From the NCBI GenBank assembly GCA_020186115.1, contig WSYJ01000183.1, positions 62,001-126,000 on the forward strand: a DNA stretch of 64,000 nt, written 5' to 3'. This document shows, piece after piece, positions 1 to 64,000 of this stretch (within the stretch, counting starts at the first letter, position 1; each line of letters starts with the position of its first letter). Under the pieces are notes generated by a model that did not search any database, was not told where the DNA came from, and worked only from the letters and a program-made list of their open reading frames with translations. The translations under genes and the position numbers were made by a program. The stretch is from Histomonas meleagridis (lineage: Eukaryota; Parabasalia; Tritrichomonadida; Dientamoebidae).

Positions 1-1743
1 ATCAATGACAATACGCTTTGAATAACTTCCTTTTTCATCAAAAATGGATACAGTTAGAATGTCAAAAAACACCGGCATGACAAACAAAAGTTTTTTCGAA
101 TTAAAATCATTTTCATTTTCATTCTGGGCTCGTAATAAGTCTCCAATGACTCCATAGATTCTATTACACAAATGCATTGTTAGCGAAGTCGATTGTACTG
201 CGGTTGGATAAAATATGTTAAATGCCCATTTGGAGATAAAATCTAAAACGAATTTATCGTTTTGTTGTGATTTGCTTATGTTATATATGAACGTAATTAA
301 GTTTTCTAAATAGTTTTTGTTAAGATTTGATAATACATTTGCCAAAATTGGTAATATTTGTTTCCACCCCATTTTGTTTGGTATATTCAGAATGGTGTCC
401 TCAGACATTTGCAGTAAAATTTCGGGTACATAAAATGTTTTTGGAAATTTGAAATTGCATTTGAAATATGTATCTTTCGGTTGATGTTTAGTATTGACTT
501 TTAAGTAATCTTTGGGTATGTTTTTGGGGTCGTATAACGTAAATATTCCTTCTTTTTTGGGTGTGTTCAATGGAATGAATCCATATTTGTAAATTGTCGT
601 TTCTTCTTTTTCGTTATTATATAGGTATAACGCAATGATTAAGTGCGCATCTTGTGGGTATTGACCATTAGAATAGATACGTATTATATCTGGAAACAAA
701 ATATTAACAAATGATGATTGAGAAAATGATGTATAACTATTCCGTAATTCATGTCGTGGGCCAATTATGCTTTGTAACCCATTAATTGTTGTGCCTTTTG
801 TTATTTTTATTTGCTCAGTTAAGTAATATGCCTTAAAAAAGAGCTGCGAGTTTTTTGGCGCCGATTCAATTGAAAAGAAGAAATTATAAACGGAAATAAC
901 CGGCGATATTGTTGATTCGAGATTAACAAATGTCAGAGGATCTTCTCCTGTTGACATGTATGACCATTTAGGGCCTTTAGAATCAATGGAAATATTAACT
1001 TTGGATGTGACATCTAAATATGTACAATTAGAATTATACTTGATGGAATTTAAAAGACCGGAATTATAATCATAGCCTGAGACACTGGCCCATGATTTCT
1101 TTTTTCCATTACATTCAAAGTTTGTAGGTAACTTGAAGTTTTTTTCTTTGCTATATATATTAATTGAGGCTACAGCAAAAACTATTTTGCCAACATTCTT
1201 AACTAACTTAGAAAGAAAACATGTAATGCCAATCGATGGGCTCTTGTTATAGACCATATAGATACCTTCATTTGAATTTGGTCGAAATATACATTTGCCA
1301 CCAGACGCAATTTCAAAATAAACAGGCTCACTTACTGGACGCATTTTTTCAAAGTCATATTGAATTAGAAAACCACCATAAATTTCATCAGCCGCAGTTT
1401 GTGGAATATTTATTGTTAAATCAGAAATTTTGACTTTTTCTCCTTCCCACGGTGAACATGGTATAATTGGGTTGTAATTTTTTTTCATGTTTTTTTGAAA
1501 TAATTCTGAAACAATGGTAAAATTATCTTTTTCTTTCTGCTCTTCTTCTTCCTTTAATTGGTTCACTCTATATTGATACTTTTTAGGATTTTCTGTAAAT
1601 GCACCTTTAGCGTATTGTGAATTTGCGTTTAAATGATCGGGAGTTAATTTCACTGTATAATCTGATTCTTGTTTTGGTATTCTAATCAGCCCATCCTCGT
1701 TTTGAAGCGCAGCGAATTCTTCTTCCACCGGGTTAGCTGACAT
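1..1743 (-). CDS. DOCK-like guanine nucleotide exchange factor, N-terminal part (runs off left edge)
   Basis: Open from an ATG at 1743 to base 1 (581 codons, no stop), so the C-terminal part lies outside the window. Residues about 290-430 look like the DHR-1/C2 region of DOCK proteins: a stretch ending in ICTLYDP-like 'l.yd' follows the segment HLIIALYLYNNEKEETTIYK and the dipeptide pattern FIPL, which parallels the 'HLLFTFRHCS...pFaF.L' block of the family. Upstream residues resemble the DOCK 'yMVY...IVFAVASI' strands. The catalytic DHR-2 domain would be in the missing part. DOCK proteins activate Rac/Cdc42 GTPases at membranes and drive actin remodelling; that role is inferred from the family. 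An initiator-like TCATTC lies 25-30 bases upstream. Identification is moderate because the conserved GEF domain is not visible. Confidence 0.55.
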   Translation of the reverse strand, partial: MSANPVEEEFAALQNEDGLIRIPKQESDYTVKLTPDHLNANSQYAKGAFTENPKKYQYRVNQLKEEEEQKEKDNFTIVSELFQKNMKKNYNPIIPCSPWEGEKVKISDLTINIPQTAADEIYGGFLIQYDFEKMRPVSEPVYFEIASGGKCIFRPNSNEGIYMVYNKSPSIGITCFLSKLVKNVGKIVFAVASINIYSKEKNFKLPTNFECNGKKKSWASVSGYDYNSGLLNSIKYNSNCTYLDVTSKVNISIDSKGPKWSYMSTGEDPLTFVNLESTISPVISVYNFFFSIESAPKNSQLFFKAYYLTEQIKITKGTTINGLQSIIGPRHELRNSYTSFSQSSFVNILFPDIIRIYSNGQYPQDAHLIIALYLYNNEKEETTIYKYGFIPLNTPKKEGIFTLYDPKNIPKDYLKVNTKHQPKDTYFKCNFKFPKTFYVPEILLQMSEDTILNIPNKMGWKQILPILANVLSNLNKNYLENLITFIYNISKSQQNDKFVLDFISKWAFNIFYPTAVQSTSLTMHLCNRIYGVIGDLLRAQNENENDFNSKKLLFVMPVFFDILTVSIFDEKGSYSKRIVID

Positions 1744-2197
1744 ATGTTTAACTTAGGTTTTTCAATTGAATGAATTCAGAGACACATTGATTTCTGAAAT
1801 GTTTTAATCTCATTTTTTCATAGTTCCGGCAGTGATTTTTAAGAAGATATAGCGGTTAAAGTCGCTGACTAAAATTAAAATATCTCATTATTTAATAATT
1901 TCTAATCGATTTTCATATGAAGATAAGATTGAATAAACTAAGCAAAGAAAAATTAAATTAAAAATTAGAAATTGATTATTAACATTAAATCATATTTTTG
2001 GTTTTTAAAGAAGACAAATTGTACATAAAGAAACAATGTACTAAAAAGAAAGTACAGACTCTATTTTAGACGTATTATTAATATTTTTTACAGATCAGAA
2101 ATTAAAATTTCAATTTCATTAAAAAAAATTTTTTTAATTAAAAAATATCACAAAAAATGTTATGCAAAATAAAAATTAAAATGAAATGTTATCAACT
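1744..2197. other. Intergenic, 454 bp
   Basis: AT-rich. It holds the 5' flank of the DOCK-like gene and the 3' flank of the nucleoside phosphorylase. Poly-A/T runs near 2120-2150. No further gene seen. Confidence 0.6.
1768..1773 (-). promoter_or_regulatory. Initiator-like TCATTC upstream of the DOCK-like gene
   Basis: Minus-strand TCATTC about 25 bases before the ATG at 1743. It fits the trichomonad initiator core TCAY(T/A). Confidence 0.35.
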
Positions 2198-3061
2198 TTA
2201 ATTTGCTTTGTCACTAAGAATTCCCATCAAAATTGGTGCGAGTTCAAGCATTTTGTTGATAATAGCGGAATCCTCCATGAACTTTCCATCCATTGTAGCT
2301 GCTGTAACGCTTATTGCAGCACTTCTAATGTTCTTATCAGTAGCACGTAAACTTGTCCAAAGGAGTGGATAAACATCCATTTCAAGAGATGAGATTGGCC
2401 CTGCTTCTTCTTGGACACGAGAAAGAAGGTTTTTGTTCTTGAAATCGAAACATCCGACACCACCACTTTCGAGTGTTGGAGCTGAAACACCATGGCAGAA
2501 AGAGGGGCATGACAAGGCCCTACCTTCCTTGCTTTTAATATTTGCTTCCTTTAATTTTGCGTCGATATCTGAAACAAGTTCAGCATTAGCTGGAACTGGA
2601 TTCTTGAAAATATGGAATGGGCAATCGCTTTCACTGAAGTTTTCATAATCAATCTCAGCTGCAACAGCATCTTTGATAACAATGACTTCACCAAGTTCAG
2701 CATCAATATTTGTAGCTTCACCAAGTTCAATGAATTCAAGTGGACCTTTGGTAATTCTTCTAAGTTCACGGAGTAAGAAATCTATCATTGCAAAACCAAT
2801 GCCAAAACCAACAACAGATATTCTCTTTCCTTTAAAAAGACCTGTATATGTGAGATATCCACGATTAGATTCTCTACGAAATACTGGTTCGGTTTTATCA
2901 AAGAGCTTGGAGATTTCTTCAGCAAGTTGATAACTACTGACAATAAGAATATGATTAGCAACTTCGCCTTCCTTGCAGCCAAAGTGATAAGTACGACCTT
3001 CGTCATCAAGTGGGATGGTGTTTCCACCAGTGCAACTTCCTACGTGATCGAGTGTAGTCAT
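2198..3061 (-). CDS. Nucleoside phosphorylase, uridine phosphorylase family
   Basis: 287 residues from an ATG at 3061, a usual length for the NP-I family. Seen in the sequence: an N-terminal GNTIPLDDEGRTYHFG, a central VVGFGIGFAMIDFLLREL that matches the family's phosphate/ribose-binding 'GxGxG...hhxEL' turn, then FIELGEATNIDAELGEVIVI, which corresponds to the 'RiGTsGGi....GdvVi' block. Near the C-terminus LEMDVYPLL matches the 'EMEt' ribose-binding segment, with D in place of the usual E-T pair. The family cleaves uridine (or purine nucleosides) with phosphate to give free base and ribose-1-phosphate. Trichomonads depend on nucleoside salvage, so this is likely a cytosolic salvage enzyme. 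The ATNID variant of the usual GT-GG motif leaves the substrate preference open. Confidence 0.75.
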   Translation of the reverse strand: MTTLDHVGSCTGGNTIPLDDEGRTYHFGCKEGEVANHILIVSSYQLAEEISKLFDKTEPVFRRESNRGYLTYTGLFKGKRISVVGFGIGFAMIDFLLRELRRITKGPLEFIELGEATNIDAELGEVIVIKDAVAAEIDYENFSESDCPFHIFKNPVPANAELVSDIDAKLKEANIKSKEGRALSCPSFCHGVSAPTLESGGVGCFDFKNKNLLSRVQEEAGPISSLEMDVYPLLWTSLRATDKNIRSAAISVTAATMDGKFMEDSAIINKMLELAPILMGILSDKAN

Positions 3062-4121
3062 CTAAAACGATTGACAAGTTCATCGTTCTCGCTTCAATAG
3101 TTTATCCATTCAAACCGAAACTATTAAAAACGTTAACCATATCATCTAATAAACCTTCAAAACCAATTAAATATCAATATATTCTTGAATACAGAAATAT
3201 TACAATATATCGAACATTATTTTAAAATCATTAAAGATTTTGGGTTAGTAAGAAAAGACTTTTTAATTTTGATGCAAAAATAATTATTTTGAAAGTTAAA
3301 TAAAGTAAAGATTTTGCTGCAAGGGGAAAATATCTATTCTCAATTAATCATGAAGGAAATGGAAAAATGATGCTATAAATTTGTAACAGGTTACCTAGCC
3401 ATAATAAATGTTTTTCTCATGAAAAAAACTCATCATAATAAAAAAGTATTTTTTTCATTTTTGTTAATTTTTATGAATGTTTCATAGCACGTGAAATGTT
3501 TTAATATTTTATAAACTCATTGTATTTAAAGATTTTTCGAATGGATCAACTTGAGATTAAAAAACATCGAATAAATAACTTTAATACTAGTATCAATTCC
3601 TTTTTGTTCAAGAAGTATATAAACTATTTCTATAGAATGAGCTGAAGATGCTTCAATAACAAATGAATAATTTTTTTATTTATGGCGACTGCTTTCTGAT
3701 GTAAAACGTAATCTACAATCTATTGATCAATATTTCCTCATTCAGTTGAAATCACCGATATATCATTCAGAATTGATAAACCTTTTAGCACCAATCACAA
3801 ATAAATATTTAATTGATCCTATACTATATAATCAATAAATGTAACATTGTTAAGTCCGTCATTAACAAATGTAAAATATTTCAAGTGATGGTATAACAAA
3901 TTGAATAAAATTATTAATATTTTGTGATGCTATATATTGCGTTTTTCTGTATCATCATTTCAAATTATTTGGCTTATGTCTTTTCCTAATGAAGACAATT
4001 ATCCTAAATTCCATTTAAAGAAAAGTACCATTTATTTAATTAAAATTTATTTTCAAATCCAAGCTTGGATTGTTATTAAAACTAAATAATGAAAGAAAAA
4101 TTTAAAACACAATTTTTCTAT
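3062..4121. other. Intergenic with decayed coding relics
   Basis: About 1.06 kb without an intact gene. It contains one orphan ankyrin unit (see 3585-3662). On the plus strand, 3676-3840 is an open stretch of about 55 codons with no ATG, reading FFYLWRLLSDVKRNL and later LINLLAPITNKYLIDP. It looks like a gene remnant, but I cannot assign it. Confidence 0.45.
3585..3662 (-). pseudogene. Orphan ankyrin-repeat relic
   Basis: On the minus strand it reads EASSAHSIEIVYILLEQKG, followed by IDTS. This is the same unit as in the arrays at 17-23 kb (consensus ASxNGHTEIVKLLLEQEGID). No neighbouring ankyrin unit or head domain remains, so it is a lone fragment about 14 kb from the nearest array. Confidence 0.6.
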
Positions 4122-5231
4122 TTATTCGATTTTTATTTGTCTTTTTAATTCACACGCCAATTTTTCGTCAACTTCAGGATTATGGTCGATACTAAACTGA
4201 ACGATATTATTATTTAACTTCAGCATATCCCTCAAAGCGAATGCTCCGTTTTCAGTGATTAAGTTTTCGTCCAAAATTAATGAAGTCACAACGTTGTTTC
4301 CCGGGATTACTCTTTTCCCACCATTTATCATAATGCAATTATTCCATTTCGCCATAATTATCGGCTTTACAGGTGCTGCCGGATCGAAATTTAATTGTCG
4401 TTCAACGTTTTGTTTTACGTTTCGTGTTTTTTTTGTTGGCGTTTTAACTTGTTGTCTTTTCGGAGCATTTTTTTGTCCTTTTTTCCGTTTTATAAGTCCT
4501 CCGCCTTCATCAGAGATTTTTTGTTTGTTTTCTTCATTGATAAGTTGCTCAACTATTAAAGTTTCTTGTTCATTTAACTCATAATGCGATAATGACGCAG
4601 CTAAATATTTTGCGCCTTCATCGCCAATGCGATTACGTGATAATGAAATACATCGTAGTGTGGTGTTAAAAAATAAACAATTGGAAAGTGAAATGGCGCC
4701 AACGTCGCCAATGTTACATCCGTATAAATTGAGGACTTTAATGGTAGATGTCGTAAGTGAATTAAAAAATAAGTTAAGAGAGGGTGGATATGGAGACGTA
4801 AGTTCATGTGTAATGTAATTATATGGAGTTAAACATTGATTTCCGCATAATGAAAGGATATCAAGCGTGGGTGATGAAAGTAAGGGTATTAAAAATTCTC
4901 TTTGTATTTGGGTATAATCTAATACTAAATGTGGCGTGGTTATTTTTAGGAGTAACTTGGGAAAATTTGGATCCATAATATAACAGGAATATAAGATTAT
5001 CTGTTGTAATTTTTGACACTTCTGAAAAACGCGGATAAGAACCTTGCACAAAATTGGAGTTAGCGTGATATTTACGAGGCGAATAATTGTTTCTGATGTG
5101 TTGAGATATTTGAGAATTTGATTGATGACTTCTTCATCTTGAAAATTATAAACTTTACATGATTGTTGAAATTCTGCAACAATTGGATTTATATCTTTTT
5201 TTTGCTGTGTCGCTCCTTTTCTTGGAGGCAT
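4122..5231 (-). CDS. Leucine-rich repeat protein (ribonuclease-inhibitor type)
   Basis: The start is set at the ATG at 5231, giving 369 residues; a TTG two codons upstream is not a credible eukaryotic start. LRRs of the 28-residue RNase-inhibitor type are visible: IKVLNLYGCNIGDVGAISLS, then LRCISLSRNRIGDEGAKYLA, and near the C-terminus SLILDENLITENGAFALRDM. Between them, at about residues 225-285, is a highly basic linker rich in KR (LIKRKKGQKNAPKRQQVK) that could be a nuclear-localisation or nucleic-acid-binding segment. The N-terminus is basic and glutamine-rich. Such proteins act as scaffolds, but no specific partner can be named. The 5' flank has two ACGTT motifs within 25 bases of the ATG, as in other genes of this window. 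Confidence 0.7.
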   Translation of the reverse strand: MPPRKGATQQKKDINPIVAEFQQSCKVYNFQDEEVINQILKYLNTSETIIRLVNITLTPILCKVLIRVFQKCQKLQQIILYSCYIMDPNFPKLLLKITTPHLVLDYTQIQREFLIPLLSSPTLDILSLCGNQCLTPYNYITHELTSPYPPSLNLFFNSLTTSTIKVLNLYGCNIGDVGAISLSNCLFFNTTLRCISLSRNRIGDEGAKYLAASLSHYELNEQETLIVEQLINEENKQKISDEGGGLIKRKKGQKNAPKRQQVKTPTKKTRNVKQNVERQLNFDPAAPVKPIIMAKWNNCIMINGGKRVIPGNNVVTSLILDENLITENGAFALRDMLKLNNNIVQFSIDHNPEVDEKLACELKRQIKIE

Positions 5232-6196
5232 CTGCAAAAAACGTTTTTTTAACGTGCGACATTATCAATTGCAATTGAATATTCTCATAGAATATGTTGA
5301 ATGATTCTAGATATGCCACTTTTTAATTTCATCATGGTGTTTTTGAAATCTAATTAATTAATCTTATTTCATCTGTTTGAATACCACATACTTGATACCT
5401 CAAAATCAAATTTGATTTATAAAATATTTAATTTTGTTATTATCTAAACTAATCATGTTAATTCCTTACAATAATATTGATTTTTTATTAAAAATATTAT
5501 TTAATATTTGAAAAATATATTCTGGATCATTTGAAATTCATAATTTACTAGATTAATCATCCTATGAACATTATTTGCGCCTTAAATTTTTCTTATTATA
5601 ATAAAATCTTCACACATTATCATATAATAATCTTTGTTTTTCATTAGAATGTTTAATTATTATTATTTCTTACTACTAATTTCTTAATATAATTTTAATA
5701 TCTACGTTATATTTTGAGGTAGATATGTTGCAATTTATAATGTCTCATTTAAATTTTTTTATTTGATCTAATAAAGAGTGTATCTGCAAATACAAAAAAT
5801 ACAATATGTAAATGATTTAACTACTAATGTATTCTTGCATCAAATTCTTTAGAAATGAAATCAATGATATTCATGTATCTATAAATTTAAATTTTGCAAA
5901 TTGCAATATTTTAAAATTCCATTGAAGTTTTTTATTAATATTTCTGTTATAAATATAAAAGCACCTAAATGAATTACTGGCGAACACATTTTATATAATA
6001 TGATTATGAACGATAATCACTGAATCTTAATTAATTGCAATCAGCGTACAATGCATTCAACACGATTAGCCGAACAATTTTTGTTAATTCAATTTTATAT
6101 GGATGAACAATTTTGACTAAAATTGATTCAAAAAATTGAAAGATATCAGTCATTGAAAAGTAACTGCTCGAAGAAACAATCACCTCATTTCTTTAT
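5232..6196. other. Intergenic, about 965 bp
   Basis: Very AT-rich divergent spacer between the LRR gene and the NAD(P)-binding gene. It has promoter elements at both ends and no gene or repeat that I can support. Confidence 0.6.
6185..6190 (+). promoter_or_regulatory. Initiator TCATTT
   Basis: TCATTT six bases before the ATG at 6197. It is an exact match to the trichomonad initiator TCAYTW at the typical distance. Confidence 0.6.
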
Positions 6197-6841
6197 ATGA
6201 AAGTTGTTGTTATTGGTGCTACTGGTTTCATTGGTGCTAAGATATTCGAAGAAGCTGCTCTAAGAGGATATGATGTCGTAGCTATTAGCAGAAATCCACC
6301 TAAAGAATTACCAAAAGGAAAATGTTCACATGCATCAGTAGATATTTTTAATTTACAAGAACTTGAAAAAGCATTAAAAGGAGCAGATATTGTTATTCAT
6401 GCTTACTGTCCACCAAAAGATTCTACATTTGAAAAAATGGAAGAACTTCAAGTTAATGCCACAAAGAATATAATTGAGGCAGCCAAAAAAGTTGGAGCAC
6501 GTCGTCTTCTTGCTGTTGGTGGTGCAGGAACACTTATAACAAATGGTGCTCGAAATATGGATTCACCAGGATTTCCGCCAGCTTATATGCCATTAGCTAA
6601 TGCTACTTCAAAAGTTCTTTCGCTTGTTTTGGAACAAAAAGATGTTCCAGGAACTGTATTATGCCCATCAATGGAAATTTATCCAGGCGAAAAACAAGGC
6701 AAATTCAGGCTAAGTGGCGATGAAACAATATTCAATGAGAAAGGTGAAAGCAAAATATCAAATTCTGATTATGCTGTAGCAATGATTGACGAAATAGCCA
6801 ATGGTAATTATATTGGAAAACGCTTCACAGTTGGATACTAA
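6197..6841 (+). CDS. NAD(P)-binding epimerase/reductase-like protein (atypical SDR)
   Basis: 214 residues. The N-terminus MKVVVIGATGFIGAKIFEEA is a Rossmann dinucleotide-binding turn (GATGFIG), followed by the second-strand end VVAISRNP, where the arginine suggests NADP preference. LKGADIVIHAYCPP gives the next cofactor-contacting strand, and AARRLLAVGGAGTL-like residues (ARRLLAVGGAGTL) the fourth. This fits the short NAD(P)H-binding family (NmrA/YwnB type), which is common in bacteria. No classical YxxxK pair is obvious, so the catalytic role is uncertain. Such genes in trichomonads are often of bacterial origin; that is an inference here. The initiator at 6185-6190 supports this start. Confidence 0.7.
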   Translation: MKVVVIGATGFIGAKIFEEAALRGYDVVAISRNPPKELPKGKCSHASVDIFNLQELEKALKGADIVIHAYCPPKDSTFEKMEELQVNATKNIIEAAKKVGARRLLAVGGAGTLITNGARNMDSPGFPPAYMPLANATSKVLSLVLEQKDVPGTVLCPSMEIYPGEKQGKFRLSGDETIFNEKGESKISNSDYAVAMIDEIANGNYIGKRFTVGY

Positions 6842-7191
6842 ACATCTAACTAATCATTTTATTTTTCTTTGATTTTTCTGAGCAAACATTATTGTATATA
6901 TCAAACATCTTAACTCATAAAATAATTGTACAAGATATATTTTGATTATTTAAAAACATTGTTATTGCTCCTTGAGCTAAAGTTAAAAATATGTACCTAA
7001 ATTTTTTTTATATTATTAAAAATATTTCTGAGAACGTAAGAGATAAAATTATTGCTACATCATTATAAATTAATATTTTATAATTCGGTAAATTTCTTTT
7101 ATCTCATATAATTTTTATAAACGAATCTATGCACAAAGTACTTCTATATCTAAAACACACCAAAATAAATACAAACAATTCACACATTTAA
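6842..7191. other. Convergent 3' flank, 350 bp
   Basis: AT-rich spacer between two convergent genes. Nothing recognisable. Confidence 0.6.
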
Positions 7192-8766
7192 TTAAATAAG
7201 CATTTCATTCAGCGTTTTCATCCAGCTCTGTAAATCCAACCGTTCGTTATTTTCCGCTTTATAAATTTCATTTTGTATTTTCTTATAAAATTCAACCAAA
7301 CGATTGTACCTCGCCTCAGCGTCTTGCGCCTTTCGCTGCGCTTCGTCAACAATTCGCTGTCTTTCCCTCATCCGATCGATAACCCTTTCGACATCAAATG
7401 CAGATATGTTGTGAAACCTCTCAACACGTTGAATCAAATCGGCGTTGTTCTTGATTTTCTCAACTAATGTTTTGTTTTGTAATATTAGAGCTTGAACCTT
7501 TAACTTTAGTGATTCAATTGATTCATAATTTGATGAACTTTTTTGAACATGAAGTGAAGATTCTAATTTTCTCTTTTGAAGTGCTTGAATTTCGCCGAGA
7601 AGTTTTTCATTAGATTTACGGATTTTTTTTAATTTCTTTTTTAAAGTTTTGCAACAATACAAATCGACTTTTTGATAGGAGACCGTTTGCGTTGTATTAT
7701 GAGCACTTTTTTCTGTTAGGAACTTGTTTTCAGCCTCGAGCTCTTTGATGCGATGTTTAAGTGTAGAAAGTTCAGAAAGGAGTATTTCTTGCGTTTCTTC
7801 AAATTCGTGAGTTTCATCCATACGATCCATTTTTTGTTTATCTAATTTGGAAAGAGCAAGATCAAGACTCAATGATTCGTTGTTTACCTGAGTGAGAAGA
7901 GCTTTGTATTTTTGGTGCTTTTGCTGTAATTTTTGTTGGTATAATTTAATTTCTTGATATATTTGACGCTTTTTTTGAAGTTCACTAGTTGCACTTATGA
8001 TTCCTTGGGATGTCTTGAGGATTCGTGTAATGAGGGCTAGCTGAGAAGGATTTGATGTTGTAGATAGATTTGAATTTTTGGTTTTGTATTTGGATATTTC
8101 TTTTTTCATTGTTTGTATTGACTCTTTGTACTCAGAAATTTTTGCTTTGATTGAGTTTTTCTTTTGCTGCATATCTTTGATTTCGTCATCAATTTGTTGA
8201 ATGTACATTTTTTGAAATAGATTCGATTCACTTATTTCATCTGCATTTTCTTCATCTATTGAAACTTGTAAAATTTTATTTTGAAATTCTTGAGAATTTT
8301 CTTGATTACTTATCCTCTCATTTTCTGAATTCTCCTGTTTTGTTGGATAATTTTCGTTGTTGTTATCCTCTTCATTTTTGATTTGAAAATTATGATCTTT
8401 TATTTGCAAAAATTTAGATTCATAATTTTTTATCTTTTTATCGATTTCAAGTGAAGATTCTTTTTCTTTAGAAATTTTGTTGAGAACTTCATTTGTTTCT
8501 TTTTGAATTTTTTCTAAAATAATTTTTTGATTACATGTAAATATTTCTTTCTGAACCTGGATTTCATTTTTCTCTTTTTCCAATTCTTCGGTGTACTGAT
8601 CAAGTTGCTTCTCATGTTGTGAGATCTCTGATGAAATTAATGTTAATATTTTTCTTTTATTTTCAATACTTTCTTCTCTATCTTGCAGAAATGATTCAAA
8701 GTCCTCGACTTCATTTGTTGCAAAATATAGTAAATCAGGGTTTAATTTTCTTTTCCCACATTCCAT
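7192..8766 (-). CDS. Long coiled-coil protein
   Basis: 524 residues from an ATG at 8766. Almost the whole chain is heptad-like and rich in E, K, Q, N and I/L, with few prolines or glycines. Coiled-coil segments are visible at about residues 20-125, 180-345 and 355-500, separated by an acidic N/E-rich linker (about 125-180) and a short Ser/Thr/Asn linker (about 225-240). The segment FDVERVIDRMRERQRIVDEA near the C-terminus is the most basic helix. No enzymatic domain is seen. Such proteins usually belong to the flagellar apparatus, basal body or cytoskeleton; the sequence does not decide between these. An initiator TCACTT lies about 35 bases upstream. Confidence 0.7.
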   Translation of the reverse strand: MECGKRKLNPDLLYFATNEVEDFESFLQDREESIENKRKILTLISSEISQHEKQLDQYTEELEKEKNEIQVQKEIFTCNQKIILEKIQKETNEVLNKISKEKESSLEIDKKIKNYESKFLQIKDHNFQIKNEEDNNNENYPTKQENSENERISNQENSQEFQNKILQVSIDEENADEISESNLFQKMYIQQIDDEIKDMQQKKNSIKAKISEYKESIQTMKKEISKYKTKNSNLSTTSNPSQLALITRILKTSQGIISATSELQKKRQIYQEIKLYQQKLQQKHQKYKALLTQVNNESLSLDLALSKLDKQKMDRMDETHEFEETQEILLSELSTLKHRIKELEAENKFLTEKSAHNTTQTVSYQKVDLYCCKTLKKKLKKIRKSNEKLLGEIQALQKRKLESSLHVQKSSSNYESIESLKLKVQALILQNKTLVEKIKNNADLIQRVERFHNISAFDVERVIDRMRERQRIVDEAQRKAQDAEARYNRLVEFYKKIQNEIYKAENNERLDLQSWMKTLNEMLI

Positions 8767-9461
8767 TTGAGTTAGGGGGGTCCAAATATTTACATAAAAA
8801 GTGACGGTGGTTCACAGGAACCATACCAAATTATAATTCCATATCTCACTTCAAGAAAAATATTTACATTAAACTAAACAAATTACATAAAATGATAAAA
8901 ATATAGTAATCTAAGTTTTAATAAATCATTTAAAAGTATACTTGTAAAACTATCACCTCCAAATATTTTCTTGTTTAATCATTCAAAGATTATAAAATTT
9001 AATAAACATTCTCTGTAATTGATCATGTCATGTAAAAATAAACGTACATTAACGTTCTTTTCTAAGAAACTAGCTTCTCAAAAATTGCGTTATCAGAACA
9101 AAAGATGCTTCTAATTAGTCAAGATCAAATTCAATGTGAGTATGAGGTCTGAGTAACGATACCGAAAACAAACATTAACTACAATAAGAATATATATTTT
9201 GATAAAAAATGAACAAATTCTATGTGATTTGTTGTAAATTTTTTTCTGAGAGAAAAAAGTGACAGCGTCAAGCGTAAAAAAAAAAACGTCATTCAAAAAC
9301 TCCGATTTTTTCAATATTATAACCGTGCGATTGGTACGGTTATATACAAAAGCTGCATTCAAAAAATTCATAGTTTTATTTAACGTTCCCGGAAAATGGT
9401 CCTTCAATTGAATAGTGTGCATACACAGTAAGTAAACAACTCAAGCAATGAATAGAATTTA
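8767..9461. other. Intergenic, about 695 bp
   Basis: Promoter of the coiled-coil gene and 3' flank of the DENN gene. AACGTACATTAACGTT lies near 9040-9057. A 103-codon open frame (9111-9422, minus) has no recognisable features and is not called. Confidence 0.5.
8799..8804 (-). promoter_or_regulatory. Initiator TCACTT
   Basis: Minus-strand TCACTT 33-38 bases before the ATG at 8766. It matches TCAYTW, though farther from the start than usual. A C-run (GGACCCCCC) lies between the two. Confidence 0.4.
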
Positions 9462-11075
9462 TTAAACTTTAAATAATTCTTGACAATAGAAACTAAATGT
9501 TTGTGTATCAGCTAATGTACTGTAGAATTCAGCGTCATGTTCATCGACGTCGATCATATATAACTCCTTGAAGAACCCAATCACAGGGTTGTCTTCATTT
9601 GTTGTATCTCTTACTCTACATTTCTCCAATCTCTGCTTATTTACGAACTGACTTGTATAGTTCTGGAACTTCTCCAGTATACACTCGCAGTTCATAGGGC
9701 TGAATGAGTACTTCAGCTTTATTTGTCTCTTTAATTGGACCGCCATTAAATTATTAACTCTTTCTTCCCAAAATTCTTTTGCTTTTGGATCTGATTTTTT
9801 TGGCGGCGTTGCTTTCATCTCATGGATCTTAGCCTTTAGTCCTTCTCTGAGTTCTTTTGGATTTGGAAGATGTGGAGTATCGAGAGGATATTCGATTTTG
9901 TTCTCATCCAGCCGAACAATAGTGATATCTGGAGACAACTGAATCGACTTAAGCTTTTCAGTAATAAGAGCCCCAAAAATAAACGGAACTGGTGAATCCA
10001 AATAATCCAAAAATGAATCATCATCTGGAACAAGTGGTTGAAATGGACATTTGTATGTCATCGGGAGAATCAAAGGAAGTGCTGCAAGGGCACAAAATGT
10101 AAGTTTGTTAAGATCTTCTGATACCAAAAGAATCTTTTGCTCAAGAAGAACAGCGCGATAAAACCGGACAACATTTTCTTCGCTGAGACAAGAAAAGAGT
10201 ACATCGAAACAATGCCGAGCAATTTCAATAATTGTCTCATTTTGTTTGGAAACATAAAGCTGATGTTCCCCATAAAGAGTGTAAAGACCGGGATTGTTGG
10301 CATCGACGTGGATTCTGAAGTAAAAGTTGAGGGCTTTTGAAAAATCGCTTTGAATATCTATTGGCATATATGATGCAAAAAGTGGGTTTGCAGAGTTAAG
10401 GGTAAGCTGAGGATCGAATTGTGAGTATATGTTTCGTGTCTGTTCCTCGCATTGATGGAATTCATCAATTAGAACATTTTCGGGAATAAGGATACTGGAC
10501 TTGCAATTCTCGTTAAGAGTGCCTAAGAGAAGGCCAATGAAAAATTCATGGAAGTTGAAATGGGTGGCAAGCATTGGCATTGTAGTAACTGAGCAAAAAC
10601 AAAAAACAGCTGTTTCTTCAACCCCGTTAAGAAGCTTAGCAGCATTTGGGGGAAGTCTAACGTGGGAGCAAATACCGAAAATTAAGGTACCGGCATCATT
10701 TAACCCAAATACAAATTGATGTACAATATCGCCTTGAGTTAACTTGGGATCATTAGGATCTGGTATATTTGTTGGGAAACACAAGTGTGAAATCCCTGTA
10801 AATTCAGAAGGTGTAAAAGTAAACTTATGAGATGGATAAGTAAAAAAAAGCGTTGGTTCCTTATCGCCTTTTTTTAGTGGCCCAAGGATAAAGAAGTATT
10901 GAACAAGGTGTGCGTGTGTATCAACATTTGTTGGATCATAAACATGACCAACTGCTTTACGGAAAGATAAAGATTTCGCAATGTTGTCAAGATTAACATT
11001 TGCCTTGCCTTGTTTAGTTGGTGTTGGTTTGCCGAATTTCCTTTTCATCTTCGTAAATATAGAATTCGAACTCAT
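9462..11075 (-). CDS. DENN-domain protein (probable Rab GEF)
   Basis: The ATG at 11075 gives 537 residues. The frame continues 13 codons upstream only to a TTG, which I reject as the start. The tripartite DENN module is visible: uDENN from about residue 60 (QYFFILGPL, LFFTYPSHKF, ISHLCFP), cDENN at about 255-400 (LYGEHQLYVSKQNETIIEIA, then FYRAVLLEQKILLVSEDLNK and ALPLILPMTYKCPFQPLVPD), then the signature SPVPFIFGAL, and a C-terminal dDENN helical part. The cDENN pattern 'll.ekkillvS.d...L....alp.LL.P..w...yiPvlP' is well matched. DENN proteins are GEFs that activate Rab GTPases in membrane traffic. The basic N-terminus (MKRKFGKPTPTK) could bind membranes or partners. Which Rab it acts on is not visible. 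Confidence 0.85.
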   Translation of the reverse strand: MSSNSIFTKMKRKFGKPTPTKQGKANVNLDNIAKSLSFRKAVGHVYDPTNVDTHAHLVQYFFILGPLKKGDKEPTLFFTYPSHKFTFTPSEFTGISHLCFPTNIPDPNDPKLTQGDIVHQFVFGLNDAGTLIFGICSHVRLPPNAAKLLNGVEETAVFCFCSVTTMPMLATHFNFHEFFIGLLLGTLNENCKSSILIPENVLIDEFHQCEEQTRNIYSQFDPQLTLNSANPLFASYMPIDIQSDFSKALNFYFRIHVDANNPGLYTLYGEHQLYVSKQNETIIEIARHCFDVLFSCLSEENVVRFYRAVLLEQKILLVSEDLNKLTFCALAALPLILPMTYKCPFQPLVPDDDSFLDYLDSPVPFIFGALITEKLKSIQLSPDITIVRLDENKIEYPLDTPHLPNPKELREGLKAKIHEMKATPPKKSDPKAKEFWEERVNNLMAVQLKRQIKLKYSFSPMNCECILEKFQNYTSQFVNKQRLEKCRVRDTTNEDNPVIGFFKELYMIDVDEHDAEFYSTLADTQTFSFYCQELFKV

Positions 11076-11726
11076 ATTTACAAATAATATTTCAACTTCA
11101 CATGTCGAATACAACGAAGGAACTTTTTATACTGAAAAAGTGGATCCTGACATTCAAATATTTGAATAAAGTTAATCGCTACAGGTCTATAGCCGAAAAA
11201 TGCAAAATAACAAAGAGAATACATAACAATGCAAAATATGAACATCATTCAAAAAATAGAGAAGGGGGTTAGAAAGAAATTATATTGATTTATATCAATT
11301 TCATCAGAAGAAAGAATACATAAAGAATTTAGAATTAATATTCAGAAAAAGTTGACATTTGAATCAAATATGATCTGATTTGATTTTCTAAAATCTAACA
11401 AGCAAGATTTGTCGGGAATATATTCATAAGGAAATGAACACAGCCTATCTATGAAATGAAAATATATGATATAATATATTTATCCAAAATATTCGAAAAT
11501 AAAAAATATGCCAAAATTAAAAATATGTTCATTTATTGTTAACCTCACCGTTTTTCTAGTATAATGATTTTATAAATATAAAATGTATATCTAACATGTC
11601 GAAATTATGAATCCCTATGATTAAAAATGCTTTTTTATAAGAAAAAATATCTTGTTTTGTAAATCTTTCAATTAACTTTACTCAATAAATTTTCAACGAA
11701 AAGGGGCGCCCCAAAAATAGGCAAAC
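11076..11726. other. Divergent promoter region, 651 bp
   Basis: Lies between the DENN gene (minus) and the RRM gene (plus). AT-rich except for a GC palindrome at 11703-11712 (GGGGCGCCCC), 14 bases before the RRM start codon. Confidence 0.5.
11703..11714 (+). promoter_or_regulatory. GC-rich palindrome / GCCCCAA element
   Basis: GGGGCGCCCC followed by AA, in very AT-rich surroundings close to the ATG at 11727. Related GCCCCAA/CACCCCAA words occur upstream of the ARPC2 and Furry-like genes. Confidence 0.3.
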
Positions 11727-12326
11727 ATGAAAAGAAAAGCCGGACCAAAAATTGTTCAAAATGAAAGTAATATGCTCTTTATTTCTAATATACCTGTTAA
11801 AAATAATTCGGTGTATCAGTTAATAAAATATTTCAAAAAATACGGAAGAATTAAATCAATTTTTTCATATGGAACAAATGCAACAATTACTTTTGATTCT
11901 GCTGATAGTGCTAAAAAAGCATATGGAGATTCCAACCCATACCTTGGAAATAGATTTGTTAATATTTTTTTCCACAATAATCCTGAATTAAATGAATCTG
12001 ATTTAATGAAATTTTGCGATGAAAAAATCGTTAACGATTTTACAAAGAGCGTTAATGAAGAAGTCGAGAGTAAAATTAAAGAAACAACTGAATTACAAAA
12101 AGAACTATATCTAAAACAGATCGAAAAACATCAAAAAATCATTAATACAACCGAGGAAATAGATGCCTTAAGGAAAACTAAAATAAGGTACTTAAAAGAA
12201 GCACAAGCTTTTACCGGCAAAAGTGATTTAACTGAAGATGAACAAAAAAAGCTTCAGATGATAAATGAAATTATCAAAGAAACGAATGAATTGATAAGTA
12301 TAATGGAGCGTAACTCTGCAAGGTGA
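11727..12326 (+). CDS. RRM protein resembling the RBM26/RBM27 RRM
   Basis: 199 residues. One RNA recognition motif at about residues 14-85: RNP2 is NMLFISNIPV, and the RNP1 position reads TNATITFDSADSAKKAY, so the usual aromatic residues are degenerate. The strand NRFVNIFFHNNPEL matches the 'NRFIkVfWH' end of the RBM26/27-type RRM. The rest is a charged helix (TEEIDALRKTKIRYLKEA, then LTEDEQKKLQMINEIIKETN), which also parallels the coiled coil that follows the RRM in RBM26/27. Those proteins belong to nuclear RNA-exosome targeting; here only the RRM and helix are present, with no PWI or CCCH part. The paralogy assignment is from memory of the motif and is tentative. Confidence 0.6.
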   Translation: MKRKAGPKIVQNESNMLFISNIPVKNNSVYQLIKYFKKYGRIKSIFSYGTNATITFDSADSAKKAYGDSNPYLGNRFVNIFFHNNPELNESDLMKFCDEKIVNDFTKSVNEEVESKIKETTELQKELYLKQIEKHQKIINTTEEIDALRKTKIRYLKEAQAFTGKSDLTEDEQKKLQMINEIIKETNELISIMERNSAR

Positions 12327-12745
12327 TAGTTATGATTGTTTGGATGTATATTAAATATCATCTTCACAATTCGTTTTTGTTTTAGTTCTCTTTTAAATTT
12401 GTGTGTGATGTTTACTATAATTTTGTCTTTGAAAGTTTAATTTTGTATTTTGTGATAATCAAATGAAACTTAGGAGGCGCTAAACTTTGATTTTTCTTAC
12501 CTTTTCTTGGGTATATACTTAGCTTAATGGTATATACTTAAAAATCTTTGAAATTAAATGAAAAATTTATGAGTACCAACATCGAAAAAATCCCATTGGA
12601 AGCCAATAATAAAGGCCTGAGATGGTAAGTTACTGAGTTGTGTAATTTTCAAATGAATCAAGTTTAATCCCAAAAACCAAAAATAAAAAAATAAATTTTC
12701 TTCTAACTAAAAGTCCTATCGGCAAAATCATTTAACGTACATAAA
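12327..12745. other. Intergenic, 419 bp
   Basis: AT-rich. TATATACTTA occurs twice within 30 bases near 12510-12542. The promoter of the next gene lies at the right end. No gene seen. Confidence 0.5.
12728..12739 (+). promoter_or_regulatory. Initiator TCATTT joined to AACGTA
   Basis: TCATTT at 12728-12733 continues directly into AACGTA, six bases before the ATG at 12746. Initiator and an ACGT-containing Myb-like word thus sit side by side. Confidence 0.5.
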
Positions 12746-14152
12746 ATGGAAGAAGAAGGGCGTCGCGGACGATGGGGCTGCGAAATCAAAAGGCTCTTTG
12801 GATCTGACATTTATGATCATGTTATATATTATGATACTGTCGGTTGTTATCATTCTAAGAAACTTCAAAGGGTTGTTATCACAGATCGAAATCTTTATCT
12901 ATATGATTACAATACTAAAAACAAACCTGAACCATTTTGCAAGCTTTCTGATATTACTAATCTTGATGCAGATCATGAAACTCATGAAAATTATCGTAAT
13001 CATGCAGAATATGATTCTCATCATATTTTTTTCAATCTTGGTAACAAACAATATCATTTATATACATTCGAAGCCGGAACTGATTTATTTTGGAAATTAA
13101 AAAATGCCATAGAATATGCTCATCGATACGAAGAATTTTCATACCATCAAAAAAAGCCAACTCAACCACAAAAGATTGATCTCATCCAAATCGATGGCAA
13201 AAGTATTCCAGCTAATTCTTATTATACTAAACTTTTTAATGAGATCTCATCAAAAGTTGTATATTCCAAATCTTATTCAACTAAAATCAAATCGCTAAAT
13301 GAATTGATAGAAATCTCCAAAGAAAGTTTTTCGATCCGTACCACCTTTTTTCAATCCACCACATTACTCAATTATCTAATAGATACACTTGATTTCTTAT
13401 CTGATTTTCATACAGTTCCTGCACAAATACGAACAAATCGATTAGAACAAGTTGAACTTATTAAAATGATTCTTAAGACTATTTCATTTTTTTTGCAAGG
13501 ATCAAATTCAGTCCGTGAATCATTACGACTTGTATATTATGATAATTCCCGACACTACAAAATCCTTTTTTATTCCATATTTCGTACTGAGTTTTTTATT
13601 TTATCACAACCGACTCGATCTAATTTTTTTTTGAAGTCGATTACAGATCACGACAAATACTATGATCAACTTCAAGAAATCGAATTTTTAGGTGTTTCAT
13701 TATGTTTTCAACTTTATACGTTAGGCATTTCTGCATGGCGATCCAAGAAAATTAACATTCCAAAAGATTTCTTTTTACTAATTATTAAAGAACAAGAATC
13801 TATGATTATAAGTGGCGGATTTCATACGATTGTTTATATGTTGATACAAATGTGTTATACATTGGAATCGATGAGTCAAATTCCGGCATTGTTTGCTCAT
13901 TCTTTATATGATCATCTGTGGATTATAAACTATTTTACGTCAAATTTAAGTTCGGCTGTTAAGTTAATATTGGATGAGTTCGTTGTAGAATTTGATGTTG
14001 TTGTAACTGAGCAAAGAATTTCGAGTTTCATCTCTGAAGATTTGAAGTTGTTGCCCGAAATGATTAAAATGATACGGAAAATTAGAAATAATATTCGGAA
14101 TTTTCGTCAACAGAATTATAAAATTACAAAACTTCCTGTGCAATTTAGATGA
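12746..14152 (+). CDS. Protein with PH-like N-terminal domain (function unknown)
   Basis: 468 residues. The first about 130 residues look like a beta-rich PH-type fold: LQRVVITDRNLYLYDYNTKN, then CKLSDITNLDAD, HHIFFNLGNKQYHLYTFEAG and a closing helix LFWKLKNAIEYAHRYEEF. The pattern 'vvitdrnlYL......L.dI' recalls the N-terminus of the poorly known C12orf56 family, but I would not assign it. The remaining 330 residues are helical, rich in I/L/F and S, with no recognised domain (for example LIKMILKTISFFLQGSN). The protein probably binds membranes or a partner through the PH-like part. The initiator 13 bases upstream makes the start credible. Confidence 0.6.
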   Translation: MEEEGRRGRWGCEIKRLFGSDIYDHVIYYDTVGCYHSKKLQRVVITDRNLYLYDYNTKNKPEPFCKLSDITNLDADHETHENYRNHAEYDSHHIFFNLGNKQYHLYTFEAGTDLFWKLKNAIEYAHRYEEFSYHQKKPTQPQKIDLIQIDGKSIPANSYYTKLFNEISSKVVYSKSYSTKIKSLNELIEISKESFSIRTTFFQSTTLLNYLIDTLDFLSDFHTVPAQIRTNRLEQVELIKMILKTISFFLQGSNSVRESLRLVYYDNSRHYKILFYSIFRTEFFILSQPTRSNFFLKSITDHDKYYDQLQEIEFLGVSLCFQLYTLGISAWRSKKINIPKDFFLLIIKEQESMIISGGFHTIVYMLIQMCYTLESMSQIPALFAHSLYDHLWIINYFTSNLSSAVKLILDEFVVEFDVVVTEQRISSFISEDLKLLPEMIKMIRKIRNNIRNFRQQNYKITKLPVQFR

Positions 14153-15246
14153 ATTTAATAAATGTAAATATTTTGTTTATTTTGTTGATATACATGGAAT
14201 TCACAAATAAATATTTAATAACAGATAAAAAAATCCAGAATAATCAATTAATGAAATATTTTCTTTATTATAAAATGAAGAACCTTAATAAAGCGTTCTT
14301 GCAATTTTTTGATTAAAATCATAATCATGTTTGTGATATTTCTTGGTGTTTTCCATTTTTGTTTATTTTGGATTATGTTCTCCTAGAATTAATTCCTTTT
14401 GAAGTACCCAATCATTCTTTATAAGTTCTTCATCACATAAATATTCAAGAAATGGATTTTTTTTTTTTTTTTTAATGTGTTGATTTTATAATGCATTACT
14501 AATTGAATTTTATTTCTGCTCCTTTTAATTGAATTGTTATTATTAATAAATTATATAATTTTAAAAACAATATATTTCTTATTTTGAAGAAAAAGCAAAT
14601 CATTAGAAATTTCCAATAGTTATATCGTATGTCTATGAGAAAATTAAATAATTTCATTGTTTTTTCGACCATTAATTCAAAATTATTTAGATCATGTTAA
14701 AAATTATCATTAATTATAGCATGTATTATATTTCTATAGAAGGAAATTTGGATTTTTATTTATTATTTAAGGAAATTTTGCTGTTTGCTATATCATTCGA
14801 CATTTGGTTTTAAACCATTATAATTGGTGGTTGGTGAATTTGAATTTCAATATTAAAACGATTGTCTCAAATTATGATAAAAATATTATTACAAATATAT
14901 AAAACATAGATTTTTTGATTTAAGTATCATTTAATTTCCAGAAAAATAAATCAATTAAAGAATTCATTTCTTACAAATTTCGGATATATAAATATTCTAT
15001 GAATACTAGCAAAATAATACTGAGCAAATAAAAGCATAAAAAGATCCTGAAGTTTCACAAAAGCAATTTGAAAAAAACATATTTAACGATTGAATTCAAT
15101 TGAAATTCTGGCGTAATTTGTTTTAATGGCATTTTTAAAACCGTTTTAAGTTGTCTTTAGGGCAAATGCCACTTTTCCTTACAAATCGAAAACTCTCAGT
15201 TTGCTAATTCATTCAACAAATCAAAAAAATAAAAATGAAGAAATCT
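14153..15246. other. Convergent intergenic, about 1.09 kb
   Basis: AT-rich spacer between convergent genes, with a T-run near 14458-14471. No open frame or repeat that I can support. Confidence 0.55.
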
Positions 15247-16149
15247 TTACTTCATAATTCTTCCAGTAATTGTACGACGAACCTTTTGCTTAGGCTCTGG
15301 TTTAGCTGCATCAAGAATCTTGAGCATGCTGGCAGTCCTAGCGCGCATCTTTTGATGCATGAAAGCTTTAGCGCATTTGATGTGATAATGAAGATAATCT
15401 CTGAACATTGGGAGATAGAATGAGATATCTTGTTTCTTCCTATCGGAAAATTGTGCTGACTGAAGACTGATTGTGACGTATGCGTACATGTTTTTGTCCT
15501 TAGTTGGAAGATCAAATGCTCCTAAATCTGCTGGTGGATCATTGGAATATGTAACAATTGGTGCACTCTTAACACGTGTACGAGCTGCAGCTAACTCTTG
15601 GAAGAAGACTCCGGCAATGATTTTATCACCTGGATCACTGAAGCGAATTGAAAATGTTGCTGCGGCACCTTGTGATGTTGGTGTAACAAAATAGCTTTCC
15701 ATTGTTGCCTTACGATACGGAATTTCAAATGGAGCAAAGTTTGCCTTGGATGCAACTTGATCTGCAACGAAAATGAATGGAGCACCCAAAACATGGGCCT
15801 TCATTCTTGATGCAAGTGTTATCATTTCCTTTTGCTCTTTTTCATTCATTTGGGAAAGATTGAATCTGATTGCGTGTGTATATTTGACAGTTCTGGTTGC
15901 AGCTGGTTCAATCTTATAATTTCCGTAATGTTTCTCGAATTCTTCAGCAGCACCGTATTCATTAAGTTCTTCGGCGCATCCAATGTACATGTGAATTTCG
16001 ATATCATTTGTCTTTTTATCAACATGAAGACGGAATTTTACTCCATCGAAATCACAAAATGTGTATTCACCGGAAAGCTTTTCATGTGGCATGAGGCTAC
16101 GTTCGAGAAGGTTTCGGAGAATTGCAGACTCGAATTCGAGAATAATCAT
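15247..16149 (-). CDS. ARPC2: Arp2/3 complex subunit 2 (p34-Arc)
   Basis: From the ATG at 16149 the protein is exactly 300 residues, the family's usual length, and starts MIILEFESAILRNLLE like other ARPC2 proteins. Landmarks along the chain: CDFDGVKFRLHV (about residue 35), GAAEEFEKHYGNYKIEP, the strand ESYFVTPTSQGAAATFSIRF, IIAGVFFQELAAARTRVKSA and FRDYLHYHIKCAKAFMHQKM, which is the most conserved segment, then a C-terminal RTITGRIMK. ARPC2 with ARPC4 forms the structural core of the Arp2/3 complex that nucleates branched actin at the leading edge. The frame stays open upstream to an in-frame ATG at 16209 (20 extra residues), so a longer form is possible. A first codon at 16224 would be GTG and is rejected. 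Confidence 0.92.
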   Translation of the reverse strand: MIILEFESAILRNLLERSLMPHEKLSGEYTFCDFDGVKFRLHVDKKTNDIEIHMYIGCAEELNEYGAAEEFEKHYGNYKIEPAATRTVKYTHAIRFNLSQMNEKEQKEMITLASRMKAHVLGAPFIFVADQVASKANFAPFEIPYRKATMESYFVTPTSQGAAATFSIRFSDPGDKIIAGVFFQELAAARTRVKSAPIVTYSNDPPADLGAFDLPTKDKNMYAYVTISLQSAQFSDRKKQDISFYLPMFRDYLHYHIKCAKAFMHQKMRARTASMLKILDAAKPEPKQKVRRTITGRIMK

Positions 16150-16609
16150 CTGGAAATGTCCACTTCTGTGACGGTTTATTTGTAAATTGATAAGAACCGT
16201 TTCCCACATAATATATTGGGGCACTCCGTTTGGCTTTTGAAGGAGGACAATTTTTAATGGTTTACAAAATTCATCCCATCTATCAAATGTTCTAATTGAT
16301 CTAAAATAATAAAGTTCTTTATCACTTACTAAAATGTTTACATATGTGATTTAATTAATTTAAAAATGTAATAAAATGATGAGATATGAAATGAAATATT
16401 TTGATGATTTCGACAAGATTTAAATTTTCTGGCTTACTTTTCATGATATCTTATAATCCTTTTGTTGTTTAAAGTGTCAGAATTATTTTGTTGTTTCGGT
16501 TTTGACTTGGTTTGTCTGATTTTTGGAAGTTGTTTGTCTTTATGTCACTTTTATTGGCAAATGTATACAAAAATAGACGTTAATAATTTTGCACTTCACT
16601 TTGACTTAG
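16150..16609. other. Divergent promoter region, 460 bp
   Basis: Between ARPC2 (minus) and the nucleoplasmin-like gene (plus). A minus-strand GCCCCAA word lies at 16216-16222 and an initiator at 16596-16601. Otherwise AT-rich. Confidence 0.5.
16596..16601 (+). promoter_or_regulatory. Initiator TCACTT
   Basis: Exact TCAYTW match eight bases before the ATG at 16610. Confidence 0.6.
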
Positions 16610-17017
16610 ATGTCTGAGGAACCAATACCAAAGTTTCCAGTTCAATTCACAGTTAGCTCTGGTGAGGAAAAGCCAGTTGATTTTGGGGAACACACAGACT
16701 TTATTTGTGCTCTCTTCTCAATCAAAAGATTAGAAACACCAAATTCAACAGGAAAAATTTCAGTCAAAGTAAGCTACATGGATGTAGAATCAGGCGCAGA
16801 AGATGTAGATACAGCTGATATTGTTCAAAAGTCATATACACTCATTGAAATTGAAGAAAATGATTATACAGAAAAAGAAATCGAATTTCAATGTGTACAT
16901 GAATCTGAAGCAGTTTTTTCAGTTGAAGGAAATGGAACAGTCCAATTAGATGGGATTTTAATTCCTGATATAGATTTCACAGAAGAAGAGGAAGAAGAAG
17001 AAGTTGCAGAGAAATAA
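16610..17017 (+). CDS. Small acidic nucleoplasmin-like protein (putative histone chaperone)
   Basis: 135 residues. An all-beta domain occupies about residues 8-120 and is followed by a strongly acidic tail (IDFTEEEEEEEVAEK). The C-terminal strands, YTLIEIEENDYTEKEIEFQ then EAVFSVEGNGTVQLDGILIP, fit the nucleoplasmin-like pattern 'y.Lc.L.pg..eq..l.l.f.....v.FsV.G.g.vhLtGyl'. In animals and fungi this fold forms pentamers that store or deposit histones, and in FKBP39/Fpr4-type proteins it precedes an FKBP domain. Here it stands alone with its acidic tail, like plant and protist versions. No direct catalytic motif is present or expected. The family call rests on pattern and architecture, not on strong identity. 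Confidence 0.5.
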   Translation: MSEEPIPKFPVQFTVSSGEEKPVDFGEHTDFICALFSIKRLETPNSTGKISVKVSYMDVESGAEDVDTADIVQKSYTLIEIEENDYTEKEIEFQCVHESEAVFSVEGNGTVQLDGILIPDIDFTEEEEEEEVAEK

Positions 17018-17464
17018 AAAAATCACAAAAAGCTTATTTTAACATACCACAACACCAAATACAGTGTATTTTCATAATGTATTAAATGACCAAACCAAAA
17101 TTGTGCGATAAATTTTTTTCACAAATAGATTTCTTTGAATTTTGATTAAAACCGCTAATTGGCAGAAATTTTTGAATTGGTGAATTGGCACTATTTTTTG
17201 ATCAAAAATGCCAATTTTCCTTATGTTTTTATTTTTTATTTTTTGCTGCTTTTATCAAAATTCGATTGTAATCCTTTAATGACCACGACTGATCGCTAAA
17301 GCTATAGTTTATTTATATTTTTTTCAGAAAATTTTGATTACTTTGTTAAATTCATAATAGCGGTTCACATAATTTCTTACATTTTATTCATTGTGATTTC
17401 AAATATTCCTACTTTAAGGTAAAATATGTTGAAAATAAACATTCTATTGAAAAAAATAAATAGC
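17018..17464. other. Intergenic, about 450 bp
   Basis: 3' flanks of two convergent loci. AT-rich, no gene seen. Confidence 0.5.
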
Positions 17465-20400
17465 TTAAGCATTGGTGTCATATCTTTCTTTATCAAGAAG
17501 CATTTTGATAATTTCAGTGTGAGCATGTTTAGATGCGAATGTTAGCGCCATTTCAAATAAATTAAATAATTTCCAAATATTATTTTAATTGTTCAATTAT
17601 TTACATAAATATCAAGTAAACAAATTTATATCTTTAGCATTTAAATCAATTTCTTCTTTAAATTTCAAATAAAGCAAATATAGGGTGTTCAAAAAGTCAT
17701 AACCCCTCCTATTTCACTCATTAAAAGGAATTTTATTTTAATTTTTATTTATTTAGTAGAGTGTTTCTTACTGTGCTCAAATGCTTAGTTTAAATTTTGT
17801 AATTATTTTTTAAGGTCATTTTAAAGTTCTGTAAAGCTTATCGGTTTTTTACTGCTTAAAATGCATGTTTTTTAAATCATGCTGATATTTTCTTCTTATC
17901 TTCTTAAGAAGAACTCATGAGTTGAAATTAGTTGATTCGTGTGGGTTTGATACTTATTTGCTTCTTAGGTTCTTCATTTTATTGATTGCAATTTAACCTT
18001 TGAACTTTACAAATGTTTATATGGACAACTATATTTTCCAAATATGGTTTAACCTACATTTATGAATATTAAATTAAATTTCTGCTAATTTTATTTCAAT
18101 AAAATATTATCGATAATAAAAATATATTTTTATTTTGTATCTATAAAGAAATTTTGCAATGTATAAGGGAATTTCCATTTAAGAACATTATCGGCATAAA
18201 TTATTAGATAAAATTCATATTGAGTTACAGATTAGCACTTTATTAGCTTACACACCATATTTTTTAAACTTTCGAACTTAAAAAAAATAACAACAACTTA
18301 TCATGTGTTATTAATAAAATTTTTCTTTGAATCTTTCTTCAGTGTTTCTCTAAATTCATTGGAATGTTATGCTCTTTCATATTCCTGAACAAACGTTGAT
18401 TCATATGTGAACCACTTTCAAACATATTTTCTTAAAAATAAATCATTTCTAAAAACTTTTAATGTTATTTGATATATACTATATTGCTTTTTATTGAAAA
18501 ACTTTTGGTACTACTTGAGGATGAATATTTCTCAAGGATCTTTATGAATGGCTTAATAAAGTTACTATTTGGATCCAAGAAGTAATTTAACTATTTCTGT
18601 ATGACCATTTTTAGATGCCCATATAAGTGCTGTACTAAATATTTTATATAATTTCCAAATATTATTTTCAAATATTAAAATATTAAAATAAACATTAAAT
18701 AAAACACATAAATATTTTTAGCATCAATATCAATTCCTTCTTGTTCAAGAAGTAATTTAACTATTTCTGTATGACCATTAAAAGATGCTAAAATAAGTGC
18801 TGTATTAAATAATATGAATAATTTCCAAATATTATTTTTAAATATTAAAATATTAAAATAAATATCAAATAAAACAAATAAATATCTTTAGAATTGACAT
18901 CAATTCTTTTTTGTTCAATTAGTAATTTTACTATTTCTATATGACCTTTTTTTGATGCCAAAATAAGTGCTGTTTGAAATCTTTTTTGGAATTTCCAAAT
19001 ATTATTTTGGAATACGAAAATATTAAAATAAATATGAATTAAAAAAAGAAAATTATTTTTAACATTAATATGAATACTTTTTTTGAGAAGTAATTTTACT
19101 ATTTCTATGTAACCTTTTTTGGATGCTACAGCAAGTAGTGTATCAAATAATTCAAAAATTTTCCAAATATTATATATAAAATCTATATTATAAATATAAA
19201 TATAAAATAAAACAATTAAAGATTTTGATAATTGATATCAATTTTTTTTTGTTCCAGGATTAATTTGACAATTTCTGTTTTACCATATTTTGTTGCTATA
19301 TATAACGCTTGTTGAAATAATTTGAAAAGTTTCTATATATTAATATGAAACATCGTTATATATGAATGTATCCATTTACTAATATTTTTCAATTCTTCAG
19401 ACTTTAAAAATAATTTTATGATATTGAAATTACACGAATAAACTGCTTTAGTAAAAGGTGTAGAAAATAATATTAATAATTTCCAAATATAATAAGGATA
19501 AGTGTATATTTTGAACATTAATATTAATAGTTTTTTGTTGCAGAAGGATTTCGACAATATCAATATGATTTTTACAAGTTGCAATCATAAGTGCTGTATA
19601 AAATTATTTAAATAATCACCAAAAATAATTTTAAAATAAGAAATTATTAAAATAAATATCATATAAAATAAATGAATATTTTTAGCATTAATATCAATTT
19701 CTTTTTGTTCAAGAAGTAATTTAACTATTTCTGTATCACCTTTTTCAGCTGCAAGCATTAATAATGTGTTAATGAATTTAAATAAATACCAAATATTATT
19801 TTGTAAAGGCGATTAAGTTTAATATACATTCAAAAAGAGTTAAAAACGTCGCATGCATTTAAATTCACACATTCTTCTCCTATATATAAATTTATTATGT
19901 CCATATTTCCTTCTTTATATGCAGATACAAGGGATATTTGAAGTATAATTAATAATATTCATAAATCATTTTAAAAAATTAAATTATAAAAATTTATATC
20001 AATTATTAGAATAAAATATTTTTTCCATTATAAATACAATAATTTTCGAGTAAAAATGATACTTTCATGAAACAGTTTCTAGATGCATACATAAGTGCTG
20101 TTTTAAATAATTAAAATAATTTCCAAATATTATTTTGAAATATCAAATTATTATAATAATTTCTATATAAAGCATATAAAAATTTTTAATATTAATATCA
20201 ATTCCTTCTTGTTCAAGAAGTAATTTAACTATTTCTATATGACCATTTCTAGATGCTATAATAAGTGCTGTATCAAATAATTTAAATAATTTCCAAATAT
20301 TATTTTGTAATATCGTATTAGCAAAATAAACATTAAATAAAACGAATGAGTATTTTTTGCATTAATATCAATTCCTTCTTGTTCAAGAAGTAATTCAACG

Positions 20401-23120
20401 ATTTCTGTAACATTATTCCAAGATGTCATCATAAGTGCTGTATCAAATAATTTAAATAATTTTCAAATATTATTTTGTAATATTGTATTAGCAAAATAAA
20501 CATTAAATAAAACGAATGAGTATTTTTTGCATTAATATCAATTCCTTCTTGTTCAAGAAGCAAACTAACGATTTCTGTATGACCATTTTCAGAAGCAAAC
20601 ATAAGTGCTGTCCAAAATAATATAAATAATTTCCAAATATTATTTTGAAATATCAAATTATTAAAATAATTTCTATATAAAACATATAAATATCTTTAGC
20701 ATTAATATCAATTCCTTCTTGTTCTAGAAGTAATTTAACTGTTTCTGTATAACCTTTTTCAGATGCCCAAATAAGTGCTGTCCAAAATAATATAAATAAT
20801 TACCAAATATTATTTTGAAATATCAAATTATTAAAATAAATATCTTTATCATTAATATCAATTCCTTCTTGTTCAAGAAGTAATTTAACTATTTCTGTAT
20901 GACCATTTGAAGATGCTAAAATAAGTGCTGTTTCAAATAATTTAAATAATTTCCCAATATTATTTTCAAATATAAAATTATTAATATAAATTTTATTTTT
21001 AGCATTAATATCAATTCCTTCTTGTTCTAGAAGTAATTTAACTATTTCTGTATAACCATTTTTAGACGCATACATAAGTGCTGTCCAAAATAATATAAAT
21101 AATTTCCAAATATTATTTTGAAATATCAAATTATTAAAATAATTTCTATATAAAACATATAAATATCTTTAATGTTAATATCAATTCCTTCTTGTTCAAG
21201 AAGCAATTTAACTATTTCTGTATGATCTTTTTCAGATGCCAAAATAAGTGCTGTTCTAAATAATTTAAATAATTTTCAAATATTATTTTGATATCGAAAA
21301 TTTGCACAGAAAACATCATAAAAAACAAAAAAATATTTTTAGCATTAATATCAATTCCTTCTTGTTCAAGAAGTAAACTAACGATTTCTGTATGACCATT
21401 ATAAGATGCTAATATAAGTACTGTCCAAAATAATTTAAATAATTTCCAAATATTATTTTGAAATATTCCAAAATTATTAAAATAAATATCAAATAAAACA
21501 AATAAAAATCTTTAGCATTAATATCAATTCCTTTTTGCTCAAGAAGTAATTTAACGATTTCTGTATGACCTTTTTCAGATGCCCAAATAAGTGCTGTCCA
21601 AAATAATGTAAATGATTTCCAAATATTATTTTGAAATATCAAATTATTAAAATAAATATCTTTAATATTAATTCCTTCTTGTTTAAGAAGCAATTTTGCT
21701 ATTTCTGTGTTATCATTTTTAGATGCATAAATAAGAGCTGTGTTAAACAATTTAAAGAATTTCCAAATATTATTTTGATATCGAAAATTTGCACAGAAAA
21801 CATCATAAAAAACAAAAAAAATATCTATTGCATTAATATCAATGTATTTTATTTCAAGAATTATTTTAAATATTTCAATAATTCCTTTTTCATAGCCATA
21901 ATCAAGTTCAACACTAAATAAATTGAATAATTTTCAAATATTTTTTTTGAATCCAAAAATACGAATATAAAAATTAAATGAAATAAATAATTTTTCTTAT
22001 TTTTATTATTATTGTTTTTGTAATCTAAAATCATTTTAATTATATCCGTGTGATTATTTTCATATGCATATATAAGTGCAGTCCAAAATAATTTAGATAT
22101 GTTCCAAAAATAAAGTTAAAATATCAAAATATTAAAACAAAATTTGTATAAAAGAAATTTATTGATTTATAATTTATATCAATTCCTTTGTGTTCAAGAA
22201 GTAATTTAGCTATTTCAGTATAACCATTGATAGATGCTATAATAAATGATGTAAAAAATATTTTGATTAAACACCAAAAATGCATTTTAATTATTAAAAT
22301 TATCAAATAAACCTTAAACAAAACAATATAATATCATGTGGATTAATATCTATTCTTTTATGTTGAAGAAGTATTTTAACAATTTCAATATCATTTTTTT
22401 GAACTGCAAGTATTAATGAAGTATAAAACAATAGAAAAATTCACCAAACATTAATAAAATATTTTAAACAACTTAAATAAAAATTAAATTCTACAAATAA
22501 AAATTTGCAGCATTAATGTTAATTCTCTTAAGGTTATAAAGTAATTTAACAATCTTAATATATCTTCTTTTTACAGCATCCATAAGTGCTGTCCAAAATA
22601 AGATGAATAAGCTCCAAATTCTAAAAACAATTACCAAATATTTAAAATCAATATTAAATTTGATAAACAAAGATTCACAGCATTAACATTAATTCTTTTT
22701 TGTTGAAGAAGCAATTTAACAATTTTAATGTGATTATTTTTTACTGCTTTTAAAAATGCTGTGTAAAATTTGTTGAACAAATTCCAAATATATATTTAAA
22801 AATTTAAATGATAAAAACAATTTTTCTTCTTATTAAAAAAATATTTTTAGCGTTTATTTTTATTCTTTTTTGTTCAAGAAGTAATTTAACTATATCAAAA
22901 TAACCTTTGCTACTTGCTACAATTAATGGTATATAAAATCATTAAAACAAATTTTATTTCATGATTAGAAACACCAATTAATTAAAACATATTTTAATAA
23001 ATATTATAAAACATATTTAATATTTACATCAATTTCTCCTTTTTCAAGAAGTAATTTAACAATTTCAATATTTCCTGATCTTATTGCTGATATTAAAATT
23101 CTTTTAGGGATTTCATTGTA
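17465..23120 (-). repeat. Ankyrin-unit tandem array A (29 units with spacers)
   Basis: Period about 160-190 bases: a conserved coding half of about 90 bases plus an AT-rich spacer half. Units 20190-21600 are the most alike, with repeated identical blocks (for example 20303-20395 against 20473-20565, and 21281-21335 against 21768-21823), which shows recent duplication or conversion within the array. Edge units (17470-20100 and 21830-23110) are more diverged. Spacer 3' ends share the word ATTTGGAAATTATTTAAATT just before the TAL codons of the next unit. Confidence 0.85.
17666..18575. mobile_element. Insertion splitting an ankyrin unit; mariner-like end at 17683
   Basis: The ankyrin unit stops abruptly near 17665 and resumes near 18577 in the middle of LLLEQ, so about 0.9 kb of foreign DNA separates the halves. 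Near its left edge, after a TA at 17681-17682, is GGGTGTTCAAAAAGTCAT followed by AACCCCTCC, which looks like the terminal inverted repeat of a Tc1/mariner-type element. I did not find the matching inverted end or a transposase. If an element is present it is a short non-autonomous or decayed copy. Confidence 0.3.
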
Positions 23121-23203
23121 GGAAATGAAATGTTTAAAAAGAAATATATTTCCATTTTCTACTGTTTCAATAATTAATTTCTCAACATTTAATTTTTTTG
23201 TTT

Positions 23204-24178
23204 CTAAAAAAGATAAAATTTCATAATTTTCATAAGTTTAATACATTTCTTTCCTAATTCAGTTAAATCTTCATCTTTATTATAAATACTTTCAAATAAA
23301 TAATAAAATATTTCATTCCGATGAAATTCGATTGCTATTTCTATTGATCCATCAAAGTTCGAATGACGCTGTTCACAATAAAGAACAATTTCAACATTTC
23401 CACCTGCTACAGCATATCTTCCTGTATTTGTTAAATCGACATTATTTAAAATCAAATATTTAAAACATTTAATTGATCCAAAAAATGCTGCATAATCAAC
23501 AAGTGATACATCTTCTTCATTAATGAATGAATATCTTTCATATAATGATGGTTCTATGATTTGTTCAAAATCAAAGTTTGGTTCTGATGAAATTTCATGA
23601 AGTTTTTCTACATCATCGTTTCGTATTGCTTTAATAGTATCTGAAGGATTCGATCCTTCATGAATAAGTTGCTTATGAAGCTTCCAATCATCTTTTCTTA
23701 GCTCTTCGATATCATCAAAAAATTGTTTATGAAATGGAATATCATTTGTTGAATCTTTTAATGCATTAATTTCTTCATCTGTTTTATAATGAATGAAATA
23801 TAATGTCTTAATATTCCTTATAACTTTAGGATTTACCATTTTTTGTTCAATCATATATCCTAAAAGATAATTAGATTCTTGTGTATTTAAATGTATAAGT
23901 AAATTTGTAAAAATAGTAATTATTTTGGAATATTTTGTTGATAATGTTTTCAGAAATTGAATATAAATATTGAGATTTTTATGATATAAAATAAAAGAAG
24001 AGTATATTAATCTACTTAAAATCAACATCGAAGAATAAGGGTAATCAGAATCAAATAATTTTTGGATTAAATCAATTGATTCAGAAATATTGCGTTCTTT
24101 TAGATTAAATATTGTATTTCGCATAATTTTTAGATATTGGATGTATTTTGTTTCCTTTGTTCCTGTTGATTCTTTCAT
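23204..24178 (-). CDS. DUF3447 head of ankyrin locus A (open part, 324 codons)
   Basis: Open frame from the ATG at 24178 to a stop created by the shift at about 23226-23230. Mostly helical: NTIFNLKERNISESIDLIQK, ESNYLLGYMIEQKMVNPKVI, DDWKLHKQLIHEGSNPSD, then the DUF3447 core around residues 205-285. It aligns along its length with the protein at 34619-35905. An out-of-frame ATG frame upstream (24105-24305; MNRDELLYECYRSLKTKKF) overlaps its 5' end and could be the original N-terminus, displaced by a second frameshift. DUF3447 is found in front of ankyrin repeats in trichomonads and has no known function. Confidence 0.65.
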   Translation of the reverse strand: MKESTGTKETKYIQYLKIMRNTIFNLKERNISESIDLIQKLFDSDYPYSSMLILSRLIYSSFILYHKNLNIYIQFLKTLSTKYSKIITIFTNLLIHLNTQESNYLLGYMIEQKMVNPKVIRNIKTLYFIHYKTDEEINALKDSTNDIPFHKQFFDDIEELRKDDWKLHKQLIHEGSNPSDTIKAIRNDDVEKLHEISSEPNFDFEQIIEPSLYERYSFINEEDVSLVDYAAFFGSIKCFKYLILNNVDLTNTGRYAVAGGNVEIVLYCEQRHSNFDGSIEIAIEFHRNEIFYYLFESIYNKDEDLTELGKKCIKLMKIMKFYLF

Positions 24179-24305
24179 TCCTTTTTAATTGGGAATTTGA
24201 TTCGAATTTGTTGTTGTTGGATAAAAAAGTGCAAATATTTTGAATACAAAATTTCTTAGTTTTCAGAGAACGATAGCATTCGTATAGGAGCTCATCTCTG
24301 TTCAT

Positions 24306-25079
24306 TGTTTTCCATCAAAATCGTGAATGATTTTTTACTAAGAAGGCATCAGTAGTGCACAGCTAATGTTAGTTCATTTTTTAATATGAATTGTTTCAAG
24401 TGATTAATCATTTCATTGTTCAAGTTAATTATATCTTTTATGCAAATATGAAGCGTTTAGAGCGCCTTGGGATAATTCCAACTTCTTGTAAAAAAATAAT
24501 ATTGAGAAATTAAATGTGGATTTACAATATGTATTTAAATTAGAATAAAAATATGTTTGTTTCTCTTTTGAGTTCCAATAATATTTATTAATTATGTGTT
24601 GATAGTATATCTACTTAAATTTCATGAATCGATCTAATTCTAATTAAAATTTATATCAAATGGGAACAATTACAGAAAAAAGCTTTCATGTGTATTCAAG
24701 ATGTCAATAACATGATGCTCAAAACAACAGTTTCCGATAAGAATTTAAAAATTAAATCTTTAATCGATGGATATAACAATAGACATTTTTTTGTTCTTGA
24801 ATATAATGGTCTTAAAAATGATATTATTAAAAATCGATTATTCTCAAAATCAATCTTGTTTTCGACTTTTCAAATGGTGTAGTTACTTGTACATATTTTT
24901 GAAAATGGTACCCATGTTCTTCAATCTAAGTTTACCTGATGATCGACGGAAAATAGCAGCACATAATTTAAGTATGTTTCATCCTATTTTAAATTTGGAA
25001 AATATCAAGTTCTTCTTAAAATGGCGAAATCAAAAACATGATAAGTTTTTCTAGAAGTAAGTATTTTATGCATAAAACA
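24306..25079. other. Divergent region with unassigned open stretches
   Basis: Separates locus A (minus) from the decayed plus-strand locus. Two overlapping plus frames (24688-24882 and 24767-25054) are open. The second contains FFNLSLPDDRRKIAAHNLSM and LNLENIKFFLKWRNQK, which look like a gene remnant that I cannot place. Confidence 0.4.
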
Positions 25080-26267
25080 TGTTGATATTGATTATTCTGA
25101 TAGCAATCATTTGGATAATTATAGGGAACTTCCAAAGAATGATTGGGAACTTCATCAGAAATTAATTGAATAAGGACATAGACCAAATGAAATTGCAAAA
25201 ATAATTCGAAATGATGAAATACATAAACCTCAAGAAATATCATCACAAACAAATTTTAATTTTAATCAAATAATTCCAAAATCACTTTATGAAAGATGTT
25301 CATTTATTAACAATTGGAATGTTACATTAATTGATTATGCAGCATTTTTTGGATCAATTAAATGTTTTAAATATTTATTAATGAATAATGCAAAAGTCAA
25401 AAACGCAGGTAGATATGCAGTTGTAGGTGGAAATTTAGAGATAATTCATTTATGTGAACAAAATCATTCATCATTTGATAAAGCATATGAAGCAGATATT
25501 GAATTGCATCAAAATGATATCAAATATATATATGAAAATAAATTAGAAAAAAAGCAATCAATTCCGAAAATGTCTAAAGATAATTCAAATGATTTGATAA
25601 GTTTTTGTATTAAAAAAGATAATTATGAAATTTTAGCTTTTTTTGAAGAAAAAGGAATTAATGTTAATGCTGATGATATAAACCAATCAGCAAGAAATGG
25701 AAATTTATAAATTCATAAAAAATATTTTGCCATTTGCTTCAAAATCAGGAAATATTGAACATGTGAAATATATTTTAGAGCAAAAAGGAATTGATGTTAA
25801 TGCAAAAACTATTCATTTGAATAATTTAATATATGTTTTAATAATTTGAAATATGTTTTAATAATTTGAAACAGCACTTCATATAGCAGTTAAAAATAAT
25901 AATATAGAAATAGTAAAATTACTTTTAGATAAAGAAGGAATTGATATTAATGCAGAAACTATTCATTTGAATTTATAAAGTTCATTTTATTAAATTGGAA
26001 TTCATTTTAATGATTTTTTATTTATATTAATGATTTGGAGTTAATTTTAATAATTTTATAAACGTTTTTACAATTTTATATTTATTTTAACAATATTATA
26101 CGGCAATTGAAATTGCACAACAAAAAGGATATGTTAGAATAGAAAATTTACTTCGTGAGAAAGGTGCAAAAGAAATTTCTAATTCAAAATCTTTTTCTAT
26201 GAATACCACTTCATGGGTTTTGACAACTTATGAAAATGAAACGTATTTTACAGATTATCAAAAATAA
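25080..26267 (+). pseudogene. Decayed DUF3447-ankyrin gene (plus strand)
   Basis: Homology to the heads of loci A and B begins at about 25110 (RELPKNDWELHQKLIE), is cut by an in-frame TAA at 25171-25173 where the paralogues have Glu, and continues through SLYERCSFINNWNVTLID and the DUF3447 core (YAAFFGSIKCFKYLLMNN). The frame is lost near 25708. Ankyrin units follow: SGNIEHVKYILEQKGIDVNA, then TALHIAVKNNNIEIVKLLL, and a last AIEIAQQKGYVRIENLLREK with a C-terminal tail (FSMNTTSWVLTTYENETYF) ending at a TAA. The units are separated by AT-rich spacers with stops, as in the minus-strand arrays. The last spacer is longer (about 140 bases) and one contains a tandem 20-bp duplication (about 25828-25869). 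Only the 3' part of the head is present. Confidence 0.7.
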
Positions 26268-26645
26268 TTCGAATTTCAAGTGCTTAAAGAAGAAAATAAA
26301 AAGGAAAATATCAAAACAACAGCTGAGATTAGCACTCAAACTTATGAGAATTTTCAAGGTAAGAAAATATATCCTCACATTTTACTATTGAATAAGTGAT
26401 AAACTAATCCAGTTCTTTAAATAATCAAATCAAAATAAATATGAATGCTTCAAAGCAAATCGCAAAGCGGCTATTTATCCCGATAAAAAATCACAGTTGA
26501 TGTTCTAAATCCGAGTAGTTCCGACTCGTAATGTTTTAGTACTAAATTGTAGATAATAAAAAATTTGAGATACATTGTTCAAACATGTATACATATGTAA
26601 TATTGCGTATGTTGTTTTTGTCTGTAGCCTGGTACGAAATTATTT
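26268..26645. other. Intergenic, about 378 bp
   Basis: The frame of the preceding pseudogene stays open past its TAA for another 43 codons (to about 26399; FEFQVLKEENKKEN...). The rest is unassigned. A short perfect hairpin CGAGT-N7-ACTCG lies near 26511-26529. Confidence 0.4.
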
Positions 26646-26826
26646 TCACCTATAATTTGTATTCATTTTTTCATTCATATCATTTGATATATATCTATTT
26701 CTAACTATTGGCGGTAACGTTTTAATGTTGTCCTTTTTAGTAAGAGCTGTTTTACCTTCTTTATCTTTAACATTAACATCAATTCCTTTTTGTTCAAATA
26801 ATAATTTAGTGATATTGTTCTTATCT
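26646..26826 (-). pseudogene. C-terminal tail of another ankyrin gene, without spacer
   Basis: Minus-strand open stretch reading KDKNNITKLLFEQKGIDVNV, then KDKEGKTALTKKDN and NIKTLPPIVRNRY, ending at a TGA (26646-26648). It is the same ankyrin family, but the junction between units is a normal four-residue loop (KEGK) instead of a 60-85-base spacer. No head or upstream unit remains. Confidence 0.6.
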
Positions 26827-26904
26827 TTTTGTATAAGATGTTAATATAACTATTTACAGTGTTAAAACTTAAGTGATTGAATAAAGATTATTTTGTAAGG
26901 TTAT

Positions 26905-28351
26905 TTAAATATTTACAATATTATCTTCCTTGAAATCTTCTGCAAATGGATCTTCTTCAATATTTTTGATCTTTGTAACTGAAAATGTATCAATATCTTT
27001 GTTTTCATTTGTTTCAAAGCTAATAATACGTTCGCTTTTATTTTGGTTACAAGAACGAACAAGAAAAAGTATAACAAATAATATAATTAAAATGATAGCA
27101 ATTAAAACACAGACAATTATAATGATAAGTGTTTTATCAAATTTATCTTCGTAAATTTGCTCATTTTGTTTAAGGATGGTATAGAAATCTGAATAAAGAT
27201 TAAAATATGCTGAATATTGAACAATTGTATAATTATAATATATGTATTCTGTGATAAAATATGTTAATGATGAGGAAAGCATTGACATAATATATGTATT
27301 CGAAATAAATGTATAATTAACAATCGTTTCGATATATGATAAAATGTATGTTAATGTTAATGAATATGACATTGTATAAAATTCATGAGAATTTCCATTA
27401 TTAAATGCATTACATCGCATAAATGTATTTGATTTAGTAAATGGATTTGATTTAGTATATGTATTTGATTTAGTAAATGGATTTGATTTAGTATATGGAT
27501 TTGATTTAGTAAATGTATTTGATTTAGTATATGGATTTGATTTAGTAAATGTATTTGATTTAGTATATGTATTTGATTTAGTATATGTATTTGATTTAGT
27601 AAATGTATTTGATTTAGTAAATGTATTTGATTTAGTATATGTATTTGATTTAGTATATGTATTTGATTTAGTAAATGGATTTGATTTAGTAAATGGATTT
27701 GATTTAGTATATGTATTTGATTTAGTAAATGTATTTGATTTAGTATATGTATTTGATTTAGTATATGGATTTGATTTAGTATATGTATTTGATTTAGTAT
27801 ATGGATTTGATTTAGTAAATGTATTTGATTTAGTAAATGGATTTGATTTAGTAAATGGATTTGATTTAGTAAATGGATTTGATTTAGTAAATGTTTGTGT
27901 TTGTGGAAGACATTCATCAATTATTCCTTTAAATATATTTAATTTCCCAAATGTTGTTCCTTGATATGATTCTAATACCATAATTTCAATGTCAATTGAA
28001 TCAAAAGCTTCATCAATTTCAGGTTCGGTTTCACCATAAAAATAAAAGCACTTCAGTTGGGTACAACTACTAAATGCATTAGCTTTTATCGATTGTACAT
28101 TTTTCCCGACATATACAGTTGTTAACTTAGAACATTCAAAAAATAAACTTGAAGGAATTAACTGCGTTTAATTAGAAATTGTGAATGTTTTCAAATGCAT
28201 ATGATGGAATTTCTGTAACACCACTTTCAATTATAACATGTTTGGCTACATCTTTATATGTTTCAGCAAAATCATTTGTATTGGTGATTGTGAGTGTATC
28301 GCCTGAAAAACCTTCAAAAGAATTTGTAAAAAACAAGAAAAATATTATTAG
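26905..28351 (-). pseudogene. BspA-like leucine-rich surface protein, broken
   Basis: The C-terminal frame (to 26905) is open upstream to about 28166: one or two TpLRR repeats (QLIPSSLFFECSKLTTVYVG, then NVQSIKANAFSSCTQLKCFY), the family's end piece (YGETEPEIDEAF, ESYQGTTFGKL), a hexapeptide array TKSNPF/TKSNTY of about 26 copies (27421-27893), a transmembrane helix (KTLIIIIVCVLIAIILIILF) and a cytoplasmic tail (EEDPFAEDFKEDNIVNI). The N-terminus lies in another frame at 28172-28351: hydrophobic FLLIIFFLFFTNSFEGF, then TLTITNTNDFAETYKDVAK as in the intact paralogue at 37197. A one-base shift and a TAA near 28160-28175 separate them, and most LRRs are missing. BspA-like proteins are trichomonad surface proteins thought to bind host or matrix ligands. 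Confidence 0.75.
27421..27893 (-). repeat. 18-bp tandem repeat coding TKSN(P/T)(F/Y)
   Basis: About 26 copies of an 18-base unit (plus strand GTAAATGGATTTGATTTA and close variants). Variation is almost limited to the two codons giving P/T and F/Y. Codes the Thr/Ser-rich stalk of the BspA-like pseudogene. Confidence 0.9.
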
Positions 28352-28771
28352 AAGAAATTTGTTGTGGATAACATATGAATTCAAAGGAGGCTTATTAAAT
28401 AATTTTATAATAGCAAAAAACAAGAAAAAAGTTTTCGAAAGATCAATAAATTTATGAAATATATATTTGCTGAAAACATTTGCTTCCCTGCAAAAATATA
28501 AAGGTTGCTCGAAACCTCTTAAAAAATATGTTGTTTTGTCATAAATAAACTGCATTTTCTTCTGATGCAAAGAATTTGATTGAAAAATTGTAGGAAACAA
28601 GAATACGTTCAACATGTAATCTCTGTACAAGGAAAATGGTATTGTGAAATTCCTACTATTAAAATTAATTTGATAAATTAGATTTGTATTTAACAGAGAT
28701 TTTTGATTCAAACCGAAGGCATTACATAACAAAGCTTCAAACAACGTAATGATAAAATTATAACGAATCAT
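28172..28771 (-). CDS. Open frame containing the displaced BspA N-terminus (doubtful as a gene)
   Basis: 199 codons from the ATG at 28771, which is overlapped by a perfect initiator (TCATTATG). The last 60 residues are the BspA-like signal segment and first strand (LTITNTNDFAETYKDVAKHV, then IIESGVTEIPSYAFENI). The first 135 residues (IRYNFIITLFEALLCNAFG...) have no relatives that I recognise and are hydrophobic and irregular. The BspA start codon itself seems to be missing: the position where the paralogue has Met is an Ile-His. It may be a chance fusion frame over a dead gene. Confidence 0.35.
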   Translation of the reverse strand: MIRYNFIITLFEALLCNAFGLNQKSLLNTNLIYQINFNSRNFTIPFSLYRDYMLNVFLFPTIFQSNSLHQKKMQFIYDKTTYFLRGFEQPLYFCREANVFSKYIFHKFIDLSKTFFLFFAIIKLFNKPPLNSYVIHNKFLLIIFFLFFTNSFEGFSGDTLTITNTNDFAETYKDVAKHVIIESGVTEIPSYAFENIHNF

Positions 28772-29033
28772 AATGACAAGGAAAAATTGTGAATATTAGG
28801 TGGAGCCAATTGAACGATACATCATAAAATTCAGAAAATCGTCGTTATAAAAAGACGATAAGTATTCAATCTGTGACAATCGTTTTCTTGGCAGTGAAAA
28901 GCCAAAACAATTTGTTCGATTGAAAAGTGTCAAATATTCTTCGAACGGACTCTGTTAAAATTTTTATTTTCTGTTTAAATAATAATTTGAAGCGCTTCAA
29001 ATGATTTACAATTAATCAAAAACAAATATTTAT

Positions 29034-32000
29034 TTAATGAAAATATTTTCCACGAGAATCAACCACAGACACAGATGTAGCTCCAACACGTGTTTTTTGT
29101 TTCACCCATTCACCGACCACTTTTTGTTTTTGTTCTTGTCCTCCTAAAGGCGATTTCACTATTCTTCCTTGCCTAACTTTCTGTTCATGATTATTATATC
29201 TAAATCTCTTTAAATTTGACTCCAACATTTCCACGTCACTTTTTGCGTTTTGTAATCTCTTTTTCAGTAAACGGTTTTCTTTTTGTAATCTATTCAATTC
29301 GTTCAAAAGTGCGCTATTTTCAGTCGATTTTGAGTTATAATGTTTTAACGTAATTTCTTGTTGTTGATTTGCTTGTCTTTGTAACAACATCACAGAGTGT
29401 TGTAAATGTTTTCTTTGTCTTGTTTGCCCATTAATTGTTTCATTAATATCTTTTAAATTCTCTTCTAAGTCATTAATGTTAACATATTTATCATAAATGT
29501 CTTTTATTGCGTTAATTTTCATTTCGAAATTTTTGTTATTAATACTTAAAGTTTTATTTAAATCCTTTATAAACATTTGTATTATCTTTTTCTTTTTTGA
29601 AAGTTTTTCTTTTTGTATTGATAATTTCTTATTTAAGACTTCGATTTGATGATTTTTGTCTTGAATTGTTCTTTTATTTGATTTAATGAATCGTTTTATT
29701 GTACGAATTTCTTCATTATTCCCTTCGAGTTCCGAATTAAGTTTATTAATTTCATCAATCGAAGGTTGTAATTCTTGACTCATTTCATTTAATCGATAAT
29801 TCATTATATCTTTATTCTTTTCTAATTCATTATTCGATAGTTGAAGTTTTTCAAGTCTTTCTGATTGTCTTAAAAGTGTTTCATCTCGATCATTTAATTC
29901 CGATGTTTTATATTCGAATGAATGTTGTTGAATTTTGATTTCTTTTAATAAATCCGTTTTAATTTTCATGATTTTATCTAATTCAGTTTTTAATTCATTT
30001 AATACGACTTTTTGTGATTTTATGTCTTCTTTACGTTTCTCTCTTCGAAGTTTTAATTCTTCAAGTGTCTTCTTTAAGTCTAATATCTTATTATGATATT
30101 CTAAGTTAATGTTCATTCGATCTTTTTCGAATTCTAATTCTAATTCAATTAATGAATTCTCTTGTTGTGTTTCACATTCATTAGTTTTCGTTTTAGTTAA
30201 TTGAAGTTTTTCAGTTAAATTGTTTTGTTCGGAATGAATTTTATCATTAAATTCATTCATCGAATTTAAAAATTGTTGTTTAAGTAAATAAATTCGTTCT
30301 TCATATGAACATTTAATATCTTCGACTTCTTTCTCAATAGAATCAAGTTTCGATTTTTCAAGTTTTAATTTTTGTTCATATAAATTAGTGAGATTTTTAG
30401 CTTCATTTAAATGTGAATTTTCCATGTTTTGATATATTAACGCTGCTTTAATTATCGAATCATCCATTTCAGCTTTCAAATTTTCGATTTTTTTTATTAA
30501 TTTTTCTTTTTTTTCTTTTTGTTGTTGTTTTAATTCATTTAAATTCTTTTGATGTAATAAAATCGATTTTTGTTTTTCTTCTTCATAAATCACATTTTGA
30601 TTTTGAATTTCTTTTTTGATCTTATCAATCGAATGTTGTAATTCATCAAATCTTGATTGTGATACTAAAAAGAATTGTTGTTTAGGTATATCACATCTTA
30701 AAATTGGAATTTTTGATTTAGTATAATTTTGTGATGAATTTAATACATTAAAAATAAAAATCGATGAATCATTTGATGAAGAAAATAATATTTTCCCATC
30801 ATTAGATGAACAAAGAGAAGTAATTTCTAAGCAATGACAATGTATTATTTCATTCGATATAAAAGGAATTTTAATGTTGTTATTCTCTTGATTCCCACTA
30901 AATTCTAATTGTGGAATATCTTCAAATTCCGATTTTTTATTCGATGGTAATACAAAAGGAAATGGAACAACAATAATTCGACCGAAAATATCGCCGAATA
31001 TTAACGTCGAATTATTAATGAATAAAACAAAAGTAAATTTTATATTTTCTTCTTCATCATCATAAACGCTAATTTGATATTTCTTTAAATAAAAATGATG
31101 AATTTGATTCGTGTTTGAACATGAAATAATAGTTCCACGATCAGAGATTATCGATGATTCAAAATCGACTTTAGAAATTGATTTTTTCCAAACCTTTTCT
31201 TGTGTTACTGCATTCCATTCAATGATAGTACCATCAGAACTACAACTGACAAGTCGTTTATCATCTGGTGACCATGAAATGGAATTAATTAATCCCATAT
31301 GACCACGTAACGTCGCAACGATTTCTTGTGTATAAGGATTAATAAATGTAATAATATGTGATGCAGCTACTAAGAAATGTCCACCATTACTAAATCGTAT
31401 ACATAAACAATTAAACAAAGGCCATTGTGATTTTTGGACTAATGAATCTACAGTTACTATCATCAAATATAATTTATCAGTGGATGCAATAGCTAATAAA
31501 TTACCACTTGGATGAAATGATATATCTGTTAAGTTCTCATTAAATTCCGTTTTATAGATCGAACTTTGTTTTAAATAATCCCAAACTATAACTGTTTTAT
31601 CTTCGATTCCACAACTTGCTATCATTGGTTTATATGTACATGAGCTAACTGCTTTAATTGGACCTTTATGTAAACAAATGTTTGGATTAATTATACTGTT
31701 TTCAGTGTCATTTTCTAATTCACGTATATTGATTATTATTAATTGACGATTATCAACATTAGTTATCATTTGATGTCCACTTGGTGAAAAAGATCCAAAA
31801 ACAATTGGATATGATAAACCATATGATACTATTGTACCTTGTTGAAACATTTTATTAAAATCTTTTTGACGTGGAAAATGTTGTATGACAATAATTTTGT
31901 TGTTTTCGGTTCCTAAAATAATTCCATGATTATATGATGCTAAAAATACTATTGTGGTTTCTTCGGTGATTGTTAATGTATGTTGATATTCCATGTTACA

Positions 32001-32675
32001 AAAAAAAATTACGTCTTGTCCTGACGCTGTAATACAAATGTTTGGATCACTTAATAAAAATATGAAATTAACAAAATATGAATATTTGGTTAATGAAATC
32101 GTGGTGGTGGTTTCCCCATTAGTATTATAATATCCAATGGTTCGTGGTGAATATAATAATATTAGTTCATCATTCGTTGGATGAAAAGTGGCAATTTCAT
32201 AAGGCTCATTAAATCGAATACTTTTGATTTCAGTCTTGCTAGGAATGTCAAAGATCGTAAGACGGAATTTTCGTGGATCCGTGACTAAGAATAACCCGAT
32301 TTTTAATGTGGAATGAAATGATAGATAATGAATTTTGTTGGAATTTTCTTGAGGAAATTGTGCATAAATATTACCAGTGGAAATAGAATATAACGTGACA
32401 ACGGGTGAATCAGATTGACGTAAAGAAGCAATTCCAATGAGATTTAAATCTGTTTTATATGAAAATCCTGTAAAACCAATATGTTGCGACTTTTTGTCAT
32501 TAAGATTGGAACTCAAAAGAAATATTCGTTCGCCTGTATCAAGGGATTGTTGTATAACTAAATTTCCAACTGGCATAATAATTGATGAATCATTTATATA
32601 AAATGGGCCAGAATTCTTAATTCCAGCCATCCCAAGAGCACTATAGGGTTCTAAGCATGTATTATATGTTTTCAT
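29034..32675 (-). CDS. WD40/coiled-coil axonemal protein, CFAP57-like
   Basis: 1213 residues from the ATG at 32675, close to the roughly 1250 of CFAP57 (WDR65). The first about 650 residues are WD40-type beta propellers: KPMIASCGIEDKTVIVWDYL, ISWSPDDKRLVSCSSDGTII then EWNAVTQEKVW, and CSSNDGKILFSSSNDSSIFI. From about residue 670 to 1180 the chain is one long coiled coil (for example LKKTLEELKLRREKRKEDIK), followed by a short basic tail. This two-part architecture is that of CFAP57, which helps assemble inner dynein arms in motile flagella. A flagellated organism is therefore implied. Other WD40-coiled-coil axoneme proteins (CFAP43/44) are longer, so CFAP57 is the best fit. A short out-of-frame ATG precedes the start. 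Confidence 0.7.
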   Translation of the reverse strand: MKTYNTCLEPYSALGMAGIKNSGPFYINDSSIIMPVGNLVIQQSLDTGERIFLLSSNLNDKKSQHIGFTGFSYKTDLNLIGIASLRQSDSPVVTLYSISTGNIYAQFPQENSNKIHYLSFHSTLKIGLFLVTDPRKFRLTIFDIPSKTEIKSIRFNEPYEIATFHPTNDELILLYSPRTIGYYNTNGETTTTISLTKYSYFVNFIFLLSDPNICITASGQDVIFFCNMEYQHTLTITEETTIVFLASYNHGIILGTENNKIIVIQHFPRQKDFNKMFQQGTIVSYGLSYPIVFGSFSPSGHQMITNVDNRQLIIINIRELENDTENSIINPNICLHKGPIKAVSSCTYKPMIASCGIEDKTVIVWDYLKQSSIYKTEFNENLTDISFHPSGNLLAIASTDKLYLMIVTVDSLVQKSQWPLFNCLCIRFSNGGHFLVAASHIITFINPYTQEIVATLRGHMGLINSISWSPDDKRLVSCSSDGTIIEWNAVTQEKVWKKSISKVDFESSIISDRGTIISCSNTNQIHHFYLKKYQISVYDDEEENIKFTFVLFINNSTLIFGDIFGRIIVVPFPFVLPSNKKSEFEDIPQLEFSGNQENNNIKIPFISNEIIHCHCLEITSLCSSNDGKILFSSSNDSSIFIFNVLNSSQNYTKSKIPILRCDIPKQQFFLVSQSRFDELQHSIDKIKKEIQNQNVIYEEEKQKSILLHQKNLNELKQQQKEKKEKLIKKIENLKAEMDDSIIKAALIYQNMENSHLNEAKNLTNLYEQKLKLEKSKLDSIEKEVEDIKCSYEERIYLLKQQFLNSMNEFNDKIHSEQNNLTEKLQLTKTKTNECETQQENSLIELELEFEKDRMNINLEYHNKILDLKKTLEELKLRREKRKEDIKSQKVVLNELKTELDKIMKIKTDLLKEIKIQQHSFEYKTSELNDRDETLLRQSERLEKLQLSNNELEKNKDIMNYRLNEMSQELQPSIDEINKLNSELEGNNEEIRTIKRFIKSNKRTIQDKNHQIEVLNKKLSIQKEKLSKKKKIIQMFIKDLNKTLSINNKNFEMKINAIKDIYDKYVNINDLEENLKDINETINGQTRQRKHLQHSVMLLQRQANQQQEITLKHYNSKSTENSALLNELNRLQKENRLLKKRLQNAKSDVEMLESNLKRFRYNNHEQKVRQGRIVKSPLGGQEQKQKVVGEWVKQKTRVGATSVSVVDSRGKYFH

Positions 32676-33040
32676 TTGTGTTTCATATTTTGCAAAAAAA
32701 AACGTATATAACCGTTAACCAAGTTCTTATTAAAAAAGTGGCAAATCAAAAAATGAAAAGCACGATAGAGAACGATAGAAAAAAGACAAATAGCAAATCC
32801 TTTCCCTCGATTGTGCTCTTAATCTTTGCTTTAAGCAGATACTTTCCCAGGATCCGCCAATGACTCTCACACATTCCCCATTGCAAGATGATGCACAAAT
32901 TAATTATTGAAATGGGTTAATACCAATAAAAACAAGACAAAAAAATAATCCATGCAGACATTTTTTGGTGATCCGTTTCATGTTGCCATAGATGAAGATG
33001 TTAATTCCCATTTTTAATAAACCGTAAAAGCCATTTTTCT

Positions 33041-33074
<34 letters not shown>

Positions 33075-33168
33075 ATAAAAATAAATTATTGAATCTTATC
33101 GTACTTTCCATTTTTTGGAAACAGTTTATTTTATTATATAAATTTGTTTATATTTTATATTTCTCTTA
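32676..33168. other. Intergenic with 31-base poly(A) tract
   Basis: 5' flank of the CFAP57-like gene, then, from about 32955, a short coding-looking piece (MQTFFGDPFHVAIDEDVNSH) ending in TAATAAA, followed 22 bases later by 31 consecutive A (33042-33072). Confidence 0.5.
33042..33072 (+). repeat. Poly(A) tract, 31 bases
   Basis: Longest homopolymer in the window, 22 bases downstream of an AATAAA. It could be the tail of an inserted processed transcript or a simple repeat. Confidence 0.9.
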
Positions 33169-34617
33169 CTAAGTTTTATTAATTCCTAGCATTAGATTTC
33201 GAAGTAAATTAGCTATTTCTGTGTGATTTTTTCGCATTGCAAATGTATTTGCTGACCAATTTAATTTAAGTAATCACCAAATTTCCTTTAGAAATTTTAT
33301 ATTATAAAAATAAAGGTTGAATAAATTATTTAAACATTTTTTGCAGTATAATCAATTCCATTTTGTTTAAGAAGTAATTTCACAATTTCAGTGTGACCTT
33401 TATGCGTTGCTGAAATAAGTGCTGTATTAAATATTTTAGATAATTTCCAATTCTTAATTTTAAACACCAAATTATTAAAATACTCCATATTTAAAATAAT
33501 TAAATGTCTCTAGCATTAAAATTAATATTTTCTTGTTCTAGAAGTAATTTGACTATTTCTGTGCAACCATATTCAGAAGCTAAAAAAAGCGCTGTTTTAA
33601 ATAACTTAAATAAATCTTAAATATTATTTTAAGATTTCAAACAAAATAAACAAAGCCCAAATTTATTAAATAAACATTTTGGGCATTAATATTAATTCCT
33701 TCTTTTTCAAGAAGTAACTTGACTACTTCAGAATTACCATTTTTAGATGCTTCCATTAGTGCTGTGTTAAATATTTTATATAATTTTTAAACATCATATT
33801 GAAATATTAAATATTATAAATAAAATTTAATCAAAATATTAAAATATCGTTAGAATTAATTTTGATATTTTTATGTTCAAGTAATAATTTAACTATTTCT
33901 GAATGACCACATCCAGATGCAATCATAAGTGCTGTAAAAAATATTTTGTTTAATTTCCTAATATTATATTGAAATATTAAATTAATAAAAAAGATTAAAA
34001 TTAATATAAAAAAATATTTTTATCATTTACTTTAATATCTTCTTGTTCAAGAAGTAATTTAACTATTTCTACATAACCTCTTAGAACTGCATACATAAGT
34101 GCTGTAAAAAATATTTTAAGTAATTTTGAAATATCATTTTGAAATTTGAATTTATTAATTTAAAATTTAAATCATGTAAACAAATATTTTTAATATTAAC
34201 ATCAATTCCTTTTTGTTCAAGAAGTAATTTAACTACTTCGGTATGTCCATTTAAAGATGCTTGGATAAGTGAAGTATAAAACATTTTAATTAAATTCCAA
34301 TTATTATTTAGAAATATTAAATTATTAAAATAATTTTTAAATTATACCAATATATCTTTTATATTAATATCAATTCCTTCTTGTTCAAGAATCATTTTTA
34401 AAATTTTTATATGACCATTTGCAGATGCTAATTCAAGACTTGTAAAAAATTAACTAAATAAACACCAAATTATAATTTAAAATATTATATTTATGGAATA
34501 AACAATAATAAAATTAAATATTATCTTTAGTATTTGTTACAATTCCTTCTTGTTCGAGAAGTAATTTATATATTTTTGTATGTCCATTTTCAGCAGCTTT
34601 CATCAAAGCAGTTCTAA
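33169..34617 (-). repeat. Ankyrin-unit tandem array B (9 units with spacers)
   Basis: Units at roughly 33185, 33345, 33510, 33685, 33850, 34025, 34195, 34360 and 34530, each about 90 bases and open, separated by AT-rich spacers. Consensus as in array A (for example TALMEASKNGNSEVVKLLLE). Confidence 0.85.
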
Positions 34618-35905
34618 GTTATATAAACATATTCCAAATATTATTTTCAAATATTAAAAAATCAAAATAAACATATTCAGTATTAATATCAATTACATTT
34701 AGGTCTAAAATATATTTTACAAGTTCAATATTTCCTGATTCTGAAGATAATATTAATATATCTGAAGGAATCGGATAAGTTTTAAGTAAATTCTCGACAA
34801 GATATAAATTTCCAATTCTTGATTCTCTGTGTATAATATTTTCACTAGCTTTCACGCCATTTTTTTCTAGAAATAAAAATATTTCATAGTTTCCACTATC
34901 ACTACAAACTTGTAATAATTTTCTAAACTTTTTTTCCAATTTCTTTTCAAATATATAATGAAATATATCATTTTGATGGAATTTAATTGCTGCTTCATAT
35001 GATTCTTTAAATGTTGAATGATTTTGTTCACATAAATGAATGATTTCATGATTTCCACTTGCAATTGCATATTTACCTGTGTTATTTACATTTGCATTAT
35101 TCATAAGTAAAAATTTAAAGCATTTTACAGATGAAAAAAATGCTGCATAATCAATTAATGTAACATGTTTTTGATTAATATATGAATACTTTTGATAAAG
35201 TGATGGTTCAATAAATTGATTAATATTAAAATTTGGTTGTGTTGATATTTCTTGAAGTTTATCAACATCATCATTTTGAATTATTTTGGCAACTTCTAAT
35301 GGATTAACTTCTTCTTTAATTAATTTCTTATGAAGTTCCCAATCATTTTTTGATAGTTTTTCATAATTTAAAATGAATTTTCTGTAATATGAATCATTAT
35401 AATATTTTGTTCTATTTTCAGCTTCTGTTTTACGATGTGCAAAATATTTTGAATACACTTTTTTAATTATGCTTTCATCTATTAAATTAAATTCTATCAT
35501 TTTCTCAAGAATATAATATGATTCTTGTTCTTCGATTTGAGATAAATATCCACTAAAAATTTTAAACACATTTGGATTCTTTTTATTTAATTCTTTTTGT
35601 TGTTTTTGCATTGATTTTAAATATTTTAAATATATATTAAGTATTCCCCTCATTGAAGAAAATGCTGAATAAACAAAAATGCAAACAATTACATTGAATG
35701 AGTGTGGAAAATTTGTATCATATAAATTCATTGTTTGTTGTATAGTATCCTCAAGATTTTCTTCATGTAAATTAAATATTAAGTGTTCAAGTGAATTTAG
35801 ATTTTGCAGATTGGAGAATTGACTGTTAATATCTTTGCAGTCTACTTTTTTTCCACTTTCTTTGAACTGCAAAATAAAATTCTGGTGCCAATTTGAGTAA
35901 CCCAA
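33169..35905 (-). pseudogene. DUF3447-ankyrin locus B, no start codon found
   Basis: The head frame (34619-35905) is open for 428 codons but begins at TTG. The next upstream in-frame codons contain no ATG before a TAG, and the first internal in-frame Met is residue 59. At the place where the paralogue in locus A has its Met (MKES), this gene has Phe (FKES). The head matches locus A along its length (NDWELHKKLIKEEVNP, EPSLYQKYSYINQKHVTLID, AAFFSSVKCFKFLLMNN) and enters its first ankyrin unit (GNIELVKYILDLNVIDINTE). After a spacer with a TAA come nine further units without stops or shifts, the last ending LLRNLMLGINKT and a TAG at 33169-33171. An initiator-like TCACTTTT lies at about 35975 upstream, so the promoter may be intact. 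Either the start was lost or an upstream exon is unrecognised. Confidence 0.65.
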
Positions 35906-36151
35906 ATTTTCAAAAAATATTTTTGATGATGAGAAGGTTAGGGTACCCTAATGCCGATAAATTAATATTCAAAAAGTGAATATGACAAAATATGACACGA
36001 TCAAATATAACTAAAAAAGTCGAACAGGCAAATATCACGATTAAAGCTCAATCAAAAAGTCGAATGTTGTCGAAATATTTAGCGACCGTTTATGTATGCA
36101 TCCTATCGTACTACGGTTAATGATCAAATATCATTGAAAAGGCGAGCTTAG

Positions 36152-36169
36152 CATTAACGTACGTTAATG
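36152..36169. promoter_or_regulatory. Perfect 18-bp palindrome at the start codon
   Basis: CATTAACGTACGTTAATG reads identically on both strands and includes the ATG at 36167. It contains two ACGTT/AACGT half-sites like those before other genes here. Confidence 0.45.
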
Positions 36170-37021
36170 AGAACAAGAAAATCTAAAACATTACTAAGCC
36201 CAAAAGATAAAATATTAAGAAGCTCAAAAACATCTTTAACTCAATCAAAAGAGCTAATCAAAATACAACCAGATTTAGGTGCAGGATGGACAACTACAAA
36301 TATTTCATATTTAAAAACAATACCTAAAGAAAATATGAACGAAGAAATTTATAAAATTTTTGGAATTCCTCCTGAATTTAAAAATGATTCTATTCATTAC
36401 ATTTCAAATATTTTTATTGACTTTCAATTTGAATCATTTCTATTTTCTCAACAATTCAATGACACTACCAAAGAATTAATTGTTCTTATGATATTAAATG
36501 ATTATATATGTAATATCCCTACTTGTAAAAATCCCAAATTTTACATAAATCAATTTCATACTAAAGTTATAAAAATCATTTCGAACAATGAATCATTTAA
36601 CCCCAATGAAATTCATCTTTTAAGTACATATATTAAACAAAATCTTGAATCAAACATAATAATTTTGCAATTTGTTTTTACAGATCAAACATTACAAGAG
36701 GTAGATAAAGAATGTTTTGCAATAATGAATAAATATTCATCAAAATCGGAAGCAGATAATGATAATAACGAAGAAATTTCACAGCAAACAAAACTTGAAG
36801 AACAACTAAATTTAATGGAAGATAAAGAAAAGAAAATGAACGAAGCAAAAGAAAAAGAATTAGAAATGGGAAAGACAATTGAAGCAGCTATAGAAGAAAA
36901 ATTTAATGTAATGAGAACAGAAATCGAACATCGTAATGATGCTTTGGTTCGTCAAATTAAAACAATGGAAGATATGTTGGATGGTAATCGAAAAGGAAGA
37001 AAAAAATCAATTATCGAATAA
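36167..37021 (+). CDS. Flagellar C1a-32 / CLAMP-like protein (CFAP119-like)
   Basis: 284 residues. The central segment IFIDFQFESFLFSQQFNDTT, then KELIVLMILNDYICNI, YINQFHTKVIKIISN, FNPNEIHLLSTYIKQNL and IILQFVFTDQTLQEV, follows the order of the CLAMP family pattern ('ilLDlyfytlqFare..f...qtsaf.si...ih', 'lfs..q...i.dyv..tyfrhfkLy.yvF'). A charged coiled-coil C-terminus (about 205-275) follows. In Chlamydomonas, C1a-32 belongs to the C1a projection of the flagellar central pair and affects motility; CFAP119/CCDC189 is the animal counterpart. The N-terminus is basic and serine-rich. The assignment is from motif memory, so moderate. Confidence 0.5.
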   Translation: MRTRKSKTLLSPKDKILRSSKTSLTQSKELIKIQPDLGAGWTTTNISYLKTIPKENMNEEIYKIFGIPPEFKNDSIHYISNIFIDFQFESFLFSQQFNDTTKELIVLMILNDYICNIPTCKNPKFYINQFHTKVIKIISNNESFNPNEIHLLSTYIKQNLESNIIILQFVFTDQTLQEVDKECFAIMNKYSSKSEADNDNNEEISQQTKLEEQLNLMEDKEKKMNEAKEKELEMGKTIEAAIEEKFNVMRTEIEHRNDALVRQIKTMEDMLDGNRKGRKKSIIE

Positions 37022-37161
37022 TATTAAAAGTTATTTGTATGTAAATCGTTTAATATAAATGGAAATGTAATTTCGATTTTAAAATCAAAACCTTTCCAAA
37101 ATTAAATCTACTATCAGTCAAAACTTATTACTATCTCCATAATAATTTTGTCGTTCAAAAT

Positions 37162-37173
37162 TCATTTTCATTT
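37162..37173 (+). promoter_or_regulatory. Double initiator TCATTTTCATTT
   Basis: Two overlapping-style TCATTT words 24-35 bases before the ATG at 37197. Confidence 0.45.
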
Positions 37174-37196
37174 TTTTTTCTTTGAATATTATAAGA

Positions 37197-40103
37197 ATGA
37201 ATGTTAATTTGGTAATAATATTTATAATACAAACATATGAATTATTCAATAATACAGAGAAAATACTTACAATAACAACAGAAAATGAATTTACAAATGA
37301 ATATAAGAATGATGCATTGCATGTAATAATAGAAAATAGTATCACAAAAATACCACAATATGCTTTTTATAAATGGCTTAATCTGATTTCAGTAGAAATA
37401 GGGAATTCAGTTACTTTAATCGAGAGTTTTGCATTTAATCAATGTGAAATGCTATCAAAAGTTACTTTTGGTGAAAATATTACTGAAATTGGTGAATGTG
37501 CTTTTACTTGGTGCTATTCTCTTCGAACAATTAAAATTCCAAATTTAGTTACTTCAATTAGTATTTGTTTATTCAAAGAATGTAAAAAATTAATAGAAGT
37601 TATTTTGAGTGAAAATATTATTACTATTGATGAGAATGCATTTGATTACTGTATTTCTCTTGAAAAAATTGAAATTCCAAACTTAGTTACTTCAATTAAT
37701 GATTATGCATTTAAAGAATGCTGTAAATTATCAAATATCACTTTCGGTGAGAATGTTATTACAATTGGAAGTTATGCATTTTTTTGGTGTATTTCTCTTG
37801 AAGTATTTGAAATTCCAAGATTAGTTACTTCAATTAGTAAAGGATTATTCAATGGATGTTCTATGTTATCGGAAATTTATTCCGGAGCAAATATTACTGA
37901 AATTGGAAGTTATGCATTTTTTTGGTGTATTTCTCTTGAAGTATTTGAAATTCCAAGATTAGTTACTTCAATTAATCAAAATGTGTTTGAAAGATGTTCG
38001 AAATTATCAGAAATTACTCTAAATAATAAGATTACAACAATTGGAAACAAAGCTTTTTATTATTGCATTTCCCTTGGGTGTGTTAATATCCCTGATTCAG
38101 TCACTCTAATTGATGAAGCAGCATTTCTTAAATGTGAAAATTTATCACAAATTACTTTTGGTATGAACGTAATTACGATTGGTGGGCATGCATTTGGTTG
38201 GTGTGTTTCTCTTACAAAAATTGAAATTCCAAATTTGGTTACATTAATTAATGAATCAGCATTTGAAAGTTGCTCTATGTTATCAGATATTATTCTTGGT
38301 GATAATATTAAAACAATAGGAAAACATGCATTTTCTTATTGTGTTTCTCTTGAAAGAATTAAAATCCCAAATTCAGTTACATCTATTGATAAAGCAGTGT
38401 TTGCAGGATGTTCCAATTTGTTAGAAGTTATTCTCAGTGAAGTTATCACATTAATTTTTAATTATGAATTTTATCAATGTTTTTCTTTGAAAACTATTAA
38501 AATTCCTAAATCAGTAACTATAATTGGTGAAGGTGCTTTTGAAGAATGTTCTGATTTATTAGATGTTAATCTTGACGAAAATATTATTTCAATTAATAAG
38601 TTCGCTTTTACTCTTTGTATTTCTCTTAAGAATATTAAAATTCCAAATTCTTTAACCATAATTAATGAAGCTGTTTTTAAAGAATGTTCTAGTTTATCAG
38701 AAGTAATTATTGGAGAAAATATTAATATAATTGGAAAGTTTGCGTTTACTCTATGCATTTCTCTTAAGAATATTAGAATTCCAAATTCAGTAAATAAAAT
38801 CGAAAGAGGCGCTTTTATGAAATGTTATAATTTAAAAGAGGTTATAATCGATGAAAATGTGGTTATAATAGAAAAATATGCATTTGATCAATGCACTTCT
38901 CTTGTTTGTATTTATTATTTTGGACAAACAGAACCAGAAATTAATGAATTAGCATTTAGTGGTGTAATAGCACAATATGTAATGACATTATATTCATATA
39001 ATTCAACAAAATTCGGATCATTAAATGTATCTGTTGGAAGAATTATAGACGATTGCTTTCCACAGCCAATAACGTCAAATATACAATCAAAGACATTTGC
39101 ACTCCCAAATAATGTTTCTCAATCAAATCCATCAGCAAAACCAAATAATTCAACGAAATCAAATCCATCAGCAAAATCAAACACACTGGCAAAAACAAGT
39201 CAAACATCTCATACAAATCCATCAGCAAAATCAAATAATTCAACGAAATCAAATCCATCAGCAAAAACAAGTCAAACATCTCATACAAATCCATCAGGAA
39301 AATCAAATAATTCAACGAAATCAAACACACCGGCAAAAACAAGTCAAACATCTCATACAAATCCATCAGCAAAAACAAGTCAAGCATCTCATACAAATCC
39401 ATCAGGAAAATCAAATAATTCAACGAAATCAAACACACCGGCAAAAACAAGTCAAACATCTCATACAAATCCATCAGCAAAAACAAGTCAAACATCTCAT
39501 ATAAATCCATCAGGAAAATCAAATAATTCAACGAAATCAAACACACCGGCAAAAACAAGTCAAACATCTCATATAAATCCATCAGGAAAATCAAATAATT
39601 CAACGAAATCAAACACACCGGCAAAAACAAGTCAAACATCTCATACAAATCCATCAGCAAAAACAAGTCAAACATCTCATACAAATCCATCAGGAAAATC
39701 AAATAATTCAACGAAATCAAATCCATCAGCAAAAACAAGTCAAACATCTCATACAAATCCATCAGGAAAAACAAGTCAAACATCTCATACAAATCCATCA
39801 GCAAAATCAAATAATTCAACGAAATCAAATCCATCAGCAAAAACAAGTCAAACATCTCATACAAATCCATCAACAAAATCAAATAATACATCGCAATCAA
39901 ATAAATGTATAAAATCTAATGTATCTCATCCAAATAAATTTACACCAAAAGTACCCACAAAATCAAACTCTAATTCATCAAACGCAACAAAGATTATTAT
40001 TTGTATCTCTGCACCTGTTATAACTATAATTTTTCTAATAATTCCTTTAATAATTACAAAATTTCGCTTACGAAGAAATCAAAGTATCTTAGAAGAATAT
40101 TAA
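37197..40103 (+). CDS. BspA-like leucine-rich repeat surface protein (intact)
   Basis: 968 residues from the ATG at 37197 (five codons after a TTG that I do not accept). A hydrophobic N-terminus (VNLVIIFIIQTYELF) may act as signal peptide. Residues about 45-600 are TpLRR/LRR_5 repeats with a 23-residue half-period, for example LEKIEIPNLVTSINDYAFKE and CCKLSNITFGENVITIGSYA. The end piece FGQTEPEINELAFSG and KFGSLNVSVGRIIDD precedes a Ser/Thr/Asn/Lys-rich stalk (about 640-900). A transmembrane helix (KIIICISAPVITIIFLIIPL) and a short basic cytoplasmic tail (KFRLRRNQSILEEY) end the protein. This is the standard layout of trichomonad BspA surface proteins, thought to mediate adhesion. It ends 13 bases before the convergent gene. 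Confidence 0.88.
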   Translation: MNVNLVIIFIIQTYELFNNTEKILTITTENEFTNEYKNDALHVIIENSITKIPQYAFYKWLNLISVEIGNSVTLIESFAFNQCEMLSKVTFGENITEIGECAFTWCYSLRTIKIPNLVTSISICLFKECKKLIEVILSENIITIDENAFDYCISLEKIEIPNLVTSINDYAFKECCKLSNITFGENVITIGSYAFFWCISLEVFEIPRLVTSISKGLFNGCSMLSEIYSGANITEIGSYAFFWCISLEVFEIPRLVTSINQNVFERCSKLSEITLNNKITTIGNKAFYYCISLGCVNIPDSVTLIDEAAFLKCENLSQITFGMNVITIGGHAFGWCVSLTKIEIPNLVTLINESAFESCSMLSDIILGDNIKTIGKHAFSYCVSLERIKIPNSVTSIDKAVFAGCSNLLEVILSEVITLIFNYEFYQCFSLKTIKIPKSVTIIGEGAFEECSDLLDVNLDENIISINKFAFTLCISLKNIKIPNSLTIINEAVFKECSSLSEVIIGENINIIGKFAFTLCISLKNIRIPNSVNKIERGAFMKCYNLKEVIIDENVVIIEKYAFDQCTSLVCIYYFGQTEPEINELAFSGVIAQYVMTLYSYNSTKFGSLNVSVGRIIDDCFPQPITSNIQSKTFALPNNVSQSNPSAKPNNSTKSNPSAKSNTLAKTSQTSHTNPSAKSNNSTKSNPSAKTSQTSHTNPSGKSNNSTKSNTPAKTSQTSHTNPSAKTSQASHTNPSGKSNNSTKSNTPAKTSQTSHTNPSAKTSQTSHINPSGKSNNSTKSNTPAKTSQTSHINPSGKSNNSTKSNTPAKTSQTSHTNPSAKTSQTSHTNPSGKSNNSTKSNPSAKTSQTSHTNPSGKTSQTSHTNPSAKSNNSTKSNPSAKTSQTSHTNPSTKSNNTSQSNKCIKSNVSHPNKFTPKVPTKSNSNSSNATKIIICISAPVITIIFLIIPLIITKFRLRRNQSILEEY
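39118..39900 (+). repeat. Tandem repeat of the BspA stalk (NPSAKTSQTSHT / SNNSTKSN modules)
   Basis: Two alternating modules: a 36-base unit coding NPS(A/G)KTSQTSHT and a unit coding SNNSTKSN(P/T). The copies are almost identical, so the array is young. Because no unit contains a stop in several frames, long shadow frames run on both strands; they are not genes. Confidence 0.9.
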
Positions 40104-40116
40104 TAAAAATATTTAT

Positions 40117-43100
40117 TTACATTTTATTTTCTTTTTGTAATTTCTTACAATATTTAATGATTTTCATATTTCGCTTAATTTTCGCATCTTTTAATGATTG
40201 CTCAATTTCATTTTCAAGTCCATTATTTAATGCCAATAGCATTGCTTCTTCATCCAAATTAATCCATTTCAACATTTTATAATTCGTTTTGGATTCATTT
40301 ATATTAATCAACAAATTTTTTAATATTTTTTGATTTTCCGAATTTTGTGTTAAGATCAATGAAAGCGCTTCAATTAAATTATTCGCATTTTCAGTTTCAA
40401 GTTTTGGAATCACATTTAACAAAAATTTTCCAAAATCGTAACTTAATGATTGGCCGAAATATGCCGCGGCTTCAATCATTACGTCGTCGACGTTTACGTT
40501 TAAAATTCGAATTAGATCGAATCCATTTTTATAATCGCCGTTCACAAATAATTTCGAAATTCTTTTTACTAAATTTACATTCGGATCGAACAATGAAATT
40601 TCGAATCCGATTTTTTGTTGATAAGTATAAACCAAACATAAGTCATCCAAATCTTTACGATGACCTTTTGGTATTATATTTATCGGTAACAAATATTTCG
40701 TATCACTATTTTTTATTAATTTTAATGATGATATTAATGTTTGTTTTAATCCGATTATGAAATCGAAAAGTTTTTCTTTACTTTGATTCCTTAATTCGGA
40801 ATTAGGAAATATAAAAATCGTTTGTTTTAATGGATTATCAATACAATAAATTACTAAAAGTAATATGAAATAAATACAATTATTATTATTTAATATATTT
40901 AATAATAAATGTAATGAATCATTAGTTAATATATTAAATAATTTAAAGATTTTCGATTTAGATAAATATTTTGTTGTAACTTTTATTAATTCATTTTCAT
41001 CATTAATTTGTAATGTTAAATTTTTATTATTAGAAATGTTTTTAGGTGTTAATGAAAATGATAATGTTTCAGTTATCGATGTATCAATATCATTTTGAAC
41101 TCTTAAGAAACTCGAATTAATATCAAAAAAGATAAAATCAGGTGGAACATAATTCACAAATTCAATGAAATTCGAATTAAAATTATTTTTATAAAAACTT
41201 AATATGTTATCATCATAATCAAATGAATACAAATTTTTCGAATTTTTATTATTTTTATTTTCTATTTTAAGCTCAAATGGAATATTTATATTAAATTTCA
41301 ATGTTTTCTCATTATTCGTTTTATTACAATTAAAAATACCAAAAAAGTTATAACAATTTTCAATTTTTAATTTCGTTGTATCAGAAATATGAATATTATT
41401 TTGTTCTAATAAATTAATTACATTTTTTTGATCATATAATTCCGAAATATCTCTTAACTCTTGAATGTTATTACCCGAATAAATAATTTTATTTTTATGA
41501 TATAACAAATTATGTGTAAATTCATTTAATATTTTATATATTAATGAATTCGATGCAAATTTTTTCATTTTCGTTAAGTAATGAAGAATTTGTATTTCTT
41601 TTTCTTCCGAATCAATTATAAATTTCGATAAAATTTCTTCAATTAATTTATTCTCATTATTCGAATATGAAATTAATTTTAATGATTTTGGTAAATTTTT
41701 AATAATTGCAAATGTTAAATCTAAATCATTTATTAGTTTTGATAATGAATACCCACAATCATATGAATAATTTATTCCAATGTCAATTATCATTTCAGAT
41801 AATATTTCATTATTTATATTCGAAAAATTATTTTTTATATGTTTTAATACAAAACTTTTTTCTTCTTCTTTATTACAAAATATATTTGAATTTCGTATAA
41901 ATATTAAAATTTTACAAAAGTTTTGTATCAATTTAATTATATCTTTACCAATAATATGATTTTGTAAATGATATATCGAAAGTAAATGAAATTTCTCAGG
42001 AAAATTAAAGACAAAATCAAAATTAGGAATTAATTTCATTAAATAACTCCATTGTTTACACACAATTTCTATTTCATTTTTATTATTAGTTATATTTATG
42101 TTTTTAAGTTCAGTTAATTTTTGTGATAAAGGTATTAACGCTAAACTATTAATTGGTAAAAATGAAATATATGTTTCAATGAATTCGATACACCAATTTA
42201 TAGGGAAATTATGAATTATCATTAATATTTCACTATAATATGGTTCTAAATCATATGAATATATTATATCATCAAGAATTCTCATTGAAGTTTCTTGATT
42301 TTTCGTTTGTTTAATGTTTTCTATTATATTTTCTATTGTTTTATTTTGATTTTCTTGAAAATTATTTTCTAAATAACGTTTTACTATTTTAAAATTATTC
42401 AAATTATTTATTTCTTTTATTATTTCATTATTAGAAATTCGATTTATTGAATATGGAATTGTTATTAATGGTTTCTCTTGAAGCATTTTATGTATTAACA
42501 AATTTTTTATTGATTTTTTAGAACTAAAAATAAATTTTATTATGTCAATTTTAGTTTCATTAAATAAATATTCGACTTCTTGTATCGAATTTGATGAATT
42601 TATTATATCAAAAATTCGATTTTCAGGTGAAACTTTTAATGTTTCTTCAGTTGTAATAATTTGATATAACAAATTACAATATGATTTTAATTGTTTATTA
42701 GGAAAATTATATTTTATAATTTTCGAAATTCGTTTCTTCAATTCTATAATTGATTTAAATTGATTCAAATTGATGTTTTTCGGATATTTTTGTTTTTGAT
42801 ATAATATTTTTTGTATATAATTTTTATATTTTTCCGAATTTTCGATTTTGTTTACTAAAAATAAAAAGTTTCGATTTGATGAACATAAATCCAAAATGAA
42901 AATTTCTTTTTGTTCATTATCATAATCATTTAAATATGTATTAATAAATGAAATAATTTCATCATTAATAATGTTTTCAATTTGATTTCCAAATTTCTCT
43001 AAAATATTTAATGAAAAAAGTTTCGATAATATGAAATTCGGAGGATTTCCAAATATTTCAATAATTTTATTTATTTGTGAAATTGATTTTAATGATTTTG

Positions 43101-44433
43101 TATAATAATAATTTTGTGGTAACAAAACATTTTCAAATTTCGGCTCATTAAAAAGTAATTTTGCTATTTTAAACTTAAAAATTGCGTTTTTTAAATATTT
43201 ATTTAATTCGTTTGGTACAATTTCATTATTTTTATTAATTTTCTTTAATAATTTATAAGATGTATTAAAATCGAAATAAAAGTTATTATCATTTTTATTC
43301 TTAATAAATAATATCGAAAACAAATCAATGATTAAATTCGAAGGAATTAAATTAATATTTTTTTCTAAAATCAAATTTTTTATTATTATGAAATCTTGTA
43401 TAAAATTATAATCAATTTCCCAATTTTTCGTTGGGATAAATATAAATTCCGAATTACGTGGAAATGATTTTAATAATTCCGATGTAAATAATTCATCACC
43501 TAAAAGAAAAGGAATCGAATATTTTTGGATTTGTTCCCAATTATTCTTTCCATTTAAATCAAGTTTTTGTGATAACAATAAATAATTATGAATTTTAGAT
43601 ACTAAATCATTTGGTGGTAATGATTTAATCGCTTGAAGTAATTGTTCTAATGGTGTTGTTGTCGATATTTGTAATAGAAATGATAATAATTGTAAATCAG
43701 GAAATAATTTTAAGGTTAATGCAAAGTTTTTATTAATGAAAAATTCATGTGATCGAATAGTGGAATTAATTAATTGAATATAATAATCTTTCATTAAACT
43801 GTCAAAATGTGTAGATAATGTTTGCGCAGAATATATTTGATTACTTTTGAAATTATTTAAAAGACCTTCAAAAAAAGTAAATAAATTGACCTTCGTTGAA
43901 CATCGTTTTTCAAATATATACTCTAATATATCATCAAACGAATATTTGATATGTGGATAAAGTGAAATGGTTTGAGAAATAAAGGATATTGGAATCCCTG
44001 GATTATTTGTACATGCTATGATGAAAGTTAGTGCCTCAGAATATGTAAAAGATTTTAAAACATTAATAAATTCATAGGGAAATGTTTCTTGTAAATTTAA
44101 AATTCGATCTGAATATGAATGAGCATATGAAATTAGTTGCTCATGATTTGATAAATCAGGATGAATATTGGAATAATCAAATGGAACTGGAGGATTAATT
44201 TGTGTATTAAGAATAGAGTTAATATAACATTCTACACCCCATTTGAAAAGTATTTTGTTCGTTTCTTTAATTGGATCTGTAATTGAAAGTGATTGAAAAA
44301 TGGATAATGTTGAAACTAAATCTTTGTTATCTGATTTGAATAACATCGAATTTTGGAATTGGCTCAGTGAGAGTTCTCTAATGAATTCAATGGGAATTTG
44401 TCTTTTTATATTAGGAAATAGAGTTGAATCCAT
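40117..44433 (-). CDS. Large helical protein with spastizin (ZFYVE26)-like C-terminus
   Basis: 1438 residues, Asn/Ile/Lys-rich and almost wholly helical. The last about 200 residues match the order of the ZFYVE26 C-terminal region: TYQQKIGFEISLFDPNVNLV, VKRISKLFVNGDYKNGFDLI, RILNVNVDDVMIEAAAYFGQ, then NLIEALSLILTQN and a final MLLALNNGLENEIEQSLKDA. Human ZFYVE26 with spatacsin and AP-5 acts in lysosome reformation and endosomal traffic. The FYVE zinc finger is not visible here (no paired CxxC), as in several protist versions. The N-terminal 1000 residues show only weak helical-repeat character. Function is therefore inferred from the C-terminus alone. Tail-to-tail with the BspA-like gene. Confidence 0.5.
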   Translation of the reverse strand: MDSTLFPNIKRQIPIEFIRELSLSQFQNSMLFKSDNKDLVSTLSIFQSLSITDPIKETNKILFKWGVECYINSILNTQINPPVPFDYSNIHPDLSNHEQLISYAHSYSDRILNLQETFPYEFINVLKSFTYSEALTFIIACTNNPGIPISFISQTISLYPHIKYSFDDILEYIFEKRCSTKVNLFTFFEGLLNNFKSNQIYSAQTLSTHFDSLMKDYYIQLINSTIRSHEFFINKNFALTLKLFPDLQLLSFLLQISTTTPLEQLLQAIKSLPPNDLVSKIHNYLLLSQKLDLNGKNNWEQIQKYSIPFLLGDELFTSELLKSFPRNSEFIFIPTKNWEIDYNFIQDFIIIKNLILEKNINLIPSNLIIDLFSILFIKNKNDNNFYFDFNTSYKLLKKINKNNEIVPNELNKYLKNAIFKFKIAKLLFNEPKFENVLLPQNYYYTKSLKSISQINKIIEIFGNPPNFILSKLFSLNILEKFGNQIENIINDEIISFINTYLNDYDNEQKEIFILDLCSSNRNFLFLVNKIENSEKYKNYIQKILYQKQKYPKNINLNQFKSIIELKKRISKIIKYNFPNKQLKSYCNLLYQIITTEETLKVSPENRIFDIINSSNSIQEVEYLFNETKIDIIKFIFSSKKSIKNLLIHKMLQEKPLITIPYSINRISNNEIIKEINNLNNFKIVKRYLENNFQENQNKTIENIIENIKQTKNQETSMRILDDIIYSYDLEPYYSEILMIIHNFPINWCIEFIETYISFLPINSLALIPLSQKLTELKNINITNNKNEIEIVCKQWSYLMKLIPNFDFVFNFPEKFHLLSIYHLQNHIIGKDIIKLIQNFCKILIFIRNSNIFCNKEEEKSFVLKHIKNNFSNINNEILSEMIIDIGINYSYDCGYSLSKLINDLDLTFAIIKNLPKSLKLISYSNNENKLIEEILSKFIIDSEEKEIQILHYLTKMKKFASNSLIYKILNEFTHNLLYHKNKIIYSGNNIQELRDISELYDQKNVINLLEQNNIHISDTTKLKIENCYNFFGIFNCNKTNNEKTLKFNINIPFELKIENKNNKNSKNLYSFDYDDNILSFYKNNFNSNFIEFVNYVPPDFIFFDINSSFLRVQNDIDTSITETLSFSLTPKNISNNKNLTLQINDENELIKVTTKYLSKSKIFKLFNILTNDSLHLLLNILNNNNCIYFILLLVIYCIDNPLKQTIFIFPNSELRNQSKEKLFDFIIGLKQTLISSLKLIKNSDTKYLLPINIIPKGHRKDLDDLCLVYTYQQKIGFEISLFDPNVNLVKRISKLFVNGDYKNGFDLIRILNVNVDDVMIEAAAYFGQSLSYDFGKFLLNVIPKLETENANNLIEALSLILTQNSENQKILKNLLININESKTNYKMLKWINLDEEAMLLALNNGLENEIEQSLKDAKIKRNMKIIKYCKKLQKENKM

Positions 44434-44756
44434 TTCCTTCGTATTCTATCGTAATTATCTATAATACATTTACTCATACATTGAAAACCTTTCTCTTAGA
44501 TTAGCAGCACTTTTCGATCTGTTTTAAAGTGAAACCGATACTGCTGATTTTTTTCACATGTATTAGACTTAATAATTCAAATTAGAACAATAAATTAAAA
44601 CATAAAATAAAGACAATTTTTAAAGTAGAAAATTCATATTGATTATTAATTAGATTATCAATAACAAAATTTTGGTGTAATGCAATGATGACATACACTT
44701 AAGAAGAATGAGTATTAAACAAACAATTCATAGATCAATTTAAAAGAAATTGTTTA
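44434..44756. other. Intergenic, 323 bp
   Basis: Promoter of the spastizin-like gene and 3' flank of the kinase-GTPase gene. AT-rich, nothing else seen. Confidence 0.5.
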
Positions 44757-47700
44757 CTAACTTTTCAAAAAACTTTTGAAATCCTCTTCGTCTTGCTTTG
44801 TAATAGCTAGTTTTGGATCTTGAAAAATACATCTAGCTGCATATCTTATTGATGCAACACACCTTGGACCATATCTATCAAAGTCAGTGTCAGCTGCATG
44901 AATTGGTAGGTAGCGATTTAAATCTGATTTTAACATAGAATGTAACCACATTTCCAACTTGAAAGTATACCTTACAACTTTCCATTCTGAAAAGTAATCA
45001 TTTGATAAAATTAAAACATAAGTAAACTTACTTGATTTTAATTGTAATTTTTCTTTTTCTTTTATTGAAGTAATATATCCTATATTATATCTTTCATTTA
45101 TTGCCTTTTCTATCGAGTTGAGTTCATTTTGACTAATATTTCTTACATACAAAACATTAACCGTATACCCACTTAATGTTGTTGATCTTCTTTTATTATA
45201 TCTTTCGAATCTTCGTAAGTTATTTCTAATATTAATATTCTTATACAATAAAAACTTTGAGTTACTGCTTGAAAATTGAACGCCAAATATTGCTTGGAAT
45301 AAGTACATGGAATTATGATTTGGTTGTTCAAAGAATACATACGAAACTTGATAATTAGAAATAGATGAAATATTCGAAAGACTTAATATTTCAACATTGT
45401 AAAGATCTCTAAAATAAATTTTAGGATATAAAGTTGTTATTAAATTGCTTTCAATTTGATTTGCTTTTTTCAAATGATTATTAATTTTATTATTATAAAT
45501 AATTCGTGGAATTGAAAATGCTAATCCAATTAATGGAACAAATGATAATATAGTAACAGCAGTGCCTGAAGCACCTTCATATAACCATTTCATGCCATTA
45601 AGTTCTTTTCCTTCCTGCATAAATTCTGTCCAGTTTTTATCGTTAGCTTTTATATATGATAATAAATCATGAAGAATTTCATTAGAATATTGCTGAAAGT
45701 CTAAAAATGAAATATCTTCATTGCCAAGAATATATGGTAATACATAACGTGTAGTCATAATAAATATTGTATTTATAGTTTGATGAATTGATTCTACATT
45801 ATAATCATTAAAAAAAGATTTCATTAGAAGTAATGAAATATATTGATTAAGAGTTAAACTACATGCACAACACAATTTAAGTGAGCGATTAAGATTATTC
45901 GGAATCCTTTCATTCTGAAAATTAAGGATTTTATTCCGTACTTCAATATAAAATTCATCAAACAATGAAATAATTCCATATCTAAGAAAATTAAAACATT
46001 CATTTACATTCATTTGATTTGTTGTTGCTGTTAAAATAAAATATAATGATTGATAAACAGTGTTAACATAAACGTTGAAATTATTTCGATAATCTCCAAG
46101 TGGAAGTGGATGAAGAGAATTTGGTGCATAATATTCTTTAGCTATTTGATGTTGTTCCCACCATACACTTTGAAATCCCTTTATATTCTCCAAATATTCA
46201 TCTGGATCGCTATTATTTAATACAATGTTCAAGTCTGCTTTATATTTCTTTACAAGAAAATATACTTTTGATAATGGTAGAGATGATGAAAGTTGAGCAC
46301 GTCGAATAGTTGTTAAAACAGTTTTCATACTATCAACACTATCATTAAAATCAGAAATTGTCAAACAAACAGTAGAAACCGATGTAAATAATGCATTTGT
46401 TTTATCAAGAACATTTTTAAGTTGCATTTCATATTGTTCATCTCCAATTCCTTGAGAATCAATAAAAAATATTGCAGTTTCCTTATTGATTTTAGATTTT
46501 GTAATAAGAGAATTACATTTGCCAATAAGTTCACCATATACCGGTTCATCATCTTTTTCAATAGAAGCTATTCTATTAATTAAATCAGATCTAAGATATG
46601 GTCCATCAATCAATAATCCTTGTGTTTGACTTGCCGTTCCTTGTCCAGCATAATATGCAGAATTCCCTGTTAGTGTCTGTAAATACGTAGATTTTCCAGT
46701 TTGATATTTACCATATAACATTACGACCACAACTGGTCTATTACCTGCTCTTTTAAGAATTTCTTCTAATTTATCGACTTTTACAATTTCTTTTTTCCAT
46801 TGATTTGGTTCATTTAATATTGGTTCTGGAATCAAAAAATTTATCATAGGACAGCGATCATTAGAAATTATGTATTGCTTGTATGTATCAACTTCCGCTA
46901 CATTAATAGAAAGTGATTCATACTCTGATTTTATCTTTTTAAAAATTTTTTTGAAATTTGGTCTTTCCTTTGGATCTAGAGAAAGACATTTTTGAATTAA
47001 TTTAGCAAAAAACTTAATATTAGTTAGTTCAGGAAGAATGTTATTTTTCTTTTTTCTTATAATTTCAAAAGTACTAAGTCCGGTATAAGGCATTTTGCCA
47101 GTTAATATTTCGTTCATGAGTAAGCCAAAAGAATAAACATCAACTTCTTTTGTATAATTATTTCCTTCAAAAATTTCTGGAGCAATATAAACTAATGTTC
47201 CAATATGTGTTGACATTAACTCATTTTGTGGAACTGTTCTGGAAATATCAAAGTCAGTTATTATCGGTCGGTATTGACTATCCACCAAGATATTATCAAC
47301 TTTGAGATCACGATGACATATCTTTAATTTATGAAGGTATTCCATACCTGCTGCAATACCAAGTATTAGTATAACTTTATGTGTTAAGTTCCACTCATGT
47401 GGTGGTTTCTGAATTACATTTCTTAGAGAACCATGTTCTTGAAAAGGTGTAATTAAAAGCGAATCCTTGTAGTTACCAGTGTCGTAAAACCCAACAACTG
47501 TTTGAATACAAGGATGTGAGCACATGCATAAAAACTTATATTCATCTTTAAGAGAATTGTATGCACTTTAACTTTTGGCCTTTTTCATTGCTACATATTG
47601 TGATGTACTTTTGATAATACCTTTATCAATAACACCAAATCCGCCTTGACTAATTGCCTTTTTAACAATTTCAAAATTGTCTAGACTTCTTAGTTGATGC

Positions 47701-47819
47701 TTTTCCATTCTTACTCTAAGTTGCTGGGAAAATTTATTAGCTTTATTCATCTTCCTTAATGTAATAAAAATAATGAATGAAAAATGCCAAGCAATTATAT
47801 CTGGCATTTTTATATTCAT
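44757..47819 (-). pseudogene. Protein kinase fused to a guanylate-binding-type GTPase, one in-frame TAA
   Basis: One continuous frame of 1021 codons, interrupted only by a TAA at 47568-47570 (codon 84); the codons on both sides are in phase. Kinase part: Gly-loop SQGGFGVI (about 57-64), VAMK lysine (about 79), HRDLKVDN (about 169), DFD in place of DFG (about 189), IAPE and a full C-lobe. GTPase part from about codon 360: P-loop LYGKYQTGKS, TASQTQGL at the switch-I position, and DSQGIGD for DxxG, the pattern of GBP/atlastin large GTPases. A helical region follows with a hydrophobic segment (about 750; TILSFVPLIGLAFSIP), then an alpha/beta C-terminus. The 922 codons after the stop show no other lesion. 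It may be a fresh null allele, a readthrough gene or a sequence error. Confidence 0.75.
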
Positions 47820-48700
47820 GGTTTTTCAACGCTGATAATTCGATCAAATCAAATAGCCATGTTACAGACATTGTTGTTGAAGGAATAATTGTCAAAAATG
47901 AGTTGATTGAATAGATGATTGAATTGCTATATTGAATTTTTTTGGTGTTTCAATCAAACGTCAACATGAAATTTCATTCAAGAAGCTTCTTGTCAAAAAG
48001 TGGATAAAAACTATTTGAGTTGGAATCATAATGCATTAAACTTGATAAAATGTTTGCGTCATCCATATTACAACAATATTGTGTTTCACCAAAATTCAAT
48101 TAGGATCCGTTTTTCTCGTATCGGACAAAATGAACGGGTTAAATTTTCCAAATTTCTAACAAAATCAATATCTGTGTAATTTAACACAGGTAAACCTAAA
48201 CATCATCATTAAAAATGGTATATTAATATAATTATGATATTTTCTAATGTTATTCCATTCATCGTAACCATTTCTACTTTTCACAAATATAATATTTTAA
48301 TTCGCCTAGACCTTTTTTTAGATAAAAATATTCCTATGTCAGAAATTTTATTAAAATTTTGTACACTCTTGATGAAATCAATACCCAACCAATAACAAAA
48401 ACTTTTGTGAAAAAATTTCTAACACACTGTGGTGCTTGCACAAAAAATCCCATTAGCCTAGAAAAAACTGAACATTATTGCAATAATAATTAATTGAACA
48501 ATTTTTATGCATAATTACCGATCAGTGGGCATTTCCAGAATGCAGTGATCATAAATTCCATCTAATTTTAATAGATGAATAAACATCATTATATTTGCGC
48601 GTGATTTAACATTTTTGTGCTAAAACAAATGGGTTCAAGCATAATCAAAATCATAAAGAATGAATAAATACAAATTAATATAATTTAAGTTAATTGCTTT
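47820..48700. other. Intergenic, about 880 bp
   Basis: 5' flank of the kinase-GTPase and 3' flank of eL18. AT-rich, no further feature supported. Confidence 0.5.
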
Positions 48701-49261
48701 TTATACGTGGTAGAGCCTAGACTTCCTGCGGCCGCGTGCCATTTCGAATTTACGACCATGAGCACGAACTTTTGGACGAGACTTGCTATTATCATCACCA
48801 GGAGCAGCACCAAAATGCTTGCATGCTTCACGGCGTTTGCGATCACCTTCAAGAAGAAGGCATTTTTCACCTGTTGGGCGAAGTTGTGCAAGTTGGTCAA
48901 ATGTGATGATCTCGCCACCTGCAGCAAGAATTCTAGCACGTGCTGTCTCAGAGAACTTAAGAGCAGCAACTTTCATCTTAGGAACAACCAAAAGGCGTTC
49001 ATCATTAACAATCTTTGCTACGACTACAGCAATTGTATCAGCATCTTTGCCTTGAAGAGCAACAGCGAGACGAGAAACTGAATATGGACGTCTATTTGTG
49101 TTCGAAAGACAAAGACGATGTGCAATCTTCTTATTGAAATCATTTCCAGTACGTTGTGCGAGGTAGCTATATAATCTGAATAACATTCTGAGCTGAACAT
49201 TTTTCGACTTGGGCTCGCGCCTCATTTTCTTTGGCACTCTATGATCCAAATCCACGCCCAT
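48701..49261 (-). CDS. RPL18: 60S ribosomal protein eL18
   Basis: 186 residues, the usual length. Clear family landmarks: the N-terminus MGVDLDHRVPKKMRREPKSK, then LYSYLAQRTGNDFNKKIAHR, LCLSNTNRRPYSVSRLAVAL, and the C-terminal HFGAAPGDDNSKSRPKVRAH with a basic tail GRKFEMARGRRKSR. It is a structural protein of the large subunit. Codon use is more GC-rich and regular than in the neighbours, as expected for a highly expressed gene. It ends in TAA, so TAA is a working stop in this genome. An initiator TCACTT lies 13 bases upstream. Confidence 0.97.
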   Translation of the reverse strand: MGVDLDHRVPKKMRREPKSKNVQLRMLFRLYSYLAQRTGNDFNKKIAHRLCLSNTNRRPYSVSRLAVALQGKDADTIAVVVAKIVNDERLLVVPKMKVAALKFSETARARILAAGGEIITFDQLAQLRPTGEKCLLLEGDRKRREACKHFGAAPGDDNSKSRPKVRAHGRKFEMARGRRKSRLYHV

Positions 49262-49273
49262 TACTTATAATAA

Positions 49274-49279
49274 AAGTGA
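49274..49279 (-). promoter_or_regulatory. Initiator TCACTT of eL18
   Basis: Exact TCAYTW match 13-18 bases before the start codon of a highly expressed gene. This is the best-supported initiator in the window. Confidence 0.65.
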
Positions 49280-49456
49280 ACTGAAGTCTCCATTCAATTA
49301 TAGACAAGGTCTGTTTGGTCCAACAACATGGAGACCGTTTAAAATGCATTTTAAATTTTGATTGAAAGGAAAATTATCGTCAAAATCTTCGAGTATTGAA
49401 AATAATGTAAAACATTCAAAAATAAAATGCCCATAATTTAAGATATCAAATGATGG

Positions 49457-49462
49457 TCATTT
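49457..49462 (+). promoter_or_regulatory. Initiator TCATTT
   Basis: TCATTT 13 bases before the ATG at 49475. It suggests that the promoter of the interrupted membrane-protein gene is intact. Confidence 0.5.
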
Positions 49463-49474
49463 TTTTTATTTTTA

Positions 49475-50542
49475 ATGAACGATATGGAAGATACAACTAA
49501 AAGATTATATAACGTTAATCTTCTTCCTGCTGATTATTCTGCTGATACATTGCCTCCTACAAATGCATCTTCTCCACCAGATTCCAAAATCAAAAAAAGA
49601 ATTACATTAAACGAACTAAAAGAATTGTTACTTAATAATATATTTTTAATTGTACCTGTTTTCTTATTAATATTTTTCACTATCCTATTTTTCTGTTCCC
49701 ATTTTATTCCAAGAAGTAGATATTTAGAAGCCAAAAAACAACATCCCGATTTAAATTTTTTAGAGTTACCTACACACTATTAAATAGAACATTGGATATA
49801 TTATGCGTGTTTAGTCCTTGTTTTTTTACTTATTCTTCTTGTAATATCTAAAGAATGGTGGTATCTCTACATAATTATAGGTTTAGCATCTGGTTACATA
49901 TTATTTTGTGGAGTTGTTTATCACGAAAATGTTAATGACTTATCTAGGAAAATATGGTATCAATCCTATAATTATACAACTTATGAAAAAAATATTAGTA
50001 AAATGTTAAAAGAAATTCCATACATTAAAATTGGAGCAATTGGAAAATACAATGATGGTGAAGATCCTTATGAATGTAATCCAAAAGCATTTTATGTTTA
50101 TGGGGAAAATGCGTCTGTATCTATAGATGAAAATGAAATTAGTGATTATGCATGGGTACAATTTATTATTAACTCTTCTGAAACTGATGAACAAAAACAA
50201 TATATTAAAGAATTTAGTGATATATATAAATCTTATTTACCAAATGAAATTGTAGGTCGTAAGGTATATTGGGATTATGAATTTGGCTTTAGACTAAGGA
50301 CTTATACAAATAAGTTAATTTTTGTAAAGAAAAAGGAAATTGAAAAAAGAATTAGCAAGCTAATAGGAATTACAATGATGGTGTTTTGGTCACATATAGG
50401 TTATATTTACAGACTTATTTCAATACCTCTTTATTATATAACAATATCATTAAAAAATATAGAAATTAATCTGACTATGATTCGTGAAAAGAATTCAAGT
50501 GTTTGGGAAAACTTTTATTTGGATTGCAGAGTGGTTTATTAA
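49475..50542 (+). pseudogene. Multi-pass membrane protein with one in-frame TAA
   Basis: A 356-codon frame, interrupted only by TAA at 49781-49783. Between the stop and the next Met (50003) the same frame reads EHWIYYACLVLVFLLILLVI, then YLYIIIGLASGYILFCGVVY, clearly protein-like. Membrane helices: about codons 51-72 (FLIVPVFLLIFFTILFFC), 108-122, 128-145, and a C-terminal pair around KLIGITMMVFWSHIGYIYRL. A soluble domain of about 120 residues with a YxxGEDPYECNPKAFYVYG region lies between. No family recognised. Everything after the stop is intact, so the lesion is recent, erroneous or bypassed. Confidence 0.6.
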
Positions 50543-50874
50543 GTGACAAATAAAAAGTATTTTTCATTTTAATTGAATAAAAAAAGTTTCAATTAATGTT
50601 TCCATATACTTTTCGATCATCTTTCGTTGCAGACGAATTCATCAATTAATTGATGCGAAAAAGAAAAACAATTCAATATTATAAAGAAACACAAATGATA
50701 TTTAATTAAGATAAACTTATTGCTGATAACATTTTTGAAATAAATAATAAAACATTAACATTATACTAAAACCATTAAATAATTAATTATCCTTATAAAC
50801 AAACAAATAATTTTGTACTAAAAAAAAAATATTTTTTTTCATGGTAAACATTTATTAAGAAACAGAATTTATTA
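50543..50874. other. Convergent intergenic with a 42-bp copy of Furry-like coding sequence
   Basis: 332 bp, AT-rich. 50716-50757 matches 56129-56170 inside the Furry-like gene with one mismatch, in the same orientation. Confidence 0.6.
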
Positions 50875-53800
50875 TTATTTTGAGTTTAATGTCCTCAAGA
50901 AGTCCATATTTGATTTTATATTACTTTCGCTTTTTTGTTCTCTTTTTCTTTTCACTTTTTCATCACTGATAAATTGCAATGTCAATGGAATTGGTGCGTA
51001 ATCTCCTTCAGTTAAGTTAATTCTCGGCGACACTCTATTAATAATTTTCCGATGTAATTCGATACCCAATGAAGAAAATGTTCGAACCCATTTTTCGATT
51101 TTATTTGGGAATTTCAATTCTTCTTCTTCTTTCAACTTATTAATCATATCGAATTGACTTGCGAATGGCTGAACTTTTAACACATTTAATTGTTGATCTA
51201 ATAAATTTGGTAATGTTCCCAAATCCATACAATTGGTAAACATCGCATTAATTTCATTTTTATTATTAAATTTCGATAATTTAGTAATTATCGGACGAAT
51301 TATTTCGCTCCATTTCGGGTTATTCTTTATTAATGAGATATCAATGATTGGATCGACGATTGTAACAATTTCTTTTATGAAATATAATGCTTCATTCATT
51401 GTAGTGATCATTTTCTTTGCAGAGTTAAATATAATTAAAATCGCTTGAATATTAATATCCAAATCTAAACTATTACTAAATTCCGAATTATATAAATTCT
51501 TTTGATTATTTATGAAATTCTTTTGTTTAGCATTATAACTAATTCGTGTATTATATCCAATTCGTTTATAAGTATCAAACTTATGAACAATTATTCGTGA
51601 TATTGTAAAAATTCGTTGTTTAAGTTGTTTAGAACCATTTTTTATCATTAATGAATAATGCCCTAAAACTCTATTTAAGACTTCATTATTAGTTCGAGAT
51701 ACCATTCGAAAGTCTTTCATATCAGAGTTATTATTATTATGGATCAAAACACTTTTAATGAATTGTAAATCTTCTGTTTGAATGTTACTATTACCTAAAA
51801 AACTTTCAAATGTTTTCTTTGCTTTAGAATCAACTTCTAATTTACTTAAACATGTACGAAATGCTTTAATAAAATATTTCAATGCGTTTTCTTTAGTTAT
51901 ATAATTATCTAAACATAATTTATATAATGGTAACATCTTAGAAAAATATGTATCTGTTAAAACGGCGAAATCAAAAAATGAAATTATATAATCGAAACAT
52001 AACATTTCATTATTAACAAAATGTCGAATAAATAATTTAAAAGTAGAATTAATATATTCGAAAATTGGTTCACGTGAATTTTTTTCATTTTTTAAAAAAT
52101 ATGATGTACTTCGATAAATACCTTTTAATAAATCAGTAATTATCGAATTATCAATTATGTATTGTAAATTGTTTAATATGTTAATAGATATTAATGAATA
52201 TTTTAAGTTCTTACATCCAATAACCCAACGCATTGCTTCAAACGCCCAATTATTTATAGGGAACTCATTAAATATTGTTTTTTTACTCATTTCTAATAAC
52301 TTCGTTTGTAGTTTTAACACAATAATTTTCAAATTTTTTGTTGTGTTATTAATTTGTATATATGGAATTTTTAATATTTTTGTGATAGTTTTATATAAAT
52401 TTTCGGTGGAATTCGAATTAAATATTAATGAAAAATGTATTAATAATGGTAAATATTTTAACATAAATGTTTTATTATGTTTTAATGATTTCGTAATAAT
52501 AGTAACCATCCAAAACTCTTTCTCAAAATTCATTCCATTTTGATATACTATAAAAGCATAAAAAGAAAATTGAAATCGTTGAATTAATCGATTTGATATT
52601 TCCTCAGGATATTTCGACAAAAGTCTCGAAAATATCATTAACTTTAATTCAGGATCATTCGAATTCGACACGAAAATAGGAATAATTTCGGAATCTTTAG
52701 ATATCTCAAATAATATATTCCACAATTCTAAAATATAATCAAAATCTTTACGATGATTACCAGTTAAATTTAATAATGATGTTAAAAACTCATGTCTTGT
52801 TAATCTTTTCTCAGTGGTAATAAAAGTAGGTATACAACCTGCTTGATTCGGTAACATTCTAAATAGTTTAATCCATGGTGATATTATATCGACCATTGAT
52901 TTATAAGAACCTTTAAATTTAGGATTATTTACTATTTGTAACCATGCAGCTACAATTTGTTCTGCAACACGTTCACCAAAATTCGTAATTATAGTTAAGA
53001 CAATATCTTCCGAATTTAATAATTTTTGTTTAATTTCTTCAAATTCATTTGTTTTTAAATATGTGCTTAAATATATTAATGAGAATTGTTGTAAATATTG
53101 CCGTGAATTTATAGTTCCTTTTAATAAATGATATAAACCTACTAAAAATAAAGAACCATTATATTTAAGGAGAAATTGTGACTTAGATTTTAATGATTCT
53201 GTTGTTTCATTTTCATATGTAGGTAATATCGAATAAATGGTATCAAAGAAAAATTCGGTATATTGATTATTCATTAAAAAACAAGACTCAATAAATATTT
53301 CTAAAAAAAACAAATGATGTTTTAAAAAAGGTGTTAAAACATGATAACCAAAAGTTTCAGCTTTAGCTAAAGTTTTTACAATATTATTTGTAGACATTAA
53401 ATTAAAATTATTACTTTTAAATATTGTCATTGTAGACACAAAATTTAATAAAGCAAATGCAGCATAACGTTGAACTCTATTTAAGAATTTATTACATTTA
53501 AATTGTAATATTTGAATTAAGAACATAAAAATATTATATTTATTTGATTCATTCGCTATGAAATCAGGAACATATTCAAACATTATAGTTATTGAATATA
53601 AGTAATATAGAAGATATTTTTTAACTTTTGATGATAAACAAATTTGTTTATTTTTATATATATTTTTTATTCCTTTATTATTTAATGTTATATCATCAAT
53701 AAAACTTTTTTTAATTTTATTAAAACAAATTGATAATATATTTACAAGTGGTTCATAAAAATCTTTTTTAGATATTGTATTACTATCATAATAACATAAA

Positions 53801-56382
53801 TAATAATATACAACAGATAATATTTTATTCGTTACATCTTTTTTATTATTTGGTTTCTCAAATGAATGTTTTAATGTTTCCGAAAGATTTGGTGCTGAAT
53901 TAGAATATGATAAATGTCCAACACCTTTAATAATAATTGATGATAATATATTTAATATATGTGGAATTAAATTCGAATTCGCATGTTGAATTGCTTTAAA
54001 TATTAATGATTTATTATTTTCATAATTAAATAATAATATCGAAATAACATTTAATATATTATAAACATAAATTTCCAAATATTTCTCTGTGGAAAATTTT
54101 GTTGTTAAATATAAATCTTGATTTTCATCATTATTATCAATCCTTAATGTAGATAATAATAATACTAAAAATCCAATTAAAAAATGATTTTCAATTGGTT
54201 TAATAGTTTTCGATAAATTATTAATCTCTTTTAATAATGGTGTATAATTAATAGATATTAAAAGTTTCCCTAATTCTGAGATATAATAAAGCCATGGAAT
54301 TTGATAACGTGATGATAATGCATCCATAAAATGTAATATAATATCATTCGGTTCAGTAAACCAATGATGTTTTGGAATTCGATTTAATGTAATATTATGT
54401 GTAACATTAGATTCAATAGTAGGAATATGTGTTTCAAAATATCCATAAAATCCTCCATTTTGTAATAATTTATTAACTTTTATTAATAATTGATACCCTA
54501 AAATTCTTAACATCGGATTTTCTGAGGTTAATCCCAAAAGTGCCACCAATTCTATTTTATTTTTAATTTTTAAAGATATATCTTGATTAAAATCATCGAT
54601 AGTTTCACATAATAAAGATAAACAGACAAATATTACTGGGCTTTTTTGATAAAAAGTAATCATTTGTAATAAGCATTCTAAAATTTGATTTCTATGATCA
54701 GAACTTTTTAAGTTTTGATAACAAATTTGATAAGCAGGTTTTGAAATGGAAGAATCGGTTATTGCCGATAGCAAAATAATCTTTTGAATCCACTTATTTG
54801 AATGGCGCAACTGATATTTCAATAGATATGGCAAAATTTTTGTGATTTTCATTGATTGTATTGATCTTTTAGTAGTTGTCGAACTAATTTGAAAGTATGG
54901 ACCAGGTTTTAACTTCCAAATATTAGAAAATAAATTACCAACTATGTCAGTAGCAGTTTGAATTGTTTCATAATAAGGTTGGAAATCTTCATTTGATATT
55001 CCATAATTAGACATTAATTTAGTTACTTCAAGGATTTTATATTCGATATTTTCGGAAATTTGATTAAAAAATAAGTCTTTGATTTCATTAGATAAATTAT
55101 AATTATGTATCATAGGAACTATGGATAACATAACTAAAAATCGATCAAATGAATCATCTTCTAATGAAAAATTTAAAAATTGATTACAAACTTTTTCGAA
55201 AAATTGATGAAAATCAGTTAGTGCTAAATGTACTAAAATGTCTCTAATTATATTTGGACATGTACCAAAATATTTTGAATGATAAAAATATTTCATAAAT
55301 AGATCAATAGAATAAAATTCATTGTTTAAACGTAAGTAATCATATTCATTAGGACGATTTGTAGGTGTCCATGACCAAAAGACCATCTCTGGAGTTAATT
55401 CGAAATTACACATTCCATAAAGAAAGATTTTTGCGGCAATATACATTTCATTTTCAGAATGTGTAGCTAATGGAAAAATATGTTCTTCACAGAATTTGTT
55501 TATAATGTCTTTATCAGTATTAGTTTTGACTAATAAAAAGACTTTAAGTTCTAATGCTCCTGGATATAATACGTTGCTTTCTTGAATTGAATCAGAGAGC
55601 GATTGAAAATAATTCAAATTTTTGGGGTCCCCCGGATATGTCATGATTATAGTTGAAATAGATGAAAGTATTGATAATGTTAAATTACGGCGTTTACTAT
55701 TAGAACGTTTTGTTAACGAAATAATTAAATCAAGAATGTCATCAATTTGATTACTATTTGAATCTAACCGGAGATATTTTAATAAAACAAAAAATGAATC
55801 AGCTCTGTTAATAACATAATTTGAAATCTTTTGGTAAATGTCACTGATGTAATTCTTTGAAATTAAAGAAAATATAACAGACCATTGATTTAATATTTTT
55901 TGACCAAGTTTTGTTGTAATTGTAGAAAATTGAAATGTGCATAAATCTATCCCACAATCAATTAAGGGATTTGGATTAAATTCTTTTGATTCTGTGGAAA
56001 TAATCGTGCAAATTAAATCACTAATTAAAAGAATTTCAAAACATTGATCAAGTTCTTGATAATATTTAATAAGAGGCTTTAATTCTTGTGGCAGGTCTAA
56101 TTTATTAAATAAACGATATTTACCATATCTTATTGCTAATAACATTTTTGAAATAAATAATAAAACATTAGAAACATCATACAAAGCAGTCTTAGATAAT
56201 GTCGTGATAAAAGATGAATATTGTGGAAGTTCCCTAAAATAATTACTGAAAAATTGGATTAATAATTGGATATTTGATGAATTCTCTGCTGCTTGCCATT
56301 TAGAAAGTTCTTGATTAATTATCTTATCAAGATATTCAACTAACTTTCCCATTACAAAATGAAATATATATGGTTTAGACAT
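50875..56382 (-). CDS. Furry/Tao3/Mor2-family cell-morphogenesis protein
   Basis: 1835 residues from an ATG at 56382, wholly helical with HEAT-like character. The N-terminal part has the order of the MOR2-PAG1 N-terminal region (TALYDVSNVLLFISKMLLAI, FEILLISDLICTIIST, SKRRNLTLSILSSISTI). The centre carries the family's most typical block: KSMVDIISPWIKLFRMLP, GNHRKDFDYILELWNILFEI, then NNWAFEAMRWVIGCKNLKYS and LISINILNNL, parallel to '...LLPWI.ni.l', 'iekLWctla' and 'RWa.sCr.rh.a.rSl.if..L' of Furry. Fungal and animal members (2000-3000 residues) scaffold NDR kinase with MOB to control polarity and shape; this one is shorter. A partner NDR kinase is not in the window. It shares a 62-bp divergent promoter with the 14-3-3 gene. 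Confidence 0.65.
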   Translation of the reverse strand: MSKPYIFHFVMGKLVEYLDKIINQELSKWQAAENSSNIQLLIQFFSNYFRELPQYSSFITTLSKTALYDVSNVLLFISKMLLAIRYGKYRLFNKLDLPQELKPLIKYYQELDQCFEILLISDLICTIISTESKEFNPNPLIDCGIDLCTFQFSTITTKLGQKILNQWSVIFSLISKNYISDIYQKISNYVINRADSFFVLLKYLRLDSNSNQIDDILDLIISLTKRSNSKRRNLTLSILSSISTIIMTYPGDPKNLNYFQSLSDSIQESNVLYPGALELKVFLLVKTNTDKDIINKFCEEHIFPLATHSENEMYIAAKIFLYGMCNFELTPEMVFWSWTPTNRPNEYDYLRLNNEFYSIDLFMKYFYHSKYFGTCPNIIRDILVHLALTDFHQFFEKVCNQFLNFSLEDDSFDRFLVMLSIVPMIHNYNLSNEIKDLFFNQISENIEYKILEVTKLMSNYGISNEDFQPYYETIQTATDIVGNLFSNIWKLKPGPYFQISSTTTKRSIQSMKITKILPYLLKYQLRHSNKWIQKIILLSAITDSSISKPAYQICYQNLKSSDHRNQILECLLQMITFYQKSPVIFVCLSLLCETIDDFNQDISLKIKNKIELVALLGLTSENPMLRILGYQLLIKVNKLLQNGGFYGYFETHIPTIESNVTHNITLNRIPKHHWFTEPNDIILHFMDALSSRYQIPWLYYISELGKLLISINYTPLLKEINNLSKTIKPIENHFLIGFLVLLLSTLRIDNNDENQDLYLTTKFSTEKYLEIYVYNILNVISILLFNYENNKSLIFKAIQHANSNLIPHILNILSSIIIKGVGHLSYSNSAPNLSETLKHSFEKPNNKKDVTNKILSVVYYYLCYYDSNTISKKDFYEPLVNILSICFNKIKKSFIDDITLNNKGIKNIYKNKQICLSSKVKKYLLYYLYSITIMFEYVPDFIANESNKYNIFMFLIQILQFKCNKFLNRVQRYAAFALLNFVSTMTIFKSNNFNLMSTNNIVKTLAKAETFGYHVLTPFLKHHLFFLEIFIESCFLMNNQYTEFFFDTIYSILPTYENETTESLKSKSQFLLKYNGSLFLVGLYHLLKGTINSRQYLQQFSLIYLSTYLKTNEFEEIKQKLLNSEDIVLTIITNFGERVAEQIVAAWLQIVNNPKFKGSYKSMVDIISPWIKLFRMLPNQAGCIPTFITTEKRLTRHEFLTSLLNLTGNHRKDFDYILELWNILFEISKDSEIIPIFVSNSNDPELKLMIFSRLLSKYPEEISNRLIQRFQFSFYAFIVYQNGMNFEKEFWMVTIITKSLKHNKTFMLKYLPLLIHFSLIFNSNSTENLYKTITKILKIPYIQINNTTKNLKIIVLKLQTKLLEMSKKTIFNEFPINNWAFEAMRWVIGCKNLKYSLISINILNNLQYIIDNSIITDLLKGIYRSTSYFLKNEKNSREPIFEYINSTFKLFIRHFVNNEMLCFDYIISFFDFAVLTDTYFSKMLPLYKLCLDNYITKENALKYFIKAFRTCLSKLEVDSKAKKTFESFLGNSNIQTEDLQFIKSVLIHNNNNSDMKDFRMVSRTNNEVLNRVLGHYSLMIKNGSKQLKQRIFTISRIIVHKFDTYKRIGYNTRISYNAKQKNFINNQKNLYNSEFSNSLDLDINIQAILIIFNSAKKMITTMNEALYFIKEIVTIVDPIIDISLIKNNPKWSEIIRPIITKLSKFNNKNEINAMFTNCMDLGTLPNLLDQQLNVLKVQPFASQFDMINKLKEEEELKFPNKIEKWVRTFSSLGIELHRKIINRVSPRINLTEGDYAPIPLTLQFISDEKVKRKREQKSESNIKSNMDFLRTLNSK

Positions 56383-56444
56383 TTTTTAAGTAGTAGAAGA
56401 ATTAACGCTAACATTTTGGGGTGCCTTATTTTTAAAAAACAAAA
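56383..56444. promoter_or_regulatory. Shared 62-bp divergent promoter (Furry-like / 14-3-3)
   Basis: Only 62 bases between two start codons on opposite strands. It contains TTAACGCTAAC and a G-run TTGGGGTG (56416-56423), which on the minus strand reads CACCCCAA. Confidence 0.5.
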
Positions 56445-57143
56445 ATGGAAACAAATAAAGAATTTAATTTAAAATTAATAAAAATACTCATAAATTATGG
56501 GCGTATTTCAAGTGCAATTGGTGTTTTTCACGAAGTTATTCAATTAAATCCTAAACTTAATGAAAAAGAAAGATCATTATTAATTAATACATATAAAAAT
56601 TTGTTCAACAAAAAAAGAAAAGCAATGAATATTTTAGAAACAGAAATGAAAAATAAGTCTGAAAAAGATAATGAAAAAAATGAAATAATTAAAGCATGTC
56701 ATGAAATAATATTAAATGAAATGAAAAACATTTATTATGAAATAATTAAAATAATTGATGAAAAATTATTACCTAGTGCTGAAAATTTAGAAGCTAAAAT
56801 AATATATTTAAAAATGAAAGCAGATTTTTCTCGTTATGTATGTGAATATATTGAAGAAAAAGATAAAAAATTATTTATAGAAAAGGCAGAATTATTTTAT
56901 AATGAATCCATATCATTAACAAAAAATGTTTTTCCTAAAAATAGTTCAATTGTTTTGGGATTGATTTTAAATTATTCTGTTTTTATGTATGAGATTCAAA
57001 ATAATAAAAATGAAGCAATTTCGTTATTGCAAAATACAGTTAATGAATGTTTAAAATCTATAAATGATATTGAAGATATTGATTCAAATACTAGGACTTT
57101 GTTGCAAATGATATTTGATAATATAACCATTTGGAGTACTTAA
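56445..57143 (+). CDS. Divergent 14-3-3 protein
   Basis: 232 residues, close to the usual 245. The family's helices are recognisable: LNEKERSLLINTYKNLFNKK (helix 3), LEAKIIYLKMKADFSRYVCE (helix 5), SSIVLGLILNYSVFMYEIQN (helix 7) and a final TRTLLQMIFDNITIWST (helix 9). The phosphopeptide-binding Lys of TYKN and the Arg-Tyr pair of SRY are kept, and LNYSVF keeps the groove Asn. The arginine that follows VGARR in typical members is Lys here (NKKRK). It should bind phosphoserine motifs as a dimer adaptor. Low similarity outside the groove and an AT-driven Lys/Asn/Ile bias mark it as a fast-evolving paralogue. Confidence 0.85.
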   Translation: METNKEFNLKLIKILINYGRISSAIGVFHEVIQLNPKLNEKERSLLINTYKNLFNKKRKAMNILETEMKNKSEKDNEKNEIIKACHEIILNEMKNIYYEIIKIIDEKLLPSAENLEAKIIYLKMKADFSRYVCEYIEEKDKKLFIEKAELFYNESISLTKNVFPKNSSIVLGLILNYSVFMYEIQNNKNEAISLLQNTVNECLKSINDIEDIDSNTRTLLQMIFDNITIWST

Positions 57144-57284
57144 TATCTTATGTAAAAAACATAAATTTCTAATTTTAGTTATGTTTAGACCATTTAAATC
57201 CTTTATCAATATATAGTTTAATTCTTTGTTAGTTATGCACGAATCTTGAATAATTTTGGAAGAAAAAAATAATTGTTTAAAATT

Positions 57285-57291
57285 AAAAAAA
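57285..57291 (-). terminator. RNA polymerase III T-run
   Basis: Seven T on the minus strand one base after the tRNA 3' end. Confidence 0.75.
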
Positions 57292-57292
57292 C

Positions 57293-57363
57293 TCGCTGAC
57301 CGGGAATCGAACCCGGATCACAGGAACGACAATCCTACATGATAACCATTACACTATCAGCGA
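57293..57363 (-). tRNA. tRNA-Asp (GUC)
   Basis: 71 bases on the minus strand. The seven-base acceptor arms TCGCTGA and TCAGCGA pair perfectly. The anticodon arm TAGGA/TCCTG holds the loop TTGTCGT with anticodon GUC. The T arm is CCGGG-TTCGATT-CCCGG. The internal promoters (A box TAGTGTAATGG, B box GGTTCGATTCC) are present. The discriminator and CCA are not encoded. No intron. Confidence 0.95.
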
Positions 57364-57591
57364 ACTTGAGAACTAAACTCAAAGATAATATTTGTTAATT
57401 ACTTTAATGAAATGTTTTTTATGTTATAATTTTAATTTTGAAAGTTGGTTATGTTTATTTCAAATTTTTTTTTCCCACAGTGTTTTTTTCATATGACATC
57501 TTGTTTAATATAAATAATGAATTGAGATTAATAGATTAGGATGAAATTTTTGACGAAGTGCATATATTTGATATTTTTATTTCAATCTCTT

Positions 57592-58182
57592 TTATTGAAT
57601 AGTACAACAACAATCTTCTTGTCTATAATTATTATGGTAATAATTATTGTTGTAGTTATTTGGCGTGTTGTATGCTATCCGAGGATTGTTTCTTTGGAGG
57701 TATTCAATCATTTGTTGTATTTCACGAAGTGGACCATAATAATAACTTGCCATCCAGTTAATAGTGAACGCCATTATTTTTAGACTCTTGACTTGTTTTC
57801 CAGCAATAACAAATGTTCTGGAAACAGCAACAGAAACATTTGTATTCGTAATTTCATAGAATTTATTTGTTGAGTTTCCACACAGTTCTGGGGCTTGAAT
57901 CATGACACCATTTTCAACGAAGATTTTTGGATCTAAAATTAAAGCAAGACTTAGAACTGCTCGAATATCTTCTGCATTTAGTCGATCATAATTTCTATAG
58001 TCGTGAAGCCTATAAGGTATACCAAAGCTAATAAGATTCTCACAACAATCGAGGTAATACATCAATTTCCCAATACAATCATTTGGTACTTGAGTTGAAT
58101 ACCCAGTTGTTTTGACAGATATTTGATTACCAGTTGCAATGCCAATGGGTTCATTTCTTACGAGGCTCGTTCGAAGTGCCAT
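57592..58182 (-). CDS. Unknown protein with Asn/Tyr-rich, cysteine-ended C-terminus
   Basis: 196 residues from the ATG at 58182; a TTG two codons upstream is rejected. The first 150 residues look globular and fairly conserved in style (GIPYRLHDYRNYDRLNAEDI, RAVLSLALILDPKIFVENGV, KFYEITNTNVSVAVSRTFVI), which suggests an alpha/beta fold. The C-terminus turns into low-complexity NTPNNYNNNYYHNNYRQ and ends EDCCCTIQ; the three adjacent cysteines could be lipidated. I do not recognise a family. Confidence 0.6.
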   Translation of the reverse strand: MALRTSLVRNEPIGIATGNQISVKTTGYSTQVPNDCIGKLMYYLDCCENLISFGIPYRLHDYRNYDRLNAEDIRAVLSLALILDPKIFVENGVMIQAPELCGNSTNKFYEITNTNVSVAVSRTFVIAGKQVKSLKIMAFTINWMASYYYGPLREIQQMIEYLQRNNPRIAYNTPNNYNNNYYHNNYRQEDCCCTIQ

Positions 58183-58593
58183 TTTCAAATACGAATTTGA
58201 AAAATTTTAGTGTTTGAGAGAGTGATATCACAAACAAAGGAAAAATTGATTGAAAAATTGTACTGAAATGAGGTGATTTGAATAAAAAATCTGTCGGTTA
58301 TAACCACCAGACGAATTTTAACCCCAACTGCTTGTGTAAAAACGGTTTATTATTCAATTAAAATTGCATGCAGCTGTTCAATTCGGTCGGTTCCCAGGCT
58401 CCAACAAGCTTAATTTTTTCTTTGAGTTATGTCAAATTGAATGCAATTACACTTAAAACTTGAGGCTTCACAAAAACATATGACTGTTGGCTTTTTCCGA
58501 GGTGAAAAAACTTGTCTCTGATGGGTATACCCATTTATTAATCGGCACAACTTTCCCCCACCAGACGAATTTTAACGGTCTTCGTCCAGCCTT
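58183..58593. other. Divergent promoter region, 411 bp
   Basis: Contains a 19-bp direct repeat (58304-58322 and 58558-58576, CCACCAGACGAATTTTAAC) and a 14-bp palindrome ATGGGTATACCCAT (58521-58534). Less AT-rich than other spacers. Confidence 0.6.
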
Positions 58594-59298
58594 ATGCAAA
58601 CCACAGATTTCAACACCAATTTTATTGGCCTTTATAAATCATTTGCACTCCTAGCTGAAATCCTCGTTACAGCATTTTTTGTTGCTCGTTTTACTACTGT
58701 TTCATCTGAAGTAATTCGAAAATTTATCCACATTGGTGTATCAAATTGGTGGTTTATTCTAGATAAATATTTTACTGGATTTTGGTTTTCAATTCTTGGT
58801 CCGTGCTTATTTATTATATTAAATTCAGCAGCTACTTTCTTAGGCTGGACAAAATTTTTTAAAATGAATGAAAGAAAAAGGAATTATGGCCTTATATATT
58901 TCCCATGTACTCTATTAATTTTAATTATTTTATATTATCAAAATGTTATTCCAAAATATGTTATTGGAATTTCAACATTAATAATGGGATATGGGGATGG
59001 CCTTGCTGCTGTAATTGGTAAAAAATTTGGGAGAAAAGTCATAAACCCAAATATTAACAAAAAAACATATGTTGGTTCATTCACAATGTTTATTTTTTCT
59101 CTTTTCATCCTTTACTTGTTTTCATGTTACTACAATCTTGAATGGTTTCAATCGTTACACAAGTGCGGTGTGATGATGCTGATTTCGTTTTTAGCAACAT
59201 TCATTGAGTTTATCACTCCTTATGGTTTAGATAACCTAACTGTTCCGCTATGTGTTGCTTTTATGTTATGTGTTACCGAAAAGATCTTGGCAAATTAA
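58594..59298 (+). CDS. Polyprenol/phytol kinase-type membrane protein (CTP-transferase family)
   Basis: 234 residues with about six to seven membrane helices. SEVIRKFIHIGVSNWWFI carries the family's conserved RKxxH, GISTLIMGYGDGLAAVIGKK matches the GxGDGxAxxxG nucleotide-binding turn followed by KFGR, and KKTYVGSFTMFIFSLF the K-T-xxGS motif. These are the hallmarks of the phosphatidate cytidylyltransferase-like group that includes dolichol kinase (SEC59), phytol kinase (VTE5) and the CTP-dependent diacylglycerol kinase DGK1. The reaction is probably CTP-dependent phosphorylation of a lipid alcohol at the ER membrane, for example dolichol for N-glycosylation. The substrate cannot be read from the sequence. 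The length matches phytol/DGK1 types more than full-length SEC59. Confidence 0.75.
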   Translation: MQTTDFNTNFIGLYKSFALLAEILVTAFFVARFTTVSSEVIRKFIHIGVSNWWFILDKYFTGFWFSILGPCLFIILNSAATFLGWTKFFKMNERKRNYGLIYFPCTLLILIILYYQNVIPKYVIGISTLIMGYGDGLAAVIGKKFGRKVINPNINKKTYVGSFTMFIFSLFILYLFSCYYNLEWFQSLHKCGVMMLISFLATFIEFITPYGLDNLTVPLCVAFMLCVTEKILAN

Positions 59299-59916
59299 AT
59301 ATTATATTGTAAAAATTCTATCCCGACTTTTTCATTTTTTGAAATTGTGCTGACTTTAAAAACGAATAACAGATATATGGTAAAAAAATTTTATTATGTA
59401 TTTATATTTCAATATTATTCAAACGTGTGCCTGATATGTATGTGTCTTTACAATCTAAAAATTAAAATTATTTTTATGTGGAAAGAATTTTGTAAAAAAT
59501 CCAAACACAGAAATTTCAAGCATTCATATTTTCAAATGAACATTATATTCTTAAATAAAACCATGATCATGACCATTTAAACCATTTGTACAGAAAGTTA
59601 TGTTGATGAATTGCATATTTTCAATCATTTTATGTTATTACAAAAATTATTTGACTTAGGGTTGGCAATGAAAGGAATTTGGACTCAAAATGGAGGGGGA
59701 AAAAGAATAGGTGGACCGTTAAAAATACGTTATCCCCACTTATGCTTTTTCCCCCTCCATTTTGAGTCCAAATTCCTTTCATTGCCAACCCGAGTGAAAT
59801 AAACAATTAAGATAAAAAGGTATAATTTATAAATCAGAGCACTGCAGTGCCAAAATAGATTGAAGCATCGCTGAAAATTCAATTAAAACGGTTTTTCATG
59901 GCTTGCCTTAATTTAT
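59299..59916. other. Intergenic, 618 bp, with long inverted repeat
   Basis: AT-rich, apart from the inverted repeat at 59659-59791. It holds the PABP promoter at its right end. Small frames at 59347-59580 and 59611-59802 are not credible genes. Confidence 0.6.
59659..59791. repeat. Perfect 47-bp inverted repeat with 39-base loop
   Basis: Arms 59659-59705 and 59745-59791 are exact reverse complements (left arm starts GGGTTGGCAATGAAAGGAAT and ends GGAGGGGGAAAAAG). Similarity continues imperfectly about ten bases outward. It is more GC-rich than its surroundings. It could be a foldback MITE or a transcribed hairpin. No target-site duplication is evident. Confidence 0.9.
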
Positions 59917-61401
59917 ATGGCTTCCCCAACAACGATTTATGTAGGCGATCTTCCTATTGATATGGAAGAGAGAAAAACTCTCGTTACAGAAGACTTCTTG
60001 AGAAGTCTTTTCAGAGAAGCAGGAACAATTCTTCCAGCACCACAAGGAGTTATAATCAGGCAACGCGAAGATCGTAATGGTGTCCCATATGCATTTGCTT
60101 TCATAACATTCGAAACTCGTGAAATGGCTGAAAAAGCTATATCTGATTTCAACTATACAAAATTAGAAAATCAACCAATTCGTATTTCTGTGGTAGACCC
60201 TGAAACGCGTAAGATTAGAAAGAGTGGTCTTGGTAATCTTTTCATCAAGAACCTTGATCCATCAATTGAAGTTTCGCAATTACATGAAGCTTTTGCCAAC
60301 TTTGGTGAAATTATCTCATGCAAGATTCCTACTGATTTAAATAGTCAAGGAGAGCTGGTTTCACGTGGCTATGGTTATGTTCAATTCCGCAATCCAGAAG
60401 ATGCCCAACAAGCCATCTCAGATCTGAAGGAAGCCACAATCAATGGCCGCCCAATTACCATTGAACCTTTTAGACGTCGCCAAAGGGTTAAGCCAGAAGA
60501 AACATATCAAAATGTATACATCAAGAATCTTCCACCATCCATTAAAACTAATGAAGATCTTGCCAAGATCTTTTCCGCATATGGTGATGTTCAAAGTGCC
60601 TATATTTCCATCAAAGATGGTAAGCCACTTCCATTTGGATTTTGCAATATGACCACCCACGAAGCTGCTGTTTCAGCTGTTGAAGCTCTCAATGGCAAAG
60701 AACTTGAAGGATGTGTTCTCTTTGCTTGCCGAGCCATGAAAAAGAATGAACGTCTTCAAGCATTACATGAGTCATCAGAAAAATGGCGTAAGTCTAACTT
60801 TGAGAAGTACAAAGGCAGGAATCTTTATGTACGTGGCTTTGATAAACAAATGACTGATGATCGCCTCAAAGAAATCTTTTCTGAATTTGGCGAAATTGAA
60901 TCGTACACGATCAAGCGCGATGAAAGTGGCAACTCACGTGAGTTTGGATTCGTCTGTTACAAGAAAGCTGAAGATGCCGCAAAGTGCATCAAAGAATCCG
61001 TTAAGTTGACATATGACGGAAAACCGTTTTACGTTGCCAAAGTTATGCCACGTGATGAACGTATTAAGTATTTACACAACCAACGTGCAAATATTATGGC
61101 ACAACATGCTGGTAATAAGCAATTAATGAATGCAATGCCAGGATCTACATTAAATAATAATCCATTGCCAATGCCAATGCAATACATTCCTCAAATGAAT
61201 AGCGAGCAACAACAAATTATGTTTGCACAACCTATGATGTACGCACAGCCTTCAATTAGGGATAAACTCAAAAGCGAAATTTATGATAAAAAAGGTCCGA
61301 ATTCTCAAGTTTTTATTCAAAGAATTAAGGATATTTCAGATGAACAAATTAATTTATTACTTTTGGACCAAGAATTATTAGAAAAATGGTTATCAAAATA
61401 A
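59917..61401 (+). CDS. PABP: Poly(A)-binding protein, cytoplasmic type
   Basis: 494 residues with four RRMs in the PABP order: RRM1 about 3-92 (TIYVGDLPID; AFAFITFE), RRM2 about 105-185 (GNLFIKNLDPSIE; GYGYVQF), RRM3 about 199-280 (NVYIKNLPPSIK; PFGFCNM) and RRM4 about 300-380 (NLYVRGFDKQM; EFGFVCY). The linker after RRM4 keeps the family's AKVMPRDERIKYLHNQRANI. It is followed by a Met/Gln/Pro-rich stretch and a C-terminal helical end (IRDKLKSEIYDKKG, then DEQINLLLLDQELLEKWLSK) that may be a reduced MLLE domain. It binds mRNA poly(A) tails and links them to translation initiation and decay. GC-richer coding suggests high expression. An out-of-frame ATG lies 19 bases upstream. Confidence 0.93.
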   Translation: MASPTTIYVGDLPIDMEERKTLVTEDFLRSLFREAGTILPAPQGVIIRQREDRNGVPYAFAFITFETREMAEKAISDFNYTKLENQPIRISVVDPETRKIRKSGLGNLFIKNLDPSIEVSQLHEAFANFGEIISCKIPTDLNSQGELVSRGYGYVQFRNPEDAQQAISDLKEATINGRPITIEPFRRRQRVKPEETYQNVYIKNLPPSIKTNEDLAKIFSAYGDVQSAYISIKDGKPLPFGFCNMTTHEAAVSAVEALNGKELEGCVLFACRAMKKNERLQALHESSEKWRKSNFEKYKGRNLYVRGFDKQMTDDRLKEIFSEFGEIESYTIKRDESGNSREFGFVCYKKAEDAAKCIKESVKLTYDGKPFYVAKVMPRDERIKYLHNQRANIMAQHAGNKQLMNAMPGSTLNNNPLPMPMQYIPQMNSEQQQIMFAQPMMYAQPSIRDKLKSEIYDKKGPNSQVFIQRIKDISDEQINLLLLDQELLEKWLSK

Positions 61402-61622
61402 AGAAATAAAATAATTAGTAAATGGCTTTTAAACCCATTTTTTTCAAATGTTCGGAAAGAATAATGTTCATAATTGGACGATTTGTTTATCATGTGATAT
61501 TTATAGGATGAAAACATTCATTTTTTATTCGCTGTGATGGGTATTCAATATGCGATAATTTTTCTATGTGCTAGCACAGAAAAATCACCAAACGATAAAT
61601 TTTCAAAGATGCTCTTTTTGCT

Positions 61623-61628
61623 TCACAT
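61623..61628 (+). promoter_or_regulatory. Initiator-like TCACAT
   Basis: TCACA fits the initiator core TCAY(T/A), seven bases before the ATG at 61635. Confidence 0.4.
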
Positions 61629-61634
61629 TCTTTA

Positions 61635-62453
61635 ATGAAAGTTTGGTTTGTTACAGGAACATCAACAGGAATTGGCCACGAACTTGTTAAACTTCTTCTT
61701 GCACGTGGCGATAAAGTTATTGCAACATCTCGAACACCCGAAAAATTAATAGCTTCCATTGGCCCTGTTTCAGAAAACTTCCTTCCAATTGCACTTGACC
61801 TCAATTCTGAGGAGAATATCAAGTCTGTTGTTTCCAAATCTATTGAACATTTTGGTCATATTGATGTTCTTGTCAATAATGCTGGTTACGGACAAAATGG
61901 TACATTTGAAGAAACTTCTGAGGAATCTATCCGCAAAAACTTCGAAATTAACTTCTTTGCTCCTCTTCGTATTATTCGTGAAATAATGCCACATTTCAGG
62001 TCACGTAAAAGTGGTACCATTTTCAATGTCGCATCTATTGCAGCCTTCCATTCCTTCTATGGCATGGGCACATATTCTGCAGCTAAGATGGCACTTCGTG
62101 GAATGACGATTGGAATGCGTGATGAATTTAAGCATTTCGGAGTTCGTACATGTTGTGTTGCTCCAGGTCCATTCAAGACTGCATTTTATGACCAAAGTGG
62201 TCAATCTGATATTGTTATTGATGATTATGAAGAACTCCGTAAGACTCTTCCACCACGTGTTATGAAGTGGAAATGGGAAGACAATGTAAAGGGAGCTCAG
62301 CTTATCATCGATGCAAATGAATTAGATGAAATTCCAGAAACATTGTTCTTAGGAAAAGTTGCAATCGATGTCGTAAGAGGAGACCTAAAGAAAATTAATG
62401 ACGAAATGGATAAATATGAAGAAATGTGTTCACATTGTGGAGCAGAGTTATAA
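61635..62453 (+). CDS. Classical short-chain dehydrogenase/reductase
   Basis: 272 residues. Cofactor site VTGTSTGIGHELV (TGxxxGIG) with TSR at the end of strand two, indicating NADP. DLNS and NNAGYG follow, then the catalytic Ser in FNVASIAAFHS, the YSAAK Tyr-Lys pair (YxxxK), and PGPFKTAF after it. All expected catalytic residues are present. The family oxidises or reduces alcohols, ketones, sterols or retinoids; the substrate is unknown. The closest style is that of bacterial 'SDR family oxidoreductases', so bacterial ancestry is plausible but unproven. The C-terminus carries CSHCGAE, which is unusual and not a full zinc site. Confidence 0.88.
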   Translation: MKVWFVTGTSTGIGHELVKLLLARGDKVIATSRTPEKLIASIGPVSENFLPIALDLNSEENIKSVVSKSIEHFGHIDVLVNNAGYGQNGTFEETSEESIRKNFEINFFAPLRIIREIMPHFRSRKSGTIFNVASIAAFHSFYGMGTYSAAKMALRGMTIGMRDEFKHFGVRTCCVAPGPFKTAFYDQSGQSDIVIDDYEELRKTLPPRVMKWKWEDNVKGAQLIIDANELDEIPETLFLGKVAIDVVRGDLKKINDEMDKYEEMCSHCGAEL

Positions 62454-62636
62454 ACAGTTTAGTAAAAACTGAAAGATTCAAAATATTCATTATATATTTT
62501 AATTAAAATTTTCAAGCTATCTAAAAATAAAATATTAATTTATCAAAATAAGAGATGTTTTTGTCCTAATTATGCGTGATGACAAATATAAAATATTAAA
62601 AAGAATGATTAGTTTCAAAGTTTATTTAGTTTTCTG

Positions 62637-64000
62637 TTATGTTGAAGCATTCTCTAGAAATAATTGAACTATTTCATTATAATTTTTTTCACATGCAAGT
62701 ATAAATGCTGTATTAAATGTTTTAAATGATTTCCATAACTTATTTTTAAATTTTATATTATTTAGTTAAACATCAAAGTTTTTAAGCGGACATCACGAAT
62801 ATTGATATCAATACCTTTTTGTTCAAGAAGTAATTTCACTATTTCAGTAAAACCATTTGCAGATGCTATCATTAAAGCTGTCCAGAAAAATAGAAATAAT
62901 TTCCATATATTATTTTTGAAACAGGATAAAATAATTGAAATAAATTTTAAATGAAAAAAATAAAAATTTTTTGCATTGATATCTATTCCTTCTTGTTCAA
63001 GAAGTAGTTTGACGATATTTGTGTAACCTTTTGCAGTTGCGATCATAAGTGCCGTTTTAAACAATTACTATAATCTCCAAATATTATTTTTTGAATATTA
63101 AACTATTAGAATATATTTTAAATTAAAAAAATAATTTCCTTTTTCATTAAAAATGATATCATCTCGTTTAAGTAGTTCTTTAACTATTATATAATTACCA
63201 TTATCACAAGCAAGCATAAGCGATGTTTCAAATATTTTGATTGATTTCCACATATTATCTTAAAATATAAAATTATTTAAAGAAATTTTAAGTTAAATAA
63301 ATAAAGAGCTTTATCATTGATATTAATTTCTTTATGCTTGAGAAGTAATTTAACAATTTCTATATAATTATTTAAAACAGCTATTAGAAGTAATGTTCTA
63401 TATAAAATGAATATATTTTAAATACATTCGTAAAACATTAAATTATTAAAATAAATTTTAATAAAAACGAATAAATATCTCGATCATTAATGTCAATTCC
63501 TTCTTTTTCAAGAAGCATTTTAACTAATATAGTATTGCCATTTTCACATGCAAGCATAAGTGCTGTTTCAAATTATTAAGATATTCTTCAAAAATTTTTA
63601 TGATATATCGAATTATTAAATAAAGTATTAAATTGGATAAATTAATATTTTTGTCATTGAAATCAATTCCTTTTTTCTCAAGAAGTAATTTTGCTATACT
63701 ATTATTTCCATTTTCAGCTGCAATCATAAGTGCTGTGTTAAATAATTTTAATAATTTCCAAATATATTCATTTAATGAGAAATATATAAAGCAAATAATA
63801 AATAAAAGAATAAAACATCTTTTTTATTGAAATCAATTCTTTTTAGACCAAGAAGTAATTTGATGACTTTTTCATGATTATTTTGAGATGCAATCATAAG
63901 TGCTGTTTGAAATAAATAAAATTATTTCCAAATATTAATATTTAATAAAAAAATATTAAGATAAACATTTAAAAGAACAAATAAACATTTATTGCATTAA
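62637..64000 (-). pseudogene. Ankyrin locus C: 8 spaced units, continuing past right edge
   Basis: The stop at 62637-62639 follows the last unit (FILACEKNYNEIVQLFLENA, then ST). Eight units are read at about 62645, 62790, 62975, 63135, 63310, 63480, 63645 and 63825, with a ninth starting at the edge. All are free of stops and shifts (for example TALMIASANGFTEIVKLLLE, TALMIAAENGNNSIAKLLLE). The spacers are AT-rich; one (62889-62972, 84 bases) stays in frame, others contain stops. The head domain must lie to the right of the window. I class it as interrupted because a plain reading cannot join the units, but it may be a spliced gene like loci A and B. Confidence 0.65.
62637..64000 (-). repeat. 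Ankyrin-unit tandem array C
   Basis: Same unit-plus-spacer layout and same strand as arrays A and B, more diverged between units than the centre of array A. Confidence 0.8.

Follow-up and report, generated by a model that had tools for sequence, protein, structure and literature searches.

The window analyzed here, 64,000 nucleotides of a Histomonas meleagridis contig (WSYJ01000183.1, positions 62,001 to 126,000), carries on its minus strand a long run of ankyrin units separated by spacers. The units were detected by searching stop-to-stop fragments with a unit protein profile, and the count of 29 includes two weak rows, at 19854 (E 1.2) and 17636 (E 0.9, the second half of a split unit), and excludes three weak short rows at 23145, 23057 and 17235. 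The features of this locus, all on the minus strand and given 5' to 3', are as follows.

23204-24178: N-terminal ORF of the same gene as the main array, 324 aa, DUF3447 / PF11929
17468-23096: spaced ankyrin array, 29 units (profile search, 28-codon reading, selection within the array)
Units 1-8 (matched parts, here and below): 23022-23096, 22849-22929, 22679-22762, 22509-22592, 22342-22422, 22172-22252, 22014-22082, 21829-21894
Units 9-16: 21664-21741, 21514-21597, 21341-21424, 21174-21254, 21001-21084, 20851-20931, 20698-20781, 20528-20611
Units 17-23: 20358-20441, 20191-20271, 20063-20101, 19854-19931, 19684-19764, 19517-19597, 19393-19461
Units 24-27: 19231-19308, 19079-19135, 18893-18973, 18720-18803
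Units 28-29: 18577-18633 plus 17636-17659 (split), 17468-17548
20782-20850: 69-bp gap separating matched unit 20851-20931 from matched unit 20698-20781; counting the unit as 84 bp (to 20848) puts the spacer in the 66-bp class
20612-20697: example of an 86-bp-class spacer, flanked by units 20698-20781 and 20528-20611
17660-18576: 917-bp insertion splitting unit 28 (profile search, 28-codon reading)
17465-17467: stop codon adjoining the last unit, which ends in DTNA

Fragments delimited by stops are necessarily open, and every unit was therefore re-read in frame over all 28 codons. Read in this way 28 of the 29 are open, the lone exception (18550-18633) being cut by the 917-bp insertion, which upholds the description in the initial annotation of 29 minus-strand units free of stops and frameshifts, one of them split. 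Matched parts are separated for the most part by gaps of 86, 87 or 89 bp, with a few of 66 or 69; this is the same spacing that had been put at often 80 bases, a figure reached by counting flanking codons into the unit. No sequence similar to the insertion was found in the genome stretches compared. The N-terminal ORF loses its frame close to the 3' end, a point absent from the initial annotation, and there either the copy looks damaged or the assembly wrong; being apparently frameshifted and carrying an insertion, this copy of the gene may therefore be dead. Among 11 unit pairs from the array there are 0 nonsense differences against 9.7 expected and 43 synonymous differences against 25 expected, and the depletion of stops is absent in the two other frames.

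Three further spaced arrays lie in the window.

34619-35905, minus strand: open N-terminal ORF with DUF3447, 428 aa when begun at a TTG, belonging to the second spaced-ankyrin gene; it contains the first unit (34682-34756) and terminates within the first spacer
33351-34612, minus strand: spaced units of the second gene (profile search; matched parts open), at 34535-34612, 34363-34443, 34195-34275, 34025-34105, 33855-33935, 33682-33765, 33512-33595 and 33351-33425
33169-33255, minus strand: cap unit at the C-terminal end of the second gene, carrying its own stop codon (SANTFAMRKNHTEIANLLRNLMLGINKT, then stop)
62649-63906, minus strand: third spaced array, made up of 8 units and closed by the C-terminal cap TAFILACEKNYNEIVQLFLENAST and a stop; its 5' side lies beyond the window edge
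25588-26166, plus strand: fourth array, short, downstream of an N-terminal fragment with stops

Two ORFs of the window score 37.6 and 27.9 bits against PF11929, for which the Pfam curated cut-off is 26.9, and are members of the Ankyrin / DUF3447 family. The genes resemble parabasalid DUF3447 (PF11929) ankyrin-repeat proteins in having the N-terminal domain and repeats of that family. Unlike the spaced arrays, two loci of the same family in this genome (L076 and L078) and a predicted T. foetus protein (P0022) have repeats without such spacers. None of the 120 matches listed (out of 5,148) joins the units at more than 62% identity, a weak negative given that the database probably lacks Histomonas transcript-derived proteins (one control protein), and neither joined-unit relatives nor retrocopies appear among the matches listed.

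Statistics were gathered over 37 array segments, arrays of fewer than 4 units and three ordinary ankyrin regions having been dropped; the main window array entered as two pieces and the plus-strand array at 25588-26166 lies outside this set. In 20 of the 37 segments the first detected unit is preceded by a frame that stays open for 150 codons or more (8 of these frames extend past the stretch), and 22 segments, by reading, end in a cap-like last unit whose stop is its own and not spacer sequence. The long N-terminal frame is absent next to the first detected unit in 17 segments and a clear cap in about 15, some segments being cut by the stretch and others broken.

The spacers originate from a 20-bp minisatellite. 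Their lengths, which reach 306 bp, fall on a 20-bp grid in 234 of 321 cases, and across the genome 5,161 sites nearly match a 26-bp spacer motif, compared with 2 for a reversed control. Identical length was found in 189 of 321, although such copies differ at a mean of 29 of 86 sites; constancy of exact length is something introns need not require, and we count it against removal. Unit and spacer together recur with a tandem period of 170 bp, so the idea that an already spaced unit was duplicated is correct as far as it goes; duplication does not account for the constraint described below, since frame was retained even in paired units whose spacers have diverged. RNAalifold gave no consensus structure on 92 nonredundant 86-bp spacers, and a single exact-minisatellite spacer, folded without shuffle comparison, formed an internal hairpin. 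Spacer motifs were not found in IMG/VR, and an Rfam scan of this window returned no group I/II intron or known ribozyme, its one match being a tRNA (57292-57363).

That the spacers are read through in the -1 frame, or by way of a frameshift, was rejected, as only 33 of 92 are fully open in the frame of the following unit; stops in that frame number 109 against 146.6 expected, a mild deficit in a position-independent count, and exact-minisatellite spacers with at least three 20-mers have, by reading, stops in every frame. Distinct 69-bp spacers are open in frame in 23 of 41 cases, and as coding linkers they are not favored, with 26 stops against 26.5 expected. At locus L077 a 162-codon frame runs across three units. 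The open 69-bp spacers, the L077 frame and the number of annotated introns given below were all counted against removal, as were the segments short of a long N-terminal frame or a clear cap, the want of any recognized signal and the broken look of the window's main gene.

We then compared 80 pairs of internal units, every one behind a frame-breaking or stop-bearing spacer. The first unit of each array, any unit whose indels are not triplets and spacers outside the length classes used were set aside beforehand, which left 224 distinct internal units, and 199 of these had a spacer of the required kind. Nonsense differences number 2 against 58.9 expected, and the wrong frames show no such depletion (ratios of 2.0 and 3.9). 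Over all codons there are 615 nonsynonymous differences against 655 expected and 184 synonymous against 110 (omega 0.56), and over core codons 141 against 390 and 86 against 73, giving an omega of 0.31 (bootstrap 0.24-0.41) that is biased low because the core codons were picked after their variability had been seen. With an independent pairing, nonsense differences were 0 against 18.8 expected in the window segments and 8 against 65.6 in the other 33 arrays. Our first all-codon measure, on 32 pairs, gave a pN/pS of 1.14 (0.90-1.48) because the surface codons are so variable, and a first pooled comparison of random pairs was uninformative (pN/pS 0.87, the wrong frames giving 0.51 and 1.18). A site-based ratio of 1.6 (32 pairs) hinted that surface codons are under diversifying selection, but the spectrum-based measure (0.66, 80 pairs) did not uphold this, and it is therefore not claimed. 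Indels within units are multiples of 3 in 32 of 41 cases, and lesions are seen in 15 of 344 units, though in at least 2 of them the lesion is a natural cap stop. The comparison of lesions and selection between units and spacers, which the initial annotation had proposed, thus came out over the 37 segments in favor of coding units and untranslated spacers. In the pooled data the units are not unconstrained as a neutral satellite or pseudogene would be, even if single arrays may be dead; the spaced ankyrin units are kept intact by selection despite AT-rich spacers that usually break the frame or bear stops.

The borders of the spacers are noncanonical and yet regular with respect to the codons. 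Among 317 spacers, with ties broken towards the expected place, the distance between the unit and a 5' border motif ATT[T/C]ATTTG is an exact multiple of three bases in 262 of the 278 cases assigned with confidence (230 of 243 with 35 ambiguous cases removed), and a 3' border motif ATTT is in codon phase in 267 of 277; a separate one-codon insertion class likewise keeps phase. It had been stated that no single boundary rule keeps frame in all copies, whereas for most copies such a rule exists. In a mapping of stops, the codon before the first Thr holds 0 stops in 179 against 21.5 expected, and that at -9 to -7 holds 36 against 33.8. ATTT is present at both borders, although the high A/T content makes such repeats little proof.

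The published annotation counts 573 introns, with at most one per gene (PMC8529796), and the ordinary introns found in this genome have clear GTATGT...CTAACACACAG motifs. Position tables of 172 and 164 nonredundant spacer borders, which include a few rows from ordinary ankyrin genes, contain no such motifs, confirming that GTAYGT/ACTAAC-type signals are absent, and this absence is meaningful because the ordinary introns of the same genome carry those signals. The spacers lack both GT...AG at fixed places with a GTAYGT-type 5' site and the fused branch/3' motif (R)CTAACACACAG; genome-wide CTAACACACAG has 11 exact matches (4 in the control) against thousands of spacers. A 3' splice site at ACAG was rejected, since ACA and GCA vary synonymously and to Ser or Pro, as coding Thr-Ala would. 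Rfam gave no match for U1 snRNA in this genome and none in control genomes, which makes the result uninformative.

Other readings have to be set against these data. The arrays might be silent, the product comprising the N-terminal domain and first unit only and ending at the stop in the first spacer, with the downstream repeats serving as a reservoir for recombination or as a satellite that is not transcribed or not translated. The N-terminal ORFs seen do terminate within an early spacer or close to one, of the 17 relatives read whose source is 'ena' 15 end at or shortly past the first unit, as does the annotated H. meleagridis protein P0013, and the 170-bp tandem homogeneity resembles a satellite; were the short 'ena' contigs transcripts rather than genomic DNA, they would favor retained spacers. 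However, purifying selection acts on the internal units and in the unit frame only, many arrays close with cap units carrying their own stops, and an unspaced, high-identity donor copy or family is absent among the matches listed (150 of 9,568 candidates scored). We regard silent arrays as doubtful, while giving them real weight. DNA-level excision of the spacers in some life stage has only the precise borders in its favor, and nuclear dimorphism is not known from parabasalids, making this a very improbable explanation.

Ordinary spliceosomal removal at strongly degenerate sites, a sub-case of RNA removal that we weigh separately, could draw on TTAAT as a weak YTAAY near the 3' end and on an ATATTT-like 5' end. 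The genome has U2 snRNA as well as canonical introns, and A75, A76 and A79 near the 3' end rank among the better conserved spacer positions. Against this, the position of GT is not fixed, a spacer of the 46-bp class has none anywhere, the 3'-side ACAG behaves as coding Thr-Ala (with ACT, ACG, Ser or Pro variants), and the ordinary introns found retain clear motifs, so that we judge it unlikely. Translational bypassing, in which spacers are kept in the mRNA and ribosomes hop across them, is exemplified by phage T4 gene 60 and the mitochondrial byps of Magnusiomyces, which likewise are untranslated AT-rich gaps of non-triplet length within reading frames; the spacers here are AT-rich, mostly frame-breaking, not GT-AG and in codon phase. 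Unlike those systems, these are nuclear genes with many gaps apiece, of up to 306 bp, a long array would demand a dozen or more hops, and take-off and landing codons are unmatched at the positions tried (identical in 20 of 214 distinct spacers against 18.0 when shuffled, for one codon-position pair). Bypassing therefore seems quite unlikely.

The constraint on the units and the noncoding character of the spacers suggest that the cell removes or skips the latter without its usual intron signals. Our preferred reading, to which we assign a probability of roughly 0.55, is that these are multi-exon genes from whose RNA the spacers are removed without those signals. The earlier proposal of possible noncanonical introns stands as regards coding units, untranslated spacers and missing signals, and removal at the RNA level is what we infer from them. 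On the multi-exon reading the arrays would be mostly genes and not decaying satellites; a first exon would encode the N-terminal DUF3447-type domain and the first ankyrin unit, followed by a run of short exons of one unit (about 28-33 residues) apiece and a last exon with the capping unit and stop. Spacers of roughly 17+20n bp would remain untranslated, as the stop mapping and the substitution pattern indicate, and would leave the transcript by a splicing route bypassing the ordinary GTATGT/CTAACACACAG signals, with no conserved fold found; the agent might be the spliceosome, working on T/A-rich sites that are highly degenerate, or some activity distinct from it.

Like the type A and B spliceosomal introns of T. 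vaginalis, the spacers interrupt protein genes in the same phylum, and their lengths overlap those of type A (56-196 nt in the comparison with T. stableri; PMC12316389). As that source describes them, T. vaginalis introns have GT/AG, an extended 5' motif and a fused branch/3' motif, and 63 are active, whereas the spacers have neither GT/AG nor the fused motif and run to thousands. With the nonconventional introns of euglenids and diplonemids, as the cited accounts portray them (PMC12621601; PMC6221363, PMC4770533), they share variable noncanonical borders, ill-understood removal and the presence of ordinary introns alongside. Those introns are described as pairing end to end, whereas no consensus fold emerged from the 92 spacers examined; the spacers here share descent and the 20-bp minisatellite and belong, as far as seen, to one gene family. 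More tentatively, this parabasalid nuclear genome may hold a new class of intervening sequence, with over 5,000 members built from a minisatellite, without GT-AG, branch motif or conserved fold, excised from between ankyrin exons by some activity distinct from ordinary splicing and acting as frame-neutral recombination joints for a large and variable set of ankyrin proteins.

If the spacers stay in the RNA, the coding selection seen on units whose frame is broken itself demands a new explanation. If they are removed, a lineage regarded as intron-poor would have about nine times as many intervening sequences of a single kind (5,161 motif matches against 573 introns), lacking any known signal; how noncanonical introns are recognized could then be tested in a protist that grows in culture and has genome and RNA data in public archives, and much of a large ankyrin family is perhaps annotated as truncated proteins or unannotated. 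Because both borders are in codon phase and the spacer consists of a 20-bp minisatellite, recombination within spacers could add, drop or shuffle units with the frame intact, which would diversify a large family of ankyrin binding surfaces.

The unit profile search places 29 units in the main array, which spans 23,096 to 17,468 on the minus strand. The initial annotation had described 29 intact units, one of them split, and this stands: 28 are open across all 28 codons and the remaining one is interrupted by a 917-bp insertion (17660-18576), to which nothing similar was found among the sequence stretches examined. Three further spaced arrays lie inside the window and are given here with two other open reading frames.

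33,169-35,905, minus strand: spaced array behind an open N-terminal ORF
62,649-63,906, minus strand: spaced array
25,588-26,166, plus strand: short spaced array
26905-27981, minus strand: ORF with a C-terminal hydrophobic stretch
37182-40103: leucine-rich-repeat ORF with a C-terminal hydrophobic stretch, assigned from sequence alone

Both window N-terminal ORFs tested match DUF3447 (PF11929) above the Pfam cut-off. The main array copy is probably inactive, as its reading frame is broken at the end of 23,204-24,178 and it carries the insertion at 17,660-18,576; the neighboring gene at 33,169-35,905 is a better study subject. The short plus-strand array follows a stop-bearing N-terminal fragment (together 25173-26166), looks like a decayed copy and is a possible neutral control. 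The ORF at 26905-27981 contains 26 copies of an 18-bp tandem repeat (27420-27894) and its region is open in more than one frame of the same strand, and the ORF at 37182-40103, which we take to be BspA-like, includes a 72/108/180-bp tandem region rich in Ser/Thr/Asn/Pro/Lys.

Histomonas meleagridis is a parabasalid of the family Dientamoebidae, and the genome paper gives its virulent assembly as 43.4 Mb with a GC content of 28.66% (PMC8529796). From the 43.28-Mb assembly that we searched (121 contigs), the data set comprises 37 array segments with 358 units, 33 of the segments lying outside the window and the main array being counted as two. Where the full order is visible, an N-terminal ORF runs in frame into the first unit and is followed by spaced units and a last unit ending in its own stop, for example after TATQIAHQKGYTEIVNVLRE, TSIQIAQEKGYTEIVNLLVKKV or TAFTHASKKGNIDIINILEKYK. 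In 20/37 segments the first detected unit is preceded by 150 or more open codons (8 of these 20 run off the stretch), and a cap-like final unit was recognized by eye in 22/37; other segments are truncated by the stretch edge, broken or ambiguous.

The spacers between 84-bp units (n = 321) measure 86 bp (189), 69 bp (45) or 66 bp (29), more rarely 87 bp (10), 89 bp (7) or 106 bp (7), with others up to 306 bp; a 20-bp grid fits 234 of the 321 lengths because spacers are built from a 20-bp minisatellite, TATGTTTTAATAATTTGGAA, which is nearly exact in one spacer class and, by eye, degenerate in the other. The repeat includes TAATAA and its 20-bp length is not divisible by 3, so a run of at least three exact copies has stops in all frames. 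Spacers of exactly 86 bp differ between copies at 29/86 positions on average, about one third, and are best conserved in TTTGGAA and at a few A positions close to the 3' end. Despite this divergence one exact length recurs in 189/321 spacers, as though indels seldom arose or were removed by selection. At one other locus (L077, G000:C116:380117-380347) a 162-codon frame is open across three units plus spacers, so stop-free in-frame spacers do exist.

Allowing up to 3 mismatches, the genome contains 5,161 matches to the 26-bp spacer motif ATATTTGGAAATTATTTAAATTATTT, compared with 2 for the reversed pattern; the context of these matches is known for the sequence stretches examined. For a 37-bp sequence from the exact minisatellite class the count is 1,850, compared with 0 for the control. 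Among the matches listed, adjacent ATATTTGGAAATTATTTAAATTATTT sites are often 170 bp apart, a period close to the nucleosome repeat length; at 170 bp per match, this class alone would span ∼2% of the genome. The motif is present in 191/314 spacers of at least 60 bp, a share that is not a random sample because many stretches were picked by ATATTTGGAAATTATTTAAATTATTT.

The borders between units and spacers can be placed by where stops begin. In the codon directly before the first Thr there are 0/179 stops against 21.5 predicted by its own base composition, whereas at -9 to -7 there are 36 against 33.8 expected; on the other side of the unit, stops begin at +7 to +9 (8 against 9.2). Spacers of the 69-bp class have one additional variable codon, usually for Asn, Lys, Glu or Asp, ahead of ATTTATTT or a close variant, which puts the coding border at or just after that point. 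Among confident cases from 317 spacers, codon phase is kept by the border motif in 262/278 at the 5' side (230/243 without ambiguous placements) and 267/277 at the 3' side. The sequence thus shows borders phased with codons, between open units and spacers rich in stops and frame breaks.

Lesions are few in the 344 units that reach 60 bp: a non-triplet indel occurs in 8 and a stop in 7, with at least 2 of the stops being natural cap stops. Of the 41 indels inside units, 32 have a length divisible by three. In the strongest test, internal units behind frame-breaking or stop-bearing spacers were matched according to how alike the spacers after them were, giving 80 pairs, 55 of them between arrays; expectations came from the spacer substitution spectrum. 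Nonsense differences numbered 2 against 58.9 expected, and both wrong frames had stops above expectation (ratios 2.0 and 3.9). Over all codons there were 615 nonsynonymous differences (655 expected) and 184 synonymous (110), giving an omega of 0.56; core codons, picked after their variability had been seen, gave 141 (390) and 86 (73), an omega of 0.31 (bootstrap 0.24-0.41). When pairs were formed independently, nonsense differences came to 0 in the main array, where 9.7 were expected; the pooled window segments also had 0 (18.8 expected), and the 33 segments outside had 8 (65.6 expected). An earlier site-based measure on 32 pairs gave a pN/pS of 1.14 (0.90-1.48) for all codons and 0.44 for core codons, with zero nonsense differences. 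Spacers in each frame are close to their own spectrum's expectation (in frame 0, synonymous 0.125 with 0.127 expected and stops 0.116 with 0.168 expected). The contrast in lesions proposed in the initial annotation is borne out, with nonsense depleted in units and spacers near their own expectation. At the level of these comparisons, purifying selection is demonstrated on units behind frame-breaking or stop-bearing spacers, and the data support units being translated and spacers untranslated.

Same-family genes without spacers occur in the genome (L078, L076). Unspaced copies among the matches listed, with 150 of 9,568 candidates scored, share just 51-65% identity with the query, which leaves no visible unspaced donor to account for the constraint.

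How the spacers would be removed was sought in known signals. In T. vaginalis, introns are described as GT/AG with extended motifs (PMC12316389). The motif CTAACACACAG occurs 11 times in the H. meleagridis genome and 4 times in the control, and a U2 snRNA is present. Four loci (L051, L053, L057, L058), probably also L059, resemble ordinary introns with CTAACACACAG at the 3' end; by eye, the four have a GTAT-type 5' end and an internal inverted repeat upstream of the motif, and L059 has kinase-like sequence downstream of it. Neither a GTAT-type 5' end nor a CTAACACACAG-type motif was found at fixed places in spacers, in agreement with the earlier observation that canonical intron signals are absent from the putative spliced elements. 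RNAalifold, run on 92 nonredundant 86-bp spacers, returned no consensus structure, unlike the end-pairing described for diplonemid introns (PMC12621601). The matched-codon rule of bypassing elements did not hold in spacers at the codon positions tried, and an Rfam scan of the window returned a single match, a tRNA. From the sequence patterns we infer that spaced arrays would be transcribed and that the spacers would be removed from the transcripts, by RNA splicing rather than ribosome bypassing.

No description of spaced ankyrin arrays was found in the accessible parts of the open-licence literature on the Histomonas genome, introns and ankyrin, nor the word ankyrin in those of the genome paper (PMC8529796). 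A proteomic study quantified one ankyrin-repeat protein, named KANK1, a possible member of this family (PMC10063853). Database relatives were drawn from 28 matches to one N-terminal domain (P0001-P0019 plus four more examined). Fifteen of 17 'ena' relatives, on contigs mostly of 1.3-2.4 kb that may be genomic DNA or transcripts, end at the first unit or up to about 50 residues beyond, 7 of these 15 with KDI or a close variant. Relative P0015 continues through a spacer of this type into a cap unit, whereas P0007 contains one junction without a spacer, SKNVMFESALM. Two NCBI H. meleagridis proteins, P0013 and P0018, are named 'cask-interacting protein (caskin) 1,2'; P0018 terminates elsewhere and P0013 at the first spacer, and hence public annotation may truncate members of the spaced-ankyrin family.
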